Positions 1 through 64,000 of a stretch of 64,000 bases of DNA are shown piece by piece. Made by a program: the position numbers and the translations under genes. The notes under the pieces were generated by a model. That model had not been told where the DNA came from, did no database searches, and worked only from the letters and a program-made list of their open reading frames with translations. This DNA is from Celeribacter sp. HF31. Its GTDB lineage: Bacteria > Pseudomonadota > Alphaproteobacteria > Rhodobacterales > Rhodobacteraceae. Within the stretch, counting starts at the first letter, position 1. Each line of letters starts with the position of its first letter. The stretch covers positions 372,001 through 436,000 of the forward strand of contig NZ_JAATOT010000003.1 in the NCBI RefSeq assembly GCF_011806455.1. Direction: 5' to 3'.

Positions 1-727
1 GATACATGATCGAGCTTTTGTGCGGATTGTAATTCACGAAGGTGAAACCGCGGGCCTGATCGATGGTGTGGAACAAAGGGTTCCAGGTGAACATGGCAAT
101 CATGAAGGCCGGGGTCTGGTTGGCCACGAACATCTTGCCGGAGGTGAAAAGATTCGCCCGCGTATAAATCAGCTGAAGAATCCGAACGAACCCCGGCGCC
201 CAGGGTTTCGCCGCCAAAAACACCATGCCGATCGCGGAGCCGGAAGCCCAGGCCAGAAGGAACATCCCAAAGGCGCCGGTCATGTTTTGAAAATGCACGG
301 TGCCCCAGCCCAGAGAGTAGCCGAACAGGATCACGGTCACAGAGAGCGTCTGGATGTACAGCGTGCTGAGCGCCGAAGAGGTGATGGCGATGGCCGTGTT
401 CATCGGCGCGTGCTGCATCATGGGCGAGGCGGCGGTTTCCGATGAAGCGACGGCGGCAAGGGATTTGTTGTGCGTGAGGAACAGGAAAATCCCCGACATG
501 ATATAGAGAATGAAATCGCCCCGGATCGCGGTGCCGCGCACGCCTATGATGGAGTACATAAAGCTGAAGACAGCGACGAGGATCAGGGTTTGCGAGATGC
601 TGATCAAAAGCCCGATGATCGGATTGCCGTTCGTCTTGCGGACATGACGCACGGTGTTGACGAAAATCAACCTAAGGACAGTCAGGGCCGCCGATAGGCC
701 GCTCTGTGTTCTGGTGTAGTGAAACAT
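1..727 (-). CDS. ABC-2 type polysaccharide export permease (partial, KpsM-like)
   Basis: Inner-membrane subunit of an ABC exporter that probably moves capsular or other surface polysaccharide. The reading frame begins at ATG 727 on the minus strand, with AGGACC upstream, and runs off the left edge, so 242 codons are visible. The N-terminus is cytoplasmic and basic (about residues 1-40, with R and K clusters). It is followed by several hydrophobic segments, including one rich in ILVAVF near residue 50 and one containing GIFLFL near 80, in the ABC-2 permease pattern. The gene faces away from cysQ and kdsB; a KDO-activating enzyme next to a KpsM-like permease fits a KDO-linked capsule. The partner ATPase is not visible and is expected to the left. 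It could instead export O-antigen or teichoic-type polymer. Confidence 0.8.
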   Translation of the reverse strand, partial: MFHYTRTQSGLSAALTVLRLIFVNTVRHVRKTNGNPIIGLLISISQTLILVAVFSFMYSIIGVRGTAIRGDFILYIMSGIFLFLTHNKSLAAVASSETAASPMMQHAPMNTAIAITSSALSTLYIQTLSVTVILFGYSLGWGTVHFQNMTGAFGMFLLAWASGSAIGMVFLAAKPWAPGFVRILQLIYTRANLFTSGKMFVANQTPAFMIAMFTWNPLFHTIDQARGFTFVNYNPHKSSIMY

Positions 728-873
728 CCTGTAGGTCCTGTCCTGAGAATATTGCCTGCCGATACGGGATTCGGACGAGGGATTTCTTGCTGTTCCCTGT
801 GAGCCGTAGCATAAGGTTGTTGAGGTTTTCTTTCAACGAAAACGCATCGATGTGGCGATTTAGGAGCGTAATA

Positions 874-1671
874 ATGGATTTTGATCAACTCATCCCGGTA
901 ATGCGGCGCCTTGCGATCGAGGCCGGGGAGAAGATCCTCGAGATCTACAATTCGGATGATTTCGAGGTGAAAACAAAGTCTGACGAAAGCCCGGTGACCG
1001 AAGCGGATGAGGCGGCGGATGCCTTGATCTCCGCAGGTCTTCGCGCGGCGTTCCCGGATGTGACGTTGATCACCGAGGAACAGGCGGAGTCGCACGATCT
1101 GAAATCCGACACGTTCCTGATCGTGGACCCGCTCGATGGCACGAAGGAATTCGTCAAGCGCCGCGGCGATTTCACCGTCAATATCGCCTATGTCGAAAAA
1201 GGCGTGCCGCTGCGTGGTGTGGTCTATGCGCCCGCTAAGGATCGCCTGTTCATCACTGACGCCTCTGGCCAATCCTACGAGGAGCTCGGCCCCTTCGATG
1301 CGGCCACTCCGGGCGAGATGAAGAAAATCTCTGTGTCCAAACCGGACAATGAGGGTCTGATGATCGTCGCCTCGAAATCCCACCGCGATCAGGCGACCGA
1401 GGATTACCTCGCGAAATACAAAGCCAAGGACAGCAAATCGGCAGGCTCTTCGCTGAAATTCTGTCTCGTGGCGACCGGCGAGGCCGATCTTTATCCGCGC
1501 GTCGGGCGCACGATGGAGTGGGACACGGCGGCAGGTCATGCTGTTCTTTTGGGCGCGGGCGGCGAAGTCGTGCGTTTCGACGATCACAGCCCGCTGACCT
1601 ATGGCAAAGAAGACTACGCCAACCCCTTCTTCATCGCCTATGCGCCGGGCGTGGAATTGAAAGACGCCTGA
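874..1671 (+). CDS. cysQ: 3'(2'),5'-bisphosphate nucleotidase CysQ
   Basis: Hydrolyses 3'-phosphoadenosine 5'-phosphate (PAP), the by-product of PAPS-using sulfotransferases and PAPS reductase, to AMP and phosphate. It is a 265-residue inositol-monophosphatase-fold protein of normal length. The metal site is visible: EE at 68-69, then D85 and D88 in DPLDGTKEF, and WDTAAGHA near the C-terminus. I chose ATG 874 because TAGGAG lies just upstream and the protein then begins where the family does; an upstream in-frame extension is unlikely. The stop codon directly abuts kdsB. A sulfotransferase at 8522-9946 in the same block gives it a local source of PAP. A related inositol phosphatase activity is possible but less likely. 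Confidence 0.9.
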   Translation: MDFDQLIPVMRRLAIEAGEKILEIYNSDDFEVKTKSDESPVTEADEAADALISAGLRAAFPDVTLITEEQAESHDLKSDTFLIVDPLDGTKEFVKRRGDFTVNIAYVEKGVPLRGVVYAPAKDRLFITDASGQSYEELGPFDAATPGEMKKISVSKPDNEGLMIVASKSHRDQATEDYLAKYKAKDSKSAGSSLKFCLVATGEADLYPRVGRTMEWDTAAGHAVLLGAGGEVVRFDDHSPLTYGKEDYANPFFIAYAPGVELKDA

Positions 1672-2472
1672 ATGTCCGTTCTGATCGTTATTCCGGCCCG
1701 GTTCGCCTCGACGCGCTATCCGGGCAAGCCGCTTGTGGAGCTGACCGGTGCCACGGGTGAAAAGAAATCCCTGATTCAGCGCAGCTGGGAGGCCGCCGTG
1801 GCCGCCGAGGGCGTCGATCGTGTGGTTGTGGCCACAGATGATGATCGCATTCGCACCGCGTCGGAGGCCTTTGGTGCGGAGGTCGTCATGACGTCTGAGA
1901 CCTGTGCCAATGGGACCGAACGCTGTGCCGAGGCGCTCGAAGCGCTGGGCGGCGGGTATGACATCATCGTCAATCTGCAAGGTGACGCGCCTTTGACCCC
2001 CGCCTGGTTTGTCGAGGAGCTGGTCGCAGGCTTGCGTGCGCATCCGACGGCCGAGGTGGCGACGCCGGTTCTGCGCTGTGACGGTCGGGCTTTGAACGGC
2101 TTCCTCGAAGATCGCAAAGCGGGTCGCGTGGGCGGCACAACCGCCGTTTTCGGGTCGGACCACAAGGGGCTCTATTTCTCCAAAGAGGTGATTCCCTATA
2201 CTGCGGAAACTTATGCCGATACGGATGAGACCCCGGTGTTTCACCATGTGGGGGTTTACGCCTATCGCCCTTCCGCGCTGGGCGCCTATCCGAAGTGGCC
2301 CATGGGCCCTCTGGAACGTCTCGAAGGCCTTGAGCAACTCCGATTCCTCGAACAGGAGCGCCCCGTGCTTTGCGTCGAGGTCGAATCTCGGGGGCGGCAG
2401 TTCTGGGAGCTCAATAACCCCGAGGATGTGCCACGGATTGAGTCGATGTTGGCGGAAATGCGCGTAGAATAA
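1672..2472 (+). CDS. kdsB: 3-deoxy-manno-octulosonate cytidylyltransferase
   Basis: Cytoplasmic enzyme that joins CTP and KDO to give CMP-KDO, the donor for lipid A-KDO and for KDO linkers on capsules. It has 266 residues. The N-terminal nucleotide-binding motif IPARFASTRYPGKPL is intact, and LQGDAPL carries the metal-binding Asp. ATG follows the cysQ stop with no gap, so the two are translationally coupled. A true LPS or capsule KdsB cannot be separated by sequence alone; closeness to a KpsM-like exporter suggests the capsule role, while kdsD lies in the LPS operon at 13149-14111. The central part reads HKGLYFSKEVIPY, typical of the family. Confidence 0.9.
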   Translation: MSVLIVIPARFASTRYPGKPLVELTGATGEKKSLIQRSWEAAVAAEGVDRVVVATDDDRIRTASEAFGAEVVMTSETCANGTERCAEALEALGGGYDIIVNLQGDAPLTPAWFVEELVAGLRAHPTAEVATPVLRCDGRALNGFLEDRKAGRVGGTTAVFGSDHKGLYFSKEVIPYTAETYADTDETPVFHHVGVYAYRPSALGAYPKWPMGPLERLEGLEQLRFLEQERPVLCVEVESRGRQFWELNNPEDVPRIESMLAEMRVE

Positions 2473-2658
2473 CGCTGACTTTTTGTCTTTTTGCTTATTT
2501 CTTGTGCGGATGCTAGGGAAGACGGTACAGAGTTGTAAAACTGTGCCTTTCCTATGTGAATAGATACAGGTGATGCTGATCTTCCGGCGTATTGTTCGTA
2601 AGGTCGGGGCAAGTGTAAGCAATTAATGGGCTCATGAGTGCGAGCCGAAGGAGTGAAG

Positions 2659-3558
2659 ATGAAAAAAGTCACCAAAGCGATTTTCCCAGTGGCGGGTCTT
2701 GGCACGCGGTTCTTGCCCGCAACCAAATCCATCCCGAAAGAGATCATGACCTTGGTCGACCGCCCGCTGATCCAATATGCCATCGACGAGGCACGGGCCG
2801 CCGGCATCAAGGAGTTCATCTTCGTGACCTCACGCGGCAAAGGCGCGCTTGAAGATTACTTCGATCACTCGCCGGTGCTGGAGCAGGAACTGCGCAAGAA
2901 GGGCAAGGACAAGCTTCTCGAAGTTCTGAAAACCACCAACATGGACAGCGGTGCCATCGCCTATATTCGCCAGCACAAGGCCCTGGGCCTCGGTCACGCC
3001 GTGTGGTGCGCGCGTCGCCTGCTTGATCCGAAAGAACCCTTTGCCGTGATCTTGCCGGATGACGTCATCGCGGCGGAAAAGCCCTGTCTGCAACAAATGG
3101 TCGAAGCCTATGAAGAGCTTGGTGGCAGCGGCTCGATGGTTGCCTCCATGGAAGTGCCGGCGGATAAAGTCTCCGCTTATGGTGTTCTCGATGTGAAAGA
3201 GGACATGGGCAGCACCGTGTCCGTCAAAGGTATGGTCGAAAAACCGGCGCCGGGGACTGAGCCGTCGAATCTTGCCGTCATTGGCCGTTACATCCTTGAT
3301 CCGGCGGTGATGAAGAACCTCAACCAGATGAAATCCGGCGCTGGTGGTGAGATTCAGCTCACCGATGCGATTGCGGACGAGATTGGCACGGAGCGTGGCG
3401 TCTATGGCTACCGTTTCGCGGGCCAGCGTTTCGATTGCGGGTCGAAAGCGGGTTTCCTTCAGGCGACGATTTCTTTCGGTCTGTCGCGTGACGATCTGCG
3501 CGATGAGCTTCAGGAATATCTGGATGAACTGTCCGCAGTTCGTGCTGCCGCTCAGTAA
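2659..3558 (+). CDS. galU: UTP-glucose-1-phosphate uridylyltransferase
   Basis: Makes UDP-glucose from UTP and glucose 1-phosphate, feeding polysaccharide and LPS synthesis. The protein has 299 residues from ATG 2659, which is preceded by GAAGGAG at good spacing; a longer start at 2638 has no such site. The nucleotidyltransferase motif FPVAGLGTRFLPATKSIPKE lies at residues 8-27, and VEKP and the FDCGSK segment near the C-terminus are the usual GalU landmarks. A 186-base gap after kdsB suggests its own promoter. galE follows nine bases after the stop, so the pair supplies UDP-glucose and UDP-galactose to the glycosyltransferases downstream. Confidence 0.93.
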   Translation: MKKVTKAIFPVAGLGTRFLPATKSIPKEIMTLVDRPLIQYAIDEARAAGIKEFIFVTSRGKGALEDYFDHSPVLEQELRKKGKDKLLEVLKTTNMDSGAIAYIRQHKALGLGHAVWCARRLLDPKEPFAVILPDDVIAAEKPCLQQMVEAYEELGGSGSMVASMEVPADKVSAYGVLDVKEDMGSTVSVKGMVEKPAPGTEPSNLAVIGRYILDPAVMKNLNQMKSGAGGEIQLTDAIADEIGTERGVYGYRFAGQRFDCGSKAGFLQATISFGLSRDDLRDELQEYLDELSAVRAAAQ

Positions 3559-3567
3559 GGACCTTAC

Positions 3568-4554
3568 ATGACAAAATCCGTCATTGTGACCGGGGGTGCG
3601 GGCTATATCGGCTCGCACGCCTGTAAGGCCCTGCGCGCTGCAGGCTATGAGCCCGTGACCTTCGACAACCTCTCCACGGGTTGGGAAGATGCCGTCAAAT
3701 TCGGCCCCTTCGAGAAGGGCGATCTCTTGGATCGTGTCCGCCTCGATGAGGTTTTCGCCAAATACAATCCGATCGCCGTGATGCATTTCGCCGCCTTCTC
3801 TCAGGTCGGCGAAAGCATGAAAGACCCCGGAAAATACTGGCGCAACAATGTCATCGGCTCTTTGACGCTGATCGAGGCGGCTGTTACGGCGGGCTGCATG
3901 AATTTCGTGTTTTCCTCGACCTGCGCGACCTATGGCGATCAGGACAACGTTGTGCTGGATGAGGACTCGGTGCAATTGCCGATCAACTCTTATGGCGCCT
4001 CAAAACGCGCGATCGAAGACATCCTTGAGAACTTTGAACAGGGGTTTGGCCTGAACTCCGTGATCTTCCGCTATTTCAACGTGGCGGGTGGCGACCCGGA
4101 CGCGGAAGTGGGCGAATTCCATCAGCCGGAAACCCATCTTATCCCGCTGATGCTCGACGCGATTGCGGGCAAACGCGATGCTTTGACGATTTTCGGCACG
4201 GATTACGACACGCCCGACGGGACCTGCATTCGCGACTATGTGCATGTGTGCGATCTGGTCGATGCGCATGTTTTGGGTCTGAAATGGCTCGAAGAGGGCA
4301 ACGGCAGCCGGGTGTTCAATCTCGGCACGGGCAAGGGCTTTTCCGTGCGCGAGGTGATCGACCATTCGCGGGCCGTGACCAATATGGATGTGCCTTACGT
4401 CGAGGGCGACCGTCGTCCCGGGGATTGCACCAAGCTGGTGTCCGGGTCCGAGCGCGCGATCCAGGAATTGGGTTGGTCGCCGGATCGTTCCAACCTGTCC
4501 GAAATGATCGGGGATGCCTGGAAATGGCATCAGACCGGGCATTACGACAAGTGA
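3568..4554 (+). CDS. galE: UDP-glucose 4-epimerase
   Basis: NAD-dependent interconversion of UDP-glucose and UDP-galactose. It is a 328-residue extended short-chain dehydrogenase/reductase. The Rossmann motif GGAGYIGSHACKAL is at residues 8-21, the catalytic YxxxK appears as YGASK, and FRYFNVAGGDPD is a family hallmark of GalE. It starts nine bases after galU, so the two are co-transcribed. The product probably supplies galactosyl units to the envelope glycan whose glycosyltransferases follow. Specificity for UDP-GlcNAc/GalNAc cannot be excluded. Confidence 0.92.
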   Translation: MTKSVIVTGGAGYIGSHACKALRAAGYEPVTFDNLSTGWEDAVKFGPFEKGDLLDRVRLDEVFAKYNPIAVMHFAAFSQVGESMKDPGKYWRNNVIGSLTLIEAAVTAGCMNFVFSSTCATYGDQDNVVLDEDSVQLPINSYGASKRAIEDILENFEQGFGLNSVIFRYFNVAGGDPDAEVGEFHQPETHLIPLMLDAIAGKRDALTIFGTDYDTPDGTCIRDYVHVCDLVDAHVLGLKWLEEGNGSRVFNLGTGKGFSVREVIDHSRAVTNMDVPYVEGDRRPGDCTKLVSGSERAIQELGWSPDRSNLSEMIGDAWKWHQTGHYDK

Positions 4555-4632
4555 GTCGCCTGGCTCGAAATCAGTGATTCAGCTTTCGCACAAAAGGCTC
4601 TAATCTGGCCCAACACGTAGAAGGGGACAGGT

Positions 4633-5649
4633 TTGGGTCAGCTTTGGCAGAAGTATAAGCTGCGGGTTTTGCGACGGCATCTTTTGTGGCGGGCCTTTCG
4701 CGCGCGACACAAGCTTCGGCTCGTTCAGGACCGGACGTCAGGGATGGACGAGACGTCGATCCTCTGTGTCGCCTGCCTGCGCAACGAAGCTCTGCGGTTG
4801 CCCTATTTTCTGGACTACCATCGTCGCCTCGGCGTGACTCATTTCCTCTTTGTCGACAACGCCAGTGATGACGGCACAGTGGCGCTTTTGTCCGGGCAAC
4901 CGGACGTGTCGCTCTGGTCTACCTCCGCGAGCTACAAGGCCGCGCGCTTCGGACTCGACTGGACCACATGGCTTCAGATGAAATATGCGCGCGGCAAATG
5001 GTGCCTGACTTTGGATGCGGATGAGCTTTTGGTCTTTCCGCACAATAAGACCCAAACCCTGCGGGATTTGACCCTTTTCATGGAAAAGTCGGGCCAAAGC
5101 GCGCTGGGCACCTTGATGCTCGATCTCTATCCGAAAGGACCGATTGATCAGGTGACCTATCGCGCCGGGGATGATCCGCTTGCGGCCATGCCCTATTTCG
5201 ACCCGGCGCCCTATCGCGCGGTGCGGCAGGCGCCGAAAGACAATCTTTGGGTGCAGGGCGGTGCGCGCGAGCGTGTATTTTTCGCCGATGAGCCTCGACG
5301 CGGGCCAACATTGAACAAGCTGCCGCTGGTGAAATGGCATTGGCGCTATGTCTATATCAACTCGACTCATGCCATGCTGCCGCGCGAGATGAATCATGCC
5401 TATGACGGGCCGGGGGAGAGCCGCCTCTCCGGGGTTTTGTTGCATACGAAATTCCTTCCTGTGGCGATTGAGAAATCCCATGAGGAAAAGACCCGAAAGC
5501 AGCATTTTGCCCAGCCTGACGCCTTTGGCGACTATTATGATGCTGTGATTCAGGCGCCCGATCTATGGCACGATGGAGCGGTGGCCTATGAGGGCTGGGA
5601 ACAGCTCGAAGCGCTTGGCCTGATGAGTCGCGGAGATTGGCGGACTTAA
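4633..5649 (+). CDS. Glycosyltransferase family 2-like protein (Glyco_tranf_2_4 type), copy 1
   Basis: Predicted cytoplasmic or membrane-associated glycosyltransferase; donor and acceptor are unknown. It has 338 residues from a TTG start at 4633, with AAGGGGA upstream; the paralogue at 5814 has the same N-terminal layout (xLWQxK, then a basic stretch), which supports this start. The motif CLRNEALRLPYFLDYHRRLGV is followed by FVDNASDDGT and by the metal-binding DADELLVFP, the pattern of the Glyco_tranf_2_4 group rather than classic GT2 with N-terminal PxYN. It lies 78 bases after galE. It shares conserved blocks such as LYPKGPID and LVKWH with the copy at 5814-6824. Confidence 0.8.
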   Translation: MGQLWQKYKLRVLRRHLLWRAFRARHKLRLVQDRTSGMDETSILCVACLRNEALRLPYFLDYHRRLGVTHFLFVDNASDDGTVALLSGQPDVSLWSTSASYKAARFGLDWTTWLQMKYARGKWCLTLDADELLVFPHNKTQTLRDLTLFMEKSGQSALGTLMLDLYPKGPIDQVTYRAGDDPLAAMPYFDPAPYRAVRQAPKDNLWVQGGARERVFFADEPRRGPTLNKLPLVKWHWRYVYINSTHAMLPREMNHAYDGPGESRLSGVLLHTKFLPVAIEKSHEEKTRKQHFAQPDAFGDYYDAVIQAPDLWHDGAVAYEGWEQLEALGLMSRGDWRT

Positions 5650-5682
5650 AAAGCAATACTGTGGGCTTTGGTAAGCACAATT

Positions 5683-5713
5683 AAACAATTTTGCCATTTA
5701 ATCTGAATTGTTT
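5683..5713. terminator. Weak inverted repeat between the two glycosyltransferases
   Basis: AAACAATT (5683-5690) pairs with AATTGTTT (5706-5713). The stem is AT-rich and eight base pairs long, followed by ACGTTTT. It may be a weak terminator or attenuator between the paralogues, or a remnant of the duplication. Support is modest. Confidence 0.25.
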
Positions 5714-5813
5714 ACGTTTTGATCGAAAATCCGTAGATAATAACTCAAAGGGTTTGGAGCCGGATGCCATAAACATCTGACGTTCCAATCCAGGGGGACA
5801 TGAAGGCAGACTG

Positions 5814-6824
5814 GTGAGCAGGCTCTGGCAATATAAGATGCGGCTGAGGCGCAAGCGCGCGCTCTGGCAGGCCTTTCGGGCACGCCGGGAGCTTCATCTT
5901 ATTCAGGACAACACATCTGCGATTCGCCCCGACGACATTCTGTTGGTCTGTACCCTGCGTAACGAATATGTGCGTTTGCCGTATTTCCTGAAATACTATC
6001 GGGACATGGGCGTGCGTCATTTCCTGTTCATCGACAATGACAGCGATGATGGCTCGCGTGAATACCTCGTGGGTCAGGACGATGTCTCGATCTGGCACAC
6101 GACGGCGAGCTATCGCAAGTCGCTGTTCGGTGTGCACTGGATGAACTGGATTTCGCGCAAATATTGCCATGGGCATTGGACGCTCACGGTCGATGTGGAC
6201 GAATTCCTGGTTTTTCCGTTTTGCGACACCCGCCCGATTCCGGCGCTCACCGATTGGCTCGACAATTCCGGCATTCGAAGCTTTTCGGCGATGTTGATCG
6301 ATATGTATCCGAAAGGGCCGATCGATGCGCAGCCCTACCGCGAGGGGCAAAACCCCTTCGAGATCGCGGAATGGTTCGACAGTGGCAACTATATGATTTC
6401 GATGAACCCGGAGTATTACAATCTCTGGATTCAGGGCGGCCCGCGCGCGCGGCTGTTTTTCAAGGACGAGCCCAAAAGCGCGCCGTCTTTGAACAAAATC
6501 CCGCTGGTCAAATGGCATCGCGATTACGCCTATATTCAATCGACGCATATGCTTTTGCCGCGCGGGCTTAACCTCGTGTATGAGACCGAGGGGGGCGAAA
6601 AAGCCTCTGGCGCGTTGCTTCATGCCAAATTCCTCAACACTTTCGTGGAGAAGACCCGCGAAGAGTTGGAGCGGCGTCAGCATTATGCCGGTTCGCGCGA
6701 ATATCTCGCCTACCACAGCCGGATCAAGGATGACCCGGACCTGTGGTGCAACTGGTCAGAGAAATACATCAACTGGCGTCAGCTTGAGATTCTGGGCCTC
6801 ATGTCCAAAGGGAACTGGGCATGA
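5814..6824 (+). CDS. Glycosyltransferase family 2-like protein (Glyco_tranf_2_4 type), copy 2
   Basis: A paralogue of the protein at 4633-5649, with 336 residues from GTG 5814 (GAAGGCAG upstream). The same blocks are present: TLRNEYVRLPYFLKYYRDMG, FIDNDSDDG, the metal-site DVDEFLVFP, LIDMYPKGPID, NLWIQGGPRARLFF and LVKWHRDY. Substrate is unknown. The two copies probably arose by tandem duplication and may add successive or different sugars to one glycan. The stop overlaps the following GT14-type gene by four bases (ATGA), so these two are translationally coupled. Confidence 0.8.
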   Translation: MSRLWQYKMRLRRKRALWQAFRARRELHLIQDNTSAIRPDDILLVCTLRNEYVRLPYFLKYYRDMGVRHFLFIDNDSDDGSREYLVGQDDVSIWHTTASYRKSLFGVHWMNWISRKYCHGHWTLTVDVDEFLVFPFCDTRPIPALTDWLDNSGIRSFSAMLIDMYPKGPIDAQPYREGQNPFEIAEWFDSGNYMISMNPEYYNLWIQGGPRARLFFKDEPKSAPSLNKIPLVKWHRDYAYIQSTHMLLPRGLNLVYETEGGEKASGALLHAKFLNTFVEKTREELERRQHYAGSREYLAYHSRIKDDPDLWCNWSEKYINWRQLEILGLMSKGNWA

Positions 6825-8518
6825 CGGTCGGTTTCGTGATGTTGGTCCACACCGCGCTGCATCGCGCCGAACAGGTGGCGCGCCACTGGGCGACCCATGG
6901 CTGTCCGGTGGTGATCCATGTTGACCGACGGGTGAAGAAAGACGTTTACCAGCCCTTTGTCGACAGCCTGTCTGACCTCGACAATGTGCTGTTCTCGAAA
7001 CGCCACGCCTGTGACTGGGGCACGTGGTCTTTGGTGGCCGCCTCTCAGGACGCTTCTGAATTGATGCTGTCGCGCTTCCCGGAGGCACGACATGTCTATC
7101 TCGCCTCCGGCTCCTGCCTGCCGCTGCGACCCGTGGAGGATTTAAAGCAATATCTCGCGGCGCGGCCGATGACGAATTTCATCGAAAGCGTGACGACGGA
7201 GGATGTGCCCTGGACCGTTGGCGGGCTGGATTCGGAACGTTTCACCTTGCGGTTCCCGTTCTCGTGGAAAAAGCAGAGACGGCTGTTTGATCGCTATGTC
7301 CATCTGCAACGTCGGCTGCGCTACAAACGTAAAATCCCGGACGGGCTTGTGCCGCATCTGGGCTCGCAATGGTGGTGCCTGACGCGTCAGACCCTATCGG
7401 CCATTCTTGAGGACCCGGATCGCAAGACCTATGACGCCTATTTCAAACGTGTCTGGATTCCGGACGAGAGCTATTACCAAACTTTGGTGCGGCTCTATTC
7501 CAACAATATCGAAAGCCGGTCCCTGACGCTCTCGAAATTCGACTATCAGGGCAAACCGCATATTTTCTACGACGATCACCTTCAGCTGTTGCGGCGGTCC
7601 GACTGTTTCGTGGCGCGTAAAATGTGGCCGAAGGCAGAGCGGCTTTACGCGACCTTCCTCAATCCAGACATCAATCCGATGAAAGGAACAGAGCCTAATC
7701 CGGGTAAAATCGACCGTATCTTTGCCAAGGCGGTGGAGCGGCGCATCATGGGGCGCGAAGGCCTTTATATGCAAAGTCGTTTGCCCGGGCACGGCAAGGG
7801 TCACGGCAAAACCAGCGCGCCTTATTCGATTTTCGAGGGCTTCTCCGATCTCTTCGAGGATTTCGACGAATGGCTGTCGCGGGCTGTGGGTGCGCGGGTG
7901 CATGGCCATCTTTTCGCGCCGGAACGGGTTGAGTTTTCGGGTGGGCAAAAGGTGTTTTCGGGGGCTCTGTCGGATCAGGCGGCGCTGCGGGATTACAATC
8001 CTTGCGGTTTCCTGACCTCGCTCATTTGGAACACCCGCGGCGAGCGGCAATGTTTCATGTTCGGTCCGCGTGACAATCAGGACATCAACTGGCTGGTGGC
8101 GACGGACCCAAATGCGCAAATTTCGGTGATCTCCGGGGCTTGGGCTGTGACCCTGTTCCGCTCAAACCTGAGCTTTTCCGAAATCCGCCGCGAAGCTGCG
8201 CGTCTGCAAAAAATCGAGTCGCAGCATATTGAGATTTTGCGGTCACAACACGTCAAGGCCCGGATCAGAATCTGGACTATGGCGGATTTCATCGAAAGCC
8301 AGATGGAGCCATTGCAGGCCATCATCGACGAGATCGGCCCGCGCAACATCCGCCGCCTGACCGAAGCGCCGCGGATGCGGGACCTCACCGGGTTTGGACA
8401 ATTCCTGCAAAATCTGAAAAACCAAGGTATGAAACCTCATCTCATGGGCGATTTTCCCATGGGCAACGAACCCGACACGCGTCCGCGCTCCAACAAGCGG
8501 CCTTACCTGGTAAAATAA
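6821..8518 (+). CDS. Core-2/I-branching-type beta-1,6-N-acetylglucosaminyltransferase-like protein
   Basis: A predicted glycosyltransferase of the GT14 (Branch) family; animal members add beta-1,6-GlcNAc branches, but the bacterial substrate is unknown. It has 565 residues. The N-terminal part (about 1-250) has the family order: MLVHT, VIHVDRR, then HVYLASGSCLPLRP and LGSQWWCLTRQ, and WIPDESYYQTL, which holds the acidic active-site segment. Residues from about 300 on form an extra C-terminal domain not found in the eukaryotic enzymes; I recall this architecture in Rhodobacteraceae as a domain of unknown function. Start ATG overlaps the previous stop; the sulfotransferase begins three bases after the stop. 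Confidence 0.8.
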   Translation: MTVGFVMLVHTALHRAEQVARHWATHGCPVVIHVDRRVKKDVYQPFVDSLSDLDNVLFSKRHACDWGTWSLVAASQDASELMLSRFPEARHVYLASGSCLPLRPVEDLKQYLAARPMTNFIESVTTEDVPWTVGGLDSERFTLRFPFSWKKQRRLFDRYVHLQRRLRYKRKIPDGLVPHLGSQWWCLTRQTLSAILEDPDRKTYDAYFKRVWIPDESYYQTLVRLYSNNIESRSLTLSKFDYQGKPHIFYDDHLQLLRRSDCFVARKMWPKAERLYATFLNPDINPMKGTEPNPGKIDRIFAKAVERRIMGREGLYMQSRLPGHGKGHGKTSAPYSIFEGFSDLFEDFDEWLSRAVGARVHGHLFAPERVEFSGGQKVFSGALSDQAALRDYNPCGFLTSLIWNTRGERQCFMFGPRDNQDINWLVATDPNAQISVISGAWAVTLFRSNLSFSEIRREAARLQKIESQHIEILRSQHVKARIRIWTMADFIESQMEPLQAIIDEIGPRNIRRLTEAPRMRDLTGFGQFLQNLKNQGMKPHLMGDFPMGNEPDTRPRSNKRPYLVK

Positions 8519-8521
8519 CCC

Positions 8522-9946
8522 ATGTCTCAGCCCTTCGACTATTTCGTGATTTTTGCAGAGATGCGGACCGGCTCCAATTTTCTGGAAGAAAACGTCAATG
8601 CCTATCCGGGGCTGAAATGTTGGGGCGAGGTGTTCAATCCCGCCTTCATCGGCAAATCGCAGCAAAAAGAGATGCTCGGCATCTCCATGCTGGAGCGCGA
8701 GGCCGATCCGACAGCGCTTTTGAAAAAACTGCGCAAATCGACGGAGGGGTTGGCCGGGTTTCGGTTTTTCCACGATCACGACCCGCGCATTCTCGCCCAT
8801 GTCCTTGAGGACCCGAAGTGCGCCAAGATCATCCTGACGCGCAATCCGCTGGACAGCTATGTGTCGCGCAAGATTGCGGGGGTGACGGGGCAATGGCGTC
8901 TGGGCGATCTCAAAGACGCGAAATCCGCGAAGATCGCTTTTGAGAAACGCGAATTCCAAACCATGCTGGATGAGTTGAAGGAATTTCAGATTTTCCTCCA
9001 GCGTCAGCTCCAGATGACCGGTCAGACGGCGTTTTACATCAATTACGAGGACATTCAGGACGTTGAGGTTCTGAACGGTCTGGCGCGCTTCCTCGGTGTC
9101 ACCGCAGAGCGCAACAAGACCTCGCAAAAGACCAAGGTGCAGAACCCGTCACGTCTTGAGGACAAGGTTCTGAACTACGCGGAAATGGTGTCCGACCTGT
9201 CGAGCGTGGATCACTTCAACCTCTCGAACACCCCGAATTTCGAGCCGCGTCGCAAACCCGCTGTGCCGACCTATCTGGCCTGTGCCGAGACGTCATTGCT
9301 CTACATGCCGGTGCGCGGTGGGCCTGAGGCCGCTGTGGCCGAATGGATGTCTGCGCTGGACAAGGTGGATCCTGAGGCCTTGCAGCGAGGGTTTTCGCAA
9401 AAGACCCTGCGGCAGTGGAAGCGTCAGCATAAGGGGCATCGCAGCTTTACCGTGATTTCCCATCCTGCGCAGCGGTTGCATCGGGTGTTCTGCGATTACA
9501 TCCTGAACATCAGTGGCAGAACCTATGGCGAAATCCGCGAGACCCTGCGCACGACCTACAAGCTGCCCCTGCCTGCGGCTGAGCCGACGGAGAGCTACAC
9601 GCGCGACCAGCATCGCGAGGCGTTCCTGAAATTCGCGGGCTTTGTGCAGGGCAATCTGAATGGCCAGACCTCGGTGCGAGTCGATGGCACTTGGGCCTCG
9701 CAATCTGAGGTGATCAAAGGATTCGCCGATTTCTCCCTGCCGGATATCGTGATCCGGGAGGAGGGCCTGGCTGAGGACCTGTCGCATCTGGCGGCGAATT
9801 TGGGCATCAAGCCTGCGCTTGTGGTGGATGAGCCCGAAGATGCGCCCTACACGCTCGCCGAGATTTACGACGCAGAAGTCGAAGAGGCCGTGAAGGCGGC
9901 CTATCAGCGCGACTACATGATGTTCGGGTTCAAGCCCTGGGGCTGA
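8522..9946 (+). CDS. NodH-like sulfotransferase with a second, degenerate sulfotransferase-like C-terminal half
   Basis: Predicted to transfer sulfate from PAPS to a glycan hydroxyl. It has 474 residues, about twice a single sulfotransferase domain. In the N-terminal half the PAPS 5'-phosphosulfate loop is FAEMRTGSNFLEENV (about 11-25) and the 3'-phosphate site is LTRNPLDSYVSRKIAG (about 106-121), with YINYEDI further on. The C-terminal half has TVISHPAQRLHRVFCDY, which resembles the 3'-phosphate motif of family-2 sulfotransferases, but no clear 5' loop, so this half may be inactive or structural. It begins three bases after the GT14 gene and closes the glycan block. CysQ at 874-1671 would remove its PAP product. 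Confidence 0.82.
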   Translation: MSQPFDYFVIFAEMRTGSNFLEENVNAYPGLKCWGEVFNPAFIGKSQQKEMLGISMLEREADPTALLKKLRKSTEGLAGFRFFHDHDPRILAHVLEDPKCAKIILTRNPLDSYVSRKIAGVTGQWRLGDLKDAKSAKIAFEKREFQTMLDELKEFQIFLQRQLQMTGQTAFYINYEDIQDVEVLNGLARFLGVTAERNKTSQKTKVQNPSRLEDKVLNYAEMVSDLSSVDHFNLSNTPNFEPRRKPAVPTYLACAETSLLYMPVRGGPEAAVAEWMSALDKVDPEALQRGFSQKTLRQWKRQHKGHRSFTVISHPAQRLHRVFCDYILNISGRTYGEIRETLRTTYKLPLPAAEPTESYTRDQHREAFLKFAGFVQGNLNGQTSVRVDGTWASQSEVIKGFADFSLPDIVIREEGLAEDLSHLAANLGIKPALVVDEPEDAPYTLAEIYDAEVEEAVKAAYQRDYMMFGFKPWG

Positions 9947-9962
9947 GGGTCTGGCGTAACAG

Positions 9963-10427
9963 TCAGGCGGCTTTGGTCGCCGGGCCTTCGGTCAGGATGG
10001 CATGCAGCGTGGCAGGCTCATTGTTCGCGCGCAGCTTGGCGCAGATGTCGCCATTGCGCATGGTGCGGGACACCAGTGCCAGCGCCTTGAGGTGATCGAC
10101 CCCGGATTCGGCAGGGGCGAAGAGCGCGAAGATCAGATCAACCGGCTGGCGATCCACCGCATCGAAATCCATCGGGCTTTCAAGACGCAGGAAGGTGCCG
10201 ACCACACGGTCCAGCCCCTCGATCCGGGCATGCGGCAGGGCAACGCCATGGCCCACACCCGTGGGGCCAAGGCTTTCGCGTTCTTGAAGCGCATCGACAG
10301 TGTCGTTCAAAGTCAGATCATAAACGCTTGCCGCGATCTCACCGAGATCCTGGAACAAACGTTTCTTGCTGGTCATTTTGCCCACGACCTTGACGGCCTG
10401 TGGGTCCAAAATCTTTGAGATATCCAT
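9963..10427 (-). CDS. ptsN: PTS IIA-like nitrogen regulatory protein PtsN
   Basis: EIIA-type phosphoacceptor of the nitrogen PTS, a cytoplasmic regulator that takes phosphate from PtsO/PtsP rather than transporting sugar. It has 154 residues from ATG 10427; a longer frame to 10511 would run into hpf. The conserved phospho-His lies in GVALPHARIEGLDR, and the N-terminal segment MDISKILDPQAV is family-typical. It follows hpf with a short gap that holds a hairpin (10444-10465). The usual rpoN neighbour is absent here. Confidence 0.92.
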   Translation of the reverse strand: MDISKILDPQAVKVVGKMTSKKRLFQDLGEIAASVYDLTLNDTVDALQERESLGPTGVGHGVALPHARIEGLDRVVGTFLRLESPMDFDAVDRQPVDLIFALFAPAESGVDHLKALALVSRTMRNGDICAKLRANNEPATLHAILTEGPATKAA

Positions 10428-10443
10428 CTGAAAACTACCCGCC

Positions 10444-10465
10444 CCGACCCGTCGAGGCGGGTCGG
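10444..10465 (-). other. Intergenic stem-loop between hpf and ptsN
   Basis: CCGACCCG (10444-10451) pairs with CGGGTCGG (10458-10465), an eight-base-pair perfect GC-rich stem with a six-base loop. It lies in the 43-base gap between the hpf stop and the ptsN start. It has no T-run on the minus strand, so it is more likely an RNA-processing or translation-tuning element than a strong terminator. Confidence 0.4.
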
Positions 10466-10470
10466 TTTCA

Positions 10471-11046
10471 TTATGTCGCGTTGTTGGGGTCAATCCAGCC
10501 GATGTTCCCATCCGGGCGGCGGTAGACCACGTTTACACCAGTTTTCCCTTCCTTGTGGAACACAAGGACCGGAGCTCCGGCAAGTTCCATCTGCATCACA
10601 GCCTCACCCACCGTCAGCGTCGGAATCGACGCCTCCATTTCGGCGATGATCATCGGCTGCAAGCTGTCGGGTTCCTGATCCTCGTCATGCTCCGATGCGG
10701 CGAGGATATACTGGGAACCGCCGAAGAGTTCAACAGGCTCTGCGCGTTCCTTATGGTGATCTTTCAACCGGCGCTTGTAACGACGCAGTTGTTTGTCCAT
10801 TTTTTCTGCGCAGGCATCGAACGAACCATAAATCTCATGCGCGCGCGCACTGGCCTGGGCCGTCAGACCGGTCGAGAGGTGTACCACGGCCTCGCAGACA
10901 TATTCTGCCCCACTTTTGGAGAACACGACATTCGCATCGGTCGGACGTTGTGCGTATTTTTCAAGCACGGAGCCGAGCTCGGTTTTGACATGCGTCTGAA
11001 GCGCTGCACCGATGTCGATTTGTTTGCCGCTGATTTGGTACCGCAT
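10471..11046 (-). CDS. hpf: Ribosome hibernation promoting factor, long form
   Basis: Binds the small subunit and promotes 100S ribosome dimers in stationary phase or starvation. At 191 residues it is the long HPF type: an N-terminal S30AE/YfiA domain (about 1-100, starting MRYQISGKQIDIG) and a C-terminal dimerisation domain with MQMELAGAPVLVFH and NVVYRRPDGNIGWIDP. The start ATG 11046 has AAGGAGGT at ideal spacing. It sits between lptB and ptsN; a 243-base gap to lptB could carry its own promoter. Confidence 0.93.
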   Translation of the reverse strand: MRYQISGKQIDIGAALQTHVKTELGSVLEKYAQRPTDANVVFSKSGAEYVCEAVVHLSTGLTAQASARAHEIYGSFDACAEKMDKQLRRYKRRLKDHHKERAEPVELFGGSQYILAASEHDEDQEPDSLQPMIIAEMEASIPTLTVGEAVMQMELAGAPVLVFHKEGKTGVNVVYRRPDGNIGWIDPNNAT

Positions 11047-11289
11047 AGATACCTCCTTCTTAATTTGACCTATGCCCGAACGCCTCTGGGCGTGTCTTCG
11101 AGGTCGTGGGTTTTTGTCGAAAGCGGGAATTCAATGCATGCGACGGAGACAAAACCGGCACGCTGTGTCGGGGGGTGGTCTGGCGCTCTTTGGCTTCGTT
11201 GTGCCATGGCGCATCCTGTCATTCGTACGTCACACATTGGATACCTATAAGGCGTCAAAATGCGGGGAATTGTCAATCAAAACCCGTCT

Positions 11290-12021
11290 TCAAATGCGGA
11301 AATTGTCACCAAGATAAACACGCCGCACGGTTTCATCGGCGACGATGTCTTCCTTGGTCCCGGACATCAGGACGTGACCATCGTGAAGGATATAGGCGCG
11401 GTCGATAATTCCCAATGTTTCCTGAACGTTATGGTCTGTGATCAAGACGCCGATGCCGCGGGTTTTGAGATCGGAAACCAGCCCGCGAATCTCCGCCACA
11501 GCGATCGGATCGACGCCGGCGAAGGGCTCATCGAGCAGCACGTAGGACGGGTCCGAAGCAAGGCATCGCGCGATTTCGACTCGCCGGCGTTCCCCGCCTG
11601 ACAAAGACAGAGCGGGCGCGCGGCGCAGGTGCGAAATGGAGAATTCAGACAGGAGGTCTTCGAGTTTTTCACGCCGCAAAAGCGGGTCGCTTTCCGAGAC
11701 TTCGAGGATGGCAAGAATGTTGTCTTCGACACAGAGGCCACGGAAGACAGAGGCCTCCTGCGGAAGGTAGCCGACCCCCAATTTGGCCCGGCGATACATC
11801 GGCAAAAGCGTGATGTCGCGCCCGTCCACAAGAACCTCGCCACCCTCGGGCATCACAAGACCCGCGATGGAATAGAAACAGGTGGTCTTGCCGGAGCCGT
11901 TGGGTCCGAGCAGGGCAACAACTTCGCCACGTTCGAGATCAAGGGAGACGTCCCGGATCACGGTGCGTTTGCGATAGCCCTTGCGCAGGTTGCGGACTCT
12001 CAGTCCGGTCGTTTCGCTCAT
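11290..12021 (-). CDS. lptB: LPS export ABC transporter ATP-binding protein LptB
   Basis: Cytoplasmic ATPase of the LptB2FG complex that extracts LPS from the inner membrane. It has 243 residues from ATG 12021; a GTG one codon upstream (12024) is an equal alternative. Walker A is GPNGSGKTT, the signature is LSGGERRR and Walker B is [10 protein letters not shown], followed by the H-loop in LITDH. The ATG shares its A with the lptA stop, so the two are coupled. LptF and LptG are not in the window. The 243-base gap downstream (11047-11289) has no gene and may hold the hpf promoter. Confidence 0.94.
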
Positions 12022-12521
12022 CACTCGTTTCCAGATTGCAGGATGGTTTTCACCCGACCGTCCATCCGCCCGGTGCCGGTGTCCAGATCAATCACCATCC
12101 GCTCGCCCGACAAAGCGCTGTTGGCCTGGGTCAAAAGCACATTTCCGGTAAGCACGACGGTGCCTGATTCGAGGTCATATTCCGCGCGCTGGGCCTCGGC
12201 GGCTTCGCCTGCGTTGGTCATCGTCACACCGCCCGAGGCCAAAAGCCGTGCAATCTTGCCGCCTTCGCTGGCGTAGATGACCTCGACCGTTTGCGCGGTC
12301 AGACGCATCGGGCCTTGGCCGATCACCACATTGCCGGAAAACAGCGCTTTGCCGGTGCCCTGATCAACGCTGAGCTGATCGGAGGTGACCTCGATCGGCA
12401 GGCTGCTGTCGTGTTTGAGGCCGCCGAATGCGATCTGCGTGCCCTGTGCATCTGCGGGCTGGCTCAGACCAAGCGTGAAGATCAGCGCGGTTGTCAGGGA
12501 AAGGGTTCGGATGATCGTCAC
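12021..12521 (-). CDS. lptA: LPS transport periplasmic protein LptA
   Basis: Periplasmic bridge protein that carries LPS from LptC to the outer-membrane LptDE. The OstA-like domain lies in about residues 40-150, with [18 protein letters not shown] and [13 protein letters not shown] chose GTG 12521 as start: it gives [20 protein letters not shown], a clean signal peptide cut near ADA-Q, and GAGGAC lies eight bases upstream. A TTG at 12536, five codons earlier, overlaps that site. The gene starts 18 bases after the lptC stop and overlaps lptB by one base. Confidence 0.88.
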
Positions 12522-12539
12522 GGGCAAAGTCCTCAAATG

Positions 12540-13139
12540 TCAGGGCTGATATACCAGCTTTACGCCGTCCTTGAAAACCAGAAGGTAGTCCTCTGTCTCG
12601 GCATCTTGCGAAATCACCATGGAGCCCGCCGTCAGATCGCCCGCGGGTCCGGTCGCGTCGACGTTTCCCGGGCTTTCGATGCGCGAGACATCCAACATGG
12701 TGGCGATCCGGTTCGAGGTGATCGTGTAGCCGGTCGAGGTTTCGATCTCGACATGACCGGACAGCTCGGCGATCTGGCCGGGGCCGTCGATGACACCATC
12801 ATCGGCCTTGAGGCTGACGGAGCCATTGTCCGGTATCCTGAGCGCGCCGCGCACGGCGTTGGAATTGAGGACATCCTTGGTCGACAGATCCGGGCGCACG
12901 AGATCGGCGGAGATTTCCAATTCCGAGCCATCGCGGGTCACGGTCGCAAAAGACGGGCCTTCGACACGTTGTTCGCGCGCCAGCGTTTCGATGTCGACAT
13001 CGGCATAGGGAATGGACAGGCCGACCTCGCGGTCGCGCGCAAACAGAAAGAGCGTGGCCAAAAGCACGAGGCTGGCCAGGGGCAAGGCTATCTTCGCGAA
13101 GGCCACGAATTTGGAATAGGTGTTGTCGAACCGCGCCAT
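12540..13139 (-). CDS. lptC: LPS export system protein LptC
   Basis: Bitopic inner-membrane protein that passes LPS from LptBFG to LptA. It has 199 residues; a single transmembrane segment lies at about 14-33 (KIALPLASLVLLATLFLFA) with a periplasmic beta-jellyroll after it (DVLNSNAVRGALR, LSGHVEIETSTGYTI). Similarity across LptC proteins is low, so the call rests on length, topology and its place before lptA and lptB. It begins nine bases after the kdsD stop. Confidence 0.88.
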   Translation of the reverse strand: MARFDNTYSKFVAFAKIALPLASLVLLATLFLFARDREVGLSIPYADVDIETLAREQRVEGPSFATVTRDGSELEISADLVRPDLSTKDVLNSNAVRGALRIPDNGSVSLKADDGVIDGPGQIAELSGHVEIETSTGYTITSNRIATMLDVSRIESPGNVDATGPAGDLTAGSMVISQDAETEDYLLVFKDGVKLVYQP

Positions 13140-13148
13140 AAGGACGTC

Positions 13149-14111
13149 TTACACGACACCGGCGCGAAGGCAGTCCTGAATTTTCAAAATCCCGCAAGGC
13201 CGCCCATCTTCGGCAGAATCCCGCACAAACAGACAGGTGATCGCGCGTTCATCCATGCGCGCGACGGCTTTCTCGGCCAGCGCATCCGAGGAGATCGTCA
13301 TCGGGTTCAGGGTCATGATGTCGCCGGCGGTCTTGTCCAACAGCCCGTCGATATGACGCCGCAGGTCGCCGTCGGTGATGATGCCACTCAACTGGCCGTC
13401 CGCATCGATCACGCCGACGACGCCAAAGCCTTTGTCGGAAATCACCGACAAAGCCTCGCGCATGGGGGTTTCAGCGCTGACCAGAGGCATATCCACATGC
13501 ATGAGATCGCGCACTTTGGTGAGACGAGAGCCAAGCTTGCCGCCCGGGTGCAGCACGCGGAAATTATCGGCGGTAAAGGCGCGGTGTTCCATGAGCGCGA
13601 TGGCGAGCGCATCGCCCAGCGCCAAAGTCATTGTGGTCGAGGTGGTCGGCACGATGCCATGACCACAGGCCTCGGCGGCTTTGGGCAGGATCAGAGCCAC
13701 ATCGCACGCGCGAATGAGCGAGCTGTCGGGGTTCGACGCCACACCGATCATCGGAATTTTGAACCGCCGCGTGTAGGCAATCACATCGGCCAGTTCCGGG
13801 GTTTCGCCGGAGTTGGACAGCACGAGGCAGACATCATCATCGCCGATCATACCCAGATCGCCATGGCTCGCCTCGGCCGGATGCACGAAATGCGCGGGCG
13901 TGCCGGTGGAGGCCAGCGTCGCGGCGATCTTGCGCGCGATATGGCCGGATTTGCCCATGCCTGTGACGATGGTGCGGCCTTTGGCACGCAGGATGGTTTC
14001 CACGGCGGTGGTGAATTCGGTCCCGAGGCTGTCGGACAAAAGCCCGAGTGCCTCGGCCTCCTGTGCGATCACACGTTTGGCGGTGGACAGGAATGCGTCG
14101 GATTGGGTCAT
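13149..14111 (-). CDS. kdsD: Arabinose-5-phosphate isomerase KdsD
   Basis: Isomerises ribulose 5-phosphate to arabinose 5-phosphate, the first step to KDO. It has 320 residues from ATG 14111. The SIS domain is N-terminal, with GMGKSGHIARKIAATLASTG and SNSGETPELADV; two CBS domains follow (VRDLMHVDMPLVS and GDIMTLNPMTI), as in KpsF/GutQ/KdsD. Its place upstream of lptCAB links KDO supply to LPS export. Whether it serves LPS or capsule KDO cannot be told from sequence. A start further upstream would overlap rnd and is rejected. Confidence 0.92.
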   Translation of the reverse strand: MTQSDAFLSTAKRVIAQEAEALGLLSDSLGTEFTTAVETILRAKGRTIVTGMGKSGHIARKIAATLASTGTPAHFVHPAEASHGDLGMIGDDDVCLVLSNSGETPELADVIAYTRRFKIPMIGVASNPDSSLIRACDVALILPKAAEACGHGIVPTTSTTMTLALGDALAIALMEHRAFTADNFRVLHPGGKLGSRLTKVRDLMHVDMPLVSAETPMREALSVISDKGFGVVGVIDADGQLSGIITDGDLRRHIDGLLDKTAGDIMTLNPMTISSDALAEKAVARMDERAITCLFVRDSAEDGRPCGILKIQDCLRAGVV

Positions 14112-14133
14112 GTGCCGAACCTCGAAAGAGATG

Positions 14134-14745
14134 TCAGTGAGAGAAAATGTCGATTTCGGGCCAGCCTTCGAGATCGAGCTGTGCGCGGGTCGGCAGGAAG
14201 TCGAAACAGGATTGCGCAAGCTCCATCCGGCCTTCGCGTTCCAGCATTTCGTTCAGCTTGTCGCGCAGTTGGTGCAGGTAAAGCACGTCGGAGGCGGCGT
14301 AATCGAGCTGCGCATTGGTCAGGTCGCGCGCGCCCCAATCGCTCATCTGTTGATACTTCGAAATGTCCACTTTCAACAGCTGATCGAGCAGGTTCTTCAA
14401 CCCATGGCGATCCGTGAAGGTGCGCACGAGTTTCGAGGCGATTTTGGTGCAATAGACCGGTTGGGCCAGCGTGCCAAAGGTGTGATGCATCGCGGCGATG
14501 TCGAAGCGGCCAAAGTGGAACAGTTTCAACACATTCGGGTCCGCGAGCATTTTGCACAGGTTCGGTGCCTCGGTCTGGCCGCGTTCGACCTGAACCAGAT
14601 GGGCGTTGCCGTCACCGCCCGACATTTGAACAAGGCAAAGACGATCGCGGTGCGGGTTCAGCCCCATGGTCTCGCAGTCGATGGCGACGACCGGTCCAAG
14701 GTCGAGATCGTCCGGAAGGTCGTTTTTATAGAGGAAATTCGCCAT
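14134..14745 (-). CDS. rnd: Ribonuclease D-type 3'-5' exonuclease (short form)
   Basis: A DEDD-family 3'-5' exonuclease that trims stable RNA 3' ends. It has 203 residues from ATG 14745. Exo I is VVAIDCETMGLNPHRD, Exo II is LFHFGRFDIAAM, and Exo III is YAASDVLYLHQL with the DEDDy tyrosine. It lacks the C-terminal HRDC domains of E. coli RNase D, which is the common short version in this family. The start was taken because the upstream frame continues into AT-rich intergenic sequence. It opens the minus-strand LPS operon, 22 bases before kdsD. Confidence 0.87.
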   Translation of the reverse strand: MANFLYKNDLPDDLDLGPVVAIDCETMGLNPHRDRLCLVQMSGGDGNAHLVQVERGQTEAPNLCKMLADPNVLKLFHFGRFDIAAMHHTFGTLAQPVYCTKIASKLVRTFTDRHGLKNLLDQLLKVDISKYQQMSDWGARDLTNAQLDYAASDVLYLHQLRDKLNEMLEREGRMELAQSCFDFLPTRAQLDLEGWPEIDIFSH

Positions 14746-15026
14746 CGTCGTGCCTTTGCGCTGTCCAATGATTTGAAACAGGGTCTTACGGCTTTGCGGG
14801 AGTTGGGGCAAGAGAGCAGGCTCCCAGGGGCAGATGTTATAGCGTTTCAACTGTGCAGAAGATGCTGTTTGAGCGGTAAATATGGCCCCACACGCAAAAA
14901 ATTGAACCGCCTCGGAAAACTTTATGCTTTTTGTCGGTTAATTCTGTTGATAACACCGCCGGGCAAATGCGACCGCGCTCCCAGCCGCCGCCAGTGGCCG
15001 GTCTTCCTTAGATAAAGAGATCCGCC

Positions 15027-15929
15027 ATGTTCGCACATTTCATGAAGGGCGCCGCCCTCGCTCTTACGTTTTCGACCGCTGCCAGTGCCACCGAGCTCAC
15101 CACATTCTCGGGGCCGGTGACCGTTGAGGAGACGCCTGAAACCGTCATCAGTTTTGATGTCGGTGCGCTTGATACCCTCACAGCGCTGGGCGTCGATGTG
15201 GCGGGGATCACGCAGCCGATGCTGGTTCCGGCTCTCGCCGGTCTGGATGACGGCTCGCGCGCCAATATCGGCACGCTGTTCGAGCCCGATTTCGAACAGG
15301 TTTTTGCCCTGAAACCCGACCTGATCATCGCCGGGCCGCGCACGCGAGATCAGATCGACGCCCTGTCGAAAATCGCGCCCACTGTCGATCTTAGCCCCTT
15401 CTCCGAGGACATCGAAAAGGTGGTCGCGACCCAGACGCGCGAGCTTGGCGCCCTATTCGGCAAGGAAGATGAGGCTGCGGCTCGCATCGAACATCTGCAC
15501 ACCTCCCTCGAAGAGCTGCGCGGTCTGACTGAGGGGGCTGGCAAGGGGCTTGTCGTGATGACGAACGGGCCGAAGCTTTCGGTCTTCGGGCCGGGCTCGC
15601 GCTTTGGCTGGGTGCATGAAACTTTGGGCGTCGAACCTCTGATGAACGACCTCGAAGAGCAAACCCATGGCGAAGCCGTCAGCTTTGAATTCCTGCATGA
15701 GGCCAACCCGGATTGGTTGATCGTCTTTGACCGCACGCGCGCGACGAATGGCGATGGGCCGAAAGCCGAAGAAACGCTCGACAACGAGTTGGTTGCCCAG
15801 ACCACGGCTTGGCAAAAAGGTCAGGTGATCTATGTGCACCCGGCCGATTTCTACATCGCGACCACCGGTGTGCGGTCGCTTCAGGACACGGTCGATCAGT
15901 TCATCACCGCCTTTGAGGGCGCTGAATAA
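15027..15929 (+). CDS. Siderophore ABC transporter periplasmic binding protein
   Basis: Periplasmic receptor that delivers a ferric siderophore to the permeases downstream. It has 300 residues with a signal peptide (1 to about 20, cut near ASA-T) and no lipobox cysteine. It follows the FatB/CeuE/YclQ pattern: an early PxxVISFDVGALDTLTALG, LKPDLIIAGPRTRDQID, and VKxxGxxLSVFGPGSRFGW in the second lobe. These relatives bind petrobactin-type or enterobactin-type catecholates; the exact ligand is unknown. The 281-base gap from rnd is a divergent promoter region in which I see no convincing Fur or Irr box. No TonB-dependent receptor is nearby. Confidence 0.88.
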   Translation: MFAHFMKGAALALTFSTAASATELTTFSGPVTVEETPETVISFDVGALDTLTALGVDVAGITQPMLVPALAGLDDGSRANIGTLFEPDFEQVFALKPDLIIAGPRTRDQIDALSKIAPTVDLSPFSEDIEKVVATQTRELGALFGKEDEAAARIEHLHTSLEELRGLTEGAGKGLVVMTNGPKLSVFGPGSRFGWVHETLGVEPLMNDLEEQTHGEAVSFEFLHEANPDWLIVFDRTRATNGDGPKAEETLDNELVAQTTAWQKGQVIYVHPADFYIATTGVRSLQDTVDQFITAFEGAE

Positions 15930-15935
15930 GCCCCA

Positions 15936-16907
15936 ATGAGATTGCCCGCGCTTCATATGTTGCTTGCCTTGGGGAGCCTGGTCGTCATGGCCGGGCTCAG
16001 CCTCATGATCGGTGCATCCGATATGACCCTCGGTGCGGTGTTTCGGGGCGAGGGCGACGATACACTGATCCTTCTGGCCAGTCGCATTCCGCGCACGCTG
16101 GCGATCATCCTCACCGGGGCGTCGATGGCGATTTCCGGTCTGATCTTTCAGATGCTCACGCGCAACAAATTCGTCGAGCCCTCGACGGCGGGGACGGCGG
16201 AAAGCGCGGGGCTTGGGCTTTTGATTGCGGTCGCCTTGTTCCCGACCACCTCTTTGCTGGTCAAGATGGTGATCGCTGCAGGGTGTGCCATTGCCGGCAC
16301 GCTTTTGTTTCTCAAAATCCTCGACCGTCTGCCGCCGCGCGAGCCTTTGCTGGTGCCTCTGGTGGGGCTGATGCTGGGCGGTGTGATCGGGGCGGTTGCG
16401 ACGTTTTTCGCCTATCAGATGGACCTGTTGCAATATCTTGGCATCTGGACGACGGGGGAGTTTTCCGGTGTTTTGCGGGGGCGCTATGAGCTTTTGTGGC
16501 TCACGGGTGGGTTGGCCGTGATCGGCTATCTTTTCGCGGATCGGTTTTCCATCATGGGGATGGGCCGCGATGTGTCGATCACCTTGGGGCTCAATTATCG
16601 CGCGGTGATGTGGACGGGGCTGATCATTGTCTCTGTCACCACGGCTGTTGTCGTGGTCACCGTGGGCGCGATCCCGTTTCTGGGGCTGATCGTGCCCAAT
16701 ATTGTCAGCCGGATCATGGGCGACAACCTGCGTGCGGCGGTGCCTTGGGCGGCGAGCCTTGGGGCCGGGGCGCTCTTGCTGTGCGACATCATCGGGCGGG
16801 TCATTCGGCAGCCCTATGAGATTCCCATCGGCACGATCTTTGGTGTGATCGGCTCGATGATTTTCCTCTATCTTTTGCTGGGACGTCAGAGCCATGCCGT
16901 CCGATAG
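15936..16907 (+). CDS. Siderophore ABC transporter permease, subunit 1 (FecCD family)
   Basis: Inner-membrane FecCD-type permease with 323 residues and eight to ten predicted hydrophobic segments. Family blocks are present: RIPRTLAIILTGASMAISG, then GTAESAGLGLL and PFLGLIVPNIVSRIMG, the last being the ATPase-contact region. ATG 15936 begins six bases after the binding-protein stop. It resembles FatD/YclN and pairs with the permease at 16894-17889 to form the heterodimeric channel. Confidence 0.88.
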   Translation: MRLPALHMLLALGSLVVMAGLSLMIGASDMTLGAVFRGEGDDTLILLASRIPRTLAIILTGASMAISGLIFQMLTRNKFVEPSTAGTAESAGLGLLIAVALFPTTSLLVKMVIAAGCAIAGTLLFLKILDRLPPREPLLVPLVGLMLGGVIGAVATFFAYQMDLLQYLGIWTTGEFSGVLRGRYELLWLTGGLAVIGYLFADRFSIMGMGRDVSITLGLNYRAVMWTGLIIVSVTTAVVVVTVGAIPFLGLIVPNIVSRIMGDNLRAAVPWAASLGAGALLLCDIIGRVIRQPYEIPIGTIFGVIGSMIFLYLLLGRQSHAVR

Positions 16908-17889
16908 TGCCGCGTCCCTCCCTTTCGCCGCGCAGCGCGCCATGCGGATCAAGCCTTTGGTCATTCTGGCTGTGCTGGCCTTGGCCGCGGTGGTCCTGTT
17001 CCTGACGCTGGGCGTGCCTGCGGGGGCGTGGGAGTTTGCGCTCAGCTTTCGCACCGGAAAGCTTGTCGGGCTCATTCTCGTGGCCTTCGCCATCGCCACC
17101 TCGACCCAGCTTTTCCATGCTGCCACCCGCAATCAAATCCTGACCCCGGCGATCATGGGCTTTGATGCGCTCTATCTGATGATCCAGACCAGTCTGGTGT
17201 TTGGCATGGGCGCCATGGCCACGCTCGATATTGATCCCTTGGTGAAATTCACCGCCGAAGTTCTGGTCATGATGGGGTTCTCGACCGCGCTTTTCCTGTG
17301 GCTTTTCACCGCGCGGTCCCGCGATCTGCATCTGCTTGTTCTGGTTGGCATCATTTTCGGCACGCTGTTTCGCAGCCTGTCGAATTTCATTTCCCGCATG
17401 ATCGACCCGAATGAATTCGTCGTCGTGCAGGGCGCCATGTTCGCGCGTTTCAATACGGTGAACATCGACCTCTTGTGGATCTCGATTGGTCTTACGACGC
17501 TCACCTTGCCGGTGCTCTGGCATATGCGGCACCAGTTCGATGTGCTGGCGCTGGGCCGCGAAACCGCGATTGGATTGGGGCTGCGCTATCGGCGTGTGAT
17601 GTTTGCGGCCTTTGGCATGATCGGCCTTTTGGTCTCGGTCTCCACCGCGCTTGTGGGGCCTGTCACCTTCTTTGGCTTGTTGGTTGTTCATCTGGCCTAT
17701 CGCATCCTGCCCGGCGCGCGGTTCGCGCCGACGCTTTTGGCCAGTTCCCTGATCGCCATCATCACCTTGGTGGGTGGGCAGGCGGTCTATGAGCATGTGC
17801 TGGGCCTTCAAGGCACGCTGTCCGTGGTGATTGACGCGCTGGGCGGCATCACCTTTCTTTACCTGCTTCTCAAAGGGGTCAGACGATGA
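16894..17889 (+). CDS. Siderophore ABC transporter permease, subunit 2 (FecCD family)
   Basis: Second FecCD-type permease, 331 residues, overlapping the previous gene by 14 bases. It keeps the late signature VGPVTFFGLLVVHLAYRILPG and LGRETAIGLGLRYRRV, and in between reads RNQILTPAIMGFDALY. It resembles FatC/YclO. The strong overlap indicates coupled translation and balanced subunit levels. Confidence 0.88.
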   Translation: MPSDSAASLPFAAQRAMRIKPLVILAVLALAAVVLFLTLGVPAGAWEFALSFRTGKLVGLILVAFAIATSTQLFHAATRNQILTPAIMGFDALYLMIQTSLVFGMGAMATLDIDPLVKFTAEVLVMMGFSTALFLWLFTARSRDLHLLVLVGIIFGTLFRSLSNFISRMIDPNEFVVVQGAMFARFNTVNIDLLWISIGLTTLTLPVLWHMRHQFDVLALGRETAIGLGLRYRRVMFAAFGMIGLLVSVSTALVGPVTFFGLLVVHLAYRILPGARFAPTLLASSLIAIITLVGGQAVYEHVLGLQGTLSVVIDALGGITFLYLLLKGVRR

Positions 17890-18668
17890 TCGAGATTTCC
17901 CACGTGAGCCATCAGATTGCCGGAGCTTCGATCCTGAGCGATGTGTCTTTGACGATTCCTCGCGGTGGCATCACGGCTTTGATCGGGCCGAATGGGGCGG
18001 GAAAATCCACGCTCTTGTCCTTGATTGCGCGTTTGACGCCGCTGCAAGGCGGGCAGATCACGGTGGATGGGGCGGATGTGACCATGACGCCGACCGATGC
18101 GCTGGCGCGACGTCTGTCGATTCTGCGTCAGGACAATTCTGTGGCCGCGCGTTTGACGGTCGCCGATCTGGTCGGTTTTGGCCGCTACCCGCATCACAAA
18201 GGTCGTCCGACTGCCGAGGATCGCGTGCATGTGGAGCAAGCCTTGGAGATGATGGGGCTGCACCCTCTGAGCGGGCGATTCCTCGATGAGCTGTCCGGTG
18301 GGCAGCGTCAAAGGGCCTTTGTCGCCATGGTTCTGGCGCAGGACACGGATTACGTGCTTTTGGATGAGCCGCTCAACAACCTCGACATGAAGCACGCGCG
18401 TCAGATGATGGAGCGGCTGAAAGAGGCTGCGCAGGCGAGTGGCAAGAGCTTTGTCATTGTCGTCCATGACATCAATTTCGCCGCCGCCTATGCCGATCTG
18501 ATCGTGGCGCTCAAAGACGGTCGGCTGCATTCCCTCGGCACGCCTGAGGAAATCGTCAACAGACCCTGCCTGCGCGACGTGTTCGAGTTGGATATTGCGG
18601 TGGAGACCGTGGGCGGACATCCCTTTGCGCTGCACCAGATTGCGCCGGAGCCGTTGGTCGATACGTAG
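17886..18668 (+). CDS. Siderophore ABC transporter ATP-binding protein
   Basis: Cytoplasmic ATPase of the importer, 260 residues, overlapping the permease by four bases (ATGA). Walker A is GPNGAGKST, the signature is LSGGQRQRAF, Walker B is YVLLDEPLNNLD, and the H-loop is VVHDINFAA. The Q-loop region reads LSILRQDN. It is closest in plan to YclP/FatE and to iron-chelate ATPases. The operon ends here, before two hairpins. Confidence 0.9.
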   Translation: MIEISHVSHQIAGASILSDVSLTIPRGGITALIGPNGAGKSTLLSLIARLTPLQGGQITVDGADVTMTPTDALARRLSILRQDNSVAARLTVADLVGFGRYPHHKGRPTAEDRVHVEQALEMMGLHPLSGRFLDELSGGQRQRAFVAMVLAQDTDYVLLDEPLNNLDMKHARQMMERLKEAAQASGKSFVIVVHDINFAAAYADLIVALKDGRLHSLGTPEEIVNRPCLRDVFELDIAVETVGGHPFALHQIAPEPLVDT

Positions 18669-18690
18669 GACTGGATTGGCAATGGGATAA

Positions 18691-18729
18691 AGGCGACAGT
18701 CGTTTTCGTGTCGAAAACGACTGTCGCCT
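18691..18729. repeat. Perfect 18-bp inverted repeat downstream of the siderophore operon
   Basis: AGGCGACAGTCGTTTTCG (18691-18708) is fully complementary to 18712-18729, with a three-base loop. On the minus strand the stem is followed by TTTATCCC, so it may end the tRNA-Leu transcript; on the plus strand there is no T-run. The perfect 18-base match is longer than a usual terminator stem. Confidence 0.6.
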
Positions 18730-18750
18730 GAGATGTTTGGGGATGCGATC

Positions 18751-18778
18751 AAACATTTTCCTTTGGAAAATGTTTTTT
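18751..18778 (+). terminator. Rho-independent terminator for the siderophore operon
   Basis: AAACATTTTCC (18751-18761) pairs with GGAAAATGTTT (18765-18775) around a three-base loop, followed by TTT on the plus strand. It lies 83 bases after the ATPase stop and touches the CCA end of the convergent tRNA gene. Confidence 0.6.
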
Positions 18779-18864
18779 GGTGCCCAGAAGAGGACTCGAA
18801 CCTCCACGTCCATACGGACACTAGCACCTGAAGCTAGCGCGTCTACCAATTCCGCCATCTGGGC
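18778..18864 (-). tRNA. tRNA-Leu (anticodon CAG)
   Basis: An 87-nucleotide class II tRNA. The acceptor stem GCCCAGA pairs with TCTGGGC, then discriminator A and an encoded CCA (18778-18780). The D-arm reads GGCGGAATTGGTAGACGC, the anticodon loop TTCAGGT gives CAG, a variable arm TGTCCGTATGGACG forms a hairpin, and the T-arm contains GGTTCGAGTCC. The layout matches the well-known tRNA-Leu(CAG). Confidence 0.97.
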
Positions 18865-19008
18865 ACAGATGTCGTGAGGCCGCGATGTAATGAGGTTGCG
18901 CGGAAGTGTCAACGGCCATTCGAAAGGTTTTTTATAGCAGCAATAGCGTCTTGTTCATTTCCGCGCTAAAAGCTAAGCAAAAGCGACAATTTGGCATTGG
19001 AGATGCAG

Positions 19009-19995
19009 ATGACGAAACTGGTCACCATCTATGGCGGCGCTGGCTTTGTCGGGCGATATATCGCCCGGCGTATGGCAAAGGAGGGCTGGCGTGTCCGCGT
19101 TGCAGTGCGTCGCCCGAATGAGTCGCTTTATGTGAAACCCTACGGTGCGGTCGGACAGGTCGAGCCGGTGTTCTGCAACATTCGCGACGATGAGTCGGTG
19201 CGCGCGGCGATGATGGGCGCGGACGCTGTCGTGAACTGTGTGGGTGTTCTGACCGAGCGTGGCAAGAATTCCTTCTCCGCGGTGCAGTCCGAGGGTGCGG
19301 CCCGGATCGCCCGGATTGCCGAGGCGCAAGGCATCGCACGTCTGGTGCAACTCTCCGCTCTGGGCGCCGATGCAAATTCCGCCTCCGAGTACGCCCGCAC
19401 CAAAGCGGAAGGTGAGGCGAAGGTGCTTGAGGCCTTCCCGAACGCCATGATCCTGCGTCCTTCCGTGATTTTCGGTCAGGAAGACGAGTTCTTCAATCGC
19501 TTCGGCAAGATGGCGGAAAAGAACGTGATCCTGCCGCTCGTGGGCGGCAACACCAAATTCCAGCCGGTTTACGTCGATGACGTCGCCCAGGCGGCTGTCA
19601 GTGGCATTCTGGGTCATGCGGAGCCGGGCATATATGAACTGGGCGGGCCTGATGTGGACACGCTGAAAGGTCTCATGGGCGACATGCTGGAGATCATTCA
19701 CCGCAATCGTCTGATCGTGAACCTGCCGTTCTGGGTTGGCAATCTGATGGCGAGCGGCTTTTCCCTGGCGCAATTCCTCACCGCCGGTCTGTTCCACAAT
19801 GGCATCCTGACCCGTGATCAGGTGAAGAACCTGAAAGTGGACAATGTCGTCTCTGACGATGCGAAAAGCTTTGCCGATCTCGGCATCAAGCCGACGGCGC
19901 TTCAGGCGGTTCTGCCGGATTACATGTGGGTCTATCGTCCGTCGGGTCAGTATGACGCGATTCGCGAAAGCGCGAAGAACCTGCGCAAAATCTGA
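19009..19995 (+). CDS. NAD(P)-binding, complex I NDUFA9-like SDR protein
   Basis: An atypical short-chain dehydrogenase related to the NDUFA9 accessory subunit of mitochondrial complex I; in alphaproteobacteria the function is not firmly established. It has 328 residues. The Rossmann motif is IYGGAGFVGRYIARRM (about 8-23), followed by DAVVNCVGVL; the usual YxxxK is replaced by YARTKAEGE. GGAG lies upstream of ATG 19009, so I preferred it to ATG 19003 or TTG 18991. The gene is followed by a strong hairpin at 20020-20048. The same strand carries no neighbour of known related function. Confidence 0.85.
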   Translation: MTKLVTIYGGAGFVGRYIARRMAKEGWRVRVAVRRPNESLYVKPYGAVGQVEPVFCNIRDDESVRAAMMGADAVVNCVGVLTERGKNSFSAVQSEGAARIARIAEAQGIARLVQLSALGADANSASEYARTKAEGEAKVLEAFPNAMILRPSVIFGQEDEFFNRFGKMAEKNVILPLVGGNTKFQPVYVDDVAQAAVSGILGHAEPGIYELGGPDVDTLKGLMGDMLEIIHRNRLIVNLPFWVGNLMASGFSLAQFLTAGLFHNGILTRDQVKNLKVDNVVSDDAKSFADLGIKPTALQAVLPDYMWVYRPSGQYDAIRESAKNLRKI

Positions 19996-20019
19996 TATCA
20001 CTCAGAGTGTGAAAATTCG

Positions 20020-20048
20020 AAAGCGCGTCCTCACCGGGCGCGCTTTTT
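20020..20048. terminator. Bidirectional Rho-independent terminator
   Basis: AAAGCGCGTCC (20020-20030) pairs with GGGCGCGCTTT (20036-20046) with one G-T pair, loop TCACC, and a T-run to 20048 on the plus strand. It lies between the convergent NDUFA9-like gene and uppP and ends both. Confidence 0.8.
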
Positions 20049-20851
20049 CATGTGTAGGAGATCACCAGAAGCACGACGCCGAGGATCACACGGTAGATCA
20101 CATAGGGCGTGAAGCTGACCGATTTGAGCAGGCGCATCATGAGTGTCAGCGCCAGAATCGCGGCGATAAAGGCAAAGACGGCGCCGATGGCCGCATCCTT
20201 GAGCATCGCCCAATCCGCATCGCCGACCACTTCGGCACCCAGGAGAATACCAGAGGCCATGATCGTCGGGATCGACATCAGCATGGCGATCTTGGCGCCG
20301 TCTTGGCGGGTATAGCCCATGGCGCGCGCGCCGGTGATGGTGATGCCCGAGCGCGAGGTGCCGGGGATGAGGGCGACCGCCTGCCAAAGGCCCAGCTTGA
20401 TCGCGTCTTTCAGGGACCAATCGCCTTCCGTTTTCTCTTCCGCGCCCTTTTGGTCGAACCAGTAAAGCACGAGGCCGAAAATCAGCATGGTCCAGCCGAT
20501 CACGGTCGGGTTGCGCATCGCGTCGGACAGGCCGGTGACTTTCAGCACGAGGCCCAGAATGACCACGGGAATGGTGGCGATCAGCAAAAGAAACGCCAGT
20601 TTCGAGCCGGGCGTGTCGATTTTCCCGGTCAACATGCGCGGCACACCGGCCAGTCCGACACCGACATCGCGCCAGAAATAAATCATGACAGCGCCCAACG
20701 TACCGATATGAACGGCGACGTCTATGGCTTGACCCTGATCTTGGGTGCCCATGAAAAAGGGGAGGAGAATCAGGTGACCCGAGGAAGACACCGGGAGAAA
20801 TTCGGTGATGCCCTGCACGATCGCGACGACAAGTAGATAGAAAAGACTCAT
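20048..20851 (-). CDS. uppP: Undecaprenyl-diphosphatase UppP (BacA)
   Basis: Integral membrane phosphatase that converts undecaprenyl pyrophosphate to the monophosphate, recycling the lipid carrier for peptidoglycan and surface glycans. It has 267 residues from ATG 20851, where GGAGTC lies upstream and the protein opens MSLFYLLVVAIVQGITEFLP. The catalytic segments are EFLPVSSSGHLIL and PGTSRSGITITGA. Several further hydrophobic helices follow. The longer in-frame start at 20896 would add a non-conserved tail. Confidence 0.94.
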   Translation of the reverse strand: MSLFYLLVVAIVQGITEFLPVSSSGHLILLPFFMGTQDQGQAIDVAVHIGTLGAVMIYFWRDVGVGLAGVPRMLTGKIDTPGSKLAFLLLIATIPVVILGLVLKVTGLSDAMRNPTVIGWTMLIFGLVLYWFDQKGAEEKTEGDWSLKDAIKLGLWQAVALIPGTSRSGITITGARAMGYTRQDGAKIAMLMSIPTIMASGILLGAEVVGDADWAMLKDAAIGAVFAFIAAILALTLMMRLLKSVSFTPYVIYRVILGVVLLVISYT

Positions 20852-21079
20852 AGCGACTCCGTGGCGATCCTGCGTGTTAAGAGCATAAACCCACATGGAA
20901 TCAATAAGAAGACAATTTATAGGTCAGCACAATTTACCTAAATTTGGGCCTGTTGGTCGAAAATCCTGCGCTGCGGCGAGAGAAAAACGAAAAATAAGAC
21001 AGTACTTCTGACTTTTCTTTTTCTCAGAGTCCTTATAATGAGGCAATAACTCACAACCAACCTTCGGAGATGTGGTGTC

Positions 21080-22513
21080 ATGGCGAAAGAGCCGATGCTC
21101 AAATTCGTGACGGTAGGCAGGGACATGCCAACCAAGCGGGACGCGGAAGATCGCAAAGACGATTTTCTGGAAATCTATGGCGAGTTCGTCGAAGCGAAAG
21201 CGGAAGAACAGGCGTCGCGCTGTTCGCAATGCGGCGTGCCCTATTGCCAGTCGCATTGCCCGCTGCACAACAACATCCCCGACTGGCTGCGCCTGACCGC
21301 AACCGGACGGTTGAAAGAGGCCTATGAGATTTCTCAGGCGACCAACACCTTCCCGGAAATCTGTGGCCGCATCTGTCCGCAGGACCGTCTCTGCGAAGGC
21401 AACTGCGTCATTGAGAACTCCGGCCATGGCACGGTGACGATCGGTTCTGTTGAGAAATACATCACCGACACGGCTTGGGAACAGGGATGGGTCGAGACGA
21501 TCACCCCTGTCGTCGAACGCGAGGAAAGCGTTGGCATCATCGGGTCCGGCCCGGGTGGTCTGGCCGCGGCCGACCGTCTGCGTCGTGCGGGGATCAAGGT
21601 CACCGTTTACGAGCGTTCCGACCGCGCCGGCGGGCTCATGATGTACGGCATTCCGGGCTTCAAGCTTGAGAAAGACATCGTTCTGCGTCGTGTTGAACAG
21701 CTCGAAAAATCGGGCGTCGAATTTGTGTTGAATTGCAATGTCGGCGAGGACATTTCCTTTGACGCGATCCGTGGCAAACACGATGCCGTTCTGATCGCGA
21801 CGGGGGTCTATAAATCCCGCGATCTCAAAGGTCCGGGTTCGGGTGCTGAGGGCATCGTGAAGGCGATTGATTACCTCACCGCCTCGAACAAGGTCTCCTT
21901 TGGCGACGAGGTCGAGGAATATGAAAGCGGTGAGCTGAACGCGAACGGCAAAAAGGTCGTCGTGATCGGTGGCGGGGATACCGCGATGGACTGTGTCCGT
22001 ACCGCGATCCGTCAGGGTGCCACCTCCGTGAAATGTCTCTATCGTCGTGACCGCGCCAACATGCCGGGCTCGCAGCGTGAGACCCAAAACGCCGAGGAAG
22101 AAGGCGTTGAATTCGTCTGGCTCTCCGCGCCGAAAGGTTTCGCGGGCGATCCGGTCTCTGGCGTGATGGTTCAGAAAATGCGCCTTGGCGCCCCGGATGC
22201 CTCCGGTCGTCAGTCGCCTGAGGTGATCGAGGGGGCCGATTATGTCGAAGAGGCCGATCTGGTGATCAAGGCGCTCGGGTTCGAGCCGGAAGAGCTGCCG
22301 AAGCTTTGGGGCGTGGACGGTTTGGAAGTGACCCGTTGGGGCACGGTTCTGGCCGATTTCAAAACCCACGCCAGCTCGCTTGAGGGTGTCTACGCCTGTG
22401 GCGACATCCAGCGTGGCGCGTCTCTGGTCGTCTGGGCGATCCGCGATGGCCGCGAAGCCGCCGATGCGATGATCGAGTATATCGACCAATCCGCCGCTGT
22501 GGCCGCCGAGTAA
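21080..22513 (+). CDS. gltD: Glutamate synthase (NADPH) small subunit
   Basis: Beta subunit that passes electrons from NADPH through FAD and iron-sulfur clusters to the large subunit, for ammonia assimilation. It has 477 residues. The N-terminal cysteines are in CSQCGVPYCQSHCPLHN and CGRICPQDRLCEGNC (two 4Fe-4S clusters); FAD binds at GSGPGGLAAADRLRRAG and NADPH at GGGDTAMDCVRTAIRQG. It is placed before gltB, 57 bases apart. The 228-base gap from uppP is the probable promoter region. Confidence 0.95.
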   Translation: MAKEPMLKFVTVGRDMPTKRDAEDRKDDFLEIYGEFVEAKAEEQASRCSQCGVPYCQSHCPLHNNIPDWLRLTATGRLKEAYEISQATNTFPEICGRICPQDRLCEGNCVIENSGHGTVTIGSVEKYITDTAWEQGWVETITPVVEREESVGIIGSGPGGLAAADRLRRAGIKVTVYERSDRAGGLMMYGIPGFKLEKDIVLRRVEQLEKSGVEFVLNCNVGEDISFDAIRGKHDAVLIATGVYKSRDLKGPGSGAEGIVKAIDYLTASNKVSFGDEVEEYESGELNANGKKVVVIGGGDTAMDCVRTAIRQGATSVKCLYRRDRANMPGSQRETQNAEEEGVEFVWLSAPKGFAGDPVSGVMVQKMRLGAPDASGRQSPEVIEGADYVEEADLVIKALGFEPEELPKLWGVDGLEVTRWGTVLADFKTHASSLEGVYACGDIQRGASLVVWAIRDGREAADAMIEYIDQSAAVAAE

Positions 22514-22570
22514 TTCGAATTGTAAAGGAGGGGAGAGGTCCCCTCCGCCTTTGATCTGAAAGGTACTGCT

Positions 22571-25500
22571 ATGACCAAGTTTGACCAAAGCTGGGCGGTT
22601 CAAGAGGCCGCAAAACGCGAATGGATGGCGGAAAACTCCCTGTTCCGTGAGGATGACGAACATTCCTCCTGTGGCGTGGGTCTTGTCGTCTCCGTCGATG
22701 GGTCGAAATCCCGCAAGGTCGTGGAAAACGGCATTTCCGCGCTGAAAGCGATCTGGCACCGAGGTGCCGTGGACGCCGACGGCAAAACCGGCGACGGCGC
22801 CGGCATCCATGTGCAAATCCCGCACCATTTCTTCGGCGACCAAATCCGCCGCACGGGTCACGAGGCCCGTCACGGTGAATTGCTCGCTGTGGGTCAGGTG
22901 TTCCTGCCGCGCACGGATTTCTCGGCGCAGGAGACCTGCCGGACCATCGTGGAGACCGAAGTCCTGCGCATGGGCTATTACATCTACGGCTGGCGCCACG
23001 TTCCGGTGGACACATCCTGCCTGGGTGAAAAAGCCAATGCGACGCGTCCCGAGATCGAGCAAATCCTGATCTCCAACTCCAAAGGTGTGGACGAAGAGAC
23101 CTTTGAGCGCGAGCTTTACGTCATCCGTCGCCGCATCGAAAAGGCCGCCTCTGCCTCCGGTGTGCGTGAGCTTTACATTTGCTCCCTGTCCTGCCGTTCG
23201 ATCATCTACAAGGGCATGATGCTCGCCGAACAGGTTGCCGTATTCTACCCGGACCTGATGGACGAGCGTTTTGAGTCCGCCTTTGCGATCTATCACCAGC
23301 GCTATTCCACCAACACCTTCCCGCAGTGGTGGCTGGCGCAACCGTTCCGCATGCTGGCGCATAACGGTGAGATCAACACGATCAAAGGCAACACCAACTG
23401 GATGAAATCGCACGAGATCCGCATGGCCTCGTCGACCTTTGGTGAGATGGCCGAGGACATCAAACCGATCATCCCGCAAGGCTCGTCGGACTCCGCCGCC
23501 CTCGATTCCGTGTTCGAAGTGCTGGTGCGGGCCGGTCGTTCTGCGCCCATGGCGAAAACCATGCTGGTGCCCGAGGCCTGGTCGAAAAACGCCGAAGAGC
23601 TGCCGAAAGCCTGGCGCGACATGTATTCCTACGTGAACTCCGTGATGGAGCCCTGGGACGGTCCGGCCGCTTTGGCGATGACCGACGGCCGCTGGGTCTG
23701 TGCCGGTCTCGACCGCAACGGTCTGCGCCCGATGCGCTATGTCGTCACCGGCGATGGCCTTGTCATCGCGGGCTCCGAGGTGGGCATGGTGCCGACCGAC
23801 GAGGCGACCGTGGTTGAAAAAGGCGCTCTGGGTCCGGGGCAATTGCTGGCGGTCGATATGGCCGAGGGCAAGCTCTACCACGATGTCGACATCAAAGACC
23901 GTCTGGCGAATTCCCAGCCCTTTGGCGAATGGGTCGGCAAGATCGTCGACCTCGAAGAAGAGCTGGCTGACCTGAATGAGACCGCGATTTTCAGCGGGGC
24001 CGAGCTTAAAAAGCGTCAGATCGCTGCGGGCTATACCATTGAAGAGTTGGAACAAATCCTTGCGCCCATGGCCGAGGATGGCAAAGAGGCGCTGGCCTCG
24101 ATGGGCGATGACACGCCCTCTGCCGTGCTGTCGAACACATATCGTCCGCTCAGCCATTTCTTCCGTCAGAACTTCTCTCAGGTGACCAACCCGCCGATTG
24201 ATAGTTTGCGCGAATTCCGTGTGATGTCGCTCAAGACGCGGTTCGGCAACCTCAAGAACGTGCTGGATGAAGACAGCTCCCAGACCGAGATTCTCGTGCT
24301 GGAGAGCCCCTTTGTCGGCAACGCGCAATTCGACGCGTTGAAAACCCATTTCAACGCACCGATGACCGAGATCGACTGTACCTTCCCGGTCGATGGTGGT
24401 CCGAATGCGTTGCGCGCCGGGCTGGATCGTATCCGTGCCGAGGCCGAAGAGGCCGTGCGTTCGGGCGGGGGTCACATCATCCTGACCGATCAGGCGCAGG
24501 GTGAGGACAAAATCGCGATGCCGATGATCCTCGCGACCTCTGCAGTGCACAGCTGGCTGACGCGCAAAGGTTTGCGGACGTTCTGTTCGCTGGGCGTGCG
24601 TTCGGCGGAATGTATCGACCCGCATTATTTTGCGGTTCTGATCGCTTGTGGCGCGACTATCGTGAACGCCTATCTGGCCGAGGATTCCTTGGCCGACCGG
24701 ATCGAACGCGGCCTGTTGGACTGCACCCTGACCGAAGCCGTGGCGCGTTACCGTGCCGCCGTGGACGCCGGTCTTTTGAAGATCATGGCGAAGATGGGCA
24801 TCTCGGTGATCTCGTCTTATCGCGGTGGTCTGAACTTCGAGGCCGTGGGCCTGTCCCGCGCAATGGTCAACGAGTTCTTCCCCGGCATGCATTCGCGCAT
24901 CTCCGGCATTGGTGTCGGCGGCATTCAGCACAAGTTGGAAGCCGTGCACAAACAAGGCTGGCTGGGTGGCAACACGCTTCCCATCGGCGGTTTCTACAAG
25001 TCCCGCAAATCCGGCGAGACCCACGCGTGGGAAGCGCAGTCGATGCACATGCTGCAATCGGCCTGTGATCGTGCCTCCTACGAGATGTGGAAACAGTATT
25101 CCGCCAAGATGCAGGCTATGCCGCCGATCCATCTGCGCGATCTGTTGGACTTCAAGCCGCTGGGCAAACCGGTGCCGATCGAAGAGGTGGAATCCATCAC
25201 CTCGATCCGCAAACGCTTTGTGACGCCGGGTATGTCCTTGGGCGCGCTGTCGCCTGAGGCACACCGCACACTGTCCATCGCGATGAACCGCATCGGGGCG
25301 AAATCCGACTCCGGTGAGGGTGGCGAGTCGCCTGACGATTTCACGCCGGAACCCAATGGTGACAATGCGTCCGCAAAGATCAAACAGGTGGCCTCCGGTC
25401 GCTTCGGTGTGACCGCCGAATACCTGTTGGCCTGTGAAGAGTTGGAGATCAAAGTCGCTCAGGGCGCGAAGCCGGGTGAGGGTGGTCAGCTTCCGGGGAT

Positions 25501-27106
25501 GAAGGTCACCGACCTGATCGCCAAGCTGCGTCACTCGACCAAAGGCGTGACGCTCATTTCGCCGCCGCCGCACCACGACATCTACTCCATCGAAGATCTC
25601 GCTCAGCTCATCTACGACCTGAAACAGATCAACCCGAAGGCCAAGGTGACGGTGAAACTCGTGGCCTCTTCCGGCGTCGGCACCATCGCCGCCGGTGTGG
25701 CGAAAGCGAAAGCGGACATCATCCTGATCTCCGGTCACAACGGTGGCACGGGTGCCTCTCCGGCAACCTCGATCAAATTCGCCGGTCTGCCGTGGGAGAT
25801 GGGTTTGACCGAAGCGCATCAGGTGCTCGCGATGAACAACCTGCGTGACCGCGTGACGCTTCGGACCGATGGTGGTCTGCGCACCGGGCGTGACATCGTC
25901 ATGGCTGCGATGCTGGGGGCCGAGGAATACGGCATCGGCACCGCCGCGCTGATCGCGATGGGCTGTATCATGGTGCGTCAGTGTCAGTCGAACACCTGTC
26001 CGGTGGGCGTCTGTACCCAGGACGAAATGCTGCGTGGCAAGTTCACCGGCAATGCCGATAAGGTCGTCAATCTGATCACCTTCTACGCGCAGGAAGTCCG
26101 CGAATTGCTGGCCTCTCTGGGCGCGCGCTCTCTGGACGAGGTGATCGGTCGTGCCGATCTTCTGGCTCAGACCTCGCGTGGCTCGGCGCATCTCGACGAT
26201 CTCGATCTGAACCCGCTTCTGATCTCTGTCGATGGCTCTGATCGTATCGTCTACGACCGGTCCAAACCGCGCAATGCGGTGCCGGATACGCTCGATGCGC
26301 AGATCGTCTCAGACGCCGCGCGTTTCCTCAACGATGGCGAAAAGATGCAGCTGTCCTACGCGGTGCAGAACACGCTTCGCACCATCGGGACGCGCACCTC
26401 GTCGCATATCGTGTCGAAATTCGGCATGCGCAACACTCTTCAGCCAGATCACCTGACCGTGAAACTCACGGGTTCTGCCGGTCAGTCCCTCGGGGCCTTT
26501 GCGGCGCCGGGTCTGAAGATCGAAGTGTCGGGCGACGCCAACGACTATGTGGCAAAAGGCCTTTCGGGCGGTACCGTTGTGGTGCGTCCGCCGATGCATT
26601 CGCCGCTGGTCGCCGACCAGAATACGATCATCGGCAACACAGTGCTTTACGGTGCGACGGACGGCTACCTCTTTGCCGCCGGTCGTGCGGGCGAGCGTTT
26701 CGCGGTGCGCAACTCCGGTGCGAGTGTGGTGATTGAGGGCTGTGGTTCCAACGGGTGTGAATACATGACCGGCGGGATCGCCGTGATCCTCGGCACTATC
26801 GGTGCGAACTTTGGCGCCGGGATGACCGGTGGCATGGCCTATCTCTACGATCCTGAGGGCAAAGCACTTGATCTGATGAACCTCGAGACGCTTGTGACCT
26901 GTCCGGTCACGGTGGATCATTGGGAAGATCAGCTGAAAGGCCTCGTCGAGCGTCACGCGAAAGAGACCCATTCGTTGAAAGCGAAGACGATCCTCGATCA
27001 TTGGGAAGAAGAAAAAGCCAACTTCCTTCAGGTTTGCCCGAAAGAGATGCTGGTGCATCTTCCCGTGCCGCTGACCCTGGAAAAGGGCGCGATCCCGGCC
27101 GAGTAA
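22571..27106 (+). CDS. gltB: Glutamate synthase (NADPH) large subunit
   Basis: Alpha subunit, 1511 residues, full length. It hydrolyses glutamine, channels ammonia and reductively aminates 2-oxoglutarate. The nucleophile cysteine is in SSCGVGLVV (about residue 34), so a short propeptide is removed. The FMN-binding and glutamate synthase domain includes GHNGGTGASPATSIKFAG, and the 3Fe-4S ligands are in CIMVRQCQSNTCPVGVC. The C-terminal GXGXG domain has GCGSNGCEYMTGGIAVILG. A very long antisense frame across this gene is a codon-bias shadow. A strong terminator follows at 27137. Confidence 0.96.
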   Translation: MTKFDQSWAVQEAAKREWMAENSLFREDDEHSSCGVGLVVSVDGSKSRKVVENGISALKAIWHRGAVDADGKTGDGAGIHVQIPHHFFGDQIRRTGHEARHGELLAVGQVFLPRTDFSAQETCRTIVETEVLRMGYYIYGWRHVPVDTSCLGEKANATRPEIEQILISNSKGVDEETFERELYVIRRRIEKAASASGVRELYICSLSCRSIIYKGMMLAEQVAVFYPDLMDERFESAFAIYHQRYSTNTFPQWWLAQPFRMLAHNGEINTIKGNTNWMKSHEIRMASSTFGEMAEDIKPIIPQGSSDSAALDSVFEVLVRAGRSAPMAKTMLVPEAWSKNAEELPKAWRDMYSYVNSVMEPWDGPAALAMTDGRWVCAGLDRNGLRPMRYVVTGDGLVIAGSEVGMVPTDEATVVEKGALGPGQLLAVDMAEGKLYHDVDIKDRLANSQPFGEWVGKIVDLEEELADLNETAIFSGAELKKRQIAAGYTIEELEQILAPMAEDGKEALASMGDDTPSAVLSNTYRPLSHFFRQNFSQVTNPPIDSLREFRVMSLKTRFGNLKNVLDEDSSQTEILVLESPFVGNAQFDALKTHFNAPMTEIDCTFPVDGGPNALRAGLDRIRAEAEEAVRSGGGHIILTDQAQGEDKIAMPMILATSAVHSWLTRKGLRTFCSLGVRSAECIDPHYFAVLIACGATIVNAYLAEDSLADRIERGLLDCTLTEAVARYRAAVDAGLLKIMAKMGISVISSYRGGLNFEAVGLSRAMVNEFFPGMHSRISGIGVGGIQHKLEAVHKQGWLGGNTLPIGGFYKSRKSGETHAWEAQSMHMLQSACDRASYEMWKQYSAKMQAMPPIHLRDLLDFKPLGKPVPIEEVESITSIRKRFVTPGMSLGALSPEAHRTLSIAMNRIGAKSDSGEGGESPDDFTPEPNGDNASAKIKQVASGRFGVTAEYLLACEELEIKVAQGAKPGEGGQLPGMKVTDLIAKLRHSTKGVTLISPPPHHDIYSIEDLAQLIYDLKQINPKAKVTVKLVASSGVGTIAAGVAKAKADIILISGHNGGTGASPATSIKFAGLPWEMGLTEAHQVLAMNNLRDRVTLRTDGGLRTGRDIVMAAMLGAEEYGIGTAALIAMGCIMVRQCQSNTCPVGVCTQDEMLRGKFTGNADKVVNLITFYAQEVRELLASLGARSLDEVIGRADLLAQTSRGSAHLDDLDLNPLLISVDGSDRIVYDRSKPRNAVPDTLDAQIVSDAARFLNDGEKMQLSYAVQNTLRTIGTRTSSHIVSKFGMRNTLQPDHLTVKLTGSAGQSLGAFAAPGLKIEVSGDANDYVAKGLSGGTVVVRPPMHSPLVADQNTIIGNTVLYGATDGYLFAAGRAGERFAVRNSGASVVIEGCGSNGCEYMTGGIAVILGTIGANFGAGMTGGMAYLYDPEGKALDLMNLETLVTCPVTVDHWEDQLKGLVERHAKETHSLKAKTILDHWEEEKANFLQVCPKEMLVHLPVPLTLEKGAIPAE

Positions 27107-27136
27107 GTCGAGCGTAAATCGACCCAAATGCAGCTT

Positions 27137-27162
27137 AAAAGCCCCCTTTCCGGGGGCTTTTT
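27137..27162 (+). terminator. Rho-independent terminator of gltBD
   Basis: AAAAGCCCCC (27137-27146) pairs with GGGGGCTTTT (27152-27161) around loop TTTCC, and the T-run continues. It starts 31 bases after the gltB stop. Confidence 0.9.
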
Positions 27163-27217
27163 CTTCGCGGTGAGAGTTGGGCTTGACCTCGGATCACCCG
27201 CTATGCTTCTTCAAACC

Positions 27218-27946
27218 ATGGCACGAAAGAGCAAGAAAAAGACAAAACCCAAAGGGCAGAGCAAAGGCCCCGGATTTTTCCGGCGGCTGAGGCGGCGTGT
27301 CTTGCGCGGGGTTTTGGTGGTCTTTGGGCTCGTTCTGCTTTGGATTCTGGCCTATTCCGTCCTGCCGGTGCCCGGTACCTTTTACATGATGGCCGAAAGC
27401 GGTCGCCAAGGGGATATGGTCGATTACCAATGGGTGCCGATGGAGCGGATGTCGCCGCATCTGGCGCGTGCTGTTGTTGCCGCTGAGGACGCGAATTTTT
27501 GCGCGCATTGGGGTTTTGACCTTGCCGCGATCCGATCGGCGATTGCCGAGGGTGGCAACCGTGGCGCCTCGACCATCAGCCAGCAGACGGTTAAAAACAC
27601 CTTCCTCTGGCATGGGCGAAGCTGGCCGCGCAAAGCGTTGGAGGCAATGATCACGCCGGTGGTCGAACTGACCTGGAGCAAGAAGCGCATTCTCGAGGTC
27701 TATTTGAACATCGCCGAATTTGACACCGGGATTTTCGGAGTCGAAGCGGCCTCGCGGCATTATTTCGGCGTAGGTCCTGAAAATGTCACGGCTCAGCAAG
27801 CGGCGCAGCTTGCGGCGGTTCTGCCGGCCCCGAAAGAGAGAAATGCCGGAAATCCCGGGCCCTTTGTTCGGCGAAGAGCCGCGCAGATCGTCGATGGGGC
27901 GGCCACAATCGCGCGAGATGGCCGCGCAGCCTGTTTCGAGCATTGA
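27218..27946 (+). CDS. mtgA: Monofunctional biosynthetic peptidoglycan transglycosylase
   Basis: Polymerises lipid II glycan strands without cross-linking. It is a membrane-anchored family-51 glycosyltransferase of 242 residues from ATG 27218; ATG 27203 is a possible longer start. The N-terminus is very basic (KKKTKPKGQ and RRLRRR), then a transmembrane segment at about 32-50. Active-site blocks are VVAAEDANFCAHWGFD with the catalytic Glu, GASTISQQTVKN, and RILEVYLNIAEFDTGIFG. No transpeptidase domain is present. A promoter is expected in the gap after the gltB terminator. Confidence 0.93.
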   Translation: MARKSKKKTKPKGQSKGPGFFRRLRRRVLRGVLVVFGLVLLWILAYSVLPVPGTFYMMAESGRQGDMVDYQWVPMERMSPHLARAVVAAEDANFCAHWGFDLAAIRSAIAEGGNRGASTISQQTVKNTFLWHGRSWPRKALEAMITPVVELTWSKKRILEVYLNIAEFDTGIFGVEAASRHYFGVGPENVTAQQAAQLAAVLPAPKERNAGNPGPFVRRRAAQIVDGAATIARDGRAACFEH

Positions 27947-27994
27947 ACTGCCTGCTGTCCTGCGGCAAGTAGGGAAAAAACGCGAGTAGAAATC

Positions 27995-28660
27995 ATGATC
28001 CGTCTGTATCACGTCCCCCTTTCTCCATTTTGTCGCAAAGTCCGTCTGGTGCTTGCGGAAAAGAAGCTTGAGGTGGAGCTGATCGAGGAACGCTACTGGG
28101 AACAGGACCCGGATTTCATGCGCCGCAACCCCGCGGGCAAGGTACCTGTGTTGCGGATCGACGATATGAACCTGTCGGAAAGCACGCCGATTTGTGAGTA
28201 TCTCGAAGAGCGCTATCCCAACCCGGTTTTGATGCCGAAAGATGCCGAAGGTCGCTACGAAGTGCGCCGTCTTGTGTCGTGGTTCGATGACAAATTCCAC
28301 AACGAAGTGACGTCGAAACTTTTGTACGAGCGCGTCAATCGCAAGCTGATGAAATCGGGCTATCCGGTCGCGGCCAACGTCAAGTCAGGCTCGAAGGCGA
28401 TTAAATATCACCTCGATTACATGGCCTGGCTGTTGGATCGTCGGCGGTGGTTGGCAGGCGATGCGATGACGCTTGCGGATTTCGCGGCGGCGGCGCATTT
28501 GTCCTCGCTCGATTACATTTCGGATGTGGATTGGAACCGGCATGACGTCGTGAAGGACTGGTATGCCAAGATCAAATCACGCCCGGCGTTCCGCTCTTTG
28601 CTGGCCGATCAGGTGTCGAGCTTCCCGCCTCCTGCGCACTACACCGATCTCGATTTTTGA
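27995..28660 (+). CDS. Glutathione S-transferase family protein
   Basis: Cytoplasmic thiol transferase of unknown substrate, 221 residues. The N-terminal thioredoxin-fold domain has HVPLSPFCRKVRLVLAEKK (about 6-24) with a candidate active-site Ser or Cys, then PAGKVPVLRIDD and the cis-Pro plus SESTPICEYLEERYP. The C-terminal helical domain carries LAGDAMTLADFAAAAHLSSL. The start ATG lies 48 bases after mtgA. It could act in detoxification or thiol repair; the neighbours give no clue. Confidence 0.85.
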   Translation: MIRLYHVPLSPFCRKVRLVLAEKKLEVELIEERYWEQDPDFMRRNPAGKVPVLRIDDMNLSESTPICEYLEERYPNPVLMPKDAEGRYEVRRLVSWFDDKFHNEVTSKLLYERVNRKLMKSGYPVAANVKSGSKAIKYHLDYMAWLLDRRRWLAGDAMTLADFAAAAHLSSLDYISDVDWNRHDVVKDWYAKIKSRPAFRSLLADQVSSFPPPAHYTDLDF

Positions 28661-28661
28661 G

Positions 28662-28738
28662 GGTCAGATTGGGGGCTGTCTGCCCCCCTTGCCCTTTGGG
28701 CAATTCCCCCCGAGGATATTTCCGGACAAAAGAAAGGG
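28662..28738. repeat. Double-hairpin intergenic element upstream of queG
   Basis: Two adjacent hairpins, GGGGG (28671) with CCCCC, and TTGCCC (28689-28694) with GGGCAA (28698-28703), are followed by the tail CCCCCCGAGGATATTTCCGG and an A/G-rich end (about 28705-28736). I recall closely similar tails in intergenic regions of Rhodobacteraceae, so it may be a dispersed repeat or a conserved RNA processing element; only one copy is seen here. Confidence 0.45.
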
Positions 28739-28744
28739 CTTCGT

Positions 28745-29785
28745 TTGGCCGGGTTGGATAAGGAAATCGTGCGGGCACGGGCTTTGGAGGAGGGGTTCTC
28801 CAAGGCATCTTTTGGGCGGCCTGATATTCCAGAAGCCATGGAACGGCTCAAGGCCTTTGTCGCAGAGGGGCGGCATGGGCAGATGAGTTGGATGGAAGAG
28901 CGGATGAGCTGGCGGGGCGATCCGACGGCGCTCTGGCCGGAGGCGAAATCCGTGATCATGCTGGCGGAAGCCTACACGCCGGAAGAAGACCCTCTTGAAC
29001 TCATAAATAGACCCGAATCCGGCGCAATTTCGGTGTATGCCCGCAATCGGGATTACCATGACATCGTTAAGAAGCGCCTCAAACGGCTGGGACGATGGTT
29101 GATTGAGCAGGCGGGGCCAGAGACAGAAATCAAAGTGTTCGTCGATACGGCGCCGGTGATGGAAAAGCCTTTGGGGCAAAAGGCAGGGCTGGGTTGGCAA
29201 GGGAAGCACACCAATCTTTTGTCGCGCGATCTGGGGAATTGGTTCTTCCTCGGGGCGATTTTCACGACCCATGAGTTCGACCCTGATCCAGCGGAAAAAG
29301 AGCATTGCGGCTCTTGCCGGGCCTGTCTGGATGCCTGTCCAACGGACGCGTTTCCGGCGCCGTTTCAGATCGATGCACGGCGTTGCGTGTCCTATCTGAC
29401 CATCGAGCATCACGGTCCGGTGGACGAAGAGTTGCGCGGCATACTTGGCAATCGGATTTACGGGTGTGACGATTGTCTGGCGGCCTGTCCTTGGAATAAA
29501 TTTGCTGTTGCAGCGAAAGATCTTCGGTTTGCGGCGCGAGAAGATTTGATTGCGCCGCCGCTTGCGGAACTGGCGCAGTTGGACGATGCGTCGTTTCGCG
29601 AAAAGTTTTCAGGCTCGCCGATCAAGCGCATCGGGCGGGACCGGTTTGTGCGGAATGTGCTTTATGCCATAGGAAATTCCGGGTCGCCGGAGTTGCGGTC
29701 AGTGGCCGCGCGCCTGTGCGAGGATGCCGACCCCACGGTGCGTGATGCGGCTCAATGGGCCGTTGCGCGCTTGTCAGACACATGA
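28745..29785 (+). CDS. queG: Epoxyqueuosine reductase QueG
   Basis: Cobalamin-dependent enzyme that reduces epoxyqueuosine to queuosine in tRNA, the last step of the Q modification. It has 346 residues from TTG 28745 (alternative TTG 28754). Two 4Fe-4S motifs are clear: [16 protein letters not shown] and [35 protein letters not shown] is family-typical, and the C-terminal part contains HEAT-like helices ([20 protein letters not shown]). It lies 84 bases after the GST gene. Confidence 0.92.
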
Positions 29786-29823
29786 GATTTTAAGCGGGTT
29801 CCCAACCGATTTGGAGATGCACG

Positions 29824-30741
29824 ATGGACCCGTTTCGGGGCATTGCCCTCAAGCTTGCGTCCGTCACCTGTTTCGTGGTGATGGCGGCGCTGATCAAAGC
29901 GGCGAGCGGAGAAGTGCCTCCGGGCGAGGCGGTCTTTTTCAGGTCGCTTTTCGCACTTCCCGTAATCTTCATGTGGTTGGTGCGACGCGGGGAATTTCTT
30001 GCGGGTCTCAGGGTCAAATCACCTATGGGCCATGTCTGGCGCGGGATGATCGGGGCCAGTGCGATGTTTTTGAATTTCTATGCGTTGGGCCTTCTGCCTT
30101 TGCCCGAGGCCACGGTCATCGGTTATGCCTCCCCGCTTTTGCTGGTGGTGTTTGCCGCCATGTTCGCGGGCGAAGATGTGCGGCTGTTCCGGTTTTCGGC
30201 GGTGTTTGCCGGGCTTATCGGCGTTGTGATCGTGATGATGCCACGAATCACCGTGTTCAACGGCGCACCTGATCCGAGGGAACAGCTTGGGGCAATGGTG
30301 GCTCTGGGTGGGGCATGTTTGGCAGCGATCGTGCAGCTTCATGTGCGCAATATGGTGAAAAGCGAGACCACGACGTCGATCGTCTTTTGGTTTTCGATTT
30401 CTTGTACTGTGGCTGCGCTGATGACCCTACCATTCTCGCAATGGGTCCTGCCGAACATGCTGGCCTGTATTTTTCTGATCCTCGCCGGTTTGATCGGCGG
30501 TTTGGCGCAGGTGTTTCTGACATCCTGCTATCGCTACGCTGATGCTTCTATGCTCGCACCCTTCGATTATGCGTCGATGTTGTTTGCGCTAATCATTGGC
30601 TATGTCTTTTTCGACGAAGTCCCAACGACGGCGATGCTGGTGGGCGCTTTGATTGTCATTGCGGCTGGCGTCGCGATTATCTTGCGTGAAAGAGCGCTTG
30701 GTCTCAGTGCCGCGCGTCGCAAAAAGGCGGACGCGCTCTAG
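29824..30741 (+). CDS. EamA/DMT-family transporter
   Basis: Inner-membrane exporter of the drug/metabolite transporter superfamily, 305 residues with ten predicted helices and the two-repeat EamA layout. PGEAVFFRSLFALPVIF and the C-terminal LAPFDYASMLFALIIGYVFFDEVP are typical; RhaT-type and amino-acid exporters share these. The substrate cannot be told. ATG 29824 starts 38 bases after queG. The last four bases overlap the convergent gene at 30738. Confidence 0.85.
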   Translation: MDPFRGIALKLASVTCFVVMAALIKAASGEVPPGEAVFFRSLFALPVIFMWLVRRGEFLAGLRVKSPMGHVWRGMIGASAMFLNFYALGLLPLPEATVIGYASPLLLVVFAAMFAGEDVRLFRFSAVFAGLIGVVIVMMPRITVFNGAPDPREQLGAMVALGGACLAAIVQLHVRNMVKSETTTSIVFWFSISCTVAALMTLPFSQWVLPNMLACIFLILAGLIGGLAQVFLTSCYRYADASMLAPFDYASMLFALIIGYVFFDEVPTTAMLVGALIVIAAGVAIILRERALGLSAARRKKADAL

Positions 30742-31238
30742 TCCAGAACCCGGTGCCAGAACCCGTTTTGACCAAGTCTGTCACGCCGCTCCTGCTCTTT
30801 CGCGACAGCTTTGCGCTGGGCCGTGACGAGACGTGCCGCCTGTGTCGCGGGAAGTACGCCTTCGGCGGCGCGTTTCGCCGGGAAAGGGCCGATCTGACTT
30901 CCGCCGACGAGGTAGGTGATGTTGACGTCCGCACTATTGGGAATGCTGCGAAATTTCACCTGCACATCGGTTTCTAGGCGTGCAAAAGCCGTTTCGAGAC
31001 TGGATTGATATTGGGCTTTGCTGGCAGCGTTTTTGGCGAGAGTTCCAATATCGACCACCGCGAGAATAAGGCTTTTGTTCTCAATCTGACCTGCTTCGGT
31101 CAGGCGTTCGACGGTGATGCCCAAAGGGCGCAGAGAGGGGTTTTTCGTGATCATGTAAGCGGTCAAGGCAAGGACCGCCGGCGTCACGATGAAGACCGTG
31201 ATGAGAACGATAACAATACTGTCTTTGCGGCTGACCAC
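30738..31238 (-). CDS. Uncharacterised protein with one N-terminal membrane segment
   Basis: I do not recognise this family. It has 166 residues from GTG 31238, with AGGAGG at ideal spacing, which is good evidence that it is real. A transmembrane helix lies at about residues 8-30 (VIVLITVFIVTPAVLALTAYM); the rest is probably periplasmic, with a coiled-coil-prone stretch near RLVTAQRKAVAKEQERRD at the C-terminus. It overlaps the last four bases of the convergent EamA gene. ilvE lies 65 bases downstream of its start on the other side. Confidence 0.7.
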   Translation of the reverse strand: MVSRKDSIVIVLITVFIVTPAVLALTAYMITKNPSLRPLGITVERLTEAGQIENKSLILAVVDIGTLAKNAASKAQYQSSLETAFARLETDVQVKFRSIPNSADVNITYLVGGSQIGPFPAKRAAEGVLPATQAARLVTAQRKAVAKEQERRDRLGQNGFWHRVLD

Positions 31239-31303
31239 GTCATGCCTCCTGCCAATCTGATCGTTTCAGACTGGCAGAAAGCTCTTATTTTAAGGTTAAA
31301 GTC

Positions 31304-32173
31304 TTAGCTGCGGACCAGTTTCTCATAGTCTTCGGAGATCTCACGCGTCAGCGCGCCGACCTCGAACATATAGTCGCCGATCTGGCCCACAGGGGTCACT
31401 TCGGCGGCGGTGCCGGTGAGGAAGCATTGTTCGAACCCATCGAGTTCCTCCGGCATGATGCGGCGCTCATGCACCGCGATGCCCTTGTCCTTCAGCATGC
31501 CGATCACCGTCTGGCGGGTGATGCCATTGAGGATCGCGTCGGGGATCGGCGTGTGCACTTCGCCGTTTTTGACGAAGAAAATATTCGCGCCGGTCGCCTC
31601 GGCCACATAGCCGCGATAGTCCATGAACAGAGCGTCGGAACAGCCTTTGGCTTCGGCGGCATGTTTCGACATGGTGCAGATCATGTAGAGACCCGCGGCT
31701 TTCGCGGCGGTGGGGATGGTTTCCGGCGAGGGGCGTTTCCATTTCGCGATGTCGAGCTTGGCGCCCTGCATCTTGGCGTCGCCATAATAGGCGCCCCATT
31801 CCCAGGCCGCGACAGCCATACGCACCGGGTTTCTGTTGGCCGCAACACCCATATCGTCACCTGCCCCACGCCAGGCCACGACACGCACATAGGCATTGTC
31901 CCAACCGTTGGCTTTGAGCACATCGTATTTCGCCTTCTCGATCTCTTCGACCGTGTAGGGGATCGGCATGTCGAGGGCTTTGCCGGAGGCCAAAAGACGT
32001 TCGGAATGCTCCACGGATTTGAAAATCTTGCCGTTGTAGCAGCGCTCGCCTTCGAACACGGAGGAGGCGTAATGCATGGCGTGGGTCAGAATATGCACCT
32101 TCGCGTCGCGCCAATCGACAAGGGCGCCATCCATCCAGATATATCCGTCGCGATCTTCGTAGCTGCCCGCCAT
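31304..32173 (-). CDS. ilvE: Branched-chain amino acid aminotransferase
   Basis: PLP enzyme that transaminates leucine, isoleucine and valine with 2-oxoglutarate, 289 residues from ATG 32173 (GGAGAG upstream). Class IV blocks are visible: HAMHYASSVFEGERCY, the Schiff-base Lys region with MSKHAAEAKG, YVAEATGANIFFV with the phosphate-binding residues, and FLTGTAAEVTPV near the C-terminus. D-amino-acid transaminase is possible but the overall plan fits IlvE. It is divergent from petP; the 178-base gap holds both promoters, with nothing clear in it. Confidence 0.92.
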   Translation of the reverse strand: MAGSYEDRDGYIWMDGALVDWRDAKVHILTHAMHYASSVFEGERCYNGKIFKSVEHSERLLASGKALDMPIPYTVEEIEKAKYDVLKANGWDNAYVRVVAWRGAGDDMGVAANRNPVRMAVAAWEWGAYYGDAKMQGAKLDIAKWKRPSPETIPTAAKAAGLYMICTMSKHAAEAKGCSDALFMDYRGYVAEATGANIFFVKNGEVHTPIPDAILNGITRQTVIGMLKDKGIAVHERRIMPEELDGFEQCFLTGTAAEVTPVGQIGDYMFEVGALTREISEDYEKLVRS

Positions 32174-32351
32174 GGGTCTCTCCTTTTCGTGTCTCTGTCG
32201 CATCACGCGCTTTCGTGAAATTGCGTGATGCGCATCATTTTGGGATTATTATTGCGCCAAATCCCGATTTCGCTACCAATTCGATCTTGGAATGTCAACA
32301 ACGCTGACTTAAAGTGAGCGGAAATTATGCGATTTGAGAATGAGGTAGAAC

Positions 32352-32876
32352 ATGGCGGACGGTAAGGCTGGCGGCACGCAAAGCGGTGAGGCTCTTCTGT
32401 TCCTGACGGACGAGCAGCTCCGTAAAGGGATCGAGGCCATGTTCTTTGCCTATCGCGGTTTTACGGCGGACCCGGATCGCATTTTGGAGAAATACGGTTA
32501 CGGTCGGGCGCATCACAGGGCGGTTCATTTCATCGCCCGCGCGCCGGGGACGAATGTGAACAATCTCCTGGCCATTCTGGGTGTGACGAAACAGTCTCTG
32601 AACCGGGTGCTCAGAACCCTGATCGAAGACGGGCTGGTCGAAAGCCGCGTCGGTGTGCAGGACAAACGCGAGCGTCATTTGTATCTTACGGAAACCGGCC
32701 AATCGCTTGAGGCGGAACTGTCGGAGGCGCAACGGGCCAGGATGCGTGTGGCCTACCGCGATGCGGGGCACGAGGCCGTTGCGGGGTTTCGTCGGGTGCT
32801 TGAGGCCATGATGGACCCGGATCAGGCGGCCTATTTCCACGCCATGTCCAAAACCTTGTCGAAAAAGGAGGAGTGA
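32352..32876 (+). CDS. petP: MarR-family regulator, PetP-like
   Basis: DNA-binding repressor or activator of 174 residues. The winged helix includes LAILGVTKQSLNRVLRTLIEDGLVESRVGVQDKR, with the wing RHLYLTETG. It lies immediately before a response regulator, the pair called petP and petR in Rhodobacter capsulatus, where they neighbour the cytochrome bc1 genes; here bc1 genes are not in the window. The start ATG follows GAGGTA. The target genes cannot be seen. Confidence 0.82.
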   Translation: MADGKAGGTQSGEALLFLTDEQLRKGIEAMFFAYRGFTADPDRILEKYGYGRAHHRAVHFIARAPGTNVNNLLAILGVTKQSLNRVLRTLIEDGLVESRVGVQDKRERHLYLTETGQSLEAELSEAQRARMRVAYRDAGHEAVAGFRRVLEAMMDPDQAAYFHAMSKTLSKKEE

Positions 32877-32877
32877 T

Positions 32878-33576
32878 GTGAGCGGGGAAATTCACCTTTT
32901 GATCGTCGATGATGACGAGCGCATTCGCGGCTTGTTGCAAAAATTCCTGATCCGCCACGGGTTTTGCGTGACGGCGGCCCGCGATGCGGCCCATGCGCGG
33001 CGGCTTTTGGCCGGCTTGGAATTCGATCTGATCGTGCTGGATGTGATGATGCCGGGCGAGGATGGGATCAGCCTGACGCGGGATTTGCGTCAGTCGATCA
33101 GCACGCCGATCATGTTGCTGACGGCCAAGGGCGAGACGGAGGACCGCATCACCGGGCTTGAGGCCGGGGCCGACGATTATCTTGCAAAGCCGTTCGAGCC
33201 AAAGGAGTTGTTGCTGCGCATCAACGCGGTTCTGCGTCGGATGCCGCAGATGGAAGAGGCCGAAGCCGGGCCGAAATACCTGCATTTGGGTCGATTCCGC
33301 TATGATGTGGAACGGGGTGAGCTTTGGGAGGGCGATCAGATTGTGCGTCTGACCGGCACCGAAGCGCAGCTGATGAAAATCTTCGTGGCCTCGACTGGCG
33401 AACCTGTGACGCGCACCGAATTGGTCGAACGCCTCGGACGTGATGGTGGACAGGCGCAAGAACGTGCCGTGGATGTGCAGATCACACGCCTGCGGCGCAA
33501 GCTCGAAGACGACCCGCGCCAACCGCGGTATCTCCAGACTGTGCGCGGTGCGGGCTATATGCTGACGCCCGAGTAA
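32878..33576 (+). CDS. petR: OmpR-type response regulator, PetR-like
   Basis: Cytoplasmic transcription factor of 232 residues, starting at GTG 32878 with AGGAGG upstream. The receiver domain has acidic D11-D13, the phosphoacceptor D55 in LIVLDVMMPG, the conserved T in LLTAKG and the Lys in YLAKPFEPKELL. The C-terminal winged helix runs VRLTGTEAQLMKIF to TRLRRKLEDDPRQPRYLQTVRGAGYML. It is one base after petP and no sensor kinase is adjacent, so it is an orphan here. Confidence 0.9.
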   Translation: MSGEIHLLIVDDDERIRGLLQKFLIRHGFCVTAARDAAHARRLLAGLEFDLIVLDVMMPGEDGISLTRDLRQSISTPIMLLTAKGETEDRITGLEAGADDYLAKPFEPKELLLRINAVLRRMPQMEEAEAGPKYLHLGRFRYDVERGELWEGDQIVRLTGTEAQLMKIFVASTGEPVTRTELVERLGRDGGQAQERAVDVQITRLRRKLEDDPRQPRYLQTVRGAGYMLTPE

Positions 33577-33669
33577 GCGCCCCAAACAACGGGCCGGAAT
33601 GCAAAACTCAAACTGGCCTTCCCCGCCCGTTTTCCTATATGCAGTGGGGGAAACATTCGGGAGAGTCCA

Positions 33670-33912
33670 ATGAGCGATACGCCGGTCAGCGAAATGTCCT
33701 TTGAAACCGCCATGGCGGAGTTGAGCGAGGTTGTGAGCAAGCTCGAACGCGGTGATGTGGCGTTGGAAGACAGCATTGCGCTTTATGAACGTGGCGCTGC
33801 GCTCAAGGCGCATTGCGAGGCCAAGCTCAAGGATGCCGAAGAAAAGGTCGAAAAGATCACTGTGGGGCCGGATGGCGCAGCTGTCGGGACGAGTAAGGCC
33901 GAAGGTGTCTGA
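33670..33912 (+). CDS. xseB: Exodeoxyribonuclease VII small subunit
   Basis: Small subunit of the ssDNA nuclease, 80 residues, mostly two helices. The family pattern is SFETAMAELSEVVSKLERGDVALEDSIALYERG, with the paired-helix segment ALKAHCEAKLKDAEEKV. ATG 33670 is preceded by GGGAGA. It overlaps ispA by one base, a common pairing with isoprenoid genes; xseA is elsewhere. Confidence 0.92.
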   Translation: MSDTPVSEMSFETAMAELSEVVSKLERGDVALEDSIALYERGAALKAHCEAKLKDAEEKVEKITVGPDGAAVGTSKAEGV

Positions 33913-34778
33913 TGCAAGACGGGTTGGCGCGGTGTAAGGCGGCCGTTTCCGCCTGTTTCGACACTGTTTTGGCGCCTCTGGGGACCATGCCGGTGGAGGA
34001 GGGGATGCGCTATGCCCTCAATGGCGGAAAGCGCCTGCGGGCTTACCTCGTGATGGAGGGCGCCGCGCTTCACGGCGTGCCTGCCGAGCGCTCCGTCTGG
34101 GCCGCCGCTGCGATCGAGGCGGTGCATGCCTATAGCCTCGTGCATGACGATCTGCCCTGTATGGATGACGACGATTTGCGACGGGGCCAGCCGACCGTGC
34201 ACAAACGCTGGGACGAGGCGACGGCTGTGCTCGTAGGAGATGCGCTTCAGACCCTTGCTTTTGAACTTTTGACGCGTCCCGAAATGGGCGTTTCCAGCCA
34301 GATTAGGATCGATTTGATCGCCTCTCTCGCGAAAGCTTCCGGTGTGCAAGGCATGGTCTTGGGGCAGGCACAGGACATCGCGGCGGAGACCTCTGAGACC
34401 CCGCTCGATCTGCAAGAGATTACCGTGCTGCAAGGCAACAAAACCGGCGCGCTGATCGAGTGGTCCGCCCGCGCGGGGGCCATTTTGGGCGGTGGCGATC
34501 CGGCCGCGCTGGGAAGCTATGCCAAGGCGCTGGGCCTCGCGTTCCAGATTCAAGACGACATCCTCGATGTCGAAGGCGATGTCGAGAAAACCGGCAAGGC
34601 CGTGGGCAAGGATGCCGAGGCAGGCAAGGCGACCTTCGTGTCGCTTCTGGGGCTTGAGGGCGCCAAGCTCCGCGCTAGCTCTCTGGTCGATGAGGCCTGT
34701 GCGGCATTGAGCCCCTATGGATCACGGGCCGAGCCCTTGCGAGACGTCGCCCGCTTCGTTATTTCGCGGGAAACCTGA
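33912..34778 (+). CDS. ispA: Polyprenyl synthetase, probable farnesyl diphosphate synthase
   Basis: Condenses IPP with allylic diphosphates, making precursors of quinones, undecaprenol and carotenoids. It has 288 residues. The first Asp-rich motif is [15 protein letters not shown] and the second is [19 protein letters not shown] and GGKRLRAY mark the IPP site. Product chain length is inferred from the IspA family. It is coupled to xseB and is 14 bases before dxs. Confidence 0.9.
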
Positions 34779-34792
34779 GAAAGCGAGACGCC

Positions 34793-36721
34793 ATGTCCGA
34801 CCGCCCAGCCACTCCGACCCTCGATCGCGTGAATGTCCCCGCCGATCTGAAATCGCTCTCTGATGCGGAGCTCAAACGCGTGGCGCATGAGTTGCGGCAG
34901 GAAACCATTTCTGCGGTCTCCGTGACGGGCGGGCATCTGGGCGCGGGTCTTGGAGTCGTGGAGCTGACCGTGGCTTTGCACGCCGTGTTCGATACGCCAA
35001 AAGATCGCCTGATCTGGGACGTGTCGCACCAATGTTATCCACATAAAATCCTCACCGGACGTCGTGATCGGATTCGCACCCTGCGGACCGAGGGCGGTCT
35101 CTCCGGCTTCACCAAACGCTCCGAAAGCCCCTATGATCCTTTCGGCGCGGCGCATAGTTCGACCTCGATCTCTGCCGCTTTGGGCTTTGCTGTGGCACGC
35201 GATCTGGGTGGGGCGCCGGAGTACGGCATCGGCGATGCGATTGCGGTGATTGGCGACGGGTCGATGTCTGCTGGCATGGCCTTTGAGGCGATGAACAACG
35301 CGGGCCATTTGGGCAAGCGGCTGATTGTCATTTTGAACGACAACGAGATGTCCATCGCGCCGCCGACCGGTGCGCTGTCCTCCTATCTCACGCGTCTCTA
35401 TGCGGGTGAGCCGTTCCAGGATCTCAAAGCCGCCGCCAAAGGCGCTGTTTCCCTTCTGCCGCATCCGTTCCAGGAGGGCGCCAAACGCGCCAAGGAAATG
35501 CTCAAGGGCATGACCATCGGCGGCACACTGTTTGAAGAGCTCGGGTTCTCTTACATCGGCCCGGTCGATGGCCACGATATGGACCAGTTGTTGAGCGTGT
35601 TGCGCACGGTCAAAACCCGCGCGACGGGGCCGATCCTGATCCATGCGATCACGAAAAAGGGCAAAGGCTATGCGCCCGCCGAGGGTCGCCCGGACAAAGG
35701 CCACGCGACCGCCAAGTTCGACGTGGTCACCGGCGAACAGAAAAAAGCCAAATCCAACGCGCCGTCCTACACAAAGGTTTTCGCCGAAGCGCTCCTCCAA
35801 GAGGCCGCGCAGGATGACAAGATTGTCGCCGTGACCGCCGCCATGCCCGATGGCACCGGGCTCGATCTCTTTGCCGAACGCTACCCGAGCCGCTGTTTTG
35901 ACGTCGGTATTGCGGAACAGCATGGCGTGACCTTCTCTGCCGGTTTGGCTGCCGGTGGGATGAAGCCCTTCTGTGCGATGTATTCGACCTTCCTTCAGCG
36001 CGGTTACGATCAGGTCGTTCATGATGTGGCGATTCAGCGTTTGCCCGTGCGCTTCGCGATTGATCGCGCCGGGCTTGTGGGCGCCGATGGTGCGACCCAT
36101 GCCGGGTCGTTCGATATTGCCTTTATGGCCAATCTGCCGGGCATGGTTGTGATGGCCGCCGCCGATGAGGCGGAGTTGAAACATATGGTCGCCACCGCCG
36201 TTGCGCATGATGAGGGCCCCATCGCCTTCCGCTATCCGCGCGGTGAGGGTGTTGGCGTTCAGATGCCGGAACGTGGGGAAGCGCTGGAGATCGGCAAAGG
36301 CCGCATCGTGCGCGAAGGCACGCGGGTGGCGCTGTTGTCCTTTGGCACACGTTTGGAGCCCGCCTTGAAAGCCGCCGAGAACCTCTCGGCCAAAGGCATT
36401 TCCTGCACCGTCGCAGACGCCCGTTTCGCCAAGCCTCTGGATCACGATTTGATCCGCGATTTGGCAGCCAATCATGAGGCGTTGATCACCCTCGAAGAGG
36501 GCGCTATCGGTGGATTCGGGTCACATGTCGCCGATTTTCTGGCCGAAGAAGGCGTGTTTGATCGGGGCTTCAAATTCCGTTCGATGACATTGCCTGACAC
36601 CTTCATTGACCAGGCCAGCCCGGAGGCGATGTATGCCATCGCCGGGCTGAACACAGCGGACATTGAGGCCAAGGTGCTTTCTGTGCTGGGCATTGCCGAT
36701 CTGTCGAGCAAACGGGCCTGA
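34793..36721 (+). CDS. dxs: 1-deoxy-D-xylulose-5-phosphate synthase
   Basis: First enzyme of the MEP pathway: TPP-dependent condensation of pyruvate with glyceraldehyde 3-phosphate. It has 642 residues. TPP and Mg binding is shown by [20 protein letters not shown], the N-terminal [18 protein letters not shown] is typical, and the pyrimidine-domain stretch [20 protein letters not shown] and [15 protein letters not shown] are the standard DXS landmarks. It is cotranscribed with ispA. A small hairpin follows the stop at 36710-36735. Confidence 0.95.
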
Positions 36722-36735
36722 GGCTTCGCCCGTTT
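36710..36735 (+). terminator. Possible terminator of the xseB-ispA-dxs operon
   Basis: AAACGGGC (36710-36717) pairs with GCCCGTTT (36728-36735), followed by CTGC, so the T-tail is short. The stem includes the dxs stop codon region. Confidence 0.4.
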
Positions 36736-36832
36736 CTGCAAGGCGGGTATGAGTGCAGTGCGGCGACCACCGTCTTGATCCCTGTGCAGGAATAAAAGAA
36801 GTCTGATGTGACTTCCTTTCAAGGTATATCTG

Positions 36833-38026
36833 ATGGTTTCCACCACCTCCGTCTCTCCCGGCACCCGTCCGGGGATCGTCCTTTTTGCGCTCGCCATGGG
36901 CGGGTTTGCGATTGGCACGACTGAATTTGCCAGCATGAGCCTTTTGCCTTTCATGGCAGAGGGGCTGGAGATTGATGAGGCGACAGCCAGTCGTTTGATT
37001 TCCGCCTATGCCTTGGGGGTTGTCGTTGGTGCGCCCTTGATTGCTGTGGCGGCGGCTCGGATCGAGCGGCGGGTCTTGCTCATCGGTTTGATGGTGATGT
37101 TTTGCCTCACCCATATCCTCTCCGCTCTGGCGCCGACTTACCCGGTGATGCTTTTGGCACGGTTTCTGAGCGGCATGCCGCATGGCGCTTATTTCGGTGT
37201 TGCGGCTTTGATGGCGGCCTCTCTGGCGGGGCCGAACCAGCGGGGTAAGGCGGTGGCGCGGTTGATGCTTGGCCTCACAATCGCGACCATTGTCGGCGTG
37301 CCCGTCGCCAATGTCTTGGGGCAGACCATCGGGTGGCGCTGGGCCTTTGCTTTGGTGGGGGTTTTGGCGGCTTTAACGGCGACCATGATCCTGATTTTTG
37401 CGCCCTCAACAGCGCGTGACACCAATTCGAATGCTTTGCGTGAGCTTGGCGCGCTCAAGAACCGACAGGTGTTGCTCACGCTCTTGAGCGGGGCCATCGG
37501 GTTTGGTGGATTCTTCGCCTTTTACACCTATCTCGCCTCGACCCTTATCGAGGTGACGCAGGTCAACGAAGCCTCGATTCCGCTGTATTTGGGTCTCATG
37601 GGCTTTGGCATGACGCTTGGCACGCTGCTTGCAGGCTGGGCAGCGGATCGGGCGTTGAACTTCGCCGTTTTCGCCACGCTATTCGTGAATATTGCTCTGC
37701 TGTCACTCTTCCCGCAGATCGCCGAACGGCCCTTTGCCATGGTCGCGCTGGTTCTGGCGATGGGGATGGCCAATGGCTATCCAATCCTCTTGCAAACAAG
37801 GCTCATGGATGTCGCTCGCGATGCCCAGGCGATGGCCGCGACGCTACATCATGCGGCCTTTAATGCGGCCAACGCCTTGGGGCCCTATGTCGCCTCGATT
37901 TACATCGCCAAGGGCTATGGATTTCCCTCGGCGGGCTATGTCGGGGCAGCTTTGACCTTTGGTGGTGTGGTGATCTACGCCATCACGGTTTTGGATCATA
38001 GGAGGTCTTGGCAGGACAGTCACTGA
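36833..38026 (+). CDS. Major facilitator superfamily transporter (AraJ-like)
   Basis: Inner-membrane exporter of 397 residues with twelve predicted helices. Loop motifs RFLSGMPHGAYFGVAALMAASL and GRPxxG-like turns fit the AraJ/DHA1 drug-or-sugar efflux group, including GMGMANGYPILLQTRLMDVA-like helix 8 text. Substrate is unknown; sugar or drug efflux are both possible. It converges with the epimerase-like gene and overlaps it by seven bases. A 111-base gap separates it from dxs. Confidence 0.83.
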   Translation: MVSTTSVSPGTRPGIVLFALAMGGFAIGTTEFASMSLLPFMAEGLEIDEATASRLISAYALGVVVGAPLIAVAAARIERRVLLIGLMVMFCLTHILSALAPTYPVMLLARFLSGMPHGAYFGVAALMAASLAGPNQRGKAVARLMLGLTIATIVGVPVANVLGQTIGWRWAFALVGVLAALTATMILIFAPSTARDTNSNALRELGALKNRQVLLTLLSGAIGFGGFFAFYTYLASTLIEVTQVNEASIPLYLGLMGFGMTLGTLLAGWAADRALNFAVFATLFVNIALLSLFPQIAERPFAMVALVLAMGMANGYPILLQTRLMDVARDAQAMAATLHHAAFNAANALGPYVASIYIAKGYGFPSAGYVGAALTFGGVVIYAITVLDHRRSWQDSH

Positions 38027-38886
38027 TCCTGTGCCAAGAGCGCTTTCAGACCGGTTTTGTAATCGGGATAAATGAGCTGAACGCCCAGCTCCTGTTTCAT
38101 CCGGTCGTTTCGCACCTTTTTGCTTTCGGCGTAAAAGCTGCGGGCCATGGGGCTCATTTCCGCCGTTTCAAAGTCTTCCTCCGGCGGCAATGGCAGACCC
38201 AAAAGCTCGGCGGCATATCCGATGACCTCTTGCGGCGGCACGGGGAGATCGTCGCAGACGTTATAAATTTCGCTGGATTGGGGTCGGTTTATCGAGGCTT
38301 CAAGAACCTGCGCGATGTCCTCGACATGGATGCGTGAGAAAATTTGGCCTTCTTTGACGATCCGACGCGCGGTGCCGTTGCGGACCTTGGCGAACGGACC
38401 GCGCCCCGGACCATAAATGCCCGCGAGGCGAAAAATAGACAGGTTGAGACCCAAATCCTGCGCAATCGCTTGCCAATCGGCCTCCGCCCGCATCCGCGCT
38501 TTGCCACGTTTGGTGCCGGGGGTGAGCGGCGTGGCCTCGTCGACCCAGTCGCCACCGTGGTCGCCATAGACGCCGGTGGTCGACAGGTAGCCCACCCACT
38601 TCAAATTGGGAGCCGCCTCGATCAAGTGATCATGGTAGTCGCGCAAAAACGGATCGCCCTCGACATCGGGGCCTGCGGAAATCAAAAGATGGGTTGCATG
38701 GCCAAGTTTGGCTGGAATTGGGTCTGTTTCAAGCAAAAGCGGCTCGACGCCGTCATTGTCAAACTGCTGTGCCTTTGCCGGGTTACGTGTGGTGCCAATG
38801 ATGTCCCAGCCTTGCGGGATCAACCGCCGTGCGAGAGCTTGGGCGCTATAGCCATGGCCAAAGGAAAACAGTTTTGGGTGTGTCAT
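38020..38886 (-). CDS. NAD(P)-dependent epimerase/dehydratase-like (YeeZ-type SDR)
   Basis: Rossmann-fold protein of the atypical SDR group related to E. coli YeeZ, 288 residues from ATG 38886. The N-terminus is LFSFGHGYSAQALARRLIPQG, a variant dinucleotide-binding loop; it also has YLSTTGVYGDHGGDWVDE and FRLAGIYGPGRGPF, where Y of VYG and the later RIHVEDIAQVL are usual. Substrate unknown. It overlaps the MFS gene end by seven bases and is divergent from amn across 147 bases. Confidence 0.82.
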   Translation of the reverse strand: MTHPKLFSFGHGYSAQALARRLIPQGWDIIGTTRNPAKAQQFDNDGVEPLLLETDPIPAKLGHATHLLISAGPDVEGDPFLRDYHDHLIEAAPNLKWVGYLSTTGVYGDHGGDWVDEATPLTPGTKRGKARMRAEADWQAIAQDLGLNLSIFRLAGIYGPGRGPFAKVRNGTARRIVKEGQIFSRIHVEDIAQVLEASINRPQSSEIYNVCDDLPVPPQEVIGYAAELLGLPLPPEEDFETAEMSPMARSFYAESKKVRNDRMKQELGVQLIYPDYKTGLKALLAQDQ

Positions 38887-39033
38887 CTGATCTCTTTCTC
38901 GGCCTGATGCCGGGCCTTGCGTCTCGGTCGCATCTGGTCTCAAGTGAGGGCGCTGACACAAGATTGCAAGCGGAAGGCGATGAGTGGGTCGTCTGGGGCG
39001 TTGAGCACCGTTTGTTGCGCAAAGGATATAAAA

Positions 39034-40518
39034 ATGAACAGCAGTTTGAAAAGCCTGATCCTCGAGACAGCGCCCGCGCGTGAGACCCGGAGCTTTGCTG
39101 ATCCCGCGGCGGCGGTGGATTATCTTGAGACGCTTTATTCAGAGGCCTGTTCTTTTTTGACGGAGAAATTTTCGCTCATCGCGAGCGGCGCGGAGCCCGA
39201 AGCGCGCTATCGAGCTTACTACCCGGAAATTCGCGTGGTCACGACGTCTTATGCGACGATGGACAGCCGCCTGTCCTTTGGTCATGTCGCCAAGCCGGGC
39301 GAATATTCGACGACGATCACGCGGCCCGATCTGTTTCGCAATTACCTGAAACAGCAGGTTTCCCAAATCCTGCGCAACCATGGCGTGATGGTGCAAATCG
39401 GCATTTCGGACACGCCGATGCCGGTGCATTTCGCGGTGGCCAATGACGAAAACATCACTGTGCCGCAGGAGGGTGCCATGGCCTATCCGCTGCGCGACAT
39501 CTTCGATGTGCCGGATTTGACGACGACACACGACGATATTGTCAACGGTTTCGACTACACCCATGCGGATGGATCGGGGGCTTTGGCACCCTTCATGGCG
39601 CAGCGCATCGATTATTCTCTGGCTCGCCTATCGCATTACACCGCGACCGATGCCTGCCATTTCCAGAACCACGTGTTGTTCACCAACTACCAGTTCTACG
39701 TCTCCGAATTCGAAGCCTATGCGCGCAGCCAGCTGGCCGATCCTGAGAGCGGTTACACCAGCTTTGTCTCCACCGGAAATGTCGAGATCACCTCGGCCGA
39801 TGAAGAGATCCCGCCCACCGCGAAGATGCCCCAGATGCCGACCTATCACCTCAAACGCGCGGACGGATCGGGGATCACGCTTGTGAACATCGGTGTCGGG
39901 CCGTCGAATGCGAAAACTGCGACGGATCACATCGCCGTTTTGCGTCCACATGCCTGGATCATGGTCGGCCATTGCGCGGGGCTGCGCAATTCGCAGCGGC
40001 TCGGGGATTTCGTGCTTGCACATGCTTATCTGCGGGAAGATCACGTTTTGGATGACGACCTCCCGGTCTGGGTGCCGATCCCGGCGCTGGCGGAGATTCA
40101 GACCTCGCTCGAAGATGCCGTCGAACAGGTGACCGAGTTGGAGGGCTATGACCTCAAGCGCATCATGCGGACGGGGACGGTGGCGACGATCGACAACCGC
40201 AACTGGGAGCTGCGTGATCAATCCGGCCCGGTGCAGCGCCTGTCGCAATCGCGGGCCATTGCGCTCGATATGGAAAGTGCGACGATCGCAGCGAACGGAT
40301 TTCGGTTCCGTGTGCCCTATGGGACGCTTCTTTGTGTGTCGGACAAGCCGCTCCATGGCGAGCTGAAATTGCCGGGCATGGCGTCTGATTTCTATAAATC
40401 ACAGGTCTCTCGACACCTGTTGATTGGGATCCGCTCCATGGAATTGCTGCGCGACATGCCGATTGAACGCATTCATAGCCGAAAATTGCGCTCTTTCGAG
40501 GAGACGGCCTTCCTTTAA
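39034..40518 (+). CDS. amn: AMP nucleosidase
   Basis: Cleaves AMP to adenine and ribose 5-phosphate, 494 residues. ATG 39034 has AAAGGAT upstream; earlier starts overlap the divergent epimerase gene. N-terminal region carries TRPDLFRNYL, and the C-terminal phosphorylase-like domain has GVGPSNAKTATDHIAVLRP, GHCAGLRN and ALDMESATIAANGFRFRVPY, which are the nucleoside phosphorylase-fold segments. It regulates the adenylate pool. No phosphate-regulation motif is evident in its short upstream region. Confidence 0.92.
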   Translation: MNSSLKSLILETAPARETRSFADPAAAVDYLETLYSEACSFLTEKFSLIASGAEPEARYRAYYPEIRVVTTSYATMDSRLSFGHVAKPGEYSTTITRPDLFRNYLKQQVSQILRNHGVMVQIGISDTPMPVHFAVANDENITVPQEGAMAYPLRDIFDVPDLTTTHDDIVNGFDYTHADGSGALAPFMAQRIDYSLARLSHYTATDACHFQNHVLFTNYQFYVSEFEAYARSQLADPESGYTSFVSTGNVEITSADEEIPPTAKMPQMPTYHLKRADGSGITLVNIGVGPSNAKTATDHIAVLRPHAWIMVGHCAGLRNSQRLGDFVLAHAYLREDHVLDDDLPVWVPIPALAEIQTSLEDAVEQVTELEGYDLKRIMRTGTVATIDNRNWELRDQSGPVQRLSQSRAIALDMESATIAANGFRFRVPYGTLLCVSDKPLHGELKLPGMASDFYKSQVSRHLLIGIRSMELLRDMPIERIHSRKLRSFEETAFL

Positions 40519-40575
40519 TCGGGTTTTTTTCGCTCAAAATGCGGGAAAAAGCTAAGGATCAGTACACTAGGCGTT

Positions 40576-40637
40576 GTACGCCCCCTCAATATTCGCTTAG
40601 AAATGCGCAATAACCCCCAAATCGAAGGGGGGCGTAC
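40576..40637 (+). promoter_or_regulatory. Long inverted repeat in the leader of the HU gene
   Basis: GTACGCCCCC (40576-40585) is perfectly complementary to GGGGGCGTAC (40628-40637), ten base pairs with a 42-base loop. The 3' arm ends just before GAGGAG, the ribosome binding site of the HU gene at 40653. It may be an RNA switch-like leader or a DNA operator. Confidence 0.5.
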
Positions 40638-40652
40638 GAGGAGTATACAGAC

Positions 40653-40940
40653 ATGACGAAACCGATGACCAAAACCCAGCTCGTGGCTGCACTCGCCGAA
40701 GAAATGGGTTCTGACAAGAAATCCGCTGGCGCGGCGCTCGAGGCGATCACCTCCCTCATCACCAAAGAAGTCTCCGCCGGTGGCGCTGTGACTCTTCCCG
40801 GCGTTGGCAAAATCTACTGCCGTGAGCGTCCTGAGCGTATGGTGCGTAACCCGCAGACCGGTGCGCAGATGAAGAAAGAAGCCGACAAGGTTGTGAAAAT
40901 GACCATCGCAAAAGCGCTGAAAGACAGCGTGAACGGCTAA
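40653..40940 (+). CDS. HU-family DNA-binding protein
   Basis: Nucleoid-associated histone-like protein of 95 residues. The HU/IHF fold is shown by TKTQLVAALAEEMGSDKKSA, TLPGVGKIYCRERPERMVRNPQTGAQM, and the arm and C-terminal VVKMTIAKALKDSV. The GKIxxxxRxxRxxRNPxTG beta-arm is conserved. ATG 40653 has GAGGAG nearby. Whether it is HU-alpha-type or a second HU cannot be told. A strong terminator follows. Confidence 0.9.
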   Translation: MTKPMTKTQLVAALAEEMGSDKKSAGAALEAITSLITKEVSAGGAVTLPGVGKIYCRERPERMVRNPQTGAQMKKEADKVVKMTIAKALKDSVNG

Positions 40941-40961
40941 GTCTTTCTGACTGGTAATTCA

Positions 40962-40991
40962 AAAGGGTCGCGCTGGTCGCGGCCCTTTTTC
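40962..40991 (+). terminator. Rho-independent terminator of the HU gene
   Basis: AAAAGGGTCGCG (from 40962) pairs with CGCGGCCCTTTT, with a single T-G mismatch, loop CTGGT, and a T-run ending at 40991. Confidence 0.85.
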
Positions 40992-41015
40992 GTTACCGGA
41001 GCTATGAGGGCCAAG

Positions 41016-41888
41016 ATGGATTTCAAAGCATTCGCAATGGGCGTGGCCTTTGTGTTCATGTGGTCCTCTGCGTTCACATCCGCGCGGATCATCGTGGCCG
41101 ACGCCCCGGCACTTGCCGCCCTGACGGTTCGCTTTTTGCTCTCTGGTCTGGTCGGTGTTCTTTTGTCGCGCGTCCTGGGGCAGTCCTGGCATTTCACGCG
41201 GTCGCAGTGGAAAAGCATTGCGTTGTTCGGGCTCTGTCAGAACACGATTTACCTTGGTCTGTATTTCTTGGCGATGCGCAGTGTAGAGGCCTCTGTCGCC
41301 TCTGTGCTGGCCTCTTCGATGCCTTTGGTTGTGGCATTGCTTTCGACCCTGATCCAGCGGAAGACGCCCAAACCACTCGCTCTCATGGGGCTGGTGCTTG
41401 GCTTTGTCGGTGTGATCATGATCATGGGCACCCGGGTGTCCGCGGGCAGCGATGTGATGGGCATTCTGCTGTGTGTGATCGGTACAGTGGCACTGGCGGT
41501 TGCGACGCTCACCGTGCAATCTACCGATGCCGGGGGTAATGTCCTGATGGTGGTCGGCATTCAAAGCCTGATCGGCGCTGCCGCTTTGGCGGTGATCTCG
41601 CCCTTTGTGGACAATTATACCGTGAATATGTCTGCGAAACTCGTTTGGGCAATGCTCTACACCACCTTCATCCCGGGGCTTCTGGCGACCTGGGTCTGGT
41701 TCAAATTGGTGGCGCGTCTGGGCACAGTCAAATCCGCCGCCTTCCATTTTTTGAACCCGTTTTTTGGGGTTGGGATCGCGGCGCTTCTGTTGGGTGAAAA
41801 GATCAGCCGATGGGACATTTATGGCGTCGTGACGATTATGATTGGCATTCTTGCGGTACAGTTTTCCAAGTCCGAAAACAGACCTTAA
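41016..41888 (+). CDS. EamA/DMT-family transporter, second copy
   Basis: A ten-helix drug/metabolite transporter of 290 residues. I chose ATG 41016 because GAGGG lies five bases upstream; ATG 41004 sits too close to a GGAG. It has LAALTVRFLLSGLVGVLLSR and a C-terminal half with LNPFFGVGIAALLLGEKISRWDIYG, the signature for EamA. Substrate unknown. Convergent with the AEC pseudogene, touching at 41885-41888. Confidence 0.83.
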   Translation: MDFKAFAMGVAFVFMWSSAFTSARIIVADAPALAALTVRFLLSGLVGVLLSRVLGQSWHFTRSQWKSIALFGLCQNTIYLGLYFLAMRSVEASVASVLASSMPLVVALLSTLIQRKTPKPLALMGLVLGFVGVIMIMGTRVSAGSDVMGILLCVIGTVALAVATLTVQSTDAGGNVLMVVGIQSLIGAAALAVISPFVDNYTVNMSAKLVWAMLYTTFIPGLLATWVWFKLVARLGTVKSAAFHFLNPFFGVGIAALLLGEKISRWDIYGVVTIMIGILAVQFSKSENRP

Positions 41889-42330
41889 ACCACCAGAAAC
41901 AGCACGATATTGAGCGTGACAAAGGCCGCGAGTGTGTTCTCCAGGATCGACAAAGTGGCCAGCGCGCCGCGTCCAACCTCTTGAGCAAACAGGGCGGCGA
42001 TCGCCATGGTCGGAAGCGCTGCGGAAATCAACGCAGCCGTTCGCAGGTCCGGGTCCAGGGTGACGCCAAAACGCGCGACCAAAAAGATCACGAGCGCTGT
42101 GCACAGGGGCATGACGATCAGCTTGCCGACAGCGGCCTGACCAGCCAGACGCAGCTTGCCCTCAAAAGACAGCCCCACAAGCGAGCCACCAATCACGAAA
42201 AGCGCGACGGCTGATGCGGAGCCAGCGACCAGATTGATGAGCTTGTGAACCAGAGAAACATCAGCCCGCCAGTCAGGAGACCTGAAAACACGTAGACGGT
42301 GATGCCTAAGATTGTGAGAAGCTCAGCCAA
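41885..42330 (-). pseudogene. Broken AEC-family (auxin efflux carrier type) permease
   Basis: Two hydrophobic pieces in different frames. The N-terminal remnant (TTG 42330, [17 protein letters not shown]) resembles the first helix of AEC carriers. The C-terminal part, in another frame, includes INLVAGSASAVALFVIGGSL and then GKLIVMPLCTALVIFL and ISAALPTMAIAALFAQEVG, the last five or so helices, ending at 41885. About 150 expected central residues are missing and the halves are out of frame near 42240-42300. I infer an internal deletion. It overlaps the aroC stop by eight bases, so the intact ancestor was likely coupled to aroC. Confidence 0.7.
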
Positions 42331-43423
42331 TGTGACCGCGGAGCCCCTCGCCGACTTGGCCGCGATGCAAGAGCAGATGATCGAGCAGCACACAGGCCAT
42401 CATCGCCTCGCCGACAGGCACAGCGCGGATGCCGACACAAGGATCGTGGCGGCCTTTGGTGATCAGATCGGTGTCTTCGCCCGCTTTTGTCACGGTCTTG
42501 CGCGGGGTCAGAATAGAAGACGTCGGTTTCACGGCAAAGCGCACGACGACATCCTGCCCGGTGGAAATCCCGCCAAGGATCCCGCCTGCATGATTAGACC
42601 CGAACTCAGGCCCATTCGGCCCCATACGGATTTCATCGGCGTTTTCTTCTCCGGTGAGACAGGCTGAATTCATGCCCTCGCCAATTTCAACGCCTTTGAC
42701 GGCATTGATGGACATCATCGCAGCGGCCAAATCAGTGTCTAACTTGGCATAAATCGGTGCGCCGAGGCCCGCGGGCAGGCCTTTTGCGACCACTTCAATG
42801 ACGGCGCCAACAGAAGAGCCATTCTTGCGAATTTCGCCTAAATAGTCGGCCCAGTTGTCCGCCGTGGCGGCAGAGGGCACCCAGAACGGGTTGTTGTCGA
42901 TCTCGGCCATGTCGCGCGGACCTTCGATGCCATGCGGACCGATCTGGGTCATATAGCCTTTGATCTCCAGATCAGGCACCAATTCGGCCAAAACTGCGCG
43001 CGCGATCCCGCCCGCGGCCACGCGCGCGGCGGTTTCCCGCGCCGAAGACCGCCCGCCGCCACGATAATCGCGGATGCCGTATTTCTGGAAATAGGTGATG
43101 TCGGCGTGACCGGGACGAAACGCCTGCGCGATCTCGCCGTAATCTTTCGAACGCTGGTCCGTGTTGCGGATCATCAGTTGGATCGGCGTGCCGGTGGTCT
43201 TGCCCTCGAACACACCAGAGAGGATTTCCACCTGATCGAGCTCGCGCCGCTGGGTGGTGAACTTCGAGGTGCCGGGTTTGCGCTTGTCGAGCCAGACCTG
43301 AAGCATCTCTTCATTGATCTCGATCCCCGGAGGGCATCCATCGACCGTGGCACCCAAAGCAGGCCCGTGGCTTTCACCCCAGGTGGTGAAGCGGAAAAGA
43401 TGTCCGAATGTGTTTATGCTCAT
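42323..43423 (-). CDS. aroC: Chorismate synthase
   Basis: Converts EPSP to chorismate using reduced FMN, last step of the shikimate pathway. It has 366 residues. The signatures are [24 protein letters not shown] at the N-terminus, [19 protein letters not shown], and [20 protein letters not shown] near the C-terminus. The start ATG 43423 follows GAGGAG. It is divergent from the DctA-type symporter across 160 bases. Confidence 0.96.
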
Positions 43424-43583
43424 GGCGGGCTCCTCGCGTTGGATTTGCTTTAACCGATGTCACTTCTTTGGGCAATCAATGCGATGAGGGGGAGTCCAAT
43501 CCGTTTTTCCCCCGAGAAGCTCTTTGGAAAATACGGATTTCTGTGGGACGCTTGGACATAGCTTACTTTGTAAGGGGACAAAA

Positions 43584-44951
43584 ATGACTTCTACAGACAT
43601 ACACCAGGGCTCGGGTGGCGAGGGTAAAAAGCTGTCGCTCACGGCCAAAATTATGATCGGGATGATCGCCGGGGTGATCCTTGGCGTGATTTTGAACATG
43701 GTCGATAACGCGTTCATCAACACGCATATCATTGGCGGGTTGTTCGCGATGATCGGCAAGATGTTCGTCAACGCGCTCAAGATGCTCGTTGTGCCGCTGG
43801 TCTTCTTTTCGCTTTTGACCGGGGTGACGGGCATCGGCGACATTCGTCTTTTGGGGCGGGTCGGTGGCAAAAGCTTCGGTCTTTACCTGATGACCACGGC
43901 GCTGGCGATCGGGATCGCCATTATCCTTGCGCTGATCATCGGGCCGGGGAACGGCTTTGATATGACCGGCGTCGACACGGGCGGCATCGCGGGGCGCGAG
44001 GCACCCACCGTATGGGATGTGTTCGCCGCCATCGTGCCGACCAACCCGGTTGCCGCTTTTGCCAACGGGGAAATGCTCCAGATCATCTTTTACACGATCA
44101 TTCTCGGGGTCGCTGTTCTGATGCTCGGCCATCGGTCGAAAGGTTTTGTCGAGGGCTGCGAATATATGAACGAGGTGATGATGAAGGTCGTGACCATCGT
44201 CATGAGCTTTGCCCCCATCGGTGTGTTCGTGTTGATCGCCAAGACCTTTACCGAGCAGGGTATCGAGTTGTTCATCCCCGTTCTGGCCTATGTCCTGACG
44301 CTGACGGGCGCGCTGTTCCTGCATCTTTTCATTACGCTGATGATCATGCTCAAACTGTTCACGGGAATGAGCCCTTTCACCTTCATGGCCAAGATTCGCC
44401 CGGCGCAGCTCTTCGCCTTTTCCACGGCCTCCTCGAACGCAACGATTCCCGTGACTTTGCGCTCCGTGACGGAACGCATGGGGGTGGATAATTCCGTGGC
44501 CTCCTTCTGTGTGCCTTTCGGCGCGACGATCAACATGGACGGCACTGCAATCATGCAGGGCGTGGCCACGGTGTTCCTCGCCAATGTCTACGGCATTGAT
44601 CTGGGCGTGATGGGCTATCTGACCGTGATCGCCATGGCGGTTCTGGCCTCTATCGGCACCGCTGGCGTGCCGGGTGTGGGTCTTGTGATGCTGACCATGG
44701 TGTTGGGTCAGGTGGGCTTGCCGATCGAGGGGATCGCACTGATTCTCGGCGTCGACCGCCTCATGGACATGATCCGAACGGCGGTGAACATCACCGGTGA
44801 CGCGGTGGTGACGACCATCGTTGCGAAAGGGGAGGGCAAGGTCGATATGTCGGTCTTTAACGACCCGAATGCAGGGCAAATCGCCGAAGAGGACATGCAT
44901 ATCGACGAAAGCGTCGAGGCGGAGCTTGCCGAAGCGGCTCATAAGCATTGA
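43584..44951 (+). CDS. Dicarboxylate/amino acid:cation symporter (SDF family)
   Basis: Inner-membrane sodium- or proton-coupled importer of C4-dicarboxylates or acidic amino acids, 455 residues. The SDF hallmark segments are FSTASSNATIPVTL (serine-rich hairpin 1), GATINMDGTAIMQGVATVF (the NMDGT motif) and LDRLMDMIRTAVNITGD-like helix 8 text (VDRLMDMIRTAVNITGD). ATG 43584 has AAGGGGA upstream; a frame from 43524 adds a non-conserved tail. The acidic C-terminus (ESVEAELAEAA) is long. Exact substrate unclear. Confidence 0.87.
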   Translation: MTSTDIHQGSGGEGKKLSLTAKIMIGMIAGVILGVILNMVDNAFINTHIIGGLFAMIGKMFVNALKMLVVPLVFFSLLTGVTGIGDIRLLGRVGGKSFGLYLMTTALAIGIAIILALIIGPGNGFDMTGVDTGGIAGREAPTVWDVFAAIVPTNPVAAFANGEMLQIIFYTIILGVAVLMLGHRSKGFVEGCEYMNEVMMKVVTIVMSFAPIGVFVLIAKTFTEQGIELFIPVLAYVLTLTGALFLHLFITLMIMLKLFTGMSPFTFMAKIRPAQLFAFSTASSNATIPVTLRSVTERMGVDNSVASFCVPFGATINMDGTAIMQGVATVFLANVYGIDLGVMGYLTVIAMAVLASIGTAGVPGVGLVMLTMVLGQVGLPIEGIALILGVDRLMDMIRTAVNITGDAVVTTIVAKGEGKVDMSVFNDPNAGQIAEEDMHIDESVEAELAEAAHKH

Positions 44952-44959
44952 GTGAAAAT

Positions 44960-44989
44960 GGTCCTTTCCGGGTTGCTTCGGGAAGGACC
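44960..44989. terminator. Bidirectional terminator between the symporter and the DeoR gene
   Basis: GGTCCTTTCCG (44960-44970) pairs with CGGGAAGGACC (44979-44989) with one T-G pair; loop GGTTGCTT. Minus-strand transcripts then read CATTTTCA. It lies between two convergent stops. Confidence 0.7.
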
Positions 44990-44990
44990 G

Positions 44991-45758
44991 TTAAACTTGA
45001 ATGATCCGGCAGCGATGTGCATCGCAGGTTTTCCTGACATCGTCTGAAAGCTGGGCCCCCGTCACGACCATGTCGTAGTCCCAGAGGTGCCCATGCTGGC
45101 ATGCCAGATCCAGATCGTATTTCTCACGATCCATCACCAGTATCGTCGTTTTGGCGCATTTGGAGATGGCTTTGCGGGCGGTCACTTCCTCGGAATTGTA
45201 ATCCATCACAGCCCCCGTCGAAGACAGCCCGCCACAGCTGAAAACAGCGTAATCGACACGGTAGTTCGCAAAGAACTCAAGGGACGCCACACCGATCAAA
45301 TCGAGATCACGCATCCGCACCGTGCCGCCCGCCATTTCCACCGAAACCCCCGGCGCGGATTGCAGGGCACAGACGGCGTGAATGCTATTGGTGGCGACGA
45401 AGAGATTCTCACGAGCGGCCAACAAACGCGCGCAATGTTCCACCGTCGTTCCGGTGCCCAAAGCCACGCGGCTGCGGTCTGGAATCAGGTTTTTGACGGC
45501 CAAGGCGATCCGTTGTTTCTCCTGGCGTGAGAGGCTTTCACGCGGCAGGTAGCCAATGTTTTCGCTTTGCTGTCTGAGGCGCGCGGCACCATTGCGCCGC
45601 TGGACCAGCCCCGCTTCATCCAGATCGCGTAAATCCGTACGAATGGTTTGAACCGACACGCCCAAACGGTCGGACAATTCCGCGGCAGAGCGCTCCCCGT
45701 GTTCAGACAGAAGCGCGATGATACGATCACGCCGCTCCCCCAAATCCAAACGTCTCAT
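44991..45758 (-). CDS. DeoR/GlpR-family transcriptional regulator
   Basis: A repressor of 255 residues from ATG 45758 (AAGGAA upstream). The N-terminal helix-turn-helix reads ERRDRIIALLSEHGERSAAELSDRLGVSVQTIRTDLRDLDEAGLV; the DeoRC sensor domain has ALGTGTTVEHCARLL, a sugar-phosphate-binding loop of this family. These regulators usually sense phosphorylated sugars. It is divergent from the importer operon at 45939, which carries a candidate operator, so it probably represses that operon and itself. Confidence 0.87.
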   Translation of the reverse strand: MRRLDLGERRDRIIALLSEHGERSAAELSDRLGVSVQTIRTDLRDLDEAGLVQRRNGAARLRQQSENIGYLPRESLSRQEKQRIALAVKNLIPDRSRVALGTGTTVEHCARLLAARENLFVATNSIHAVCALQSAPGVSVEMAGGTVRMRDLDLIGVASLEFFANYRVDYAVFSCGGLSSTGAVMDYNSEEVTARKAISKCAKTTILVMDREKYDLDLACQHGHLWDYDMVVTGAQLSDDVRKTCDAHRCRIIQV

Positions 45759-45890
45759 GATTTTCCTTCGAAAATGACTTTGAGTTTCATCAAGGTTAGG
45801 CGGCTTCGTTTTTTCGCGCAATAACATTAAAAAAGTTACGTTTTTGTCACAAAAACTTCGTGCGGTAAGGGAATAAGGCTCCTGTCAAAT

Positions 45891-45906
45891 ACTTTCGAAC
45901 GAAAGT
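45891..45906. promoter_or_regulatory. Candidate DeoR operator
   Basis: ACTTTCGAACGAAAGT is a perfect palindrome (45891-45906) in the 180-base divergent gap, 33 bases before the binding-protein start. DeoR/GlpR-type sites often contain TTTCG and CGAAA. A TTGTCA box lies at 45845, so it would sit downstream of a promoter. A weaker TTTTC-GAAAA pair lies near the regulator start (45761-45774). Confidence 0.5.
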
Positions 45907-45938
45907 GAAATCTTCAGGCCAAACTGCAGGAGAGCCCC

Positions 45939-46907
45939 ATGAAGACCGTCCTCACCACAACCGCTTTTGCCCTCATGGCCGGCACCGCCATGGCAGATAC
46001 GATCACCCTCTACACCTCCCAGCCGAACGCCGATGCCCAGCAGACCGTGGATGCCTTTATGGCTGCCAATCCGGGCACCGAAGTCGAGTGGGTGCGTGAC
46101 GGCACCACCAAATTGATGGCCCGCCTGCGCGCCGAGATCGAAGCGGGCAACCCGCAGCCCGACGTGCTTTTGATTGCCGACACCGTGACGCTCGAAGGCA
46201 TGGCGCAAGAGGGCCTTTTGCACGCCTATCAATCGCCTGAAGCCAGCAACTATGACGCGGCGCTCTATTCGCCGGAGGGCTACTACTACTCCACCAAGCT
46301 GATCACCACCGGCATCGTTTACAACACCGGCGTTGAGACCGCCCCGACCTCTTGGAAAGACCTCGAAGATGCGTCGATCAAAGGTCAGATCGCCATGCCC
46401 TCGCCGCTCTATTCCGGCGCCGCGCTGATCCATCTTGCCACGCTCACGGGCGATCAGGAGCTCGGCTGGGACTACTACGGCAAACTCGCCGCGAATGAGG
46501 CCCGCGCCCAGGGTGGCAATGGCGGTACCTTCAAAGCCGTCGCCTCCGGTGAGAAACCCTACGGCATGGTCGTCGACTTCCTCGCGATCCGCAACAAGGC
46601 GGACGGTTCTCCGGTCGATTTCATCTTCCCCGAAGAAGGCGTATCCTATGTGACCGAGCCGGTGGCGATCCTGTCCTCTGCCAAAAACGTCGAAGGTGCC
46701 GAGAAATTCGTCGACTTCGTTCTGAGCCAAGAGGGTCAGGATTTGGTGCTCGACATGGGCTACATCCCGGCACGGGACGGCATGGGGGTGCCGGCGGGTT
46801 TTCCGGCGCGCGAAGACATCAAATTGATGGCCTTTGACCCCGCTGAGGCGCTCGCCAATGCCGAGGCCAACAAAGCGAAATTCACCGAGCTGTTCGGCGC
46901 AGAGTAA
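45939..46907 (+). CDS. ABC transporter periplasmic binding protein (FbpA/AfuA-like)
   Basis: Periplasmic receptor of 322 residues with a signal peptide (1-19, cut at AMA-D). The mature part starts ITLYTSQPNADAQQTVDAF and includes ADVLLIADTVTLEGMAQEGLL-like text (PDVLLIADTVTLEGMAQ), as in the SBP_bac_6 group. Its relatives include FbpA (ferric iron) and AfuA (sugar phosphates). I cannot see the YxxxY iron-binding tyrosines clearly, so sugar-phosphate or other organophosphate ligands are plausible. The neighbours encode phosphatases and a DeoR regulator, which supports this. The stop overlaps the permease by one base. Confidence 0.82.
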   Translation: MKTVLTTTAFALMAGTAMADTITLYTSQPNADAQQTVDAFMAANPGTEVEWVRDGTTKLMARLRAEIEAGNPQPDVLLIADTVTLEGMAQEGLLHAYQSPEASNYDAALYSPEGYYYSTKLITTGIVYNTGVETAPTSWKDLEDASIKGQIAMPSPLYSGAALIHLATLTGDQELGWDYYGKLAANEARAQGGNGGTFKAVASGEKPYGMVVDFLAIRNKADGSPVDFIFPEEGVSYVTEPVAILSSAKNVEGAEKFVDFVLSQEGQDLVLDMGYIPARDGMGVPAGFPAREDIKLMAFDPAEALANAEANKAKFTELFGAE

Positions 46908-48610
46908 TGCAATCCGCCCTGCAAAAAGGAGGCAGCCGGTCCGAATCCCGGCTGCTTTCCGCCATTCTGATCCTCGCGCTTTGCCTGACGCTGGCCCCCG
47001 TTTTGCGGCTTTTCATCGAGGGCGTCACGGATCAGGGCGCGCCCTCTCTTTCGCTCGTAAAATCCGTTCTCGCGCAGGGTTCGACCCTAAACGCGCTCAA
47101 ACATTCGCTGATCACAGCGGGTCTTGGCACGTTGGTCTCCGTGGTTTTGGGAGCGGCTTTTGCCTTTCTCGTCGCGCTCACCGATTTGCGTGCGAAGGCA
47201 GCTTTGGTCTTTTGCCTGATGATCCCGATGATGATCCCGCCACAGATCACGGCGCTGTCCTGGACACAAATCATGGGTCCGTCTTCGGTGCTCTTGAAGA
47301 CCCTCGGCATTGCCCCGCCCCTGGGCGCGCCGCAGCCGCTTTATTCGCCTGAGGGCATCATTTTTTTGCTCGGCATTCAGCATATGTCGATCATCTTTCT
47401 GACGCTCCGCGCGGGGCTGCGGGCCATTCCGCAAGAGGTGGTCGAAGCCGCCCGGATCAGCGGCGCGCGGGGCTTTCGGACATGGCGGCAGGTGGTGATG
47501 CCGCTGACGCTCCCGAGCCTTGCGGCGGGCACCGCCATCACCTTTGTCACCGCTTTGGGCAATTTCGGCATCCCTGCGATGCTGGGCATTCCGGCGGGCT
47601 ATGTGACCCTGCCGACGCTGGTCTATCAAAAGCTCGCGGGTATGGGCACGACTGTGCTGGGCGAGGTTTCCGTTCTGGCGATGCTGATCGGCGCGGTCGC
47701 AATTGTCGGCATTCTGGTGCAGCGGTTTTTCCAGGGACGACAGAAACTCCATCTTGTCGGTTCCACCTCCCGTCCGCTTGCTATTCCTCTGGGTTCGGCA
47801 AGACTACCAGTGGAAATCCTGCTCTGGGCCGTGGTTTTCGTCATCCTTGTCTTGCCAATGTTTGGCCTCTTGGCGACGTCCTTGGTGCCCGCGTATGGTG
47901 TGCCCCTGCGGCTCGACACGATGACGCTGGCCTCTTGGGGGGAGGTGCTGTTTCGTCAGCCCGTAACGACCCGCTCCTTTGCCAATTCGTTCAGCCTCGC
48001 TCTGGGCGCGGCTGCTGTGTTGATGATGATCTGCCTGCCGCTGGCGTGGCTCATGGAACGCCACCCGACACCGCTGTCACGCCTCTTCGACAGCCTGCTC
48101 GATCTGCCTTACGCGCTTCCCGGCGTGGTCCTCTCGATTGCGATGATCCTTTTGCTGATCAAGCTACCCTTCACCGACGCGACGCTTTACGGCACGATCT
48201 GGATCATCTTCCTTGCCTATCTCGCGCGCTTCTTTGCGGTGATGTTCCGCCCGGTTCAGGCCAGCCTCAAACAGCTCGACCCAGCCATGGCCGAGGCCGC
48301 GCAATCGGTGGGGGCGGGGCTGTTTCAACGTCTGCGCGACGTGATCCTGCCGCTTTCCGCTCCGGCGGCTGCGGCGGGGGCGATCCTCGTCTTTCTCACC
48401 GCGTTCAACGAACTCACCGTCTCCGCGCTTTTGTGGTCTTCGGGCACCGAGACCCTGGGCGTGGTGATTTTCAATCTCGACGACAGCGGCGAAACCGCGA
48501 TGGCAAGTGCCCTAGCGATGACCATCGTCTTCGTGGTCATGGCACTTATGACCCTAATCCAGCTGTTTTCGCGTCGTTTTCCGAAAGGAGTGGTCCCATG
48601 GCAGACATAG
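46907..48610 (+). CDS. Fused double-domain ABC permease (FbpB/AfuB-like)
   Basis: Inner-membrane permease of 567 residues with two tandem permease domains (about 50-270 and 340-560). Both EAA loops are visible: EVVEAARISGARGFRTWRQV and AEAAQSVGAGLFQRLRDV, each followed by LPL. It forms the channel with the ATPase; a duplicated-fused permease is usual for this family. It overlaps the binding-protein stop by one base and the ATPase start by 13 bases. Confidence 0.87.
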   Translation: MQSALQKGGSRSESRLLSAILILALCLTLAPVLRLFIEGVTDQGAPSLSLVKSVLAQGSTLNALKHSLITAGLGTLVSVVLGAAFAFLVALTDLRAKAALVFCLMIPMMIPPQITALSWTQIMGPSSVLLKTLGIAPPLGAPQPLYSPEGIIFLLGIQHMSIIFLTLRAGLRAIPQEVVEAARISGARGFRTWRQVVMPLTLPSLAAGTAITFVTALGNFGIPAMLGIPAGYVTLPTLVYQKLAGMGTTVLGEVSVLAMLIGAVAIVGILVQRFFQGRQKLHLVGSTSRPLAIPLGSARLPVEILLWAVVFVILVLPMFGLLATSLVPAYGVPLRLDTMTLASWGEVLFRQPVTTRSFANSFSLALGAAAVLMMICLPLAWLMERHPTPLSRLFDSLLDLPYALPGVVLSIAMILLLIKLPFTDATLYGTIWIIFLAYLARFFAVMFRPVQASLKQLDPAMAEAAQSVGAGLFQRLRDVILPLSAPAAAAGAILVFLTAFNELTVSALLWSSGTETLGVVIFNLDDSGETAMASALAMTIVFVVMALMTLIQLFSRRFPKGVVPWQT

Positions 48611-49638
48611 ACATCACGTCTCTGGGCAAGGTTTTCGCAGGCGCCCCTGCGCTTCAGGACATTACAACCCGGTTCGAAGACGGCGAATTCGTCGCGCTTC
48701 TGGGGCCGTCGGGCTGTGGCAAGACGACGCTTTTGCGTCTGCTTGCGGGGTTCGACATGCCAAGCTCTGGCTCGATCCGCATCGGTGCGCGGCAGGTGGC
48801 GACGGCAACAAAAATGGTCCCGCCCGAAGAGCGCAACATCGGCTTCGTGTTCCAGTCTTACGCGCTCTGGCCGCATATGTCGGTACGTCGCAACGTGTCC
48901 TATCCGCTCGAAATCCGGAAACTGACAAAACCCGAGATCGCCGCGCAAACGGACGCCGCATTGGCCGCCACCGGATTGACGGATTACGCAGATCGTATGC
49001 CCTCAGATCTGTCGGGCGGGCAACGCCAAAGGGTCGCTCTGGCACGCTGTCTGGTTTCCGCGCCGGACGCGGTGTTGCTGGATGAGCCGCTCGCCAATCT
49101 CGACGTGGCCCTGCGTGCCTCGATGCAGGCGGTGTTCACCGATTTCCACAAACGCACCGGCGCGACCATGGTTTATGTCACCCATGATCAGGCCGAAGCC
49201 ATGGCGATGGCGGATCGTATTGCGGTGATGAATCAGGGTCTAATCCAGCAATTTGATACACCACAGACGCTCTATGAACGTCCGAAAAACCGTTTCGTCG
49301 CCGAATTTGTCGGGCGTGGCACTGTGGTGCCTGTGAGGGCGATTGAACACAATGAAAACCAGCTGCACGCGCATATTCTGGGCGCTCGCATTGCCGTTAA
49401 AAGCGAAGCGCAGTCCCAGGTCAGCCATGTCTGCCTGCGTCCCGAAAATCTGACGATTTCCGAGACCGGCGATCTGCGCGCCAAGGTGGCACGGGTCACC
49501 TATCTGGGTGGCAAATACCTTCTCGAAACCGTGTCCTCCTGCGGCACCCGTTTGCTGGCGGAGACGCGGGCGAAATTCGACGTGGGTGCGCAGCTTGGGC
49601 TCACCATCACGACCCCCTGGGCGTTTTCCGAGGATTAA
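48598..49638 (+). CDS. ABC transporter ATP-binding protein (FbpC/AfuC/MalK-like)
   Basis: Cytoplasmic ATPase of 346 residues. Walker A is GPSGCGKTT, Q-loop is VFQSYALWPHMSV, the signature is LSGGQRQRVALARC, Walker B is AVLLDEPLANLD and the H-loop is VTHDQAEAMAMAD. A C-terminal TOBE region (from about 240) includes VCLRPENLTI. ATG 48598 has AAAGGAG upstream and overlaps the permease end. It ends exactly where the metallo-hydrolase begins. Confidence 0.9.
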   Translation: MADIDITSLGKVFAGAPALQDITTRFEDGEFVALLGPSGCGKTTLLRLLAGFDMPSSGSIRIGARQVATATKMVPPEERNIGFVFQSYALWPHMSVRRNVSYPLEIRKLTKPEIAAQTDAALAATGLTDYADRMPSDLSGGQRQRVALARCLVSAPDAVLLDEPLANLDVALRASMQAVFTDFHKRTGATMVYVTHDQAEAMAMADRIAVMNQGLIQQFDTPQTLYERPKNRFVAEFVGRGTVVPVRAIEHNENQLHAHILGARIAVKSEAQSQVSHVCLRPENLTISETGDLRAKVARVTYLGGKYLLETVSSCGTRLLAETRAKFDVGAQLGLTITTPWAFSED

Positions 49639-50706
49639 ATGCAAAGCGTAAGACTTCTTTCCGGCATCGGGGACAAGGGCCCCGCCTGCATGCAGCTCAC
49701 CATCGACGACCGCATCTGGCTTTTGGATTGCGGCTTCGGACCCGAGGCGAATGCGCATTTTAATCCCGAATGGCTCACGGGCGCCGAGGCTGTGTTCATC
49801 ACGCACGACCACATCGACCATATCGGGGGGGCGTCTTATGCGGTGGAGGCGGGCTTACCGATCTACGCGACGGCTCAGACCGCAAAGGCCCTGCCGCCCG
49901 CAGCCAAGGTGCATCTTTTGCCCGAACAAGGCGAAAGCCTCATCCACGGCGTCAAACTCACCACAGGGCGCAATGGACATGCGATGGGCGGGGTTTGGAT
50001 GCATTTCGATCTGGGGGAGGGGCTGTTCTATTCCGGCGATTGGTCGGAAGAATCCGAGTGGTTCCCTCTCGATCTGCCGCCACCCGCCGCGACGGCCATT
50101 TTGGATTGCTCCTATCACCTCGACGATGTGCCGCAATCCGAGCGTTTCGCGGCTTTGGATGCTTTGCTTGATGGGTTGCATGGCCAAGTGCTTTTGCCTG
50201 TGCCTCCATCGGGACGCGCCGGTGAAATGGCGCTGCATCTGATCCGCCGCTACGGCATGGAAAGCGTTATGCTCGACCCGGAGTGTCAGTCCGCTCTGCG
50301 TGCCGCGCTGGCCAGTCACACCTTGAGCCCCGAGGTGCAAGAGATCGCGCCTCTGCTGAACCGTGGTCCGATGGAACAGGCCCGGTTTCTCATTTGCGAC
50401 ACGCCGAATGCCGATGGTGGCGCGGCTTGGGGCTATGTGCGGGCGTGGAATGAAAGCGGGCGTTTGGGACGTGACGCTCATGTCGTTTTCACCGGTCATA
50501 TGACTGCCCATGCCCGTGGAATTTGCGCGGTGCCCGGCGGGTATTTCCAGCGCTGGAACGTGCATCCGCCGCTGCGCGATCAGATTAAAATGCTTGACCG
50601 ATTGGGCGCAAAACGCTTTGCGCCCGCTTTTTGTGCCCAGCCGGAGGACTATCTGGTCGAGGATCTTGGCGTGGAGATTTTCCTCCACGATCCGGTGCGG
50701 CTATGA
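49639..50706 (+). CDS. MBL-fold hydrolase with beta-CASP-like architecture
   Basis: Predicted zinc hydrolase of 355 residues without signal peptide, so cytoplasmic. The metal motif HxHxDH is H56, H58, D60, H61 in ITHDHIDHIGG, and GHAMGG and YSGDWSEE are the later metal strands. An inserted segment (about 190-270, LLPVPPSGRAGEMALHLIRR) precedes a return to the fold with VFTGHMTAHARG and NVHPPLRDQIKML, a layout like CPSF73/RNase J beta-CASP nucleases. I infer nucleic-acid or phosphodiester cleavage but see no direct proof. ATG directly abuts the ATPase stop; it overlaps the next gene by four bases. Confidence 0.72.
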   Translation: MQSVRLLSGIGDKGPACMQLTIDDRIWLLDCGFGPEANAHFNPEWLTGAEAVFITHDHIDHIGGASYAVEAGLPIYATAQTAKALPPAAKVHLLPEQGESLIHGVKLTTGRNGHAMGGVWMHFDLGEGLFYSGDWSEESEWFPLDLPPPAATAILDCSYHLDDVPQSERFAALDALLDGLHGQVLLPVPPSGRAGEMALHLIRRYGMESVMLDPECQSALRAALASHTLSPEVQEIAPLLNRGPMEQARFLICDTPNADGGAAWGYVRAWNESGRLGRDAHVVFTGHMTAHARGICAVPGGYFQRWNVHPPLRDQIKMLDRLGAKRFAPAFCAQPEDYLVEDLGVEIFLHDPVRL

Positions 50707-51242
50707 GTGTTCTGCCCGCCAAAAATTTTTGCCTGATCCGCCATGGCGAAACCACGGCCAATGCCGATGAGATCATCGCCGGGCGCACGGATGTGTCGCT
50801 GACAGAACGGGGGCGGGATCAAGCGCGTGACCTGTTCAAACGCATATGGCCGGAGCATATCGTGCTCTACGCCAGCCCAATGTCACGGGCGCGCGAGACG
50901 TGTGAATTGGCCTTTCCCAACCAGCCATATGCCCTGCATGACGGTTTGCGTGAGCGGGATTGGGGTCTTTTTGAAGGGCAACCTTTGAGCGAGCAGCATG
51001 ACCGCGAGGCCACGCCCGAAGAGGGCGAAAGCTGGCCGTATATGCTCTCGCGTGTCGCGCAGGCGATTGTCGAGATTTGTGACACTTGCGAGGGCGCTTT
51101 GCCCGTTCTGGTCTGTCATTCCGGCGTCATCCGCGCCGCGCGAGTGCTTTGGACCACGGGGCATGTCGGCACGCGCCCACCCAATGCCACGCCGCTGTTG
51201 TTTGTGCGGTCTGGTCAAATTTTCGAGGAAACAGAGCTATGA
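50703..51242 (+). CDS. Histidine phosphatase family protein
   Basis: Phosphoglycerate mutase-like phosphatase of 179 residues. The nucleophile is H14 in LIRHGETTAN, R in SPMSRARET is the usual phosphate ligand, and LVCHSGVIRA carries the second catalytic His. The overall plan is close to small-molecule phosphatases such as CobC. Substrate unknown. It is coupled by ATGA to the metallo-hydrolase and to the next gene, so it works on the same imported compound or its breakdown product. Confidence 0.85.
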   Translation: MSVLPAKNFCLIRHGETTANADEIIAGRTDVSLTERGRDQARDLFKRIWPEHIVLYASPMSRARETCELAFPNQPYALHDGLRERDWGLFEGQPLSEQHDREATPEEGESWPYMLSRVAQAIVEICDTCEGALPVLVCHSGVIRAARVLWTTGHVGTRPPNATPLLFVRSGQIFEETEL

Positions 51243-51700
51243 CGCACCTCGGCAAACCCTGTGTGGTCTTCGATGTGGATGGAACGCTGGCGGAGTTCGA
51301 TGCGGGCAAACTCGGGCATCTCGTGCATGGGCTTGAAAAGCAATGGGATGAATTTCATGACGTCATGGCCGATGCGCCTTTGATTGCGCCTGTCGCCAAG
51401 CTGTTGCGCCGGTTGAAAGACAGCGGCGAGACCATCGTGATCTGTTCTGGTCGACCGGCGGGCTGGGCCGAGCATACGAAGGCGTGGCTGCGCAAACATG
51501 ACCTGCCGTTTGATGGCATTTACCTGCGGGCCGAGGATCAGGACAGGGCCAGCGATCCGGAGGTCAAACGCCGCGCTCTGGCGGAAATGAAAGCCGATGG
51601 TTTGGCGCCCTGGCTCGTCATTGATGACCGCAGTTCCGTGGTGGAGGCCTGGCGCGCAGAGGGTCTTGTTTGCCTGCAATGCGCGCCGGGCGATTTTTGA
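51239..51700 (+). CDS. HAD phosphatase resembling the 3'-phosphatase domain of polynucleotide kinase
   Basis: A 153-residue, single-domain HAD phosphatase. The nucleophile loop is FDVDGTLAEF (D12, D14); motif II is VICSGRPAGW; the C-terminus LVIDDRSSVVEAWRAEG and CAPGDF closely recalls the end of T4 polynucleotide kinase (AIDDR...VVEMW... GDF). In that enzyme this domain removes 3'-phosphates from nucleic acids. The kinase domain is absent here. It overlaps the histidine phosphatase by four bases and ends the operon; tenA faces it three bases away. Confidence 0.78.
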   Translation: MTHLGKPCVVFDVDGTLAEFDAGKLGHLVHGLEKQWDEFHDVMADAPLIAPVAKLLRRLKDSGETIVICSGRPAGWAEHTKAWLRKHDLPFDGIYLRAEDQDRASDPEVKRRALAEMKADGLAPWLVIDDRSSVVEAWRAEGLVCLQCAPGDF

Positions 51701-51703
51701 GGT

Positions 51704-52384
51704 TTAGGCTGGATTAGGCTCTATTTCTTTCCAGCCTTCGCCATTGTAGGCACTGTCCCAGAAGCGCCATTCATGCCAGCAGCTGCGCTTGAACGCATGA
51801 TGCATCCGGGCGCGAGCCGCGGAACTGGCCCCGGCTGCAACGCGGTCGGTCAGCGCCAACATACGCGTGACGCTCTCATCGAAGGCCTCGCCGGAATAGG
51901 TGGCAATCCACTCCGCATAGGGGTTCTCCGGGCGGCTGGTTTCAGCGATTTCTTTGCCGACATCGCGGTAAATCCAGAAGCAGGGCAAAAGCGCCGCGAC
52001 GGTTTCGGGGAATTCTCCGATCGCGGCGGTGCGCAACAAGAAAGACACGTAGTGATCGCAGGCAGCTGAGACATCTGTTGCTTCAAAGCTGGCGGTCGTG
52101 ATGCCGAAAAGGCCCATGTAATGGCCGTGCAACCCACGTTCGACGGCAATAGCCCCCGTGGCTGATCCGGCAAGTTGGGCCACGGCCTGTGCATCGGGGG
52201 CTTTGGCGGCGGCAAGGGAGAGGGCGCGGGCAAAACCTTCGAGGTAATGCGCGTCCTGAATGATGTAGCCTTGGAAGATTTCCGGCGGCAAAGTGCCCTC
52301 CGCAAGCTCGCGGTTGAACGCCATGGCATGGATTTGATCGCGCAGGGTTTGGGTCTCTTGCGCCAGCTCTTGAGTAAAGGTCAT
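51704..52384 (-). CDS. tenA: TenA-family thiaminase II / aminopyrimidine aminohydrolase
   Basis: Cytoplasmic thiamine-salvage enzyme of 226 residues that hydrolyses formylaminopyrimidine or degraded thiamine to HMP. Family residues: PPEIFQGYIIQDAHYLEGFARALSL, LLPCFWIYRDVGKEIAE, NPYAEWIATYSGEAFDE and the final FWDSAYN. Start ATG 52384 overlaps thiD by four bases (ATGA), so the two are coupled. The start was chosen because the longer frame reads into thiD. Confidence 0.92.
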   Translation of the reverse strand: MTFTQELAQETQTLRDQIHAMAFNRELAEGTLPPEIFQGYIIQDAHYLEGFARALSLAAAKAPDAQAVAQLAGSATGAIAVERGLHGHYMGLFGITTASFEATDVSAACDHYVSFLLRTAAIGEFPETVAALLPCFWIYRDVGKEIAETSRPENPYAEWIATYSGEAFDESVTRMLALTDRVAAGASSAARARMHHAFKRSCWHEWRFWDSAYNGEGWKEIEPNPA

Positions 52385-53184
52385 ATTTGACGTCCTTGTA
52401 GGGAATAAAAGTGATGCACAGGGCCATGGCCCGCGCCGACCGACAGCTCGTCCGCGTGAGAAATGGCGGCTGTGATATAGGTTTTGGCGTGCGCTGCGGC
52501 CTCCGGTAGGCTCAGCCCGGCGCCCAGCCACGTGGCCAGCGCAGAGGCATAGGTGCAGCCGGTGCCATGGGTGTTTTTCGTCGCGATTCGGGGGCTTTTG
52601 AGCCAGGTTTCTCCGGCGTCCGTGACGAGCAGATCGGGGCTTTCAGGACCGCTCAAATGTCCGCCTTTGAGCAAAACCGCCTTGGGACCGAGCGCGCGCA
52701 GGGCCTGAGCCTGCTCCCGCATGTCGTCCAAAGTCTTGGCTTCGGAACAGTCGAGAAGATCGGCGGCTTCGGGCAGGTTCGGGGTGATCACGGAGACCTG
52801 TGGAAGAAACGCGCGCAGGGCTGAGACGGCGCTCTGTTGCAACAACCGATCCCCGCCTTTCGCGACCATCACAGGGTCGAGCACCACGGGGCAGTCGAGA
52901 TCAGAGATCGCCTCCGCCACGGTTTGCGTGATCGCAGCATCGCCCAGCATGCCGAGCTTGATCGCATCAAGGCGGATGTCGTCGCGGATGGCTTTGATCT
53001 GCGCCGCGATAAAGTCTGTGGGGGAGAGATGAACGCCGGTCACGCCACGGGTGTTCTGCGCGGTCAGCGCGGTGATGACGGACATCGCATAGCCGCCATT
53101 GGCAGAAATCGATTTGATATCGGCCTGAATGCCGGCGCCGCCGGAACAATCGGAGCCTGCAATGGTGAGAATATTCGGGATCAT
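52381..53184 (-). CDS. thiD: Bifunctional HMP/HMP-P kinase
   Basis: Phosphorylates hydroxymethylpyrimidine twice to give HMP-PP for thiamine synthesis, 267 residues. Ribokinase-like: TIAGSDCSGGAGIQADIKS at the N-terminus, DPVMVAKGGDRLLQ, and NTHGTGCTYASALATWLG, where the Asp/anion hole GTGC is present. It overlaps thiE by four bases and tenA by four. Start ATG 53184. Confidence 0.94.
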   Translation of the reverse strand: MIPNILTIAGSDCSGGAGIQADIKSISANGGYAMSVITALTAQNTRGVTGVHLSPTDFIAAQIKAIRDDIRLDAIKLGMLGDAAITQTVAEAISDLDCPVVLDPVMVAKGGDRLLQQSAVSALRAFLPQVSVITPNLPEAADLLDCSEAKTLDDMREQAQALRALGPKAVLLKGGHLSGPESPDLLVTDAGETWLKSPRIATKNTHGTGCTYASALATWLGAGLSLPEAAAHAKTYITAAISHADELSVGAGHGPVHHFYSLQGRQI

Positions 53185-53804
53185 GCGTCCCTCCATGCGT
53201 AAAGGAGTTCGCGGCCTGCGGCCTCCATATTTTCGGCTTGTGAGATGGCGGAAATCACCGCCAATCCCGCGCCGCCCGACTGTTTGACGGCTGCGGCGTC
53301 GTGATGTGTGATCCCCCCGATGGCAAGACAGGGCAGCGGCGTCTGCGACACGATCTCGGCGAATCCATCGAGACCGATGGGCGCGGCGTGATCGGGTTTC
53401 GAGCTGGTCGCCCGGATTGGCCCAACGCCGAGGTAATCGACACCGGGGGGAATGGTCGCAAGCTGATCCTTTGTCTCAACGGAGAGGCCGAGGATCATGT
53501 CCGGGCCGATCCGACGCCGAATGTCGGCGGGATCGCCATCACTTTGGCCGACGTGCAGAACCGGTGCTTTGACGGCGATGGCCACCTCCACGCGGTCGTT
53601 GATCACGAGCTTGGCGCCAAGCCGTTCCAAAGCTGTCATCAGGGTCCGGGCGAGATCGGCGAACTCTGCGTCGGGCAAGGTCTTGTGGCGCAGTTGCACC
53701 CAACCGGCGCCCCCTTTGGCGGCGGCGAGGCTTTGGTCGATCATCGCCTCGGGCGAGGTGGGGTCTGTGATGAAGCAAAGCGGTGGGATGTCGAGGGAGG
53801 TCAT
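53181..53804 (-). CDS. thiE: Thiamine-phosphate synthase
   Basis: Joins HMP-PP and HET-P to thiamine phosphate, 207 residues. TIM-barrel blocks are WVQLRHKT, LVINDRVEVA, HVGQSDGD, LGLSVETKDQL, DYLGVGPIRATSSKPDHA and AIGGITHHDAAAV. It is coupled to thiM and thiD by four-base overlaps. Confidence 0.94.
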   Translation of the reverse strand: MTSLDIPPLCFITDPTSPEAMIDQSLAAAKGGAGWVQLRHKTLPDAEFADLARTLMTALERLGAKLVINDRVEVAIAVKAPVLHVGQSDGDPADIRRRIGPDMILGLSVETKDQLATIPPGVDYLGVGPIRATSSKPDHAAPIGLDGFAEIVSQTPLPCLAIGGITHHDAAAVKQSGGAGLAVISAISQAENMEAAGRELLYAWRDA

Positions 53805-54589
53805 CGCAGGCTGATCCTTGCGCCGTCGTTCAGCGCCTCGGGGCTCATGCCATAAAGCGCGTCGATGAAGGCGGTTTGGAAGGAGGCGGGGCCTTTGGCC
53901 TCACCTGCCATCTCTCCGGCCAGCGCATAATAGGCGAGGGCGGCGACAGTGGCCTCAAACGGGTCATGATCGACCAGAAACGCGGCGACGATCCCGGTCA
54001 AGGAGCACCCCAAAGCGGTGATTCGGGGCATCATCGGGTGACCATTGGCGATTTCAGCCATGCGCGCACCATCGGTGACGACATCAACCGGACCCGTGAC
54101 GGCAACAACTGCACCCGTCTGACGGGCCAGATCGCGGGCTGCGTCTTTGGCGGCGTCGACACTATCGGCGGCATCGGCGCCTTTGCCCGCTGTTTGCATC
54201 CCCGCCAGCGCCAGAATTTCGGAGGCATTGCCGCGAATGACCGTGGGTTTGCAGGCCAAAAGACGTGCACCGAGGTCACGACGATAACCAGTCGCACCGA
54301 CGGCAACAGGATCGAAGACCCAAGGTTTACCCAGCCGATGCGCGGTGCGCGCGGCCTCCACCATCGCCTCTGCCCAGGCTGGGGAGGGGGTGCCGATGTT
54401 GATCGTCAAAGTTTGCGCCAGGGCGGTGAATTCGGCGGCTTCCTCGCGCGCATGCACCATGGCGGGAGAGGCACCTGCCGCCAGTATGATATTGGCCATG
54501 ACATTCATGGCGACGTAATTGGTGATGTTCTGCACCAAGGGCGCGGTGTCACGCATTTTGGCAAGGTTTTGGCCGGGTTGGTTCATCAT
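53801..54589 (-). CDS. thiM: Hydroxyethylthiazole kinase
   Basis: Phosphorylates 4-methyl-5-hydroxyethylthiazole, 262 residues. The family pattern is PLVQNITNYVAMNVMANIIL, ASPAMVHAREE, KPWVFDPVAVGATGYRRD, VIRGNASEILAL and TALGCSLTGIVAAFL. ATG 54589 has GGAGGAG upstream; ATG 54586 is an alternative. It is the first gene after the TPP riboswitch. Confidence 0.94.
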   Translation of the reverse strand: MMNQPGQNLAKMRDTAPLVQNITNYVAMNVMANIILAAGASPAMVHAREEAAEFTALAQTLTINIGTPSPAWAEAMVEAARTAHRLGKPWVFDPVAVGATGYRRDLGARLLACKPTVIRGNASEILALAGMQTAGKGADAADSVDAAKDAARDLARQTGAVVAVTGPVDVVTDGARMAEIANGHPMMPRITALGCSLTGIVAAFLVDHDPFEATVAALAYYALAGEMAGEAKGPASFQTAFIDALYGMSPEALNDGARISLR

Positions 54590-54659
54590 GGTCTCCTCCA
54601 TCGCGGGAAAGGAGACCGTAAAAGCAAGGCAGAGCCGACAGGAGGCCCGCTTCTCTTAC

Positions 54660-54730
54660 GCGCCTCCCTCCGCCGGCATTATCCGGTTCAGGTTCTAAGG
54701 GTTCGTCTCAGCCCGGGTGTCCCCGAGCGC
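54660..54730 (-). ncRNA. TPP riboswitch (THI element)
   Basis: The minus-strand RNA carries CTGAGA in the first sensor arm, then ACCCTTAGAACCTGAACCGG and ATAATGCCGGCGGAGGG in the second, the highly conserved TPP aptamer core. GCGC at both ends closes P1. It lies 71 bases upstream of thiM and controls the thiM-thiE-thiD-tenA operon. A separate hairpin, CCCCTG with CAGGGG, sits just before it at 54731-54752. Confidence 0.93.
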
Positions 54731-54796
54731 CCCTGTCGCTTTCAGGGGAATTGCTCGCATTCCTTGGCTGGCGCGTCAAGTGGGAGATCATGCGCA

Positions 54797-54831
54797 AAGA
54801 AAAGCCCGCCGAACGCGGGTGGTTCGACGGG
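54797..54831 (-). terminator. Terminator of the CBS-domain gene
   Basis: On the minus strand CCCGTCGAAC (54822-54831) pairs with GTTCGGCGGG (54805-54814) with one mismatch, followed by CTTTTCTTT. It lies between the CBS gene stop and the THI element. Confidence 0.75.
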
Positions 54832-54856
54832 TGGATTTTTGTGTGGTGTTTGGAAG

Positions 54857-55378
54857 TTAGCCGACGATCAACTGTTTGAGTTGCAGCGCCTCATATTCCA
54901 GCGCGGTCAGGCGGTAATTTACCACGTCGCCGATGGAAATCAGCCCGATCAAAGCCTCACCTTCCATCACCGGCATATGACGAAAACGTCCGTCGGTCAT
55001 CCGGCGCAAGACGGTGACAAGGAGTTCCTCCGTCGTGGTGGTCTTGAGCTCCGTTGTCATGAGCGCATCGACGGTTTTGGGCAGGGTTTGACCCGGTGTC
55101 TGTGCCAATTGCCGTACGATATCGCGTTCCGACAGAATGCCGCGCAGCGCGCCTTGGGCGTCTTTGACGAGAACGGCACCGATACGGTTTTCGCTCATGA
55201 TCTCAACGGCATGTTGGACGGTGTCTTGGGGGCGGATGGCGATAATGTCGCCACCTTTTGACGCCAAAACGTCACCGACAGTGGCCTGCACCGAGGAAGT
55301 GTTGGTCTCTAAGGATTGGCTATGGCTGTGCTCGTCTGCCGTGGCGCCTCGGGTCTTTGGGGTATAAGAAGCTGGCAT
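54857..55378 (-). CDS. CBS-domain protein
   Basis: A 173-residue protein of two CBS domains (about 30-90 and 100-170). The first has AIRPQDTVQHAVEIMSENRIGAVLV, the second TTELKTTTTEELLVTVLRRM and FRHMPVMEGEALIGLISIGDV. Such proteins bind adenine nucleotides or SAM; the role here is unknown. RBS AGGAATTC lies upstream of ATG 55378. The N-terminal 30 residues are polar and serine/histidine-rich. Confidence 0.85.
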   Translation of the reverse strand: MPASYTPKTRGATADEHSHSQSLETNTSSVQATVGDVLASKGGDIIAIRPQDTVQHAVEIMSENRIGAVLVKDAQGALRGILSERDIVRQLAQTPGQTLPKTVDALMTTELKTTTTEELLVTVLRRMTDGRFRHMPVMEGEALIGLISIGDVVNYRLTALEYEALQLKQLIVG

Positions 55379-55456
55379 GTGAATTCCTCCCTGAACTGTC
55401 TTTCAGGGTAGAGGAATTCGCGCTCAAGTAAACTTTTTCTGACCGGGAGACCCGTC

Positions 55457-55654
55457 TTGATTGAAAACCTGACCGGAGCGTCGCTCACGCTTTCGCCCTT
55501 GATGGCGACGACATTGTTTGTGATCGCCTGTCTCGCGGGCTATCGCTATCGTTCCGTCTGGAAAGCCGAAGGGCCGCGGGCTCAGCTTTGGATTTTCGGG
55601 CTGATTGCGGCGGTGATTTTGCTGGTTCTTGGGCTGGTGCCGATCAAGGCCTAA
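55457..55654 (+). CDS. Small two-helix membrane protein
   Basis: Uncharacterised 65-residue protein with hydrophobic segments at about 13-30 (LSPLMATTLFVIACLAG) and 45-63 (LWIFGLIAAVILLVLGLVP), separated by a short basic loop (RYRSVWKAEGPR). The TTG start has GGGAG upstream. No function is recognised. It lies between the divergent CBS gene and the convergent nqrM. Confidence 0.6.
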   Translation: MIENLTGASLTLSPLMATTLFVIACLAGYRYRSVWKAEGPRAQLWIFGLIAAVILLVLGLVPIKA

Positions 55655-55660
55655 GCGCCG

Positions 55661-55688
55661 AAAAAAAAGACGCCTCAGGCGGCGTCTT
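55661..55688 (-). terminator. Terminator of apbE-nqrM
   Basis: On the minus strand AGACGCC (55681-55687) pairs with GGCGTCT (55668-55674) around a six-base loop, followed by seven T residues. It overlaps the last codons of nqrM. Confidence 0.8.
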
Positions 55689-55914
55689 CGTCCATCTCAT
55701 CGAGCATTTTGCGCGCGCGCGGACAGGCAAGACGTTCGCGCAGCGGGCTGTTCGGGTCGATCTCTTTTTTGCAGACCAAACAATGATCCGCGCCTTCGAC
55801 CGCGTTCAAGCCGCCACAGCTGCCCTTTATGGTGCGCCCGCTGAACATCACGCCAAGCGCCATGCCAGCCATCACAATCAAAAGAAGCCCAAAGGCGAGA
55901 ATGAACGTCGACAT
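55675..55914 (-). CDS. nqrM: Na+-NQR maturation factor NqrM
   Basis: A 79-residue protein (DUF539) needed for assembly of the Na+-NQR, probably in delivering iron to the complex's Fe site. The N-terminal membrane segment (STFILAFGLLLIVMAGMALGV) is followed by a cysteine-containing part with SCGGLNAV, HCLVCKKE and a C-terminal CPRAR. It begins 29 bases after apbE; both are divergent from nqrABCDEF. Confidence 0.87.
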   Translation of the reverse strand: MSTFILAFGLLLIVMAGMALGVMFSGRTIKGSCGGLNAVEGADHCLVCKKEIDPNSPLRERLACPRARKMLDEMDEDAA

Positions 55915-55943
55915 GGATCGACCCCTGTAGAAATTCCGTCAGA

Positions 55944-56975
55944 TCACGCGGTCAGCGCGGTGAACTTGTCCGAGGCATAGCTCACGCGGCCATGCTCGCC
56001 GTCTTTCACGACATGGTCAATGAACAGAACCGCGAGATCACGTTGATTTGCGATCTCGAGACCACGTTCGCGACCCAGCACCAAAAGTGCTGTGGCCCAG
56101 GCGTCCGCCAGCATCGCGTTCTCGGTCATCACGGTGACGGAGGCGGTGTTGTGAGTCACAGGACGGCCGGTGGTGGCGTCGATGATGTGGGAATAGCGCT
56201 GGCCGTCCACTTCAAAGAAGTTGCGGTAGTCGCCAGAGGTCGCCATGCCCATGTCGGAGACGCCGACAACCTGCGCCACGCCGCGATCGAAGGCTTCGGG
56301 CGTCTCGATGCCGATCTGCCAGGCTTTGCCTTCAGGGTTGCGGCCGGCGGTGTAGAGATCGCCACCGATCTCGACCATGTAATCGGTGATGCCAAAGCTC
56401 TTGAGCGTGCGCGCGACCTGATCGACGCCGAAGCCTTTGCCGATGGCGGAGAGGTACACCTCTGCGCCGTCGTTCATCTTGGTCAGCGCGCCGTTTTTCA
56501 CTTTCAGCGAACGGGACTGGCCGCTGCGGGCCATGGCGTCGGCGATTTGCGTGTCACTCGGGGCATCCCTACGGGTGCCGTTCGCGCCAAAGCCCCAGAG
56601 ATCGATGAGCGCGCCGACGGTGACGTCAAAACGGCCTTCGGTGGCATCATGCACGTGGCCGGCGGCCAGCATCACATGTTCCAGCTCGGGGGAGACGGTC
56701 AGCGTGTCGCCTGCGGAGGCAGCGTTGAAGCGGGAAATCTCGGAGGAGGCGTCCCAGTTCGACATCTGGGTGTTGACCTTGGCCAGCGCCAGATCGACGG
56801 CTTTTTGCACCTCGGCCTTGTTCACATCCTTGGTGTGATCGACGGCGACGATGGAATAGCTGGTGCCCATCGTCAGACCGGTGAGTTCCAGAACGGACCA
56901 CCCTTTCTTGCAGGCGGCCAGACAGATCGGCATGACCATGAAGCTACGGCGAGAAAGGAGAAAAGAGTCGGACAC
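55944..56975 (-). CDS. apbE: FAD:protein FMN transferase ApbE
   Basis: Attaches FMN to threonine of NqrB and NqrC. It has 343 residues from GTG 56975. The N-terminus SRRSFMVMPICLAAC combines a Tat-like twin arginine with a lipobox (LAAC), suggesting a Tat-exported lipoprotein in the periplasm. ApbE blocks are TMGTSYSIV, AIGKGFGVDQVARTL, and the C-terminal DMGMATSGDYRNFFE and YSHIIDATTGRPV. It is divergent from nqrA, 169 bases apart. Confidence 0.92.
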   Translation of the reverse strand: MSDSFLLSRRSFMVMPICLAACKKGWSVLELTGLTMGTSYSIVAVDHTKDVNKAEVQKAVDLALAKVNTQMSNWDASSEISRFNAASAGDTLTVSPELEHVMLAAGHVHDATEGRFDVTVGALIDLWGFGANGTRRDAPSDTQIADAMARSGQSRSLKVKNGALTKMNDGAEVYLSAIGKGFGVDQVARTLKSFGITDYMVEIGGDLYTAGRNPEGKAWQIGIETPEAFDRGVAQVVGVSDMGMATSGDYRNFFEVDGQRYSHIIDATTGRPVTHNTASVTVMTENAMLADAWATALLVLGRERGLEIANQRDLAVLFIDHVVKDGEHGRVSYASDKFTALTA

Positions 56976-57144
56976 GAGGCTGCTCCACTAAGCTGCGATG
57001 TTTAAACTTGCGGTGTTCTGCATGCTTCTGCGGCAGAATGGCATTGGGTTCAACACTAAAGTAAAAGAACTATGCCAGGAAGTCTTCCATACCGTGGCTC
57101 ATTATCGCATAAGGTAGCCGGAAAATGGACAGGGCTTAAAAGAC

Positions 57145-58488
57145 GTGCAGCAACATGTGTTGAAGAAGGGTCTCGACGTTCCGGTGCTCGGCGCACCTGA
57201 CGCCAGGATCGACGAGGCAGCAACGGTCCGAACCGTCGCCGTGCTGGGGCAGGATTATCTCGGTCTGAAACCGCGTTTGGCGGTGGAAGAAGGGGATGTG
57301 ATTGCCGCTGGTGCTCCGGTTCTGGCGCATAAGGATACCCCGGAGGTTCAGGTCACGGCACCTGTGTCCGGACGAATCAAGGCAATCAATCGCGGCGCGC
57401 GTCGCGTGTTGGTTTCTGTCGAGATCGAGGTGGACGAGGCAGCCGCCGAGCCGGTCGACTTTTCACAAATCGGCGATGACAGCACGGCCGAAGGTGTGAC
57501 GCAGAAACTCTGCGCCTCTGGTCTCTGGACGTCGTTCCGCACGCGGCCCTATTCCAAAGTGCCTGCGCCGGATACCAAACCCGCCGCGATCTATGTGACT
57601 GCGATGGACAGTGAGCCGCTGTGTGGCGATGCCGCGTTGATCATCAACGAAGAGGCCGAGGCCTTTGCGCGCGGACTTCAGGCTGTGGCTCTGCTCACCG
57701 AAGGCAAGACCTATCTCTGCCAAGAGAGTGGTGCGGACATTCCGGGGGCTGATCTGGCGGGCATCACGGCTGTCGGGTTCTCCGGGCCGCACCCCGCCGG
57801 TCTGGCTGGCACGCATATGCATTTCCTTGAGCCGCCGTCGGCGTCGAAAATCGTCTGGACCATCGGCTATCATGACGTGATCACCATCGGGAAACTGATG
57901 CTGACCGGCAAACTGGACGCGAGCCGCATCATCGCGCTTTCCGGTCCGATGTGTTCGAACCCGCGTCTTGTGCGCACGGTTATGGGCGCGTCGATGGAAG
58001 ACCTCTGCGCAGAGGACCTGAACACCGACACGCCGATCCGTGTGATCTCCGGCTCGATCCTGAGCGGGCGTGCGGGGGCGGGGCAGACTGGCTTTCTGGG
58101 CCGATATGCGCGTCAGATCACCCTGATCGAAGAGGATCGCAAGCAAATCCCGATGGGCTGGATTCGTCCGATGCCGTCGAAATACGCGTTCCAGCCGGTG
58201 CTGGGCTCTGCGTTTTCCAAAAAGCTTTACGCTTTGACGTCGAATTTGAACGGCGGCCGTCGGGCCATGGTGCCGCTGGGCACCTTTGAAGAGCTGATGC
58301 CGCAGGATTTCCTGCCGACGCAGCTTTTGCGCGCGCTTCTCGTGATGGACACGGACCAGGCACAGGCGCTGGGCGCGCTTGAGCTGGATGAGGAAGACGT
58401 CGCGCTTTGCGGCTTTGCCTGCCCGGCAAAATATGAATACGGCCTCGCGCTTCGCGACAGCCTCACCAAGATCGAGAAGGAGGGGTAA
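57145..58488 (+). CDS. nqrA: Na+-translocating NADH:quinone reductase subunit A
   Basis: Peripheral cytoplasmic subunit thought to bind ubiquinone, 447 residues from GTG 57145. The start HVLKKGLDVPVLGAP matches the family. Further blocks include PVSGRIKAINRGARRVL, HPAGLAGTHMHFLEPPS and IVWTIGYHDVITIGKL. The operon runs nqrA to nqrF with overlaps. The complex pumps Na+ while oxidising NADH, instead of or alongside complex I. Confidence 0.94.
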   Translation: MQQHVLKKGLDVPVLGAPDARIDEAATVRTVAVLGQDYLGLKPRLAVEEGDVIAAGAPVLAHKDTPEVQVTAPVSGRIKAINRGARRVLVSVEIEVDEAAAEPVDFSQIGDDSTAEGVTQKLCASGLWTSFRTRPYSKVPAPDTKPAAIYVTAMDSEPLCGDAALIINEEAEAFARGLQAVALLTEGKTYLCQESGADIPGADLAGITAVGFSGPHPAGLAGTHMHFLEPPSASKIVWTIGYHDVITIGKLMLTGKLDASRIIALSGPMCSNPRLVRTVMGASMEDLCAEDLNTDTPIRVISGSILSGRAGAGQTGFLGRYARQITLIEEDRKQIPMGWIRPMPSKYAFQPVLGSAFSKKLYALTSNLNGGRRAMVPLGTFEELMPQDFLPTQLLRALLVMDTDQAQALGALELDEEDVALCGFACPAKYEYGLALRDSLTKIEKEG

Positions 58489-58492
58489 GGCT

Positions 58493-59692
58493 TTGGGTCT
58501 TCGCAATTTCTTCGACCGGATCGAGCCGCATTTTGAAAAAGGCGGCAAGTATGAGAAGTATTTCTCCATCTACGAGATGGTGGAAAGCTTTATCTATACG
58601 CCGAAAACGGTCACCACCGTCGCGCCCCACGCGCGGTCTTACATCGATATGAAGCGGATCATGACCTATGTGGTCATCGCGACGATCCCGACGATCCTCT
58701 TCGCGCTTTATAACACTGGCCTTCAGACCAATCTGGCTATTGCCGAATACGGTCCCTCGGGCTGGCGCGCGTCGTTGATTGAGGCGCTGGGCATCGGGTT
58801 CAACGCCGAGAGCATTCTGGCCAATATGGCGCATGGGCTTTTTTATTTCCTGCCGATTTATATTGTGACGCTGGTCGCGGGCGGGATTTTCGAAGTGATT
58901 TTCGCGGTCGTGCGCGGCCATGAGGTGAACGAGGGCTTCCTTGTGACCTCCATGCTCTACACGCTGATCATGCCGGCTTCGACGCCTCTGTGGATGGTGG
59001 CTTTGGGCATCATCTTCGGTGTCGTGATCGGCAAAGAGGTCTTCGGCGGGACGGGCAAGAACTTCCTGAACCCCGCGCTTGTGGGCCGTGCGTTCCTCTA
59101 TTTCGCCTACCCGGCCTATATGTCGGGCGACTCGATCTGGACGCCTGTCGATGGGTTTTCCGGGGCGACCGCTCTGGCCATTGGCGCCTCCGAGGGCGTC
59201 GGTGCCTTTGCGGCCCATGGCATCAGCTGGATGGACGCCTTCGTTGGCACGATCCAAGGGTCGCTGGGCGAAACTTCGACCATCGCCTGTATGATCGGGC
59301 TTGCCTTCCTGTTGCTGACCAAGATCGCCAACTATCGCCTGATCATCGGCTGTATGGCCGGGATGATGGCGTTTTCCGGTCTTCTGAACTTTATCGGCTC
59401 CGACACCAACCCGATGTTCGCCATGCCGTGGTACTGGCACCTTGTGACCGGCGGCTTCGCCTTTGGTCTGGCGTTCATGGTGACCGAACCTGTGTCCGGC
59501 GCGCATACCAACATGGGGCGTTACATCTACGGGGCTCTGATTGGCTTTATGGTCGTGATGATCCGCGTGGTGAACCCGGCGTTCCCCGAAGGCATGATGC
59601 TCGCCATCCTCTTCGGCAACGTGTTCGCGCCGCTGATCGACTATTTCGTCGTGCAGGCCAACATCAAACGGAGGGCCAAGCGCAATGTCTGA
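58493..59692 (+). CDS. nqrB: Na+-NQR subunit B
   Basis: Core membrane subunit, 399 residues, carrying covalent FMN and the Na+ path. TTG 58493 gives the conserved opening LRNFFDRIEPHFEKGGKYEKY, with GAAGGAGGGG upstream. The flavinylation motif is DGFSGAT, with the threonine to which ApbE links FMN. Multiple hydrophobic helices follow, e.g. LFYFLPIYIVTLVAGGIFEV and IFGVVIGKEVFGGTGKN. It is coupled to nqrA by a four-base gap. Confidence 0.95.
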   Translation: MGLRNFFDRIEPHFEKGGKYEKYFSIYEMVESFIYTPKTVTTVAPHARSYIDMKRIMTYVVIATIPTILFALYNTGLQTNLAIAEYGPSGWRASLIEALGIGFNAESILANMAHGLFYFLPIYIVTLVAGGIFEVIFAVVRGHEVNEGFLVTSMLYTLIMPASTPLWMVALGIIFGVVIGKEVFGGTGKNFLNPALVGRAFLYFAYPAYMSGDSIWTPVDGFSGATALAIGASEGVGAFAAHGISWMDAFVGTIQGSLGETSTIACMIGLAFLLLTKIANYRLIIGCMAGMMAFSGLLNFIGSDTNPMFAMPWYWHLVTGGFAFGLAFMVTEPVSGAHTNMGRYIYGALIGFMVVMIRVVNPAFPEGMMLAILFGNVFAPLIDYFVVQANIKRRAKRNV

Positions 59693-60496
59693 AGCGAATG
59701 AAAACAAAGGCTTGATCCGTCGTTTCCTCGACGCCCCGCCGGACAGCGTGGGCAAGACGGTGTTTGTCGCCGTCGCGCTCTGTCTCGTGGCCTCGATGGT
59801 TGTTTCTGCCGCCGCGGTGGCGCTGCGCCCGATTCAGGACGAGAACAAGCTGCGCGACAAGCGGATCAACATTTTGCAGGTCGCGGGTGTCTATGACGAA
59901 AACACCCCGGTGAATGAGGCGTTTGAGGCGTTTGAGCCGCATGTGCTCGATCTTTCCACGGGAGAATTTACCGAGGCTTTCGAGACCTCCGAATTCGATG
60001 CGCTGGCGGATGCCAAAGACCCGTCGATCATGCGTCCGATTGACGAGGATCCTGCCGGTCTCGGCGGGCAGATGCAGGCTTATCGCCTCGTCTACCTGCT
60101 GCGCGACGACAGCGGGGCGCTCGACAAGGTGGTTTTGCCGATCGAAGGCTACGGGCTTTGGTCCACGCTCTACGGGTTCATCGCGCTCGAAGAAAACGGC
60201 AACGACATTTACGGTCTGCAATTCTACCAGCACGGCGAAACGCCGGGGCTTGGCGCAGAGGTGGACAATCCGCGTTGGAAAGCACTCTGGCGTGGCAAGA
60301 AACTCTTTGCCGAGGATGGCGATCTGGCGATCACCGTGGCGAAAACCCCGCCGCCCGAAGGCACGGATTACTATGTGGACGCGCTGGCCGGTGCGACGCT
60401 GACCTCGCGCGGGGTGGACAACCTTGTGCGGTTCTGGATGGGGCAGGCGGGCTACGGCAGCTTCCTTGAGCATCTGCAAGCAGGAGAGGTGAACTG

Positions 60497-60497
<1 letters not shown>
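59685..60497 (+). CDS. nqrC: Na+-NQR subunit C
   Basis: Subunit with one membrane helix and a periplasmic FMN domain, 270 residues. The helix is at about 24-43 ([18 protein letters not shown]). The flavinylation site is [10 protein letters not shown] with the FMN-bearing threonine. It overlaps nqrB by eight bases and nqrD by one. Confidence 0.93.
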
Positions 60498-61149
<652 letters not shown>

Positions 61150-61150
<1 letters not shown>

Positions 61151-61758
61151 TGGAAGGTCTCATTTCACTCGCGGTCAAGGCCGTCTTTATTGAAAACCTC
61201 GCGCTGTCGTTCTTTCTCGGCATGTGTACCTTTCTCGCCGTGTCGAAGAAAATCTCGACCGCGATGGGTCTCGGCATCTCCGTGATGGTGGTTCAGGCAC
61301 TCACCGTGCCGGCGAACAACCTGATCCTGACCAAGCTTCTGGCGCCCGGCGCGCTGGCTTGGGCCGGGTTCCCGGATGTCGATCTGACCTTCCTGGGCCT
61401 GATCTCCTACATCGGGGTGATTGCCGCTCTGGTGCAGATCCTCGAGATGGTGCTCGATAAGTACTTCCCGCCGCTCTACAACGCGCTTGGCGTCTATCTG
61501 CCGCTGATCACGGTGAACTGCGCCATCATGGGCGGCTCTCTGTTCATGGTGGAACGGGGGTACAACTTCGCCGAATCCGCCACCTACGGCCTGTCTTCGG
61601 GCTTTGGCTGGGCGCTGGCGATCACCGCCATGGCCGGTGTGCGCGAAAAGCTGAAATACTCTGACATTCCGGACGGGCTTCAGGGGCTTGGCATCACCTT
61701 CATCACCGCAGGTCTGATGGCGATGGCCTTCATGTCCTTCTCCGGCGTGAAACTGTAA
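61150..61758 (+). CDS. nqrE: Na+-NQR subunit E
   Basis: Integral membrane subunit, 202 residues, homologous to NqrD but inverted. Blocks: [31 protein letters not shown] with the Fe-site cysteine, [16 protein letters not shown] with the second cysteine, and [17 protein letters not shown]. Overlaps nqrD by one base; nqrF begins 15 bases later. Confidence 0.95.
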
Positions 61759-61773
61759 GGGAGGGCCAGGATC

Positions 61774-62997
61774 ATGATGACATTCAGTCTGGGCGTTCTG
61801 CTCTTTACCCTGATCGTGATCGCACTTGTGGCGGTCATTTTGGCGGCGCGGTCGAAACTTGTGAGTTCCGGCAACGTCAACATCACCATCAACGGTGAAA
61901 AGACGATCTCCGTCCCCGCCGGTGGCAAGCTTTTGCAGACGCTGGCGGGACAAAAGCTGTTCGTGCCGTCGGCCTGTGGCGGTGGTGGCACCTGTGCGCA
62001 GTGTCGTGTGCGTATTCATTCTGGCGGCGGGTCCATCCTGCCGACCGAGGAAAGCCATATCACCAAACGTGAGGCTGCCTGTGGCGACCGCCTGTCCTGT
62101 CAGGTGGCGGTGAAGCAGGATATGGAGATCGAAGTGCCCGAAGAGGTCTTCGGCGTCAAAAAGTGGGAGTGCACTGTGCGCTCGAACCACAACGTGGCGA
62201 CCTTCATCAAGGCGCTGGTTCTGGACCTGCCCGAAGGCGAGGATGTGAACTTCCGCGCCGGTGGCTATATCCAGATCGAAGCGCCCGCGCACAAATTGTC
62301 CTATAAGGATTTCGACGTCGAAGAAGACTATCGCGAGGACTGGGACAAGTTCGACCTTTGGCAATATGAATCGGTCGTGGATGAACCCATTGAGCGCGCC
62401 TATTCGATGGCGAACTACCCGGATGAGAAGGGCATGATCATGCTCAACGTCCGCGTCGCCTCGCCGCCGCCGCGCTCGACCGGCATTCCGCCGGGTCAGA
62501 TGTCGTCCTACATCTTCAACCTCAAGCCCGGTGACAAGGTCACGATTTCCGGTCCGTTCGGTGAATTCTTCGCGCGTGATACGGATAAGGAAATGGTCTT
62601 TATCGGCGGTGGCGCCGGGATGGCGCCGATGCGCTCGCACATCTTCGACCAGCTCAAACGCCTCGAAAACCGCGATCGCAAGATCACTTTCTGGTACGGC
62701 GCACGGTCCAAGCGTGAGATGTTCTTTGTCGAGGACTTTGACGAGCTGGCGAAAGAATTCCCGAATTTCACCTGGCACGTGGCGCTCTCTGACGCCCTGC
62801 CGGAGGACGATTGGGGCGGTTACACCGGCTTCATCCACAATGTGCTGTTTGAAGAATACCTCAAGAATCACCCGGCGCCTGAGGATTGCGAATATTACAT
62901 GTGTGGGCCGCCCATCATGAACCAATCCGTGATCAACATGCTGTTGGACCTCGGCGTGGACCGCGAAGACATCATGCTCGATGACTTCGGGGGGTAA
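61774..62997 (+). CDS. nqrF: Na+-NQR subunit F (NADH-oxidising)
   Basis: Electron-entry subunit, 407 residues. An N-terminal membrane helix ([20 protein letters not shown]) is followed by a 2Fe-2S ferredoxin domain ([10 protein letters not shown] and a later C in CGDRLSC), then the FAD domain with RAYSMANY and the NADH site [17 protein letters not shown]. The C-terminus ends [21 protein letters not shown] strong terminator follows. Confidence 0.95.
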
Positions 62998-63023
62998 TCC
63001 CGCCAAGGACCTGAAATGACGAC

Positions 63024-63060
63024 CTGCCGCCAAGCCACAAAAGGCTCTGGCGGCAGTTTT
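63024..63060 (+). terminator. Rho-independent terminator of nqrABCDEF
   Basis: CTGCCGCCA (63024-63032) pairs with TGGCGGCAG (63048-63056), and AGCC with GGCT inside, followed by TTTT. Confidence 0.85.
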
Positions 63061-63113
63061 CGTTTCTAGGGGGAGATTGGCGGGCGATTCTGTTCGGAGA
63101 TGCCGAAAAAAAC

Positions 63114-63146
63114 AAAAGCCGCCAGACGGATGTCTCGCGGCTTTTT
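63114..63146. terminator. Second terminator-like hairpin before the island boundary
   Basis: AAAAGCCGC (63114-63122) pairs with GCGGCTTTT (63137-63145), with an inner AGAC-GTCT stem. A T-run follows on the plus strand. It lies close to the tRNA-Lys fragment on the minus strand and could be its natural terminator before integration. Confidence 0.65.
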
Positions 63147-63167
63147 GTTTTCGGTCTTTGGTGAAAG

Positions 63168-63212
63168 TGGTGAGCCGTGCAGGATTCGAACCTGCGACCC
63201 ACTGATTAAAAG
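63168..63212 (-). repeat. 3' half of tRNA-Lys(TTT): probable attachment site (att)
   Basis: The minus strand reads from the anticodon loop CTTTTAATC through the T-arm GGTTCGAATCC, acceptor strand ACGGCTC, discriminator A and encoded CCA (63168-63170). The 5' half is missing: no D-arm or 5' acceptor strand follows upstream of 63212. This is the usual trace of an integrase that recombines within a tRNA gene; the intact tRNA is expected at the far end of the element, to the right of the window. Confidence 0.8.
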
Positions 63213-63343
63213 AACGGCCAGAGCGATTTTCATGCATTTCGCCAGTTTGCGCTGCATTTACAAAAATGCATTATAAACAATTATTTATCTTGAGTCCGAC
63301 CACTCCGACGCTTCATCAGTTACGCCATAATTCATCGCAATTT

Positions 63344-63377
63344 GCTTCCGTATAGCTTCCGGAAGCAAAACGGAAGC
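63344..63377. repeat. Clustered GCTTCCG palindromes upstream of the integrase
   Basis: GCTTCCG (63344-63350), then the palindrome GCTTCCGGAAGC (63355-63366), then CGGAAGC (63371-63377): four copies of one heptamer in opposite pairs, with short TATA and AAAA spacers, just 17 bases before the integrase start. They could be integrase or excisionase binding sites, or an operator. Confidence 0.6.
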
Positions 63378-63393
63378 AGGGAGTGTTCTGGAA

Positions 63394-64000
63394 ATGTTCA
63401 AACTGACGAAACGGTTCGTGGAAGGGCTTGAGGTCGAAACAGCGGACTATTTTGTCTGGGATCGTGACATGAGCGGTTTTGGCATTCGGGTCTATCCCTC
63501 CGGCAAGAAGACCTACCTCGTGCAATATCGTGCCGGTCACCGCACACGGCGCGTCACCATCGGTCAGCATGGTGTTTTGACGACCGAGGAAGCGCGCAAT
63601 GAGGCCAAGCAGCTTCTAGCCTCTGTTGCACGCGGGGAAGACCCTTCGGCCCAGCGACGTGCTAAACGTCATGCTCCGACGATTGCGGGGCTGTGTGATC
63701 GCTTTCTGGAAGAATATGTGGATCAGCATTGCAAGCCGACGACTGCCCGCGACTATCACAGCATTATCCGGCGTTTCATTCGGCCCAAACTCGGCCCTAT
63801 CGCAATCGCCGAAGTAAGTCGCGCCGACGTGGTCGCGTTTCACCACGAATTGCGGGACACGCCTTATCAGGCCAATCGCGCCGCCAGCATGTTGTCCAAA
63901 CTCTTCAATCTGGCGGAAGACTGGGGATTGCGTCAGGCCGGAACGAACCCGGCGCGCCGGATCAAGAAATTCCGCGAGGAAGAAAAGAAACGCTACCTTT
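63394..64000 (+). CDS. Tyrosine recombinase/integrase (partial, N-terminal part)
   Basis: An integrase of a genomic island or prophage, cut by the right edge; 202 codons are visible. The N-terminal arm-binding (DUF4102-like) domain has SGFGIRVYPSGKKTYLVQYRAGHRTRRVTIGQHG, and the SAM-like core-binding domain follows (TTARDYHSIIRRFIRPKLG, VSRADVVAFHHELRDTPYQANRAASMLSKLFNLAEDWG). The catalytic domain with the R, H-x-x-R and Tyr is outside. Its place beside a broken tRNA-Lys gene fits site-specific integration. Confidence 0.9.
   Translation, partial: MFKLTKRFVEGLEVETADYFVWDRDMSGFGIRVYPSGKKTYLVQYRAGHRTRRVTIGQHGVLTTEEARNEAKQLLASVARGEDPSAQRRAKRHAPTIAGLCDRFLEEYVDQHCKPTTARDYHSIIRRFIRPKLGPIAIAEVSRADVVAFHHELRDTPYQANRAASMLSKLFNLAEDWGLRQAGTNPARRIKKFREEEKKRYL

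Follow-up and report, generated by a model that had tools for sequence, protein, structure and literature searches.

A candidate operon for the import and intracellular dismantling of a small phosphate ester, with a beta-CASP-fold hydrolase and exchangeable phosphatases, in Celeribacter sp. HF31

Introduction

What does a bacterium take up through an operon that joins an ABC importer to a hydrolase of a nuclease fold and two phosphatases? The question is raised by a locus of Celeribacter sp. HF31 within a window of 64,000 nucleotides (the whole stretch of DNA that was analysed). In the sea, dissolved organic phosphorus and the debris of nucleic acids form large nutrient pools, and bacteria are usually viewed as stripping the phosphate outside the cell first. 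Here, we judge it probable, if not strongly so, that a small phosphate ester, most likely a phosphodiester or a cyclic phosphodiester, enters the cell through this operon and is dismantled in the cytoplasm. If true, the import of whole esters by a multi-clade operon family moves phosphate-stripping chemistry inside the cell, a nuclease fold of RNA processing serves nutrition, and functions are given to genes that are at present annotated as 'iron ABC transporter permease' or as 'MBL fold metallo-hydrolase'.

Results

The locus consists of a divergent DeoR gene and six tightly packed genes (Table 1), as the first-pass annotation had described it: all seven reading frames are open, and the coordinates give overlaps of 1, 13, 0, 4 and 4 bases at the successive junctions from the solute-binding protein (SBP) gene to the HAD gene. 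The DeoR reading frame in full spans 44991-45827 on the minus strand. Translation more probably begins with the ATG at 45758 (255 aa) than at 45827, since the annotated Phaeobacter homologue has 254 aa and in 8 of 11 relatives the match to the longer frame begins only at residue 5-32. In Phaeobacter inhibens 2.10 the corresponding genes are PGA2_RS18430-18460. Thiamine salvage genes lie just downstream (51704-54601); their orientation is convergent and the shared ORF families listed include none of this kind, and on these grounds they were dropped as partners.

Table 1. Features of the locus, in window coordinates.
Feature	Coordinates	Strand	Remarks
DeoR/GlpR-family transcriptional regulator	44991..45758	-	divergent; DeoRC E 4.5e-36, HTH_DeoR E 3.1e-11
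Operator-like palindrome CTTTCGAACGAAAG, presumed DeoR site	45892..45905	.	33 nt 5' of SBP start codon
Periplasmic solute-binding protein (SBP), AfuA/P5PA-like, 322 aa	45939..46907	+	SBP_bac_6/8
ABC permease, two fused transmembrane domains, 567 aa	46907..48610	+	BPD_transp_1, two stretches
ABC importer ATPase with TOBE domain, 346 aa	48598..49638	+	ABC_tran E 7.1e-35, TOBE_2
Small beta-CASP-fold metallo-beta-lactamase hydrolase (MBL), 355 aa, probable phosphodiesterase	49639..50706	+	Lactamase_B_2
Histidine phosphatase (HP), branch 1, 179 aa	50703..51242	+	His_Phos_1 E 2.1e-32
HAD phosphatase, polynucleotide-kinase 3'-phosphatase type, 153 aa	51239..51700	+	PF25109 HAD_PNKP E 3.3e-24

Close relatives were sampled as 80 named loci chosen by MBL similarity. 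The gene order recurs across them, and inferred junctions of at most 100 bases, from SBP to HAD, were found in 79/80, 79/80, 79/80, 79/79 and 68/68 loci, with medians of -1, -13, +2, +2 and -1 bases and outlying distances of up to 590 bases. This recurrence of order and tight junctions makes the gene grouping more than chance. The full seven-gene set is present in 67 of the 80 loci; by gene, all 80 have SBP, permease, ATPase and MBL, 79 have HP, 73 DeoR and 68 HAD, and one of the 12 relatives without HAD (L100) is without HP too. The co-occurrence of six families that the first-pass annotation had proposed to look for recurs in this sample. That annotation had also named, as signs of an accidental grouping, a ferric-iron site in the binding protein together with poor conservation of the last three genes, and these counts dispose of the latter. 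Extra neighbours that might reveal the cargo were not apparent, the non-cassette, non-overlapping ORF families listed each coming from at most 13 loci; the examples shown for these families are Thalassospira-type loci. No nucleoside-catabolism gene was found among the ORF families common to many loci (largest families listed).

The SBP carries a signal peptide (read by eye), and its top three profile matches are 8x1a (E 7.9e-28), 4r72 (AfuA, E 8.9e-27) and 6wce (P5PA, E 3.9e-22); glucose-6-phosphate-, sugar-phosphate- and pyridoxal-phosphate-binding proteins are its profile neighbours, ahead of ferric binders. In the Foldseek ranking of the predicted structure, 8x1a and AfuA take ranks 1 and 2 and P5PA (6wce) rank 10, and the ferric protein HitA takes rank 3, between AfuA entries and with an equally high TM score. 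On the model, fold comparison by itself does not separate the SBP from ferric binders. As for the ferric site named by the first-pass annotation, the profile places the SBP nearer the binders of phosphate esters and the fold leaves the matter undecided. An adjacent tyrosine pair holds Fe(III) in ferric-binding proteins (FbpA). Near the part of the SBP that would correspond to these tyrosines, only Y208 is invariant; a run of tyrosines at 115-117 is not conserved in two loci (L041 and L042).

Positions matching the phosphate residues of AfuA and P5PA (T56, S159, G160 and G193-N194-G195) are invariant in 48/48 SBPs, and the mean likeness between SBPs of different operon types is only 42-50%. The phosphate-site T150 of AfuA is replaced by alanine (A161), and its sugar-ring residues Y103, H205 and E229 by L121, V212 and V238, which are aliphatic in nearly all 48. 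Of the hexose-phosphate residues H205, D206 and E229 (here V212, D213 and V238) only the acidity of D206 is kept, as D or E; this residue mapping is approximate, the alignment having about 24% identity, and the structure model is weak at residues 190-220. A pocket of sugar-phosphate size would fit a mononucleotide but hardly an oligonucleotide.

Among NCBIfam models, PhnS2 is the best for the SBP and PhnU2 for the permease, and PhnT2 is second best for the ATPase. All three proteins fall short of the equivalog cut-offs that define this 2-aminoethylphosphonate (2-AEP) transporter (134.7 bits vs 392.75 for PhnS2, 175.5 vs 593.25 for PhnU2 and 306.5 vs 457.7 for PhnT2). In several RefSeq records the permease bears the name 'iron ABC transporter permease'.

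For the hydrolase, a confident AlphaFold model (pLDDT 93.3) and its Foldseek matches bear out the 'beta-CASP-like' label of the first-pass annotation. The best 50 of 1320 matches (TM by query 0.66-0.80) are all to CPSF/Ysh1, archaeal CPSF/FttA, TTHA0252, Integrator, RNase J and a type VII CRISPR effector, and the matched chains shown have 404-648 aa, vs 355 in the MBL. The protein has a metallo-beta-lactamase core with the HxHxDH, H and D ligands plus a beta-CASP part. Eight residues (H56, H58, D60, H61, H114, D134, D156 and H309) are invariant in 48/48 sequences, D156 aligning opposite a CPSF glutamate at the presumed motif A position. H287, which we take to be motif B, with H309 as motif C, is histidine in 39/48 and tyrosine or phenylalanine in 9/48. 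As judged from the model, the MBL is a beta-CASP-fold enzyme; taken with its conserved residues, it is a probable phosphodiesterase.

Both phosphatases retain their motifs in the close relatives: RHG[EQ]T in 78/79 and HSG in 79/79 for HP, and DxDGT in 68/68 for HAD. The latter scores 86.1 bits against PF25109 (gathering score 27.6) and matches Pnkp1 and T4 PNK in the PDB. A wider sample comprised 42 distinct MBL loci at E 1e-20 or better, the window's own included; in 41 of these the MBL gene has an importer gene no more than 1.5 kb away, and the remaining locus ends at a contig edge. The phosphatase slot differs by MBL clade, being occupied by HP and HAD, by SurE (8 loci), by HP alone (11) or by a dual-specificity type (8/9), and HAD occurs without HP in L220 and L221. 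In the MBL tree each of three groups lies wholly to one side of a branch, with support of 100/100 for SurE, 98/99 for HP and 100/99 for the dual-specificity group; the loci had been grouped by layout beforehand, and the independent result is their separation on the tree. Among 48 sampled operons, searches found no phosphatase beside the MBL in five (L140, L141, L149, L155 and L227). Enzymes of the HP, dual-specificity and HAD types can have other substrates as well, either proteins or small molecules of quite another kind, and SurE is a 5'/3'-nucleotidase family. Phosphate removal is the need common to these unrelated, clade-specific phosphatases. The first-pass annotation had proposed that an imported, possibly nucleic-acid-derived compound is stripped of its phosphates in the cytoplasm; the stripping is strengthened by the unrelated phosphatases that other lineages keep at the same place, and the suggested cargo keeps its provisional standing. 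A Na/Pi cotransporter gene, which may serve to dispose of phosphate, is adjacent or one gene off in 3/8 SurE-type operons, and one operon of this type has a phnCE-type gene set in its vicinity.

The regulators beside MBL operons vary as well (DeoR, SorC-type and LacI). The DeoR protein of the window carries both the HTH_DeoR and the DeoRC sensor domain. A palindrome, CTTTCGNNCGAAAG, precedes the SBP gene and tracks the presence of DeoR across related loci: its core, TTTCGNNCGAAA, lies within 130 nt of the SBP gene in 71/73 loci with DeoR vs 1/6 without (Fisher p 5.5e-6, uncorrected for relatedness; p 0.003 under a stricter distance rule), L088 being left out of the count because its DeoR side ends at a contig end. 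The exact palindrome has a single match in this genome's assembly (3.6 Mb, 96% complete), and the palindrome search gave 4 background matches in 1.53 Mb. A wider regulon was not apparent, a search with one mismatch yielding 19 genome sites vs 23 for the reversed-pattern control. The palindrome before the SBP gene is presumed to be the DeoR site.

Discussion

In the mechanism that we propose, the periplasmic SBP would capture the ester by its phosphate and the ABC importer would bring it into the cell whole. There the small beta-CASP hydrolase would cleave a P-O bond, leaving a monophosphate from which HP and HAD would take off the remaining phosphate, and the monophosphate or another intermediate would release DeoR from the palindrome before the SBP gene. 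The enzymes are placed in the cytoplasm, no signal peptide being seen by eye, and we infer the order of the reactions, the phosphodiester nature of the cargo and the effector of DeoR. The natural swap of phosphatases implies that HP, HAD, SurE and the dual-specificity-type enzymes should share one product as substrate.

The PNKP type of the HAD protein and the membership of its stand-in SurE in a nucleotidase family suggest that the cargo may be nucleotide-like, for example a 2',3'-cyclic nucleotide, a nucleotide or a dinucleotide, an assignment that falls somewhat short of an even chance. More tentatively, these might be nutrient operons of a hitherto undescribed family that import small nucleotide phosphodiesters intact, to be opened by the beta-CASP enzyme and freed of phosphate, down to the nucleoside, by an interchangeable phosphatase; environmental RNA would, in that same tentative reading, be the source of such cargo, with 2',3'-cyclic nucleotides and dinucleotides as examples. 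It would be, to our knowledge, the first case of the beta-CASP nuclease fold in nutrition.

The same logic could operate without nucleic acids, on a sugar or polyol phosphodiester such as an opine-like compound, a glycerophosphodiester or a cyclic inositol or ribose phosphate. DeoR, SorC and LacI regulators are commonly sensors of sugars or sugar phosphates and the AfuA-type pocket binds sugar phosphates; the agrocinopine acc operon, as far as the extract of its description goes, offers a precedent in its importer, AccF, AccG and an AccR that senses a cleaved sugar phosphate. However, the sugar-ring residues of AfuA have here given way to aliphatic ones, and the beta-CASP fold and the PNKP and SurE parts point to nucleotides, and we regard this explanation, joint with its cargo examples, as unlikely though of real weight.

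It is very unlikely that the operon imports 2-AEP or another phosphonate with the three hydrolases as passengers. The ranking of the Phn models and the phnCE-type set near one SurE-type operon speak for it, but the NCBIfam scores are far under the cut-offs, neither the cassette nor the listed ORF families of wide occurrence contained a recognisable phosphonate-catabolism gene, and the conserved parts are a phosphodiesterase fold and phosphatases. That MBL, HP and HAD form a nucleic-acid repair or processing set, co-transcribed by chance with an unrelated importer, is highly improbable: beta-CASP and PNKP domains do occur in nucleic-acid enzymes of known systems, yet domain-family searches found no kinase or ligase gene in the cassette, the MBL adjoins an importer in nearly all strong matches, and the phosphatase is freely swapped, HP and dual-specificity types included. 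Least probable of all is a ferric-iron importer with neighbours unrelated to it, for which the RefSeq permease name and the fold matches to ferric-binding proteins, HitA third among them, can be cited; the stronger profile matches to phosphate-ester binders and the conserved MBL, HP and HAD neighbours argue against it.

The first-pass annotation knew of no described system with this combination, and a full-text literature search likewise returned no description of such an operon among the matches listed (titles and abstract openings). We know of no AfuABC or P5PA operon that carries an MBL or phosphatases. The PhnSTUV and PhnS2-T2-U2 importers of 2-AEP belong to the same transporter superfamily and are among the best NCBIfam models, from which the present proteins differ by missing all three cut-offs and by a cassette lacking a recognised phosphonate-catabolism gene. 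Beta-CASP nucleases (CPSF73, archaeal CPSF/FttA, TTHA0252 and RNase J) share with the MBL the fold, the metal ligands, a presumed acidic motif A, a GRxxE stretch and a C-terminal histidine; the MBL differs in being shorter, in its setting in an uptake operon and in a putative motif B histidine that is not universal. With AfuABC (PMC4546632) and the vitamin-B6 phosphate importer P5PA (PMC8427247), in the excerpts of these reports, the SBP has in common the fold, the phosphate site and an ester taken up intact, whereas its identity is about 24% and the sugar-ring residues are not kept. The closest likeness in logic, the only level compared, is to the acc operon of the Agrobacterium Ti plasmid, which in the extract of its description comprises an ABC importer, the phosphodiesterase AccF, the phosphatase AccG and the repressor AccR, for which the cleaved sugar phosphate serves as effector (PMC4526662). 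Both arrangements would unite a phosphodiester importer, a phosphodiesterase, a phosphatase and a repressor freed by a cleavage product; cargo and enzymes differ from those in that extract, since here the hydrolase is an MBL of the beta-CASP fold and HP and HAD come after it.

The cassette and its conservation

The seven genes lie in the window where the first-pass annotation had placed them, with the overlaps it gave, and the family profile search returned the families it had proposed, including two BPD_transp_1 stretches in the fused permease (PERM) and the PNKP phosphatase type for the HAD enzyme (PF25109, E 3.3e-24), which has Pnkp1 and T4 polynucleotide kinase among its solved-structure matches. 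HAD and the histidine phosphatase (HP) retain their catalytic motifs. A signal peptide was read by eye at the start of the binding protein (SBP) and in none of the three enzymes, which suggests a cytoplasmic site of action for HP, HAD and the metallo-hydrolase (MBL) as judged from sequence. The naming of MBL as beta-CASP-like is likewise upheld, both by the fold of its structural model (pLDDT 93.3) and by profile search. The 50 Foldseek matches shown, of 1320 (query TM 0.66-0.80), are proteins that we take to be beta-CASP proteins; the PDB profile search ranked CPSF proteins at the top and gave far weaker matches to ordinary metallo-beta-lactamases and Apyc1.

Positions of features in the window and in two other loci
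Feature	Sequence	Positions	Remark
Palindrome CTTTCGNNCGAAAG	Window	45892-45905	Ends 33 nt upstream of SBP start
AMP nucleosidase-like ORF (by eye)	Window	38917-40518	About 4.5 kb from DeoR gene
Dicarboxylate/glutamate-type sodium symporter (by eye)	Window	43524-44951	Adjoins DeoR gene
Convergent thiamine salvage set: TenA-, ThiD-, ThiE-, ThiM-like ORFs (by eye)	Window	51704-54601	Directly downstream
Additional, distinct AfuA-like ABC importer that has a histidine phosphatase of its own	L042	9948-14822	Beside SurE-type operon
MBL relative, Rhizobium leguminosarum	L158	7956-9041	42% to MBL of L153; adjoins peptide-type (Dpp-like) ABC transporter and GMC-like oxidoreductase (by eye)

Among the neighbours, the AMP nucleosidase-like ORF is a suggestive hint of nucleotide metabolism, but unrelated genes intervene before DeoR; the thiamine salvage families are not among the listed ORF families common to many loci.

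MBL was found at 61% identity or more in 12 of 61 genomes searched (own genome counted), and the cassette is complete in the window and all 11 relatives (L030-L040), with rearranged gene sets in two more distant loci (L041, L042). Loci were selected by MBL similarity and thus show what accompanies MBL, not its frequency. In the best 80 of 121 MBL relatives from named genomes, those at 98% identity being Celeribacter, SBP, the permease, the ATPase (ATP) and MBL are present in 80/80, HP in 79/80, HAD in 68/80 and the divergent DeoR gene in 73/80, with gene order unchanged and all seven genes in 67/80. The last three genes are hence conserved with SBP, as opposed to an accidental grouping. Hosts include Celeribacter, Sulfitobacter, Shimia, Roseobacter, Phaeobacter, Tritonibacter, Paracoccus, Devosia, Roseibium and Thalassospira. 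MBL also occurs at 84-85% identity in 27 Phaeobacter plasmid records, and the gene table of one, from strain 2.10, holds the full cassette. At E 1e-20 or better MBL was matched in 24/394 genomes of the family and 17/398 of the phylum; in the class, 16/385 matched at 1e-12, eight of them at 1e-20 or better (own genome counted in all searches).

A wider family with exchanged phosphatases

The two outlying loci gave the first lead to a wider family, L042 having SurE after MBL, not HP or HAD. Manual grouping of annotated plasmids and divergent genomes yielded four layouts.

Operon layouts
Type	Gene order	Loci
I	DeoR / SBP-PERM-ATP-MBL-HP-HAD	
II	SorC-type regulator / SBP-PERM-ATP-MBL-SurE	8
III	ATP-MBL-HP-SBP-PERM	11
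IV	ATP-SBP-PERM-MBL-dual-specificity-type phosphatase	9

In two type I loci from another class of the phylum (L220, L221) HAD alone was found. Type II hosts include Nitratireductor, Aminobacter and Phyllobacterium; the regulator lies upstream in 7/8 (L217 has only a downstream relative at 34%), and a Na/Pi cotransporter gene adjoins or lies one gene away in three (L150, L152, L217). No DeoR-, SorC- or LacI-like gene was consistently adjacent in the 11 type III loci. LacI is adjacent in 7/9 type IV loci (by eye in L227) and the phosphatase present in 8/9 (not L227); its Pfam score is under the curated cut-off, RefSeq names two of these proteins dual-specificity, and HCxxGxxR is present in L144. 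On OW849205.1, a large Enterobacter cloacae IncF plasmid, SBP-PERM-ATP-MBL-HP is followed by a transposase-like gene, and no DeoR or HAD is annotated near this cassette relative. Searches found no adjacent phosphatase in L140, L141, L149 and L155; the first two have divergent MBL-SBP-permease sets, no adjacent ATPase found, and a lepA-like gene alongside (by eye).

In a maximum-likelihood tree of 48 MBLs, types II, III and IV are each separated from the rest by a single branch (support 100/100, 98/99 and 100/99), type I groups with the Enterobacter sequence (98/84), and the four loci with no adjacent phosphatase found do not cluster as one group. MBL and SBP distances are correlated (r 0.78, over 1128 non-independent pairs). 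An importer gene lies within 1.5 kb of MBL in 41 of 42 distinct MBL loci (E 1e-20 or better). The remaining locus, in genome G252, is truncated where its contig stops; a second G252 contig starts with the missing MBL end and carries SBP (33%), permease (27%) and ATPase (45%) in opposite orientation, and the two presumably join. Judging from L158, MBL may serve other importers too.

All 48 MBLs keep the metal ligands H56, H58, D60, H61, H114, D134 and H309 as well as the acidic D156, and H287 is His in 39/48 and Tyr or Phe in 9/48. The FTGH motif is absent from 13 of the 80 loci; the Thalassospira-like L145 reads FTGF, and the beta-CASP motif B His seems to be replaced there.

Probable regulation by DeoR

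The core TTTCGNNCGAAA occurs within 130 nt of SBP in 71/73 loci with a DeoR gene and 1/6 without (exceptions L108, L115 and L093; L088, cut by a contig end, was excluded), a linkage with Fisher p = 5.5e-6, uncorrected for relatedness of the loci. Elsewhere in these loci the core occurs 4 times in 1.53 Mb, and the exact 14-mer CTTTCGNNCGAAAG is found once in this genome. This tracking of DeoR and the single genomic copy are good sequence evidence that the DeoR circuit is local and dedicated. No sigma-70-like promoter turned up in a simple scan (0 against 0.2 expected). Twelve of the 13 loci L110-L122 (not L115) have a second palindrome copy about 190-230 nt before SBP.

Cargo and mechanism

The three closest solved relatives of SBP by sequence profile are VcA0625 (8x1a, G6P-binding), AfuA and P5PA; citrate- and iron-binding proteins rank next. 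The fold of its model (pLDDT 81.7, weak at 190-220) does not by itself decide the ligand class, because the ferric binder HitA ranks third after 8x1a and AfuA, and several ferric binders equal or exceed these two in TM-score. When the binding residues given in the available extracts on AfuA and P5PA (PMC4546632, PMC8427247) are mapped onto SBP by the profile-search alignment, the phosphate-site positions correspond to T56, S159, G160 and G193-N194-G195, invariant in 48/48, and AfuA T150 falls on an alanine, also invariant. In nearly all 48, aliphatic residues stand in place of the ring-binding AfuA residues Y103, H205 and E229, and the D206 position is Asp in 37/48 and Glu in 11/48. With mean between-type identities of 42-50% for SBPs and 24-39% for MBLs, the binding protein is, by this measure, better conserved than the enzyme. 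We infer that a single class of ligand would be bound across the whole family, one that carries a phosphate head but is not a hexose phosphate.

A phosphodiesterase fold is found in every member, and a phosphomonoester would need a phosphatase alone, which suggests that the cargo is a diester or cyclic ester. It would enter via the importer and be cleaved by MBL, and the resulting monophosphate would be hydrolysed by the phosphatase; the swapping of unrelated phosphatases between operons argues that this last step is needed. The 5/48 operons with no phosphatase found nearby may use one encoded elsewhere. Such a general import-cleave-dephosphorylate mechanism is, in our judgement, fairly probable. 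The beta-CASP fold, the PNKP-type HAD and SurE point to a nucleotide-like cargo, which is favoured, if tentatively and at somewhat less than an even chance, while the regulators favour a sugar diester.

Full-text literature searches, which covered few subscription journals, listed no paper on such an operon; the components are known, and the gene combination and the pattern of phosphatase swaps appear undescribed. The agrocinopine acc system, as presented in the available extract of PMC4526662, follows the logic proposed here for the cassette family, and its repressor has as effector the sugar phosphate released by cleavage and not the diester that is taken up.
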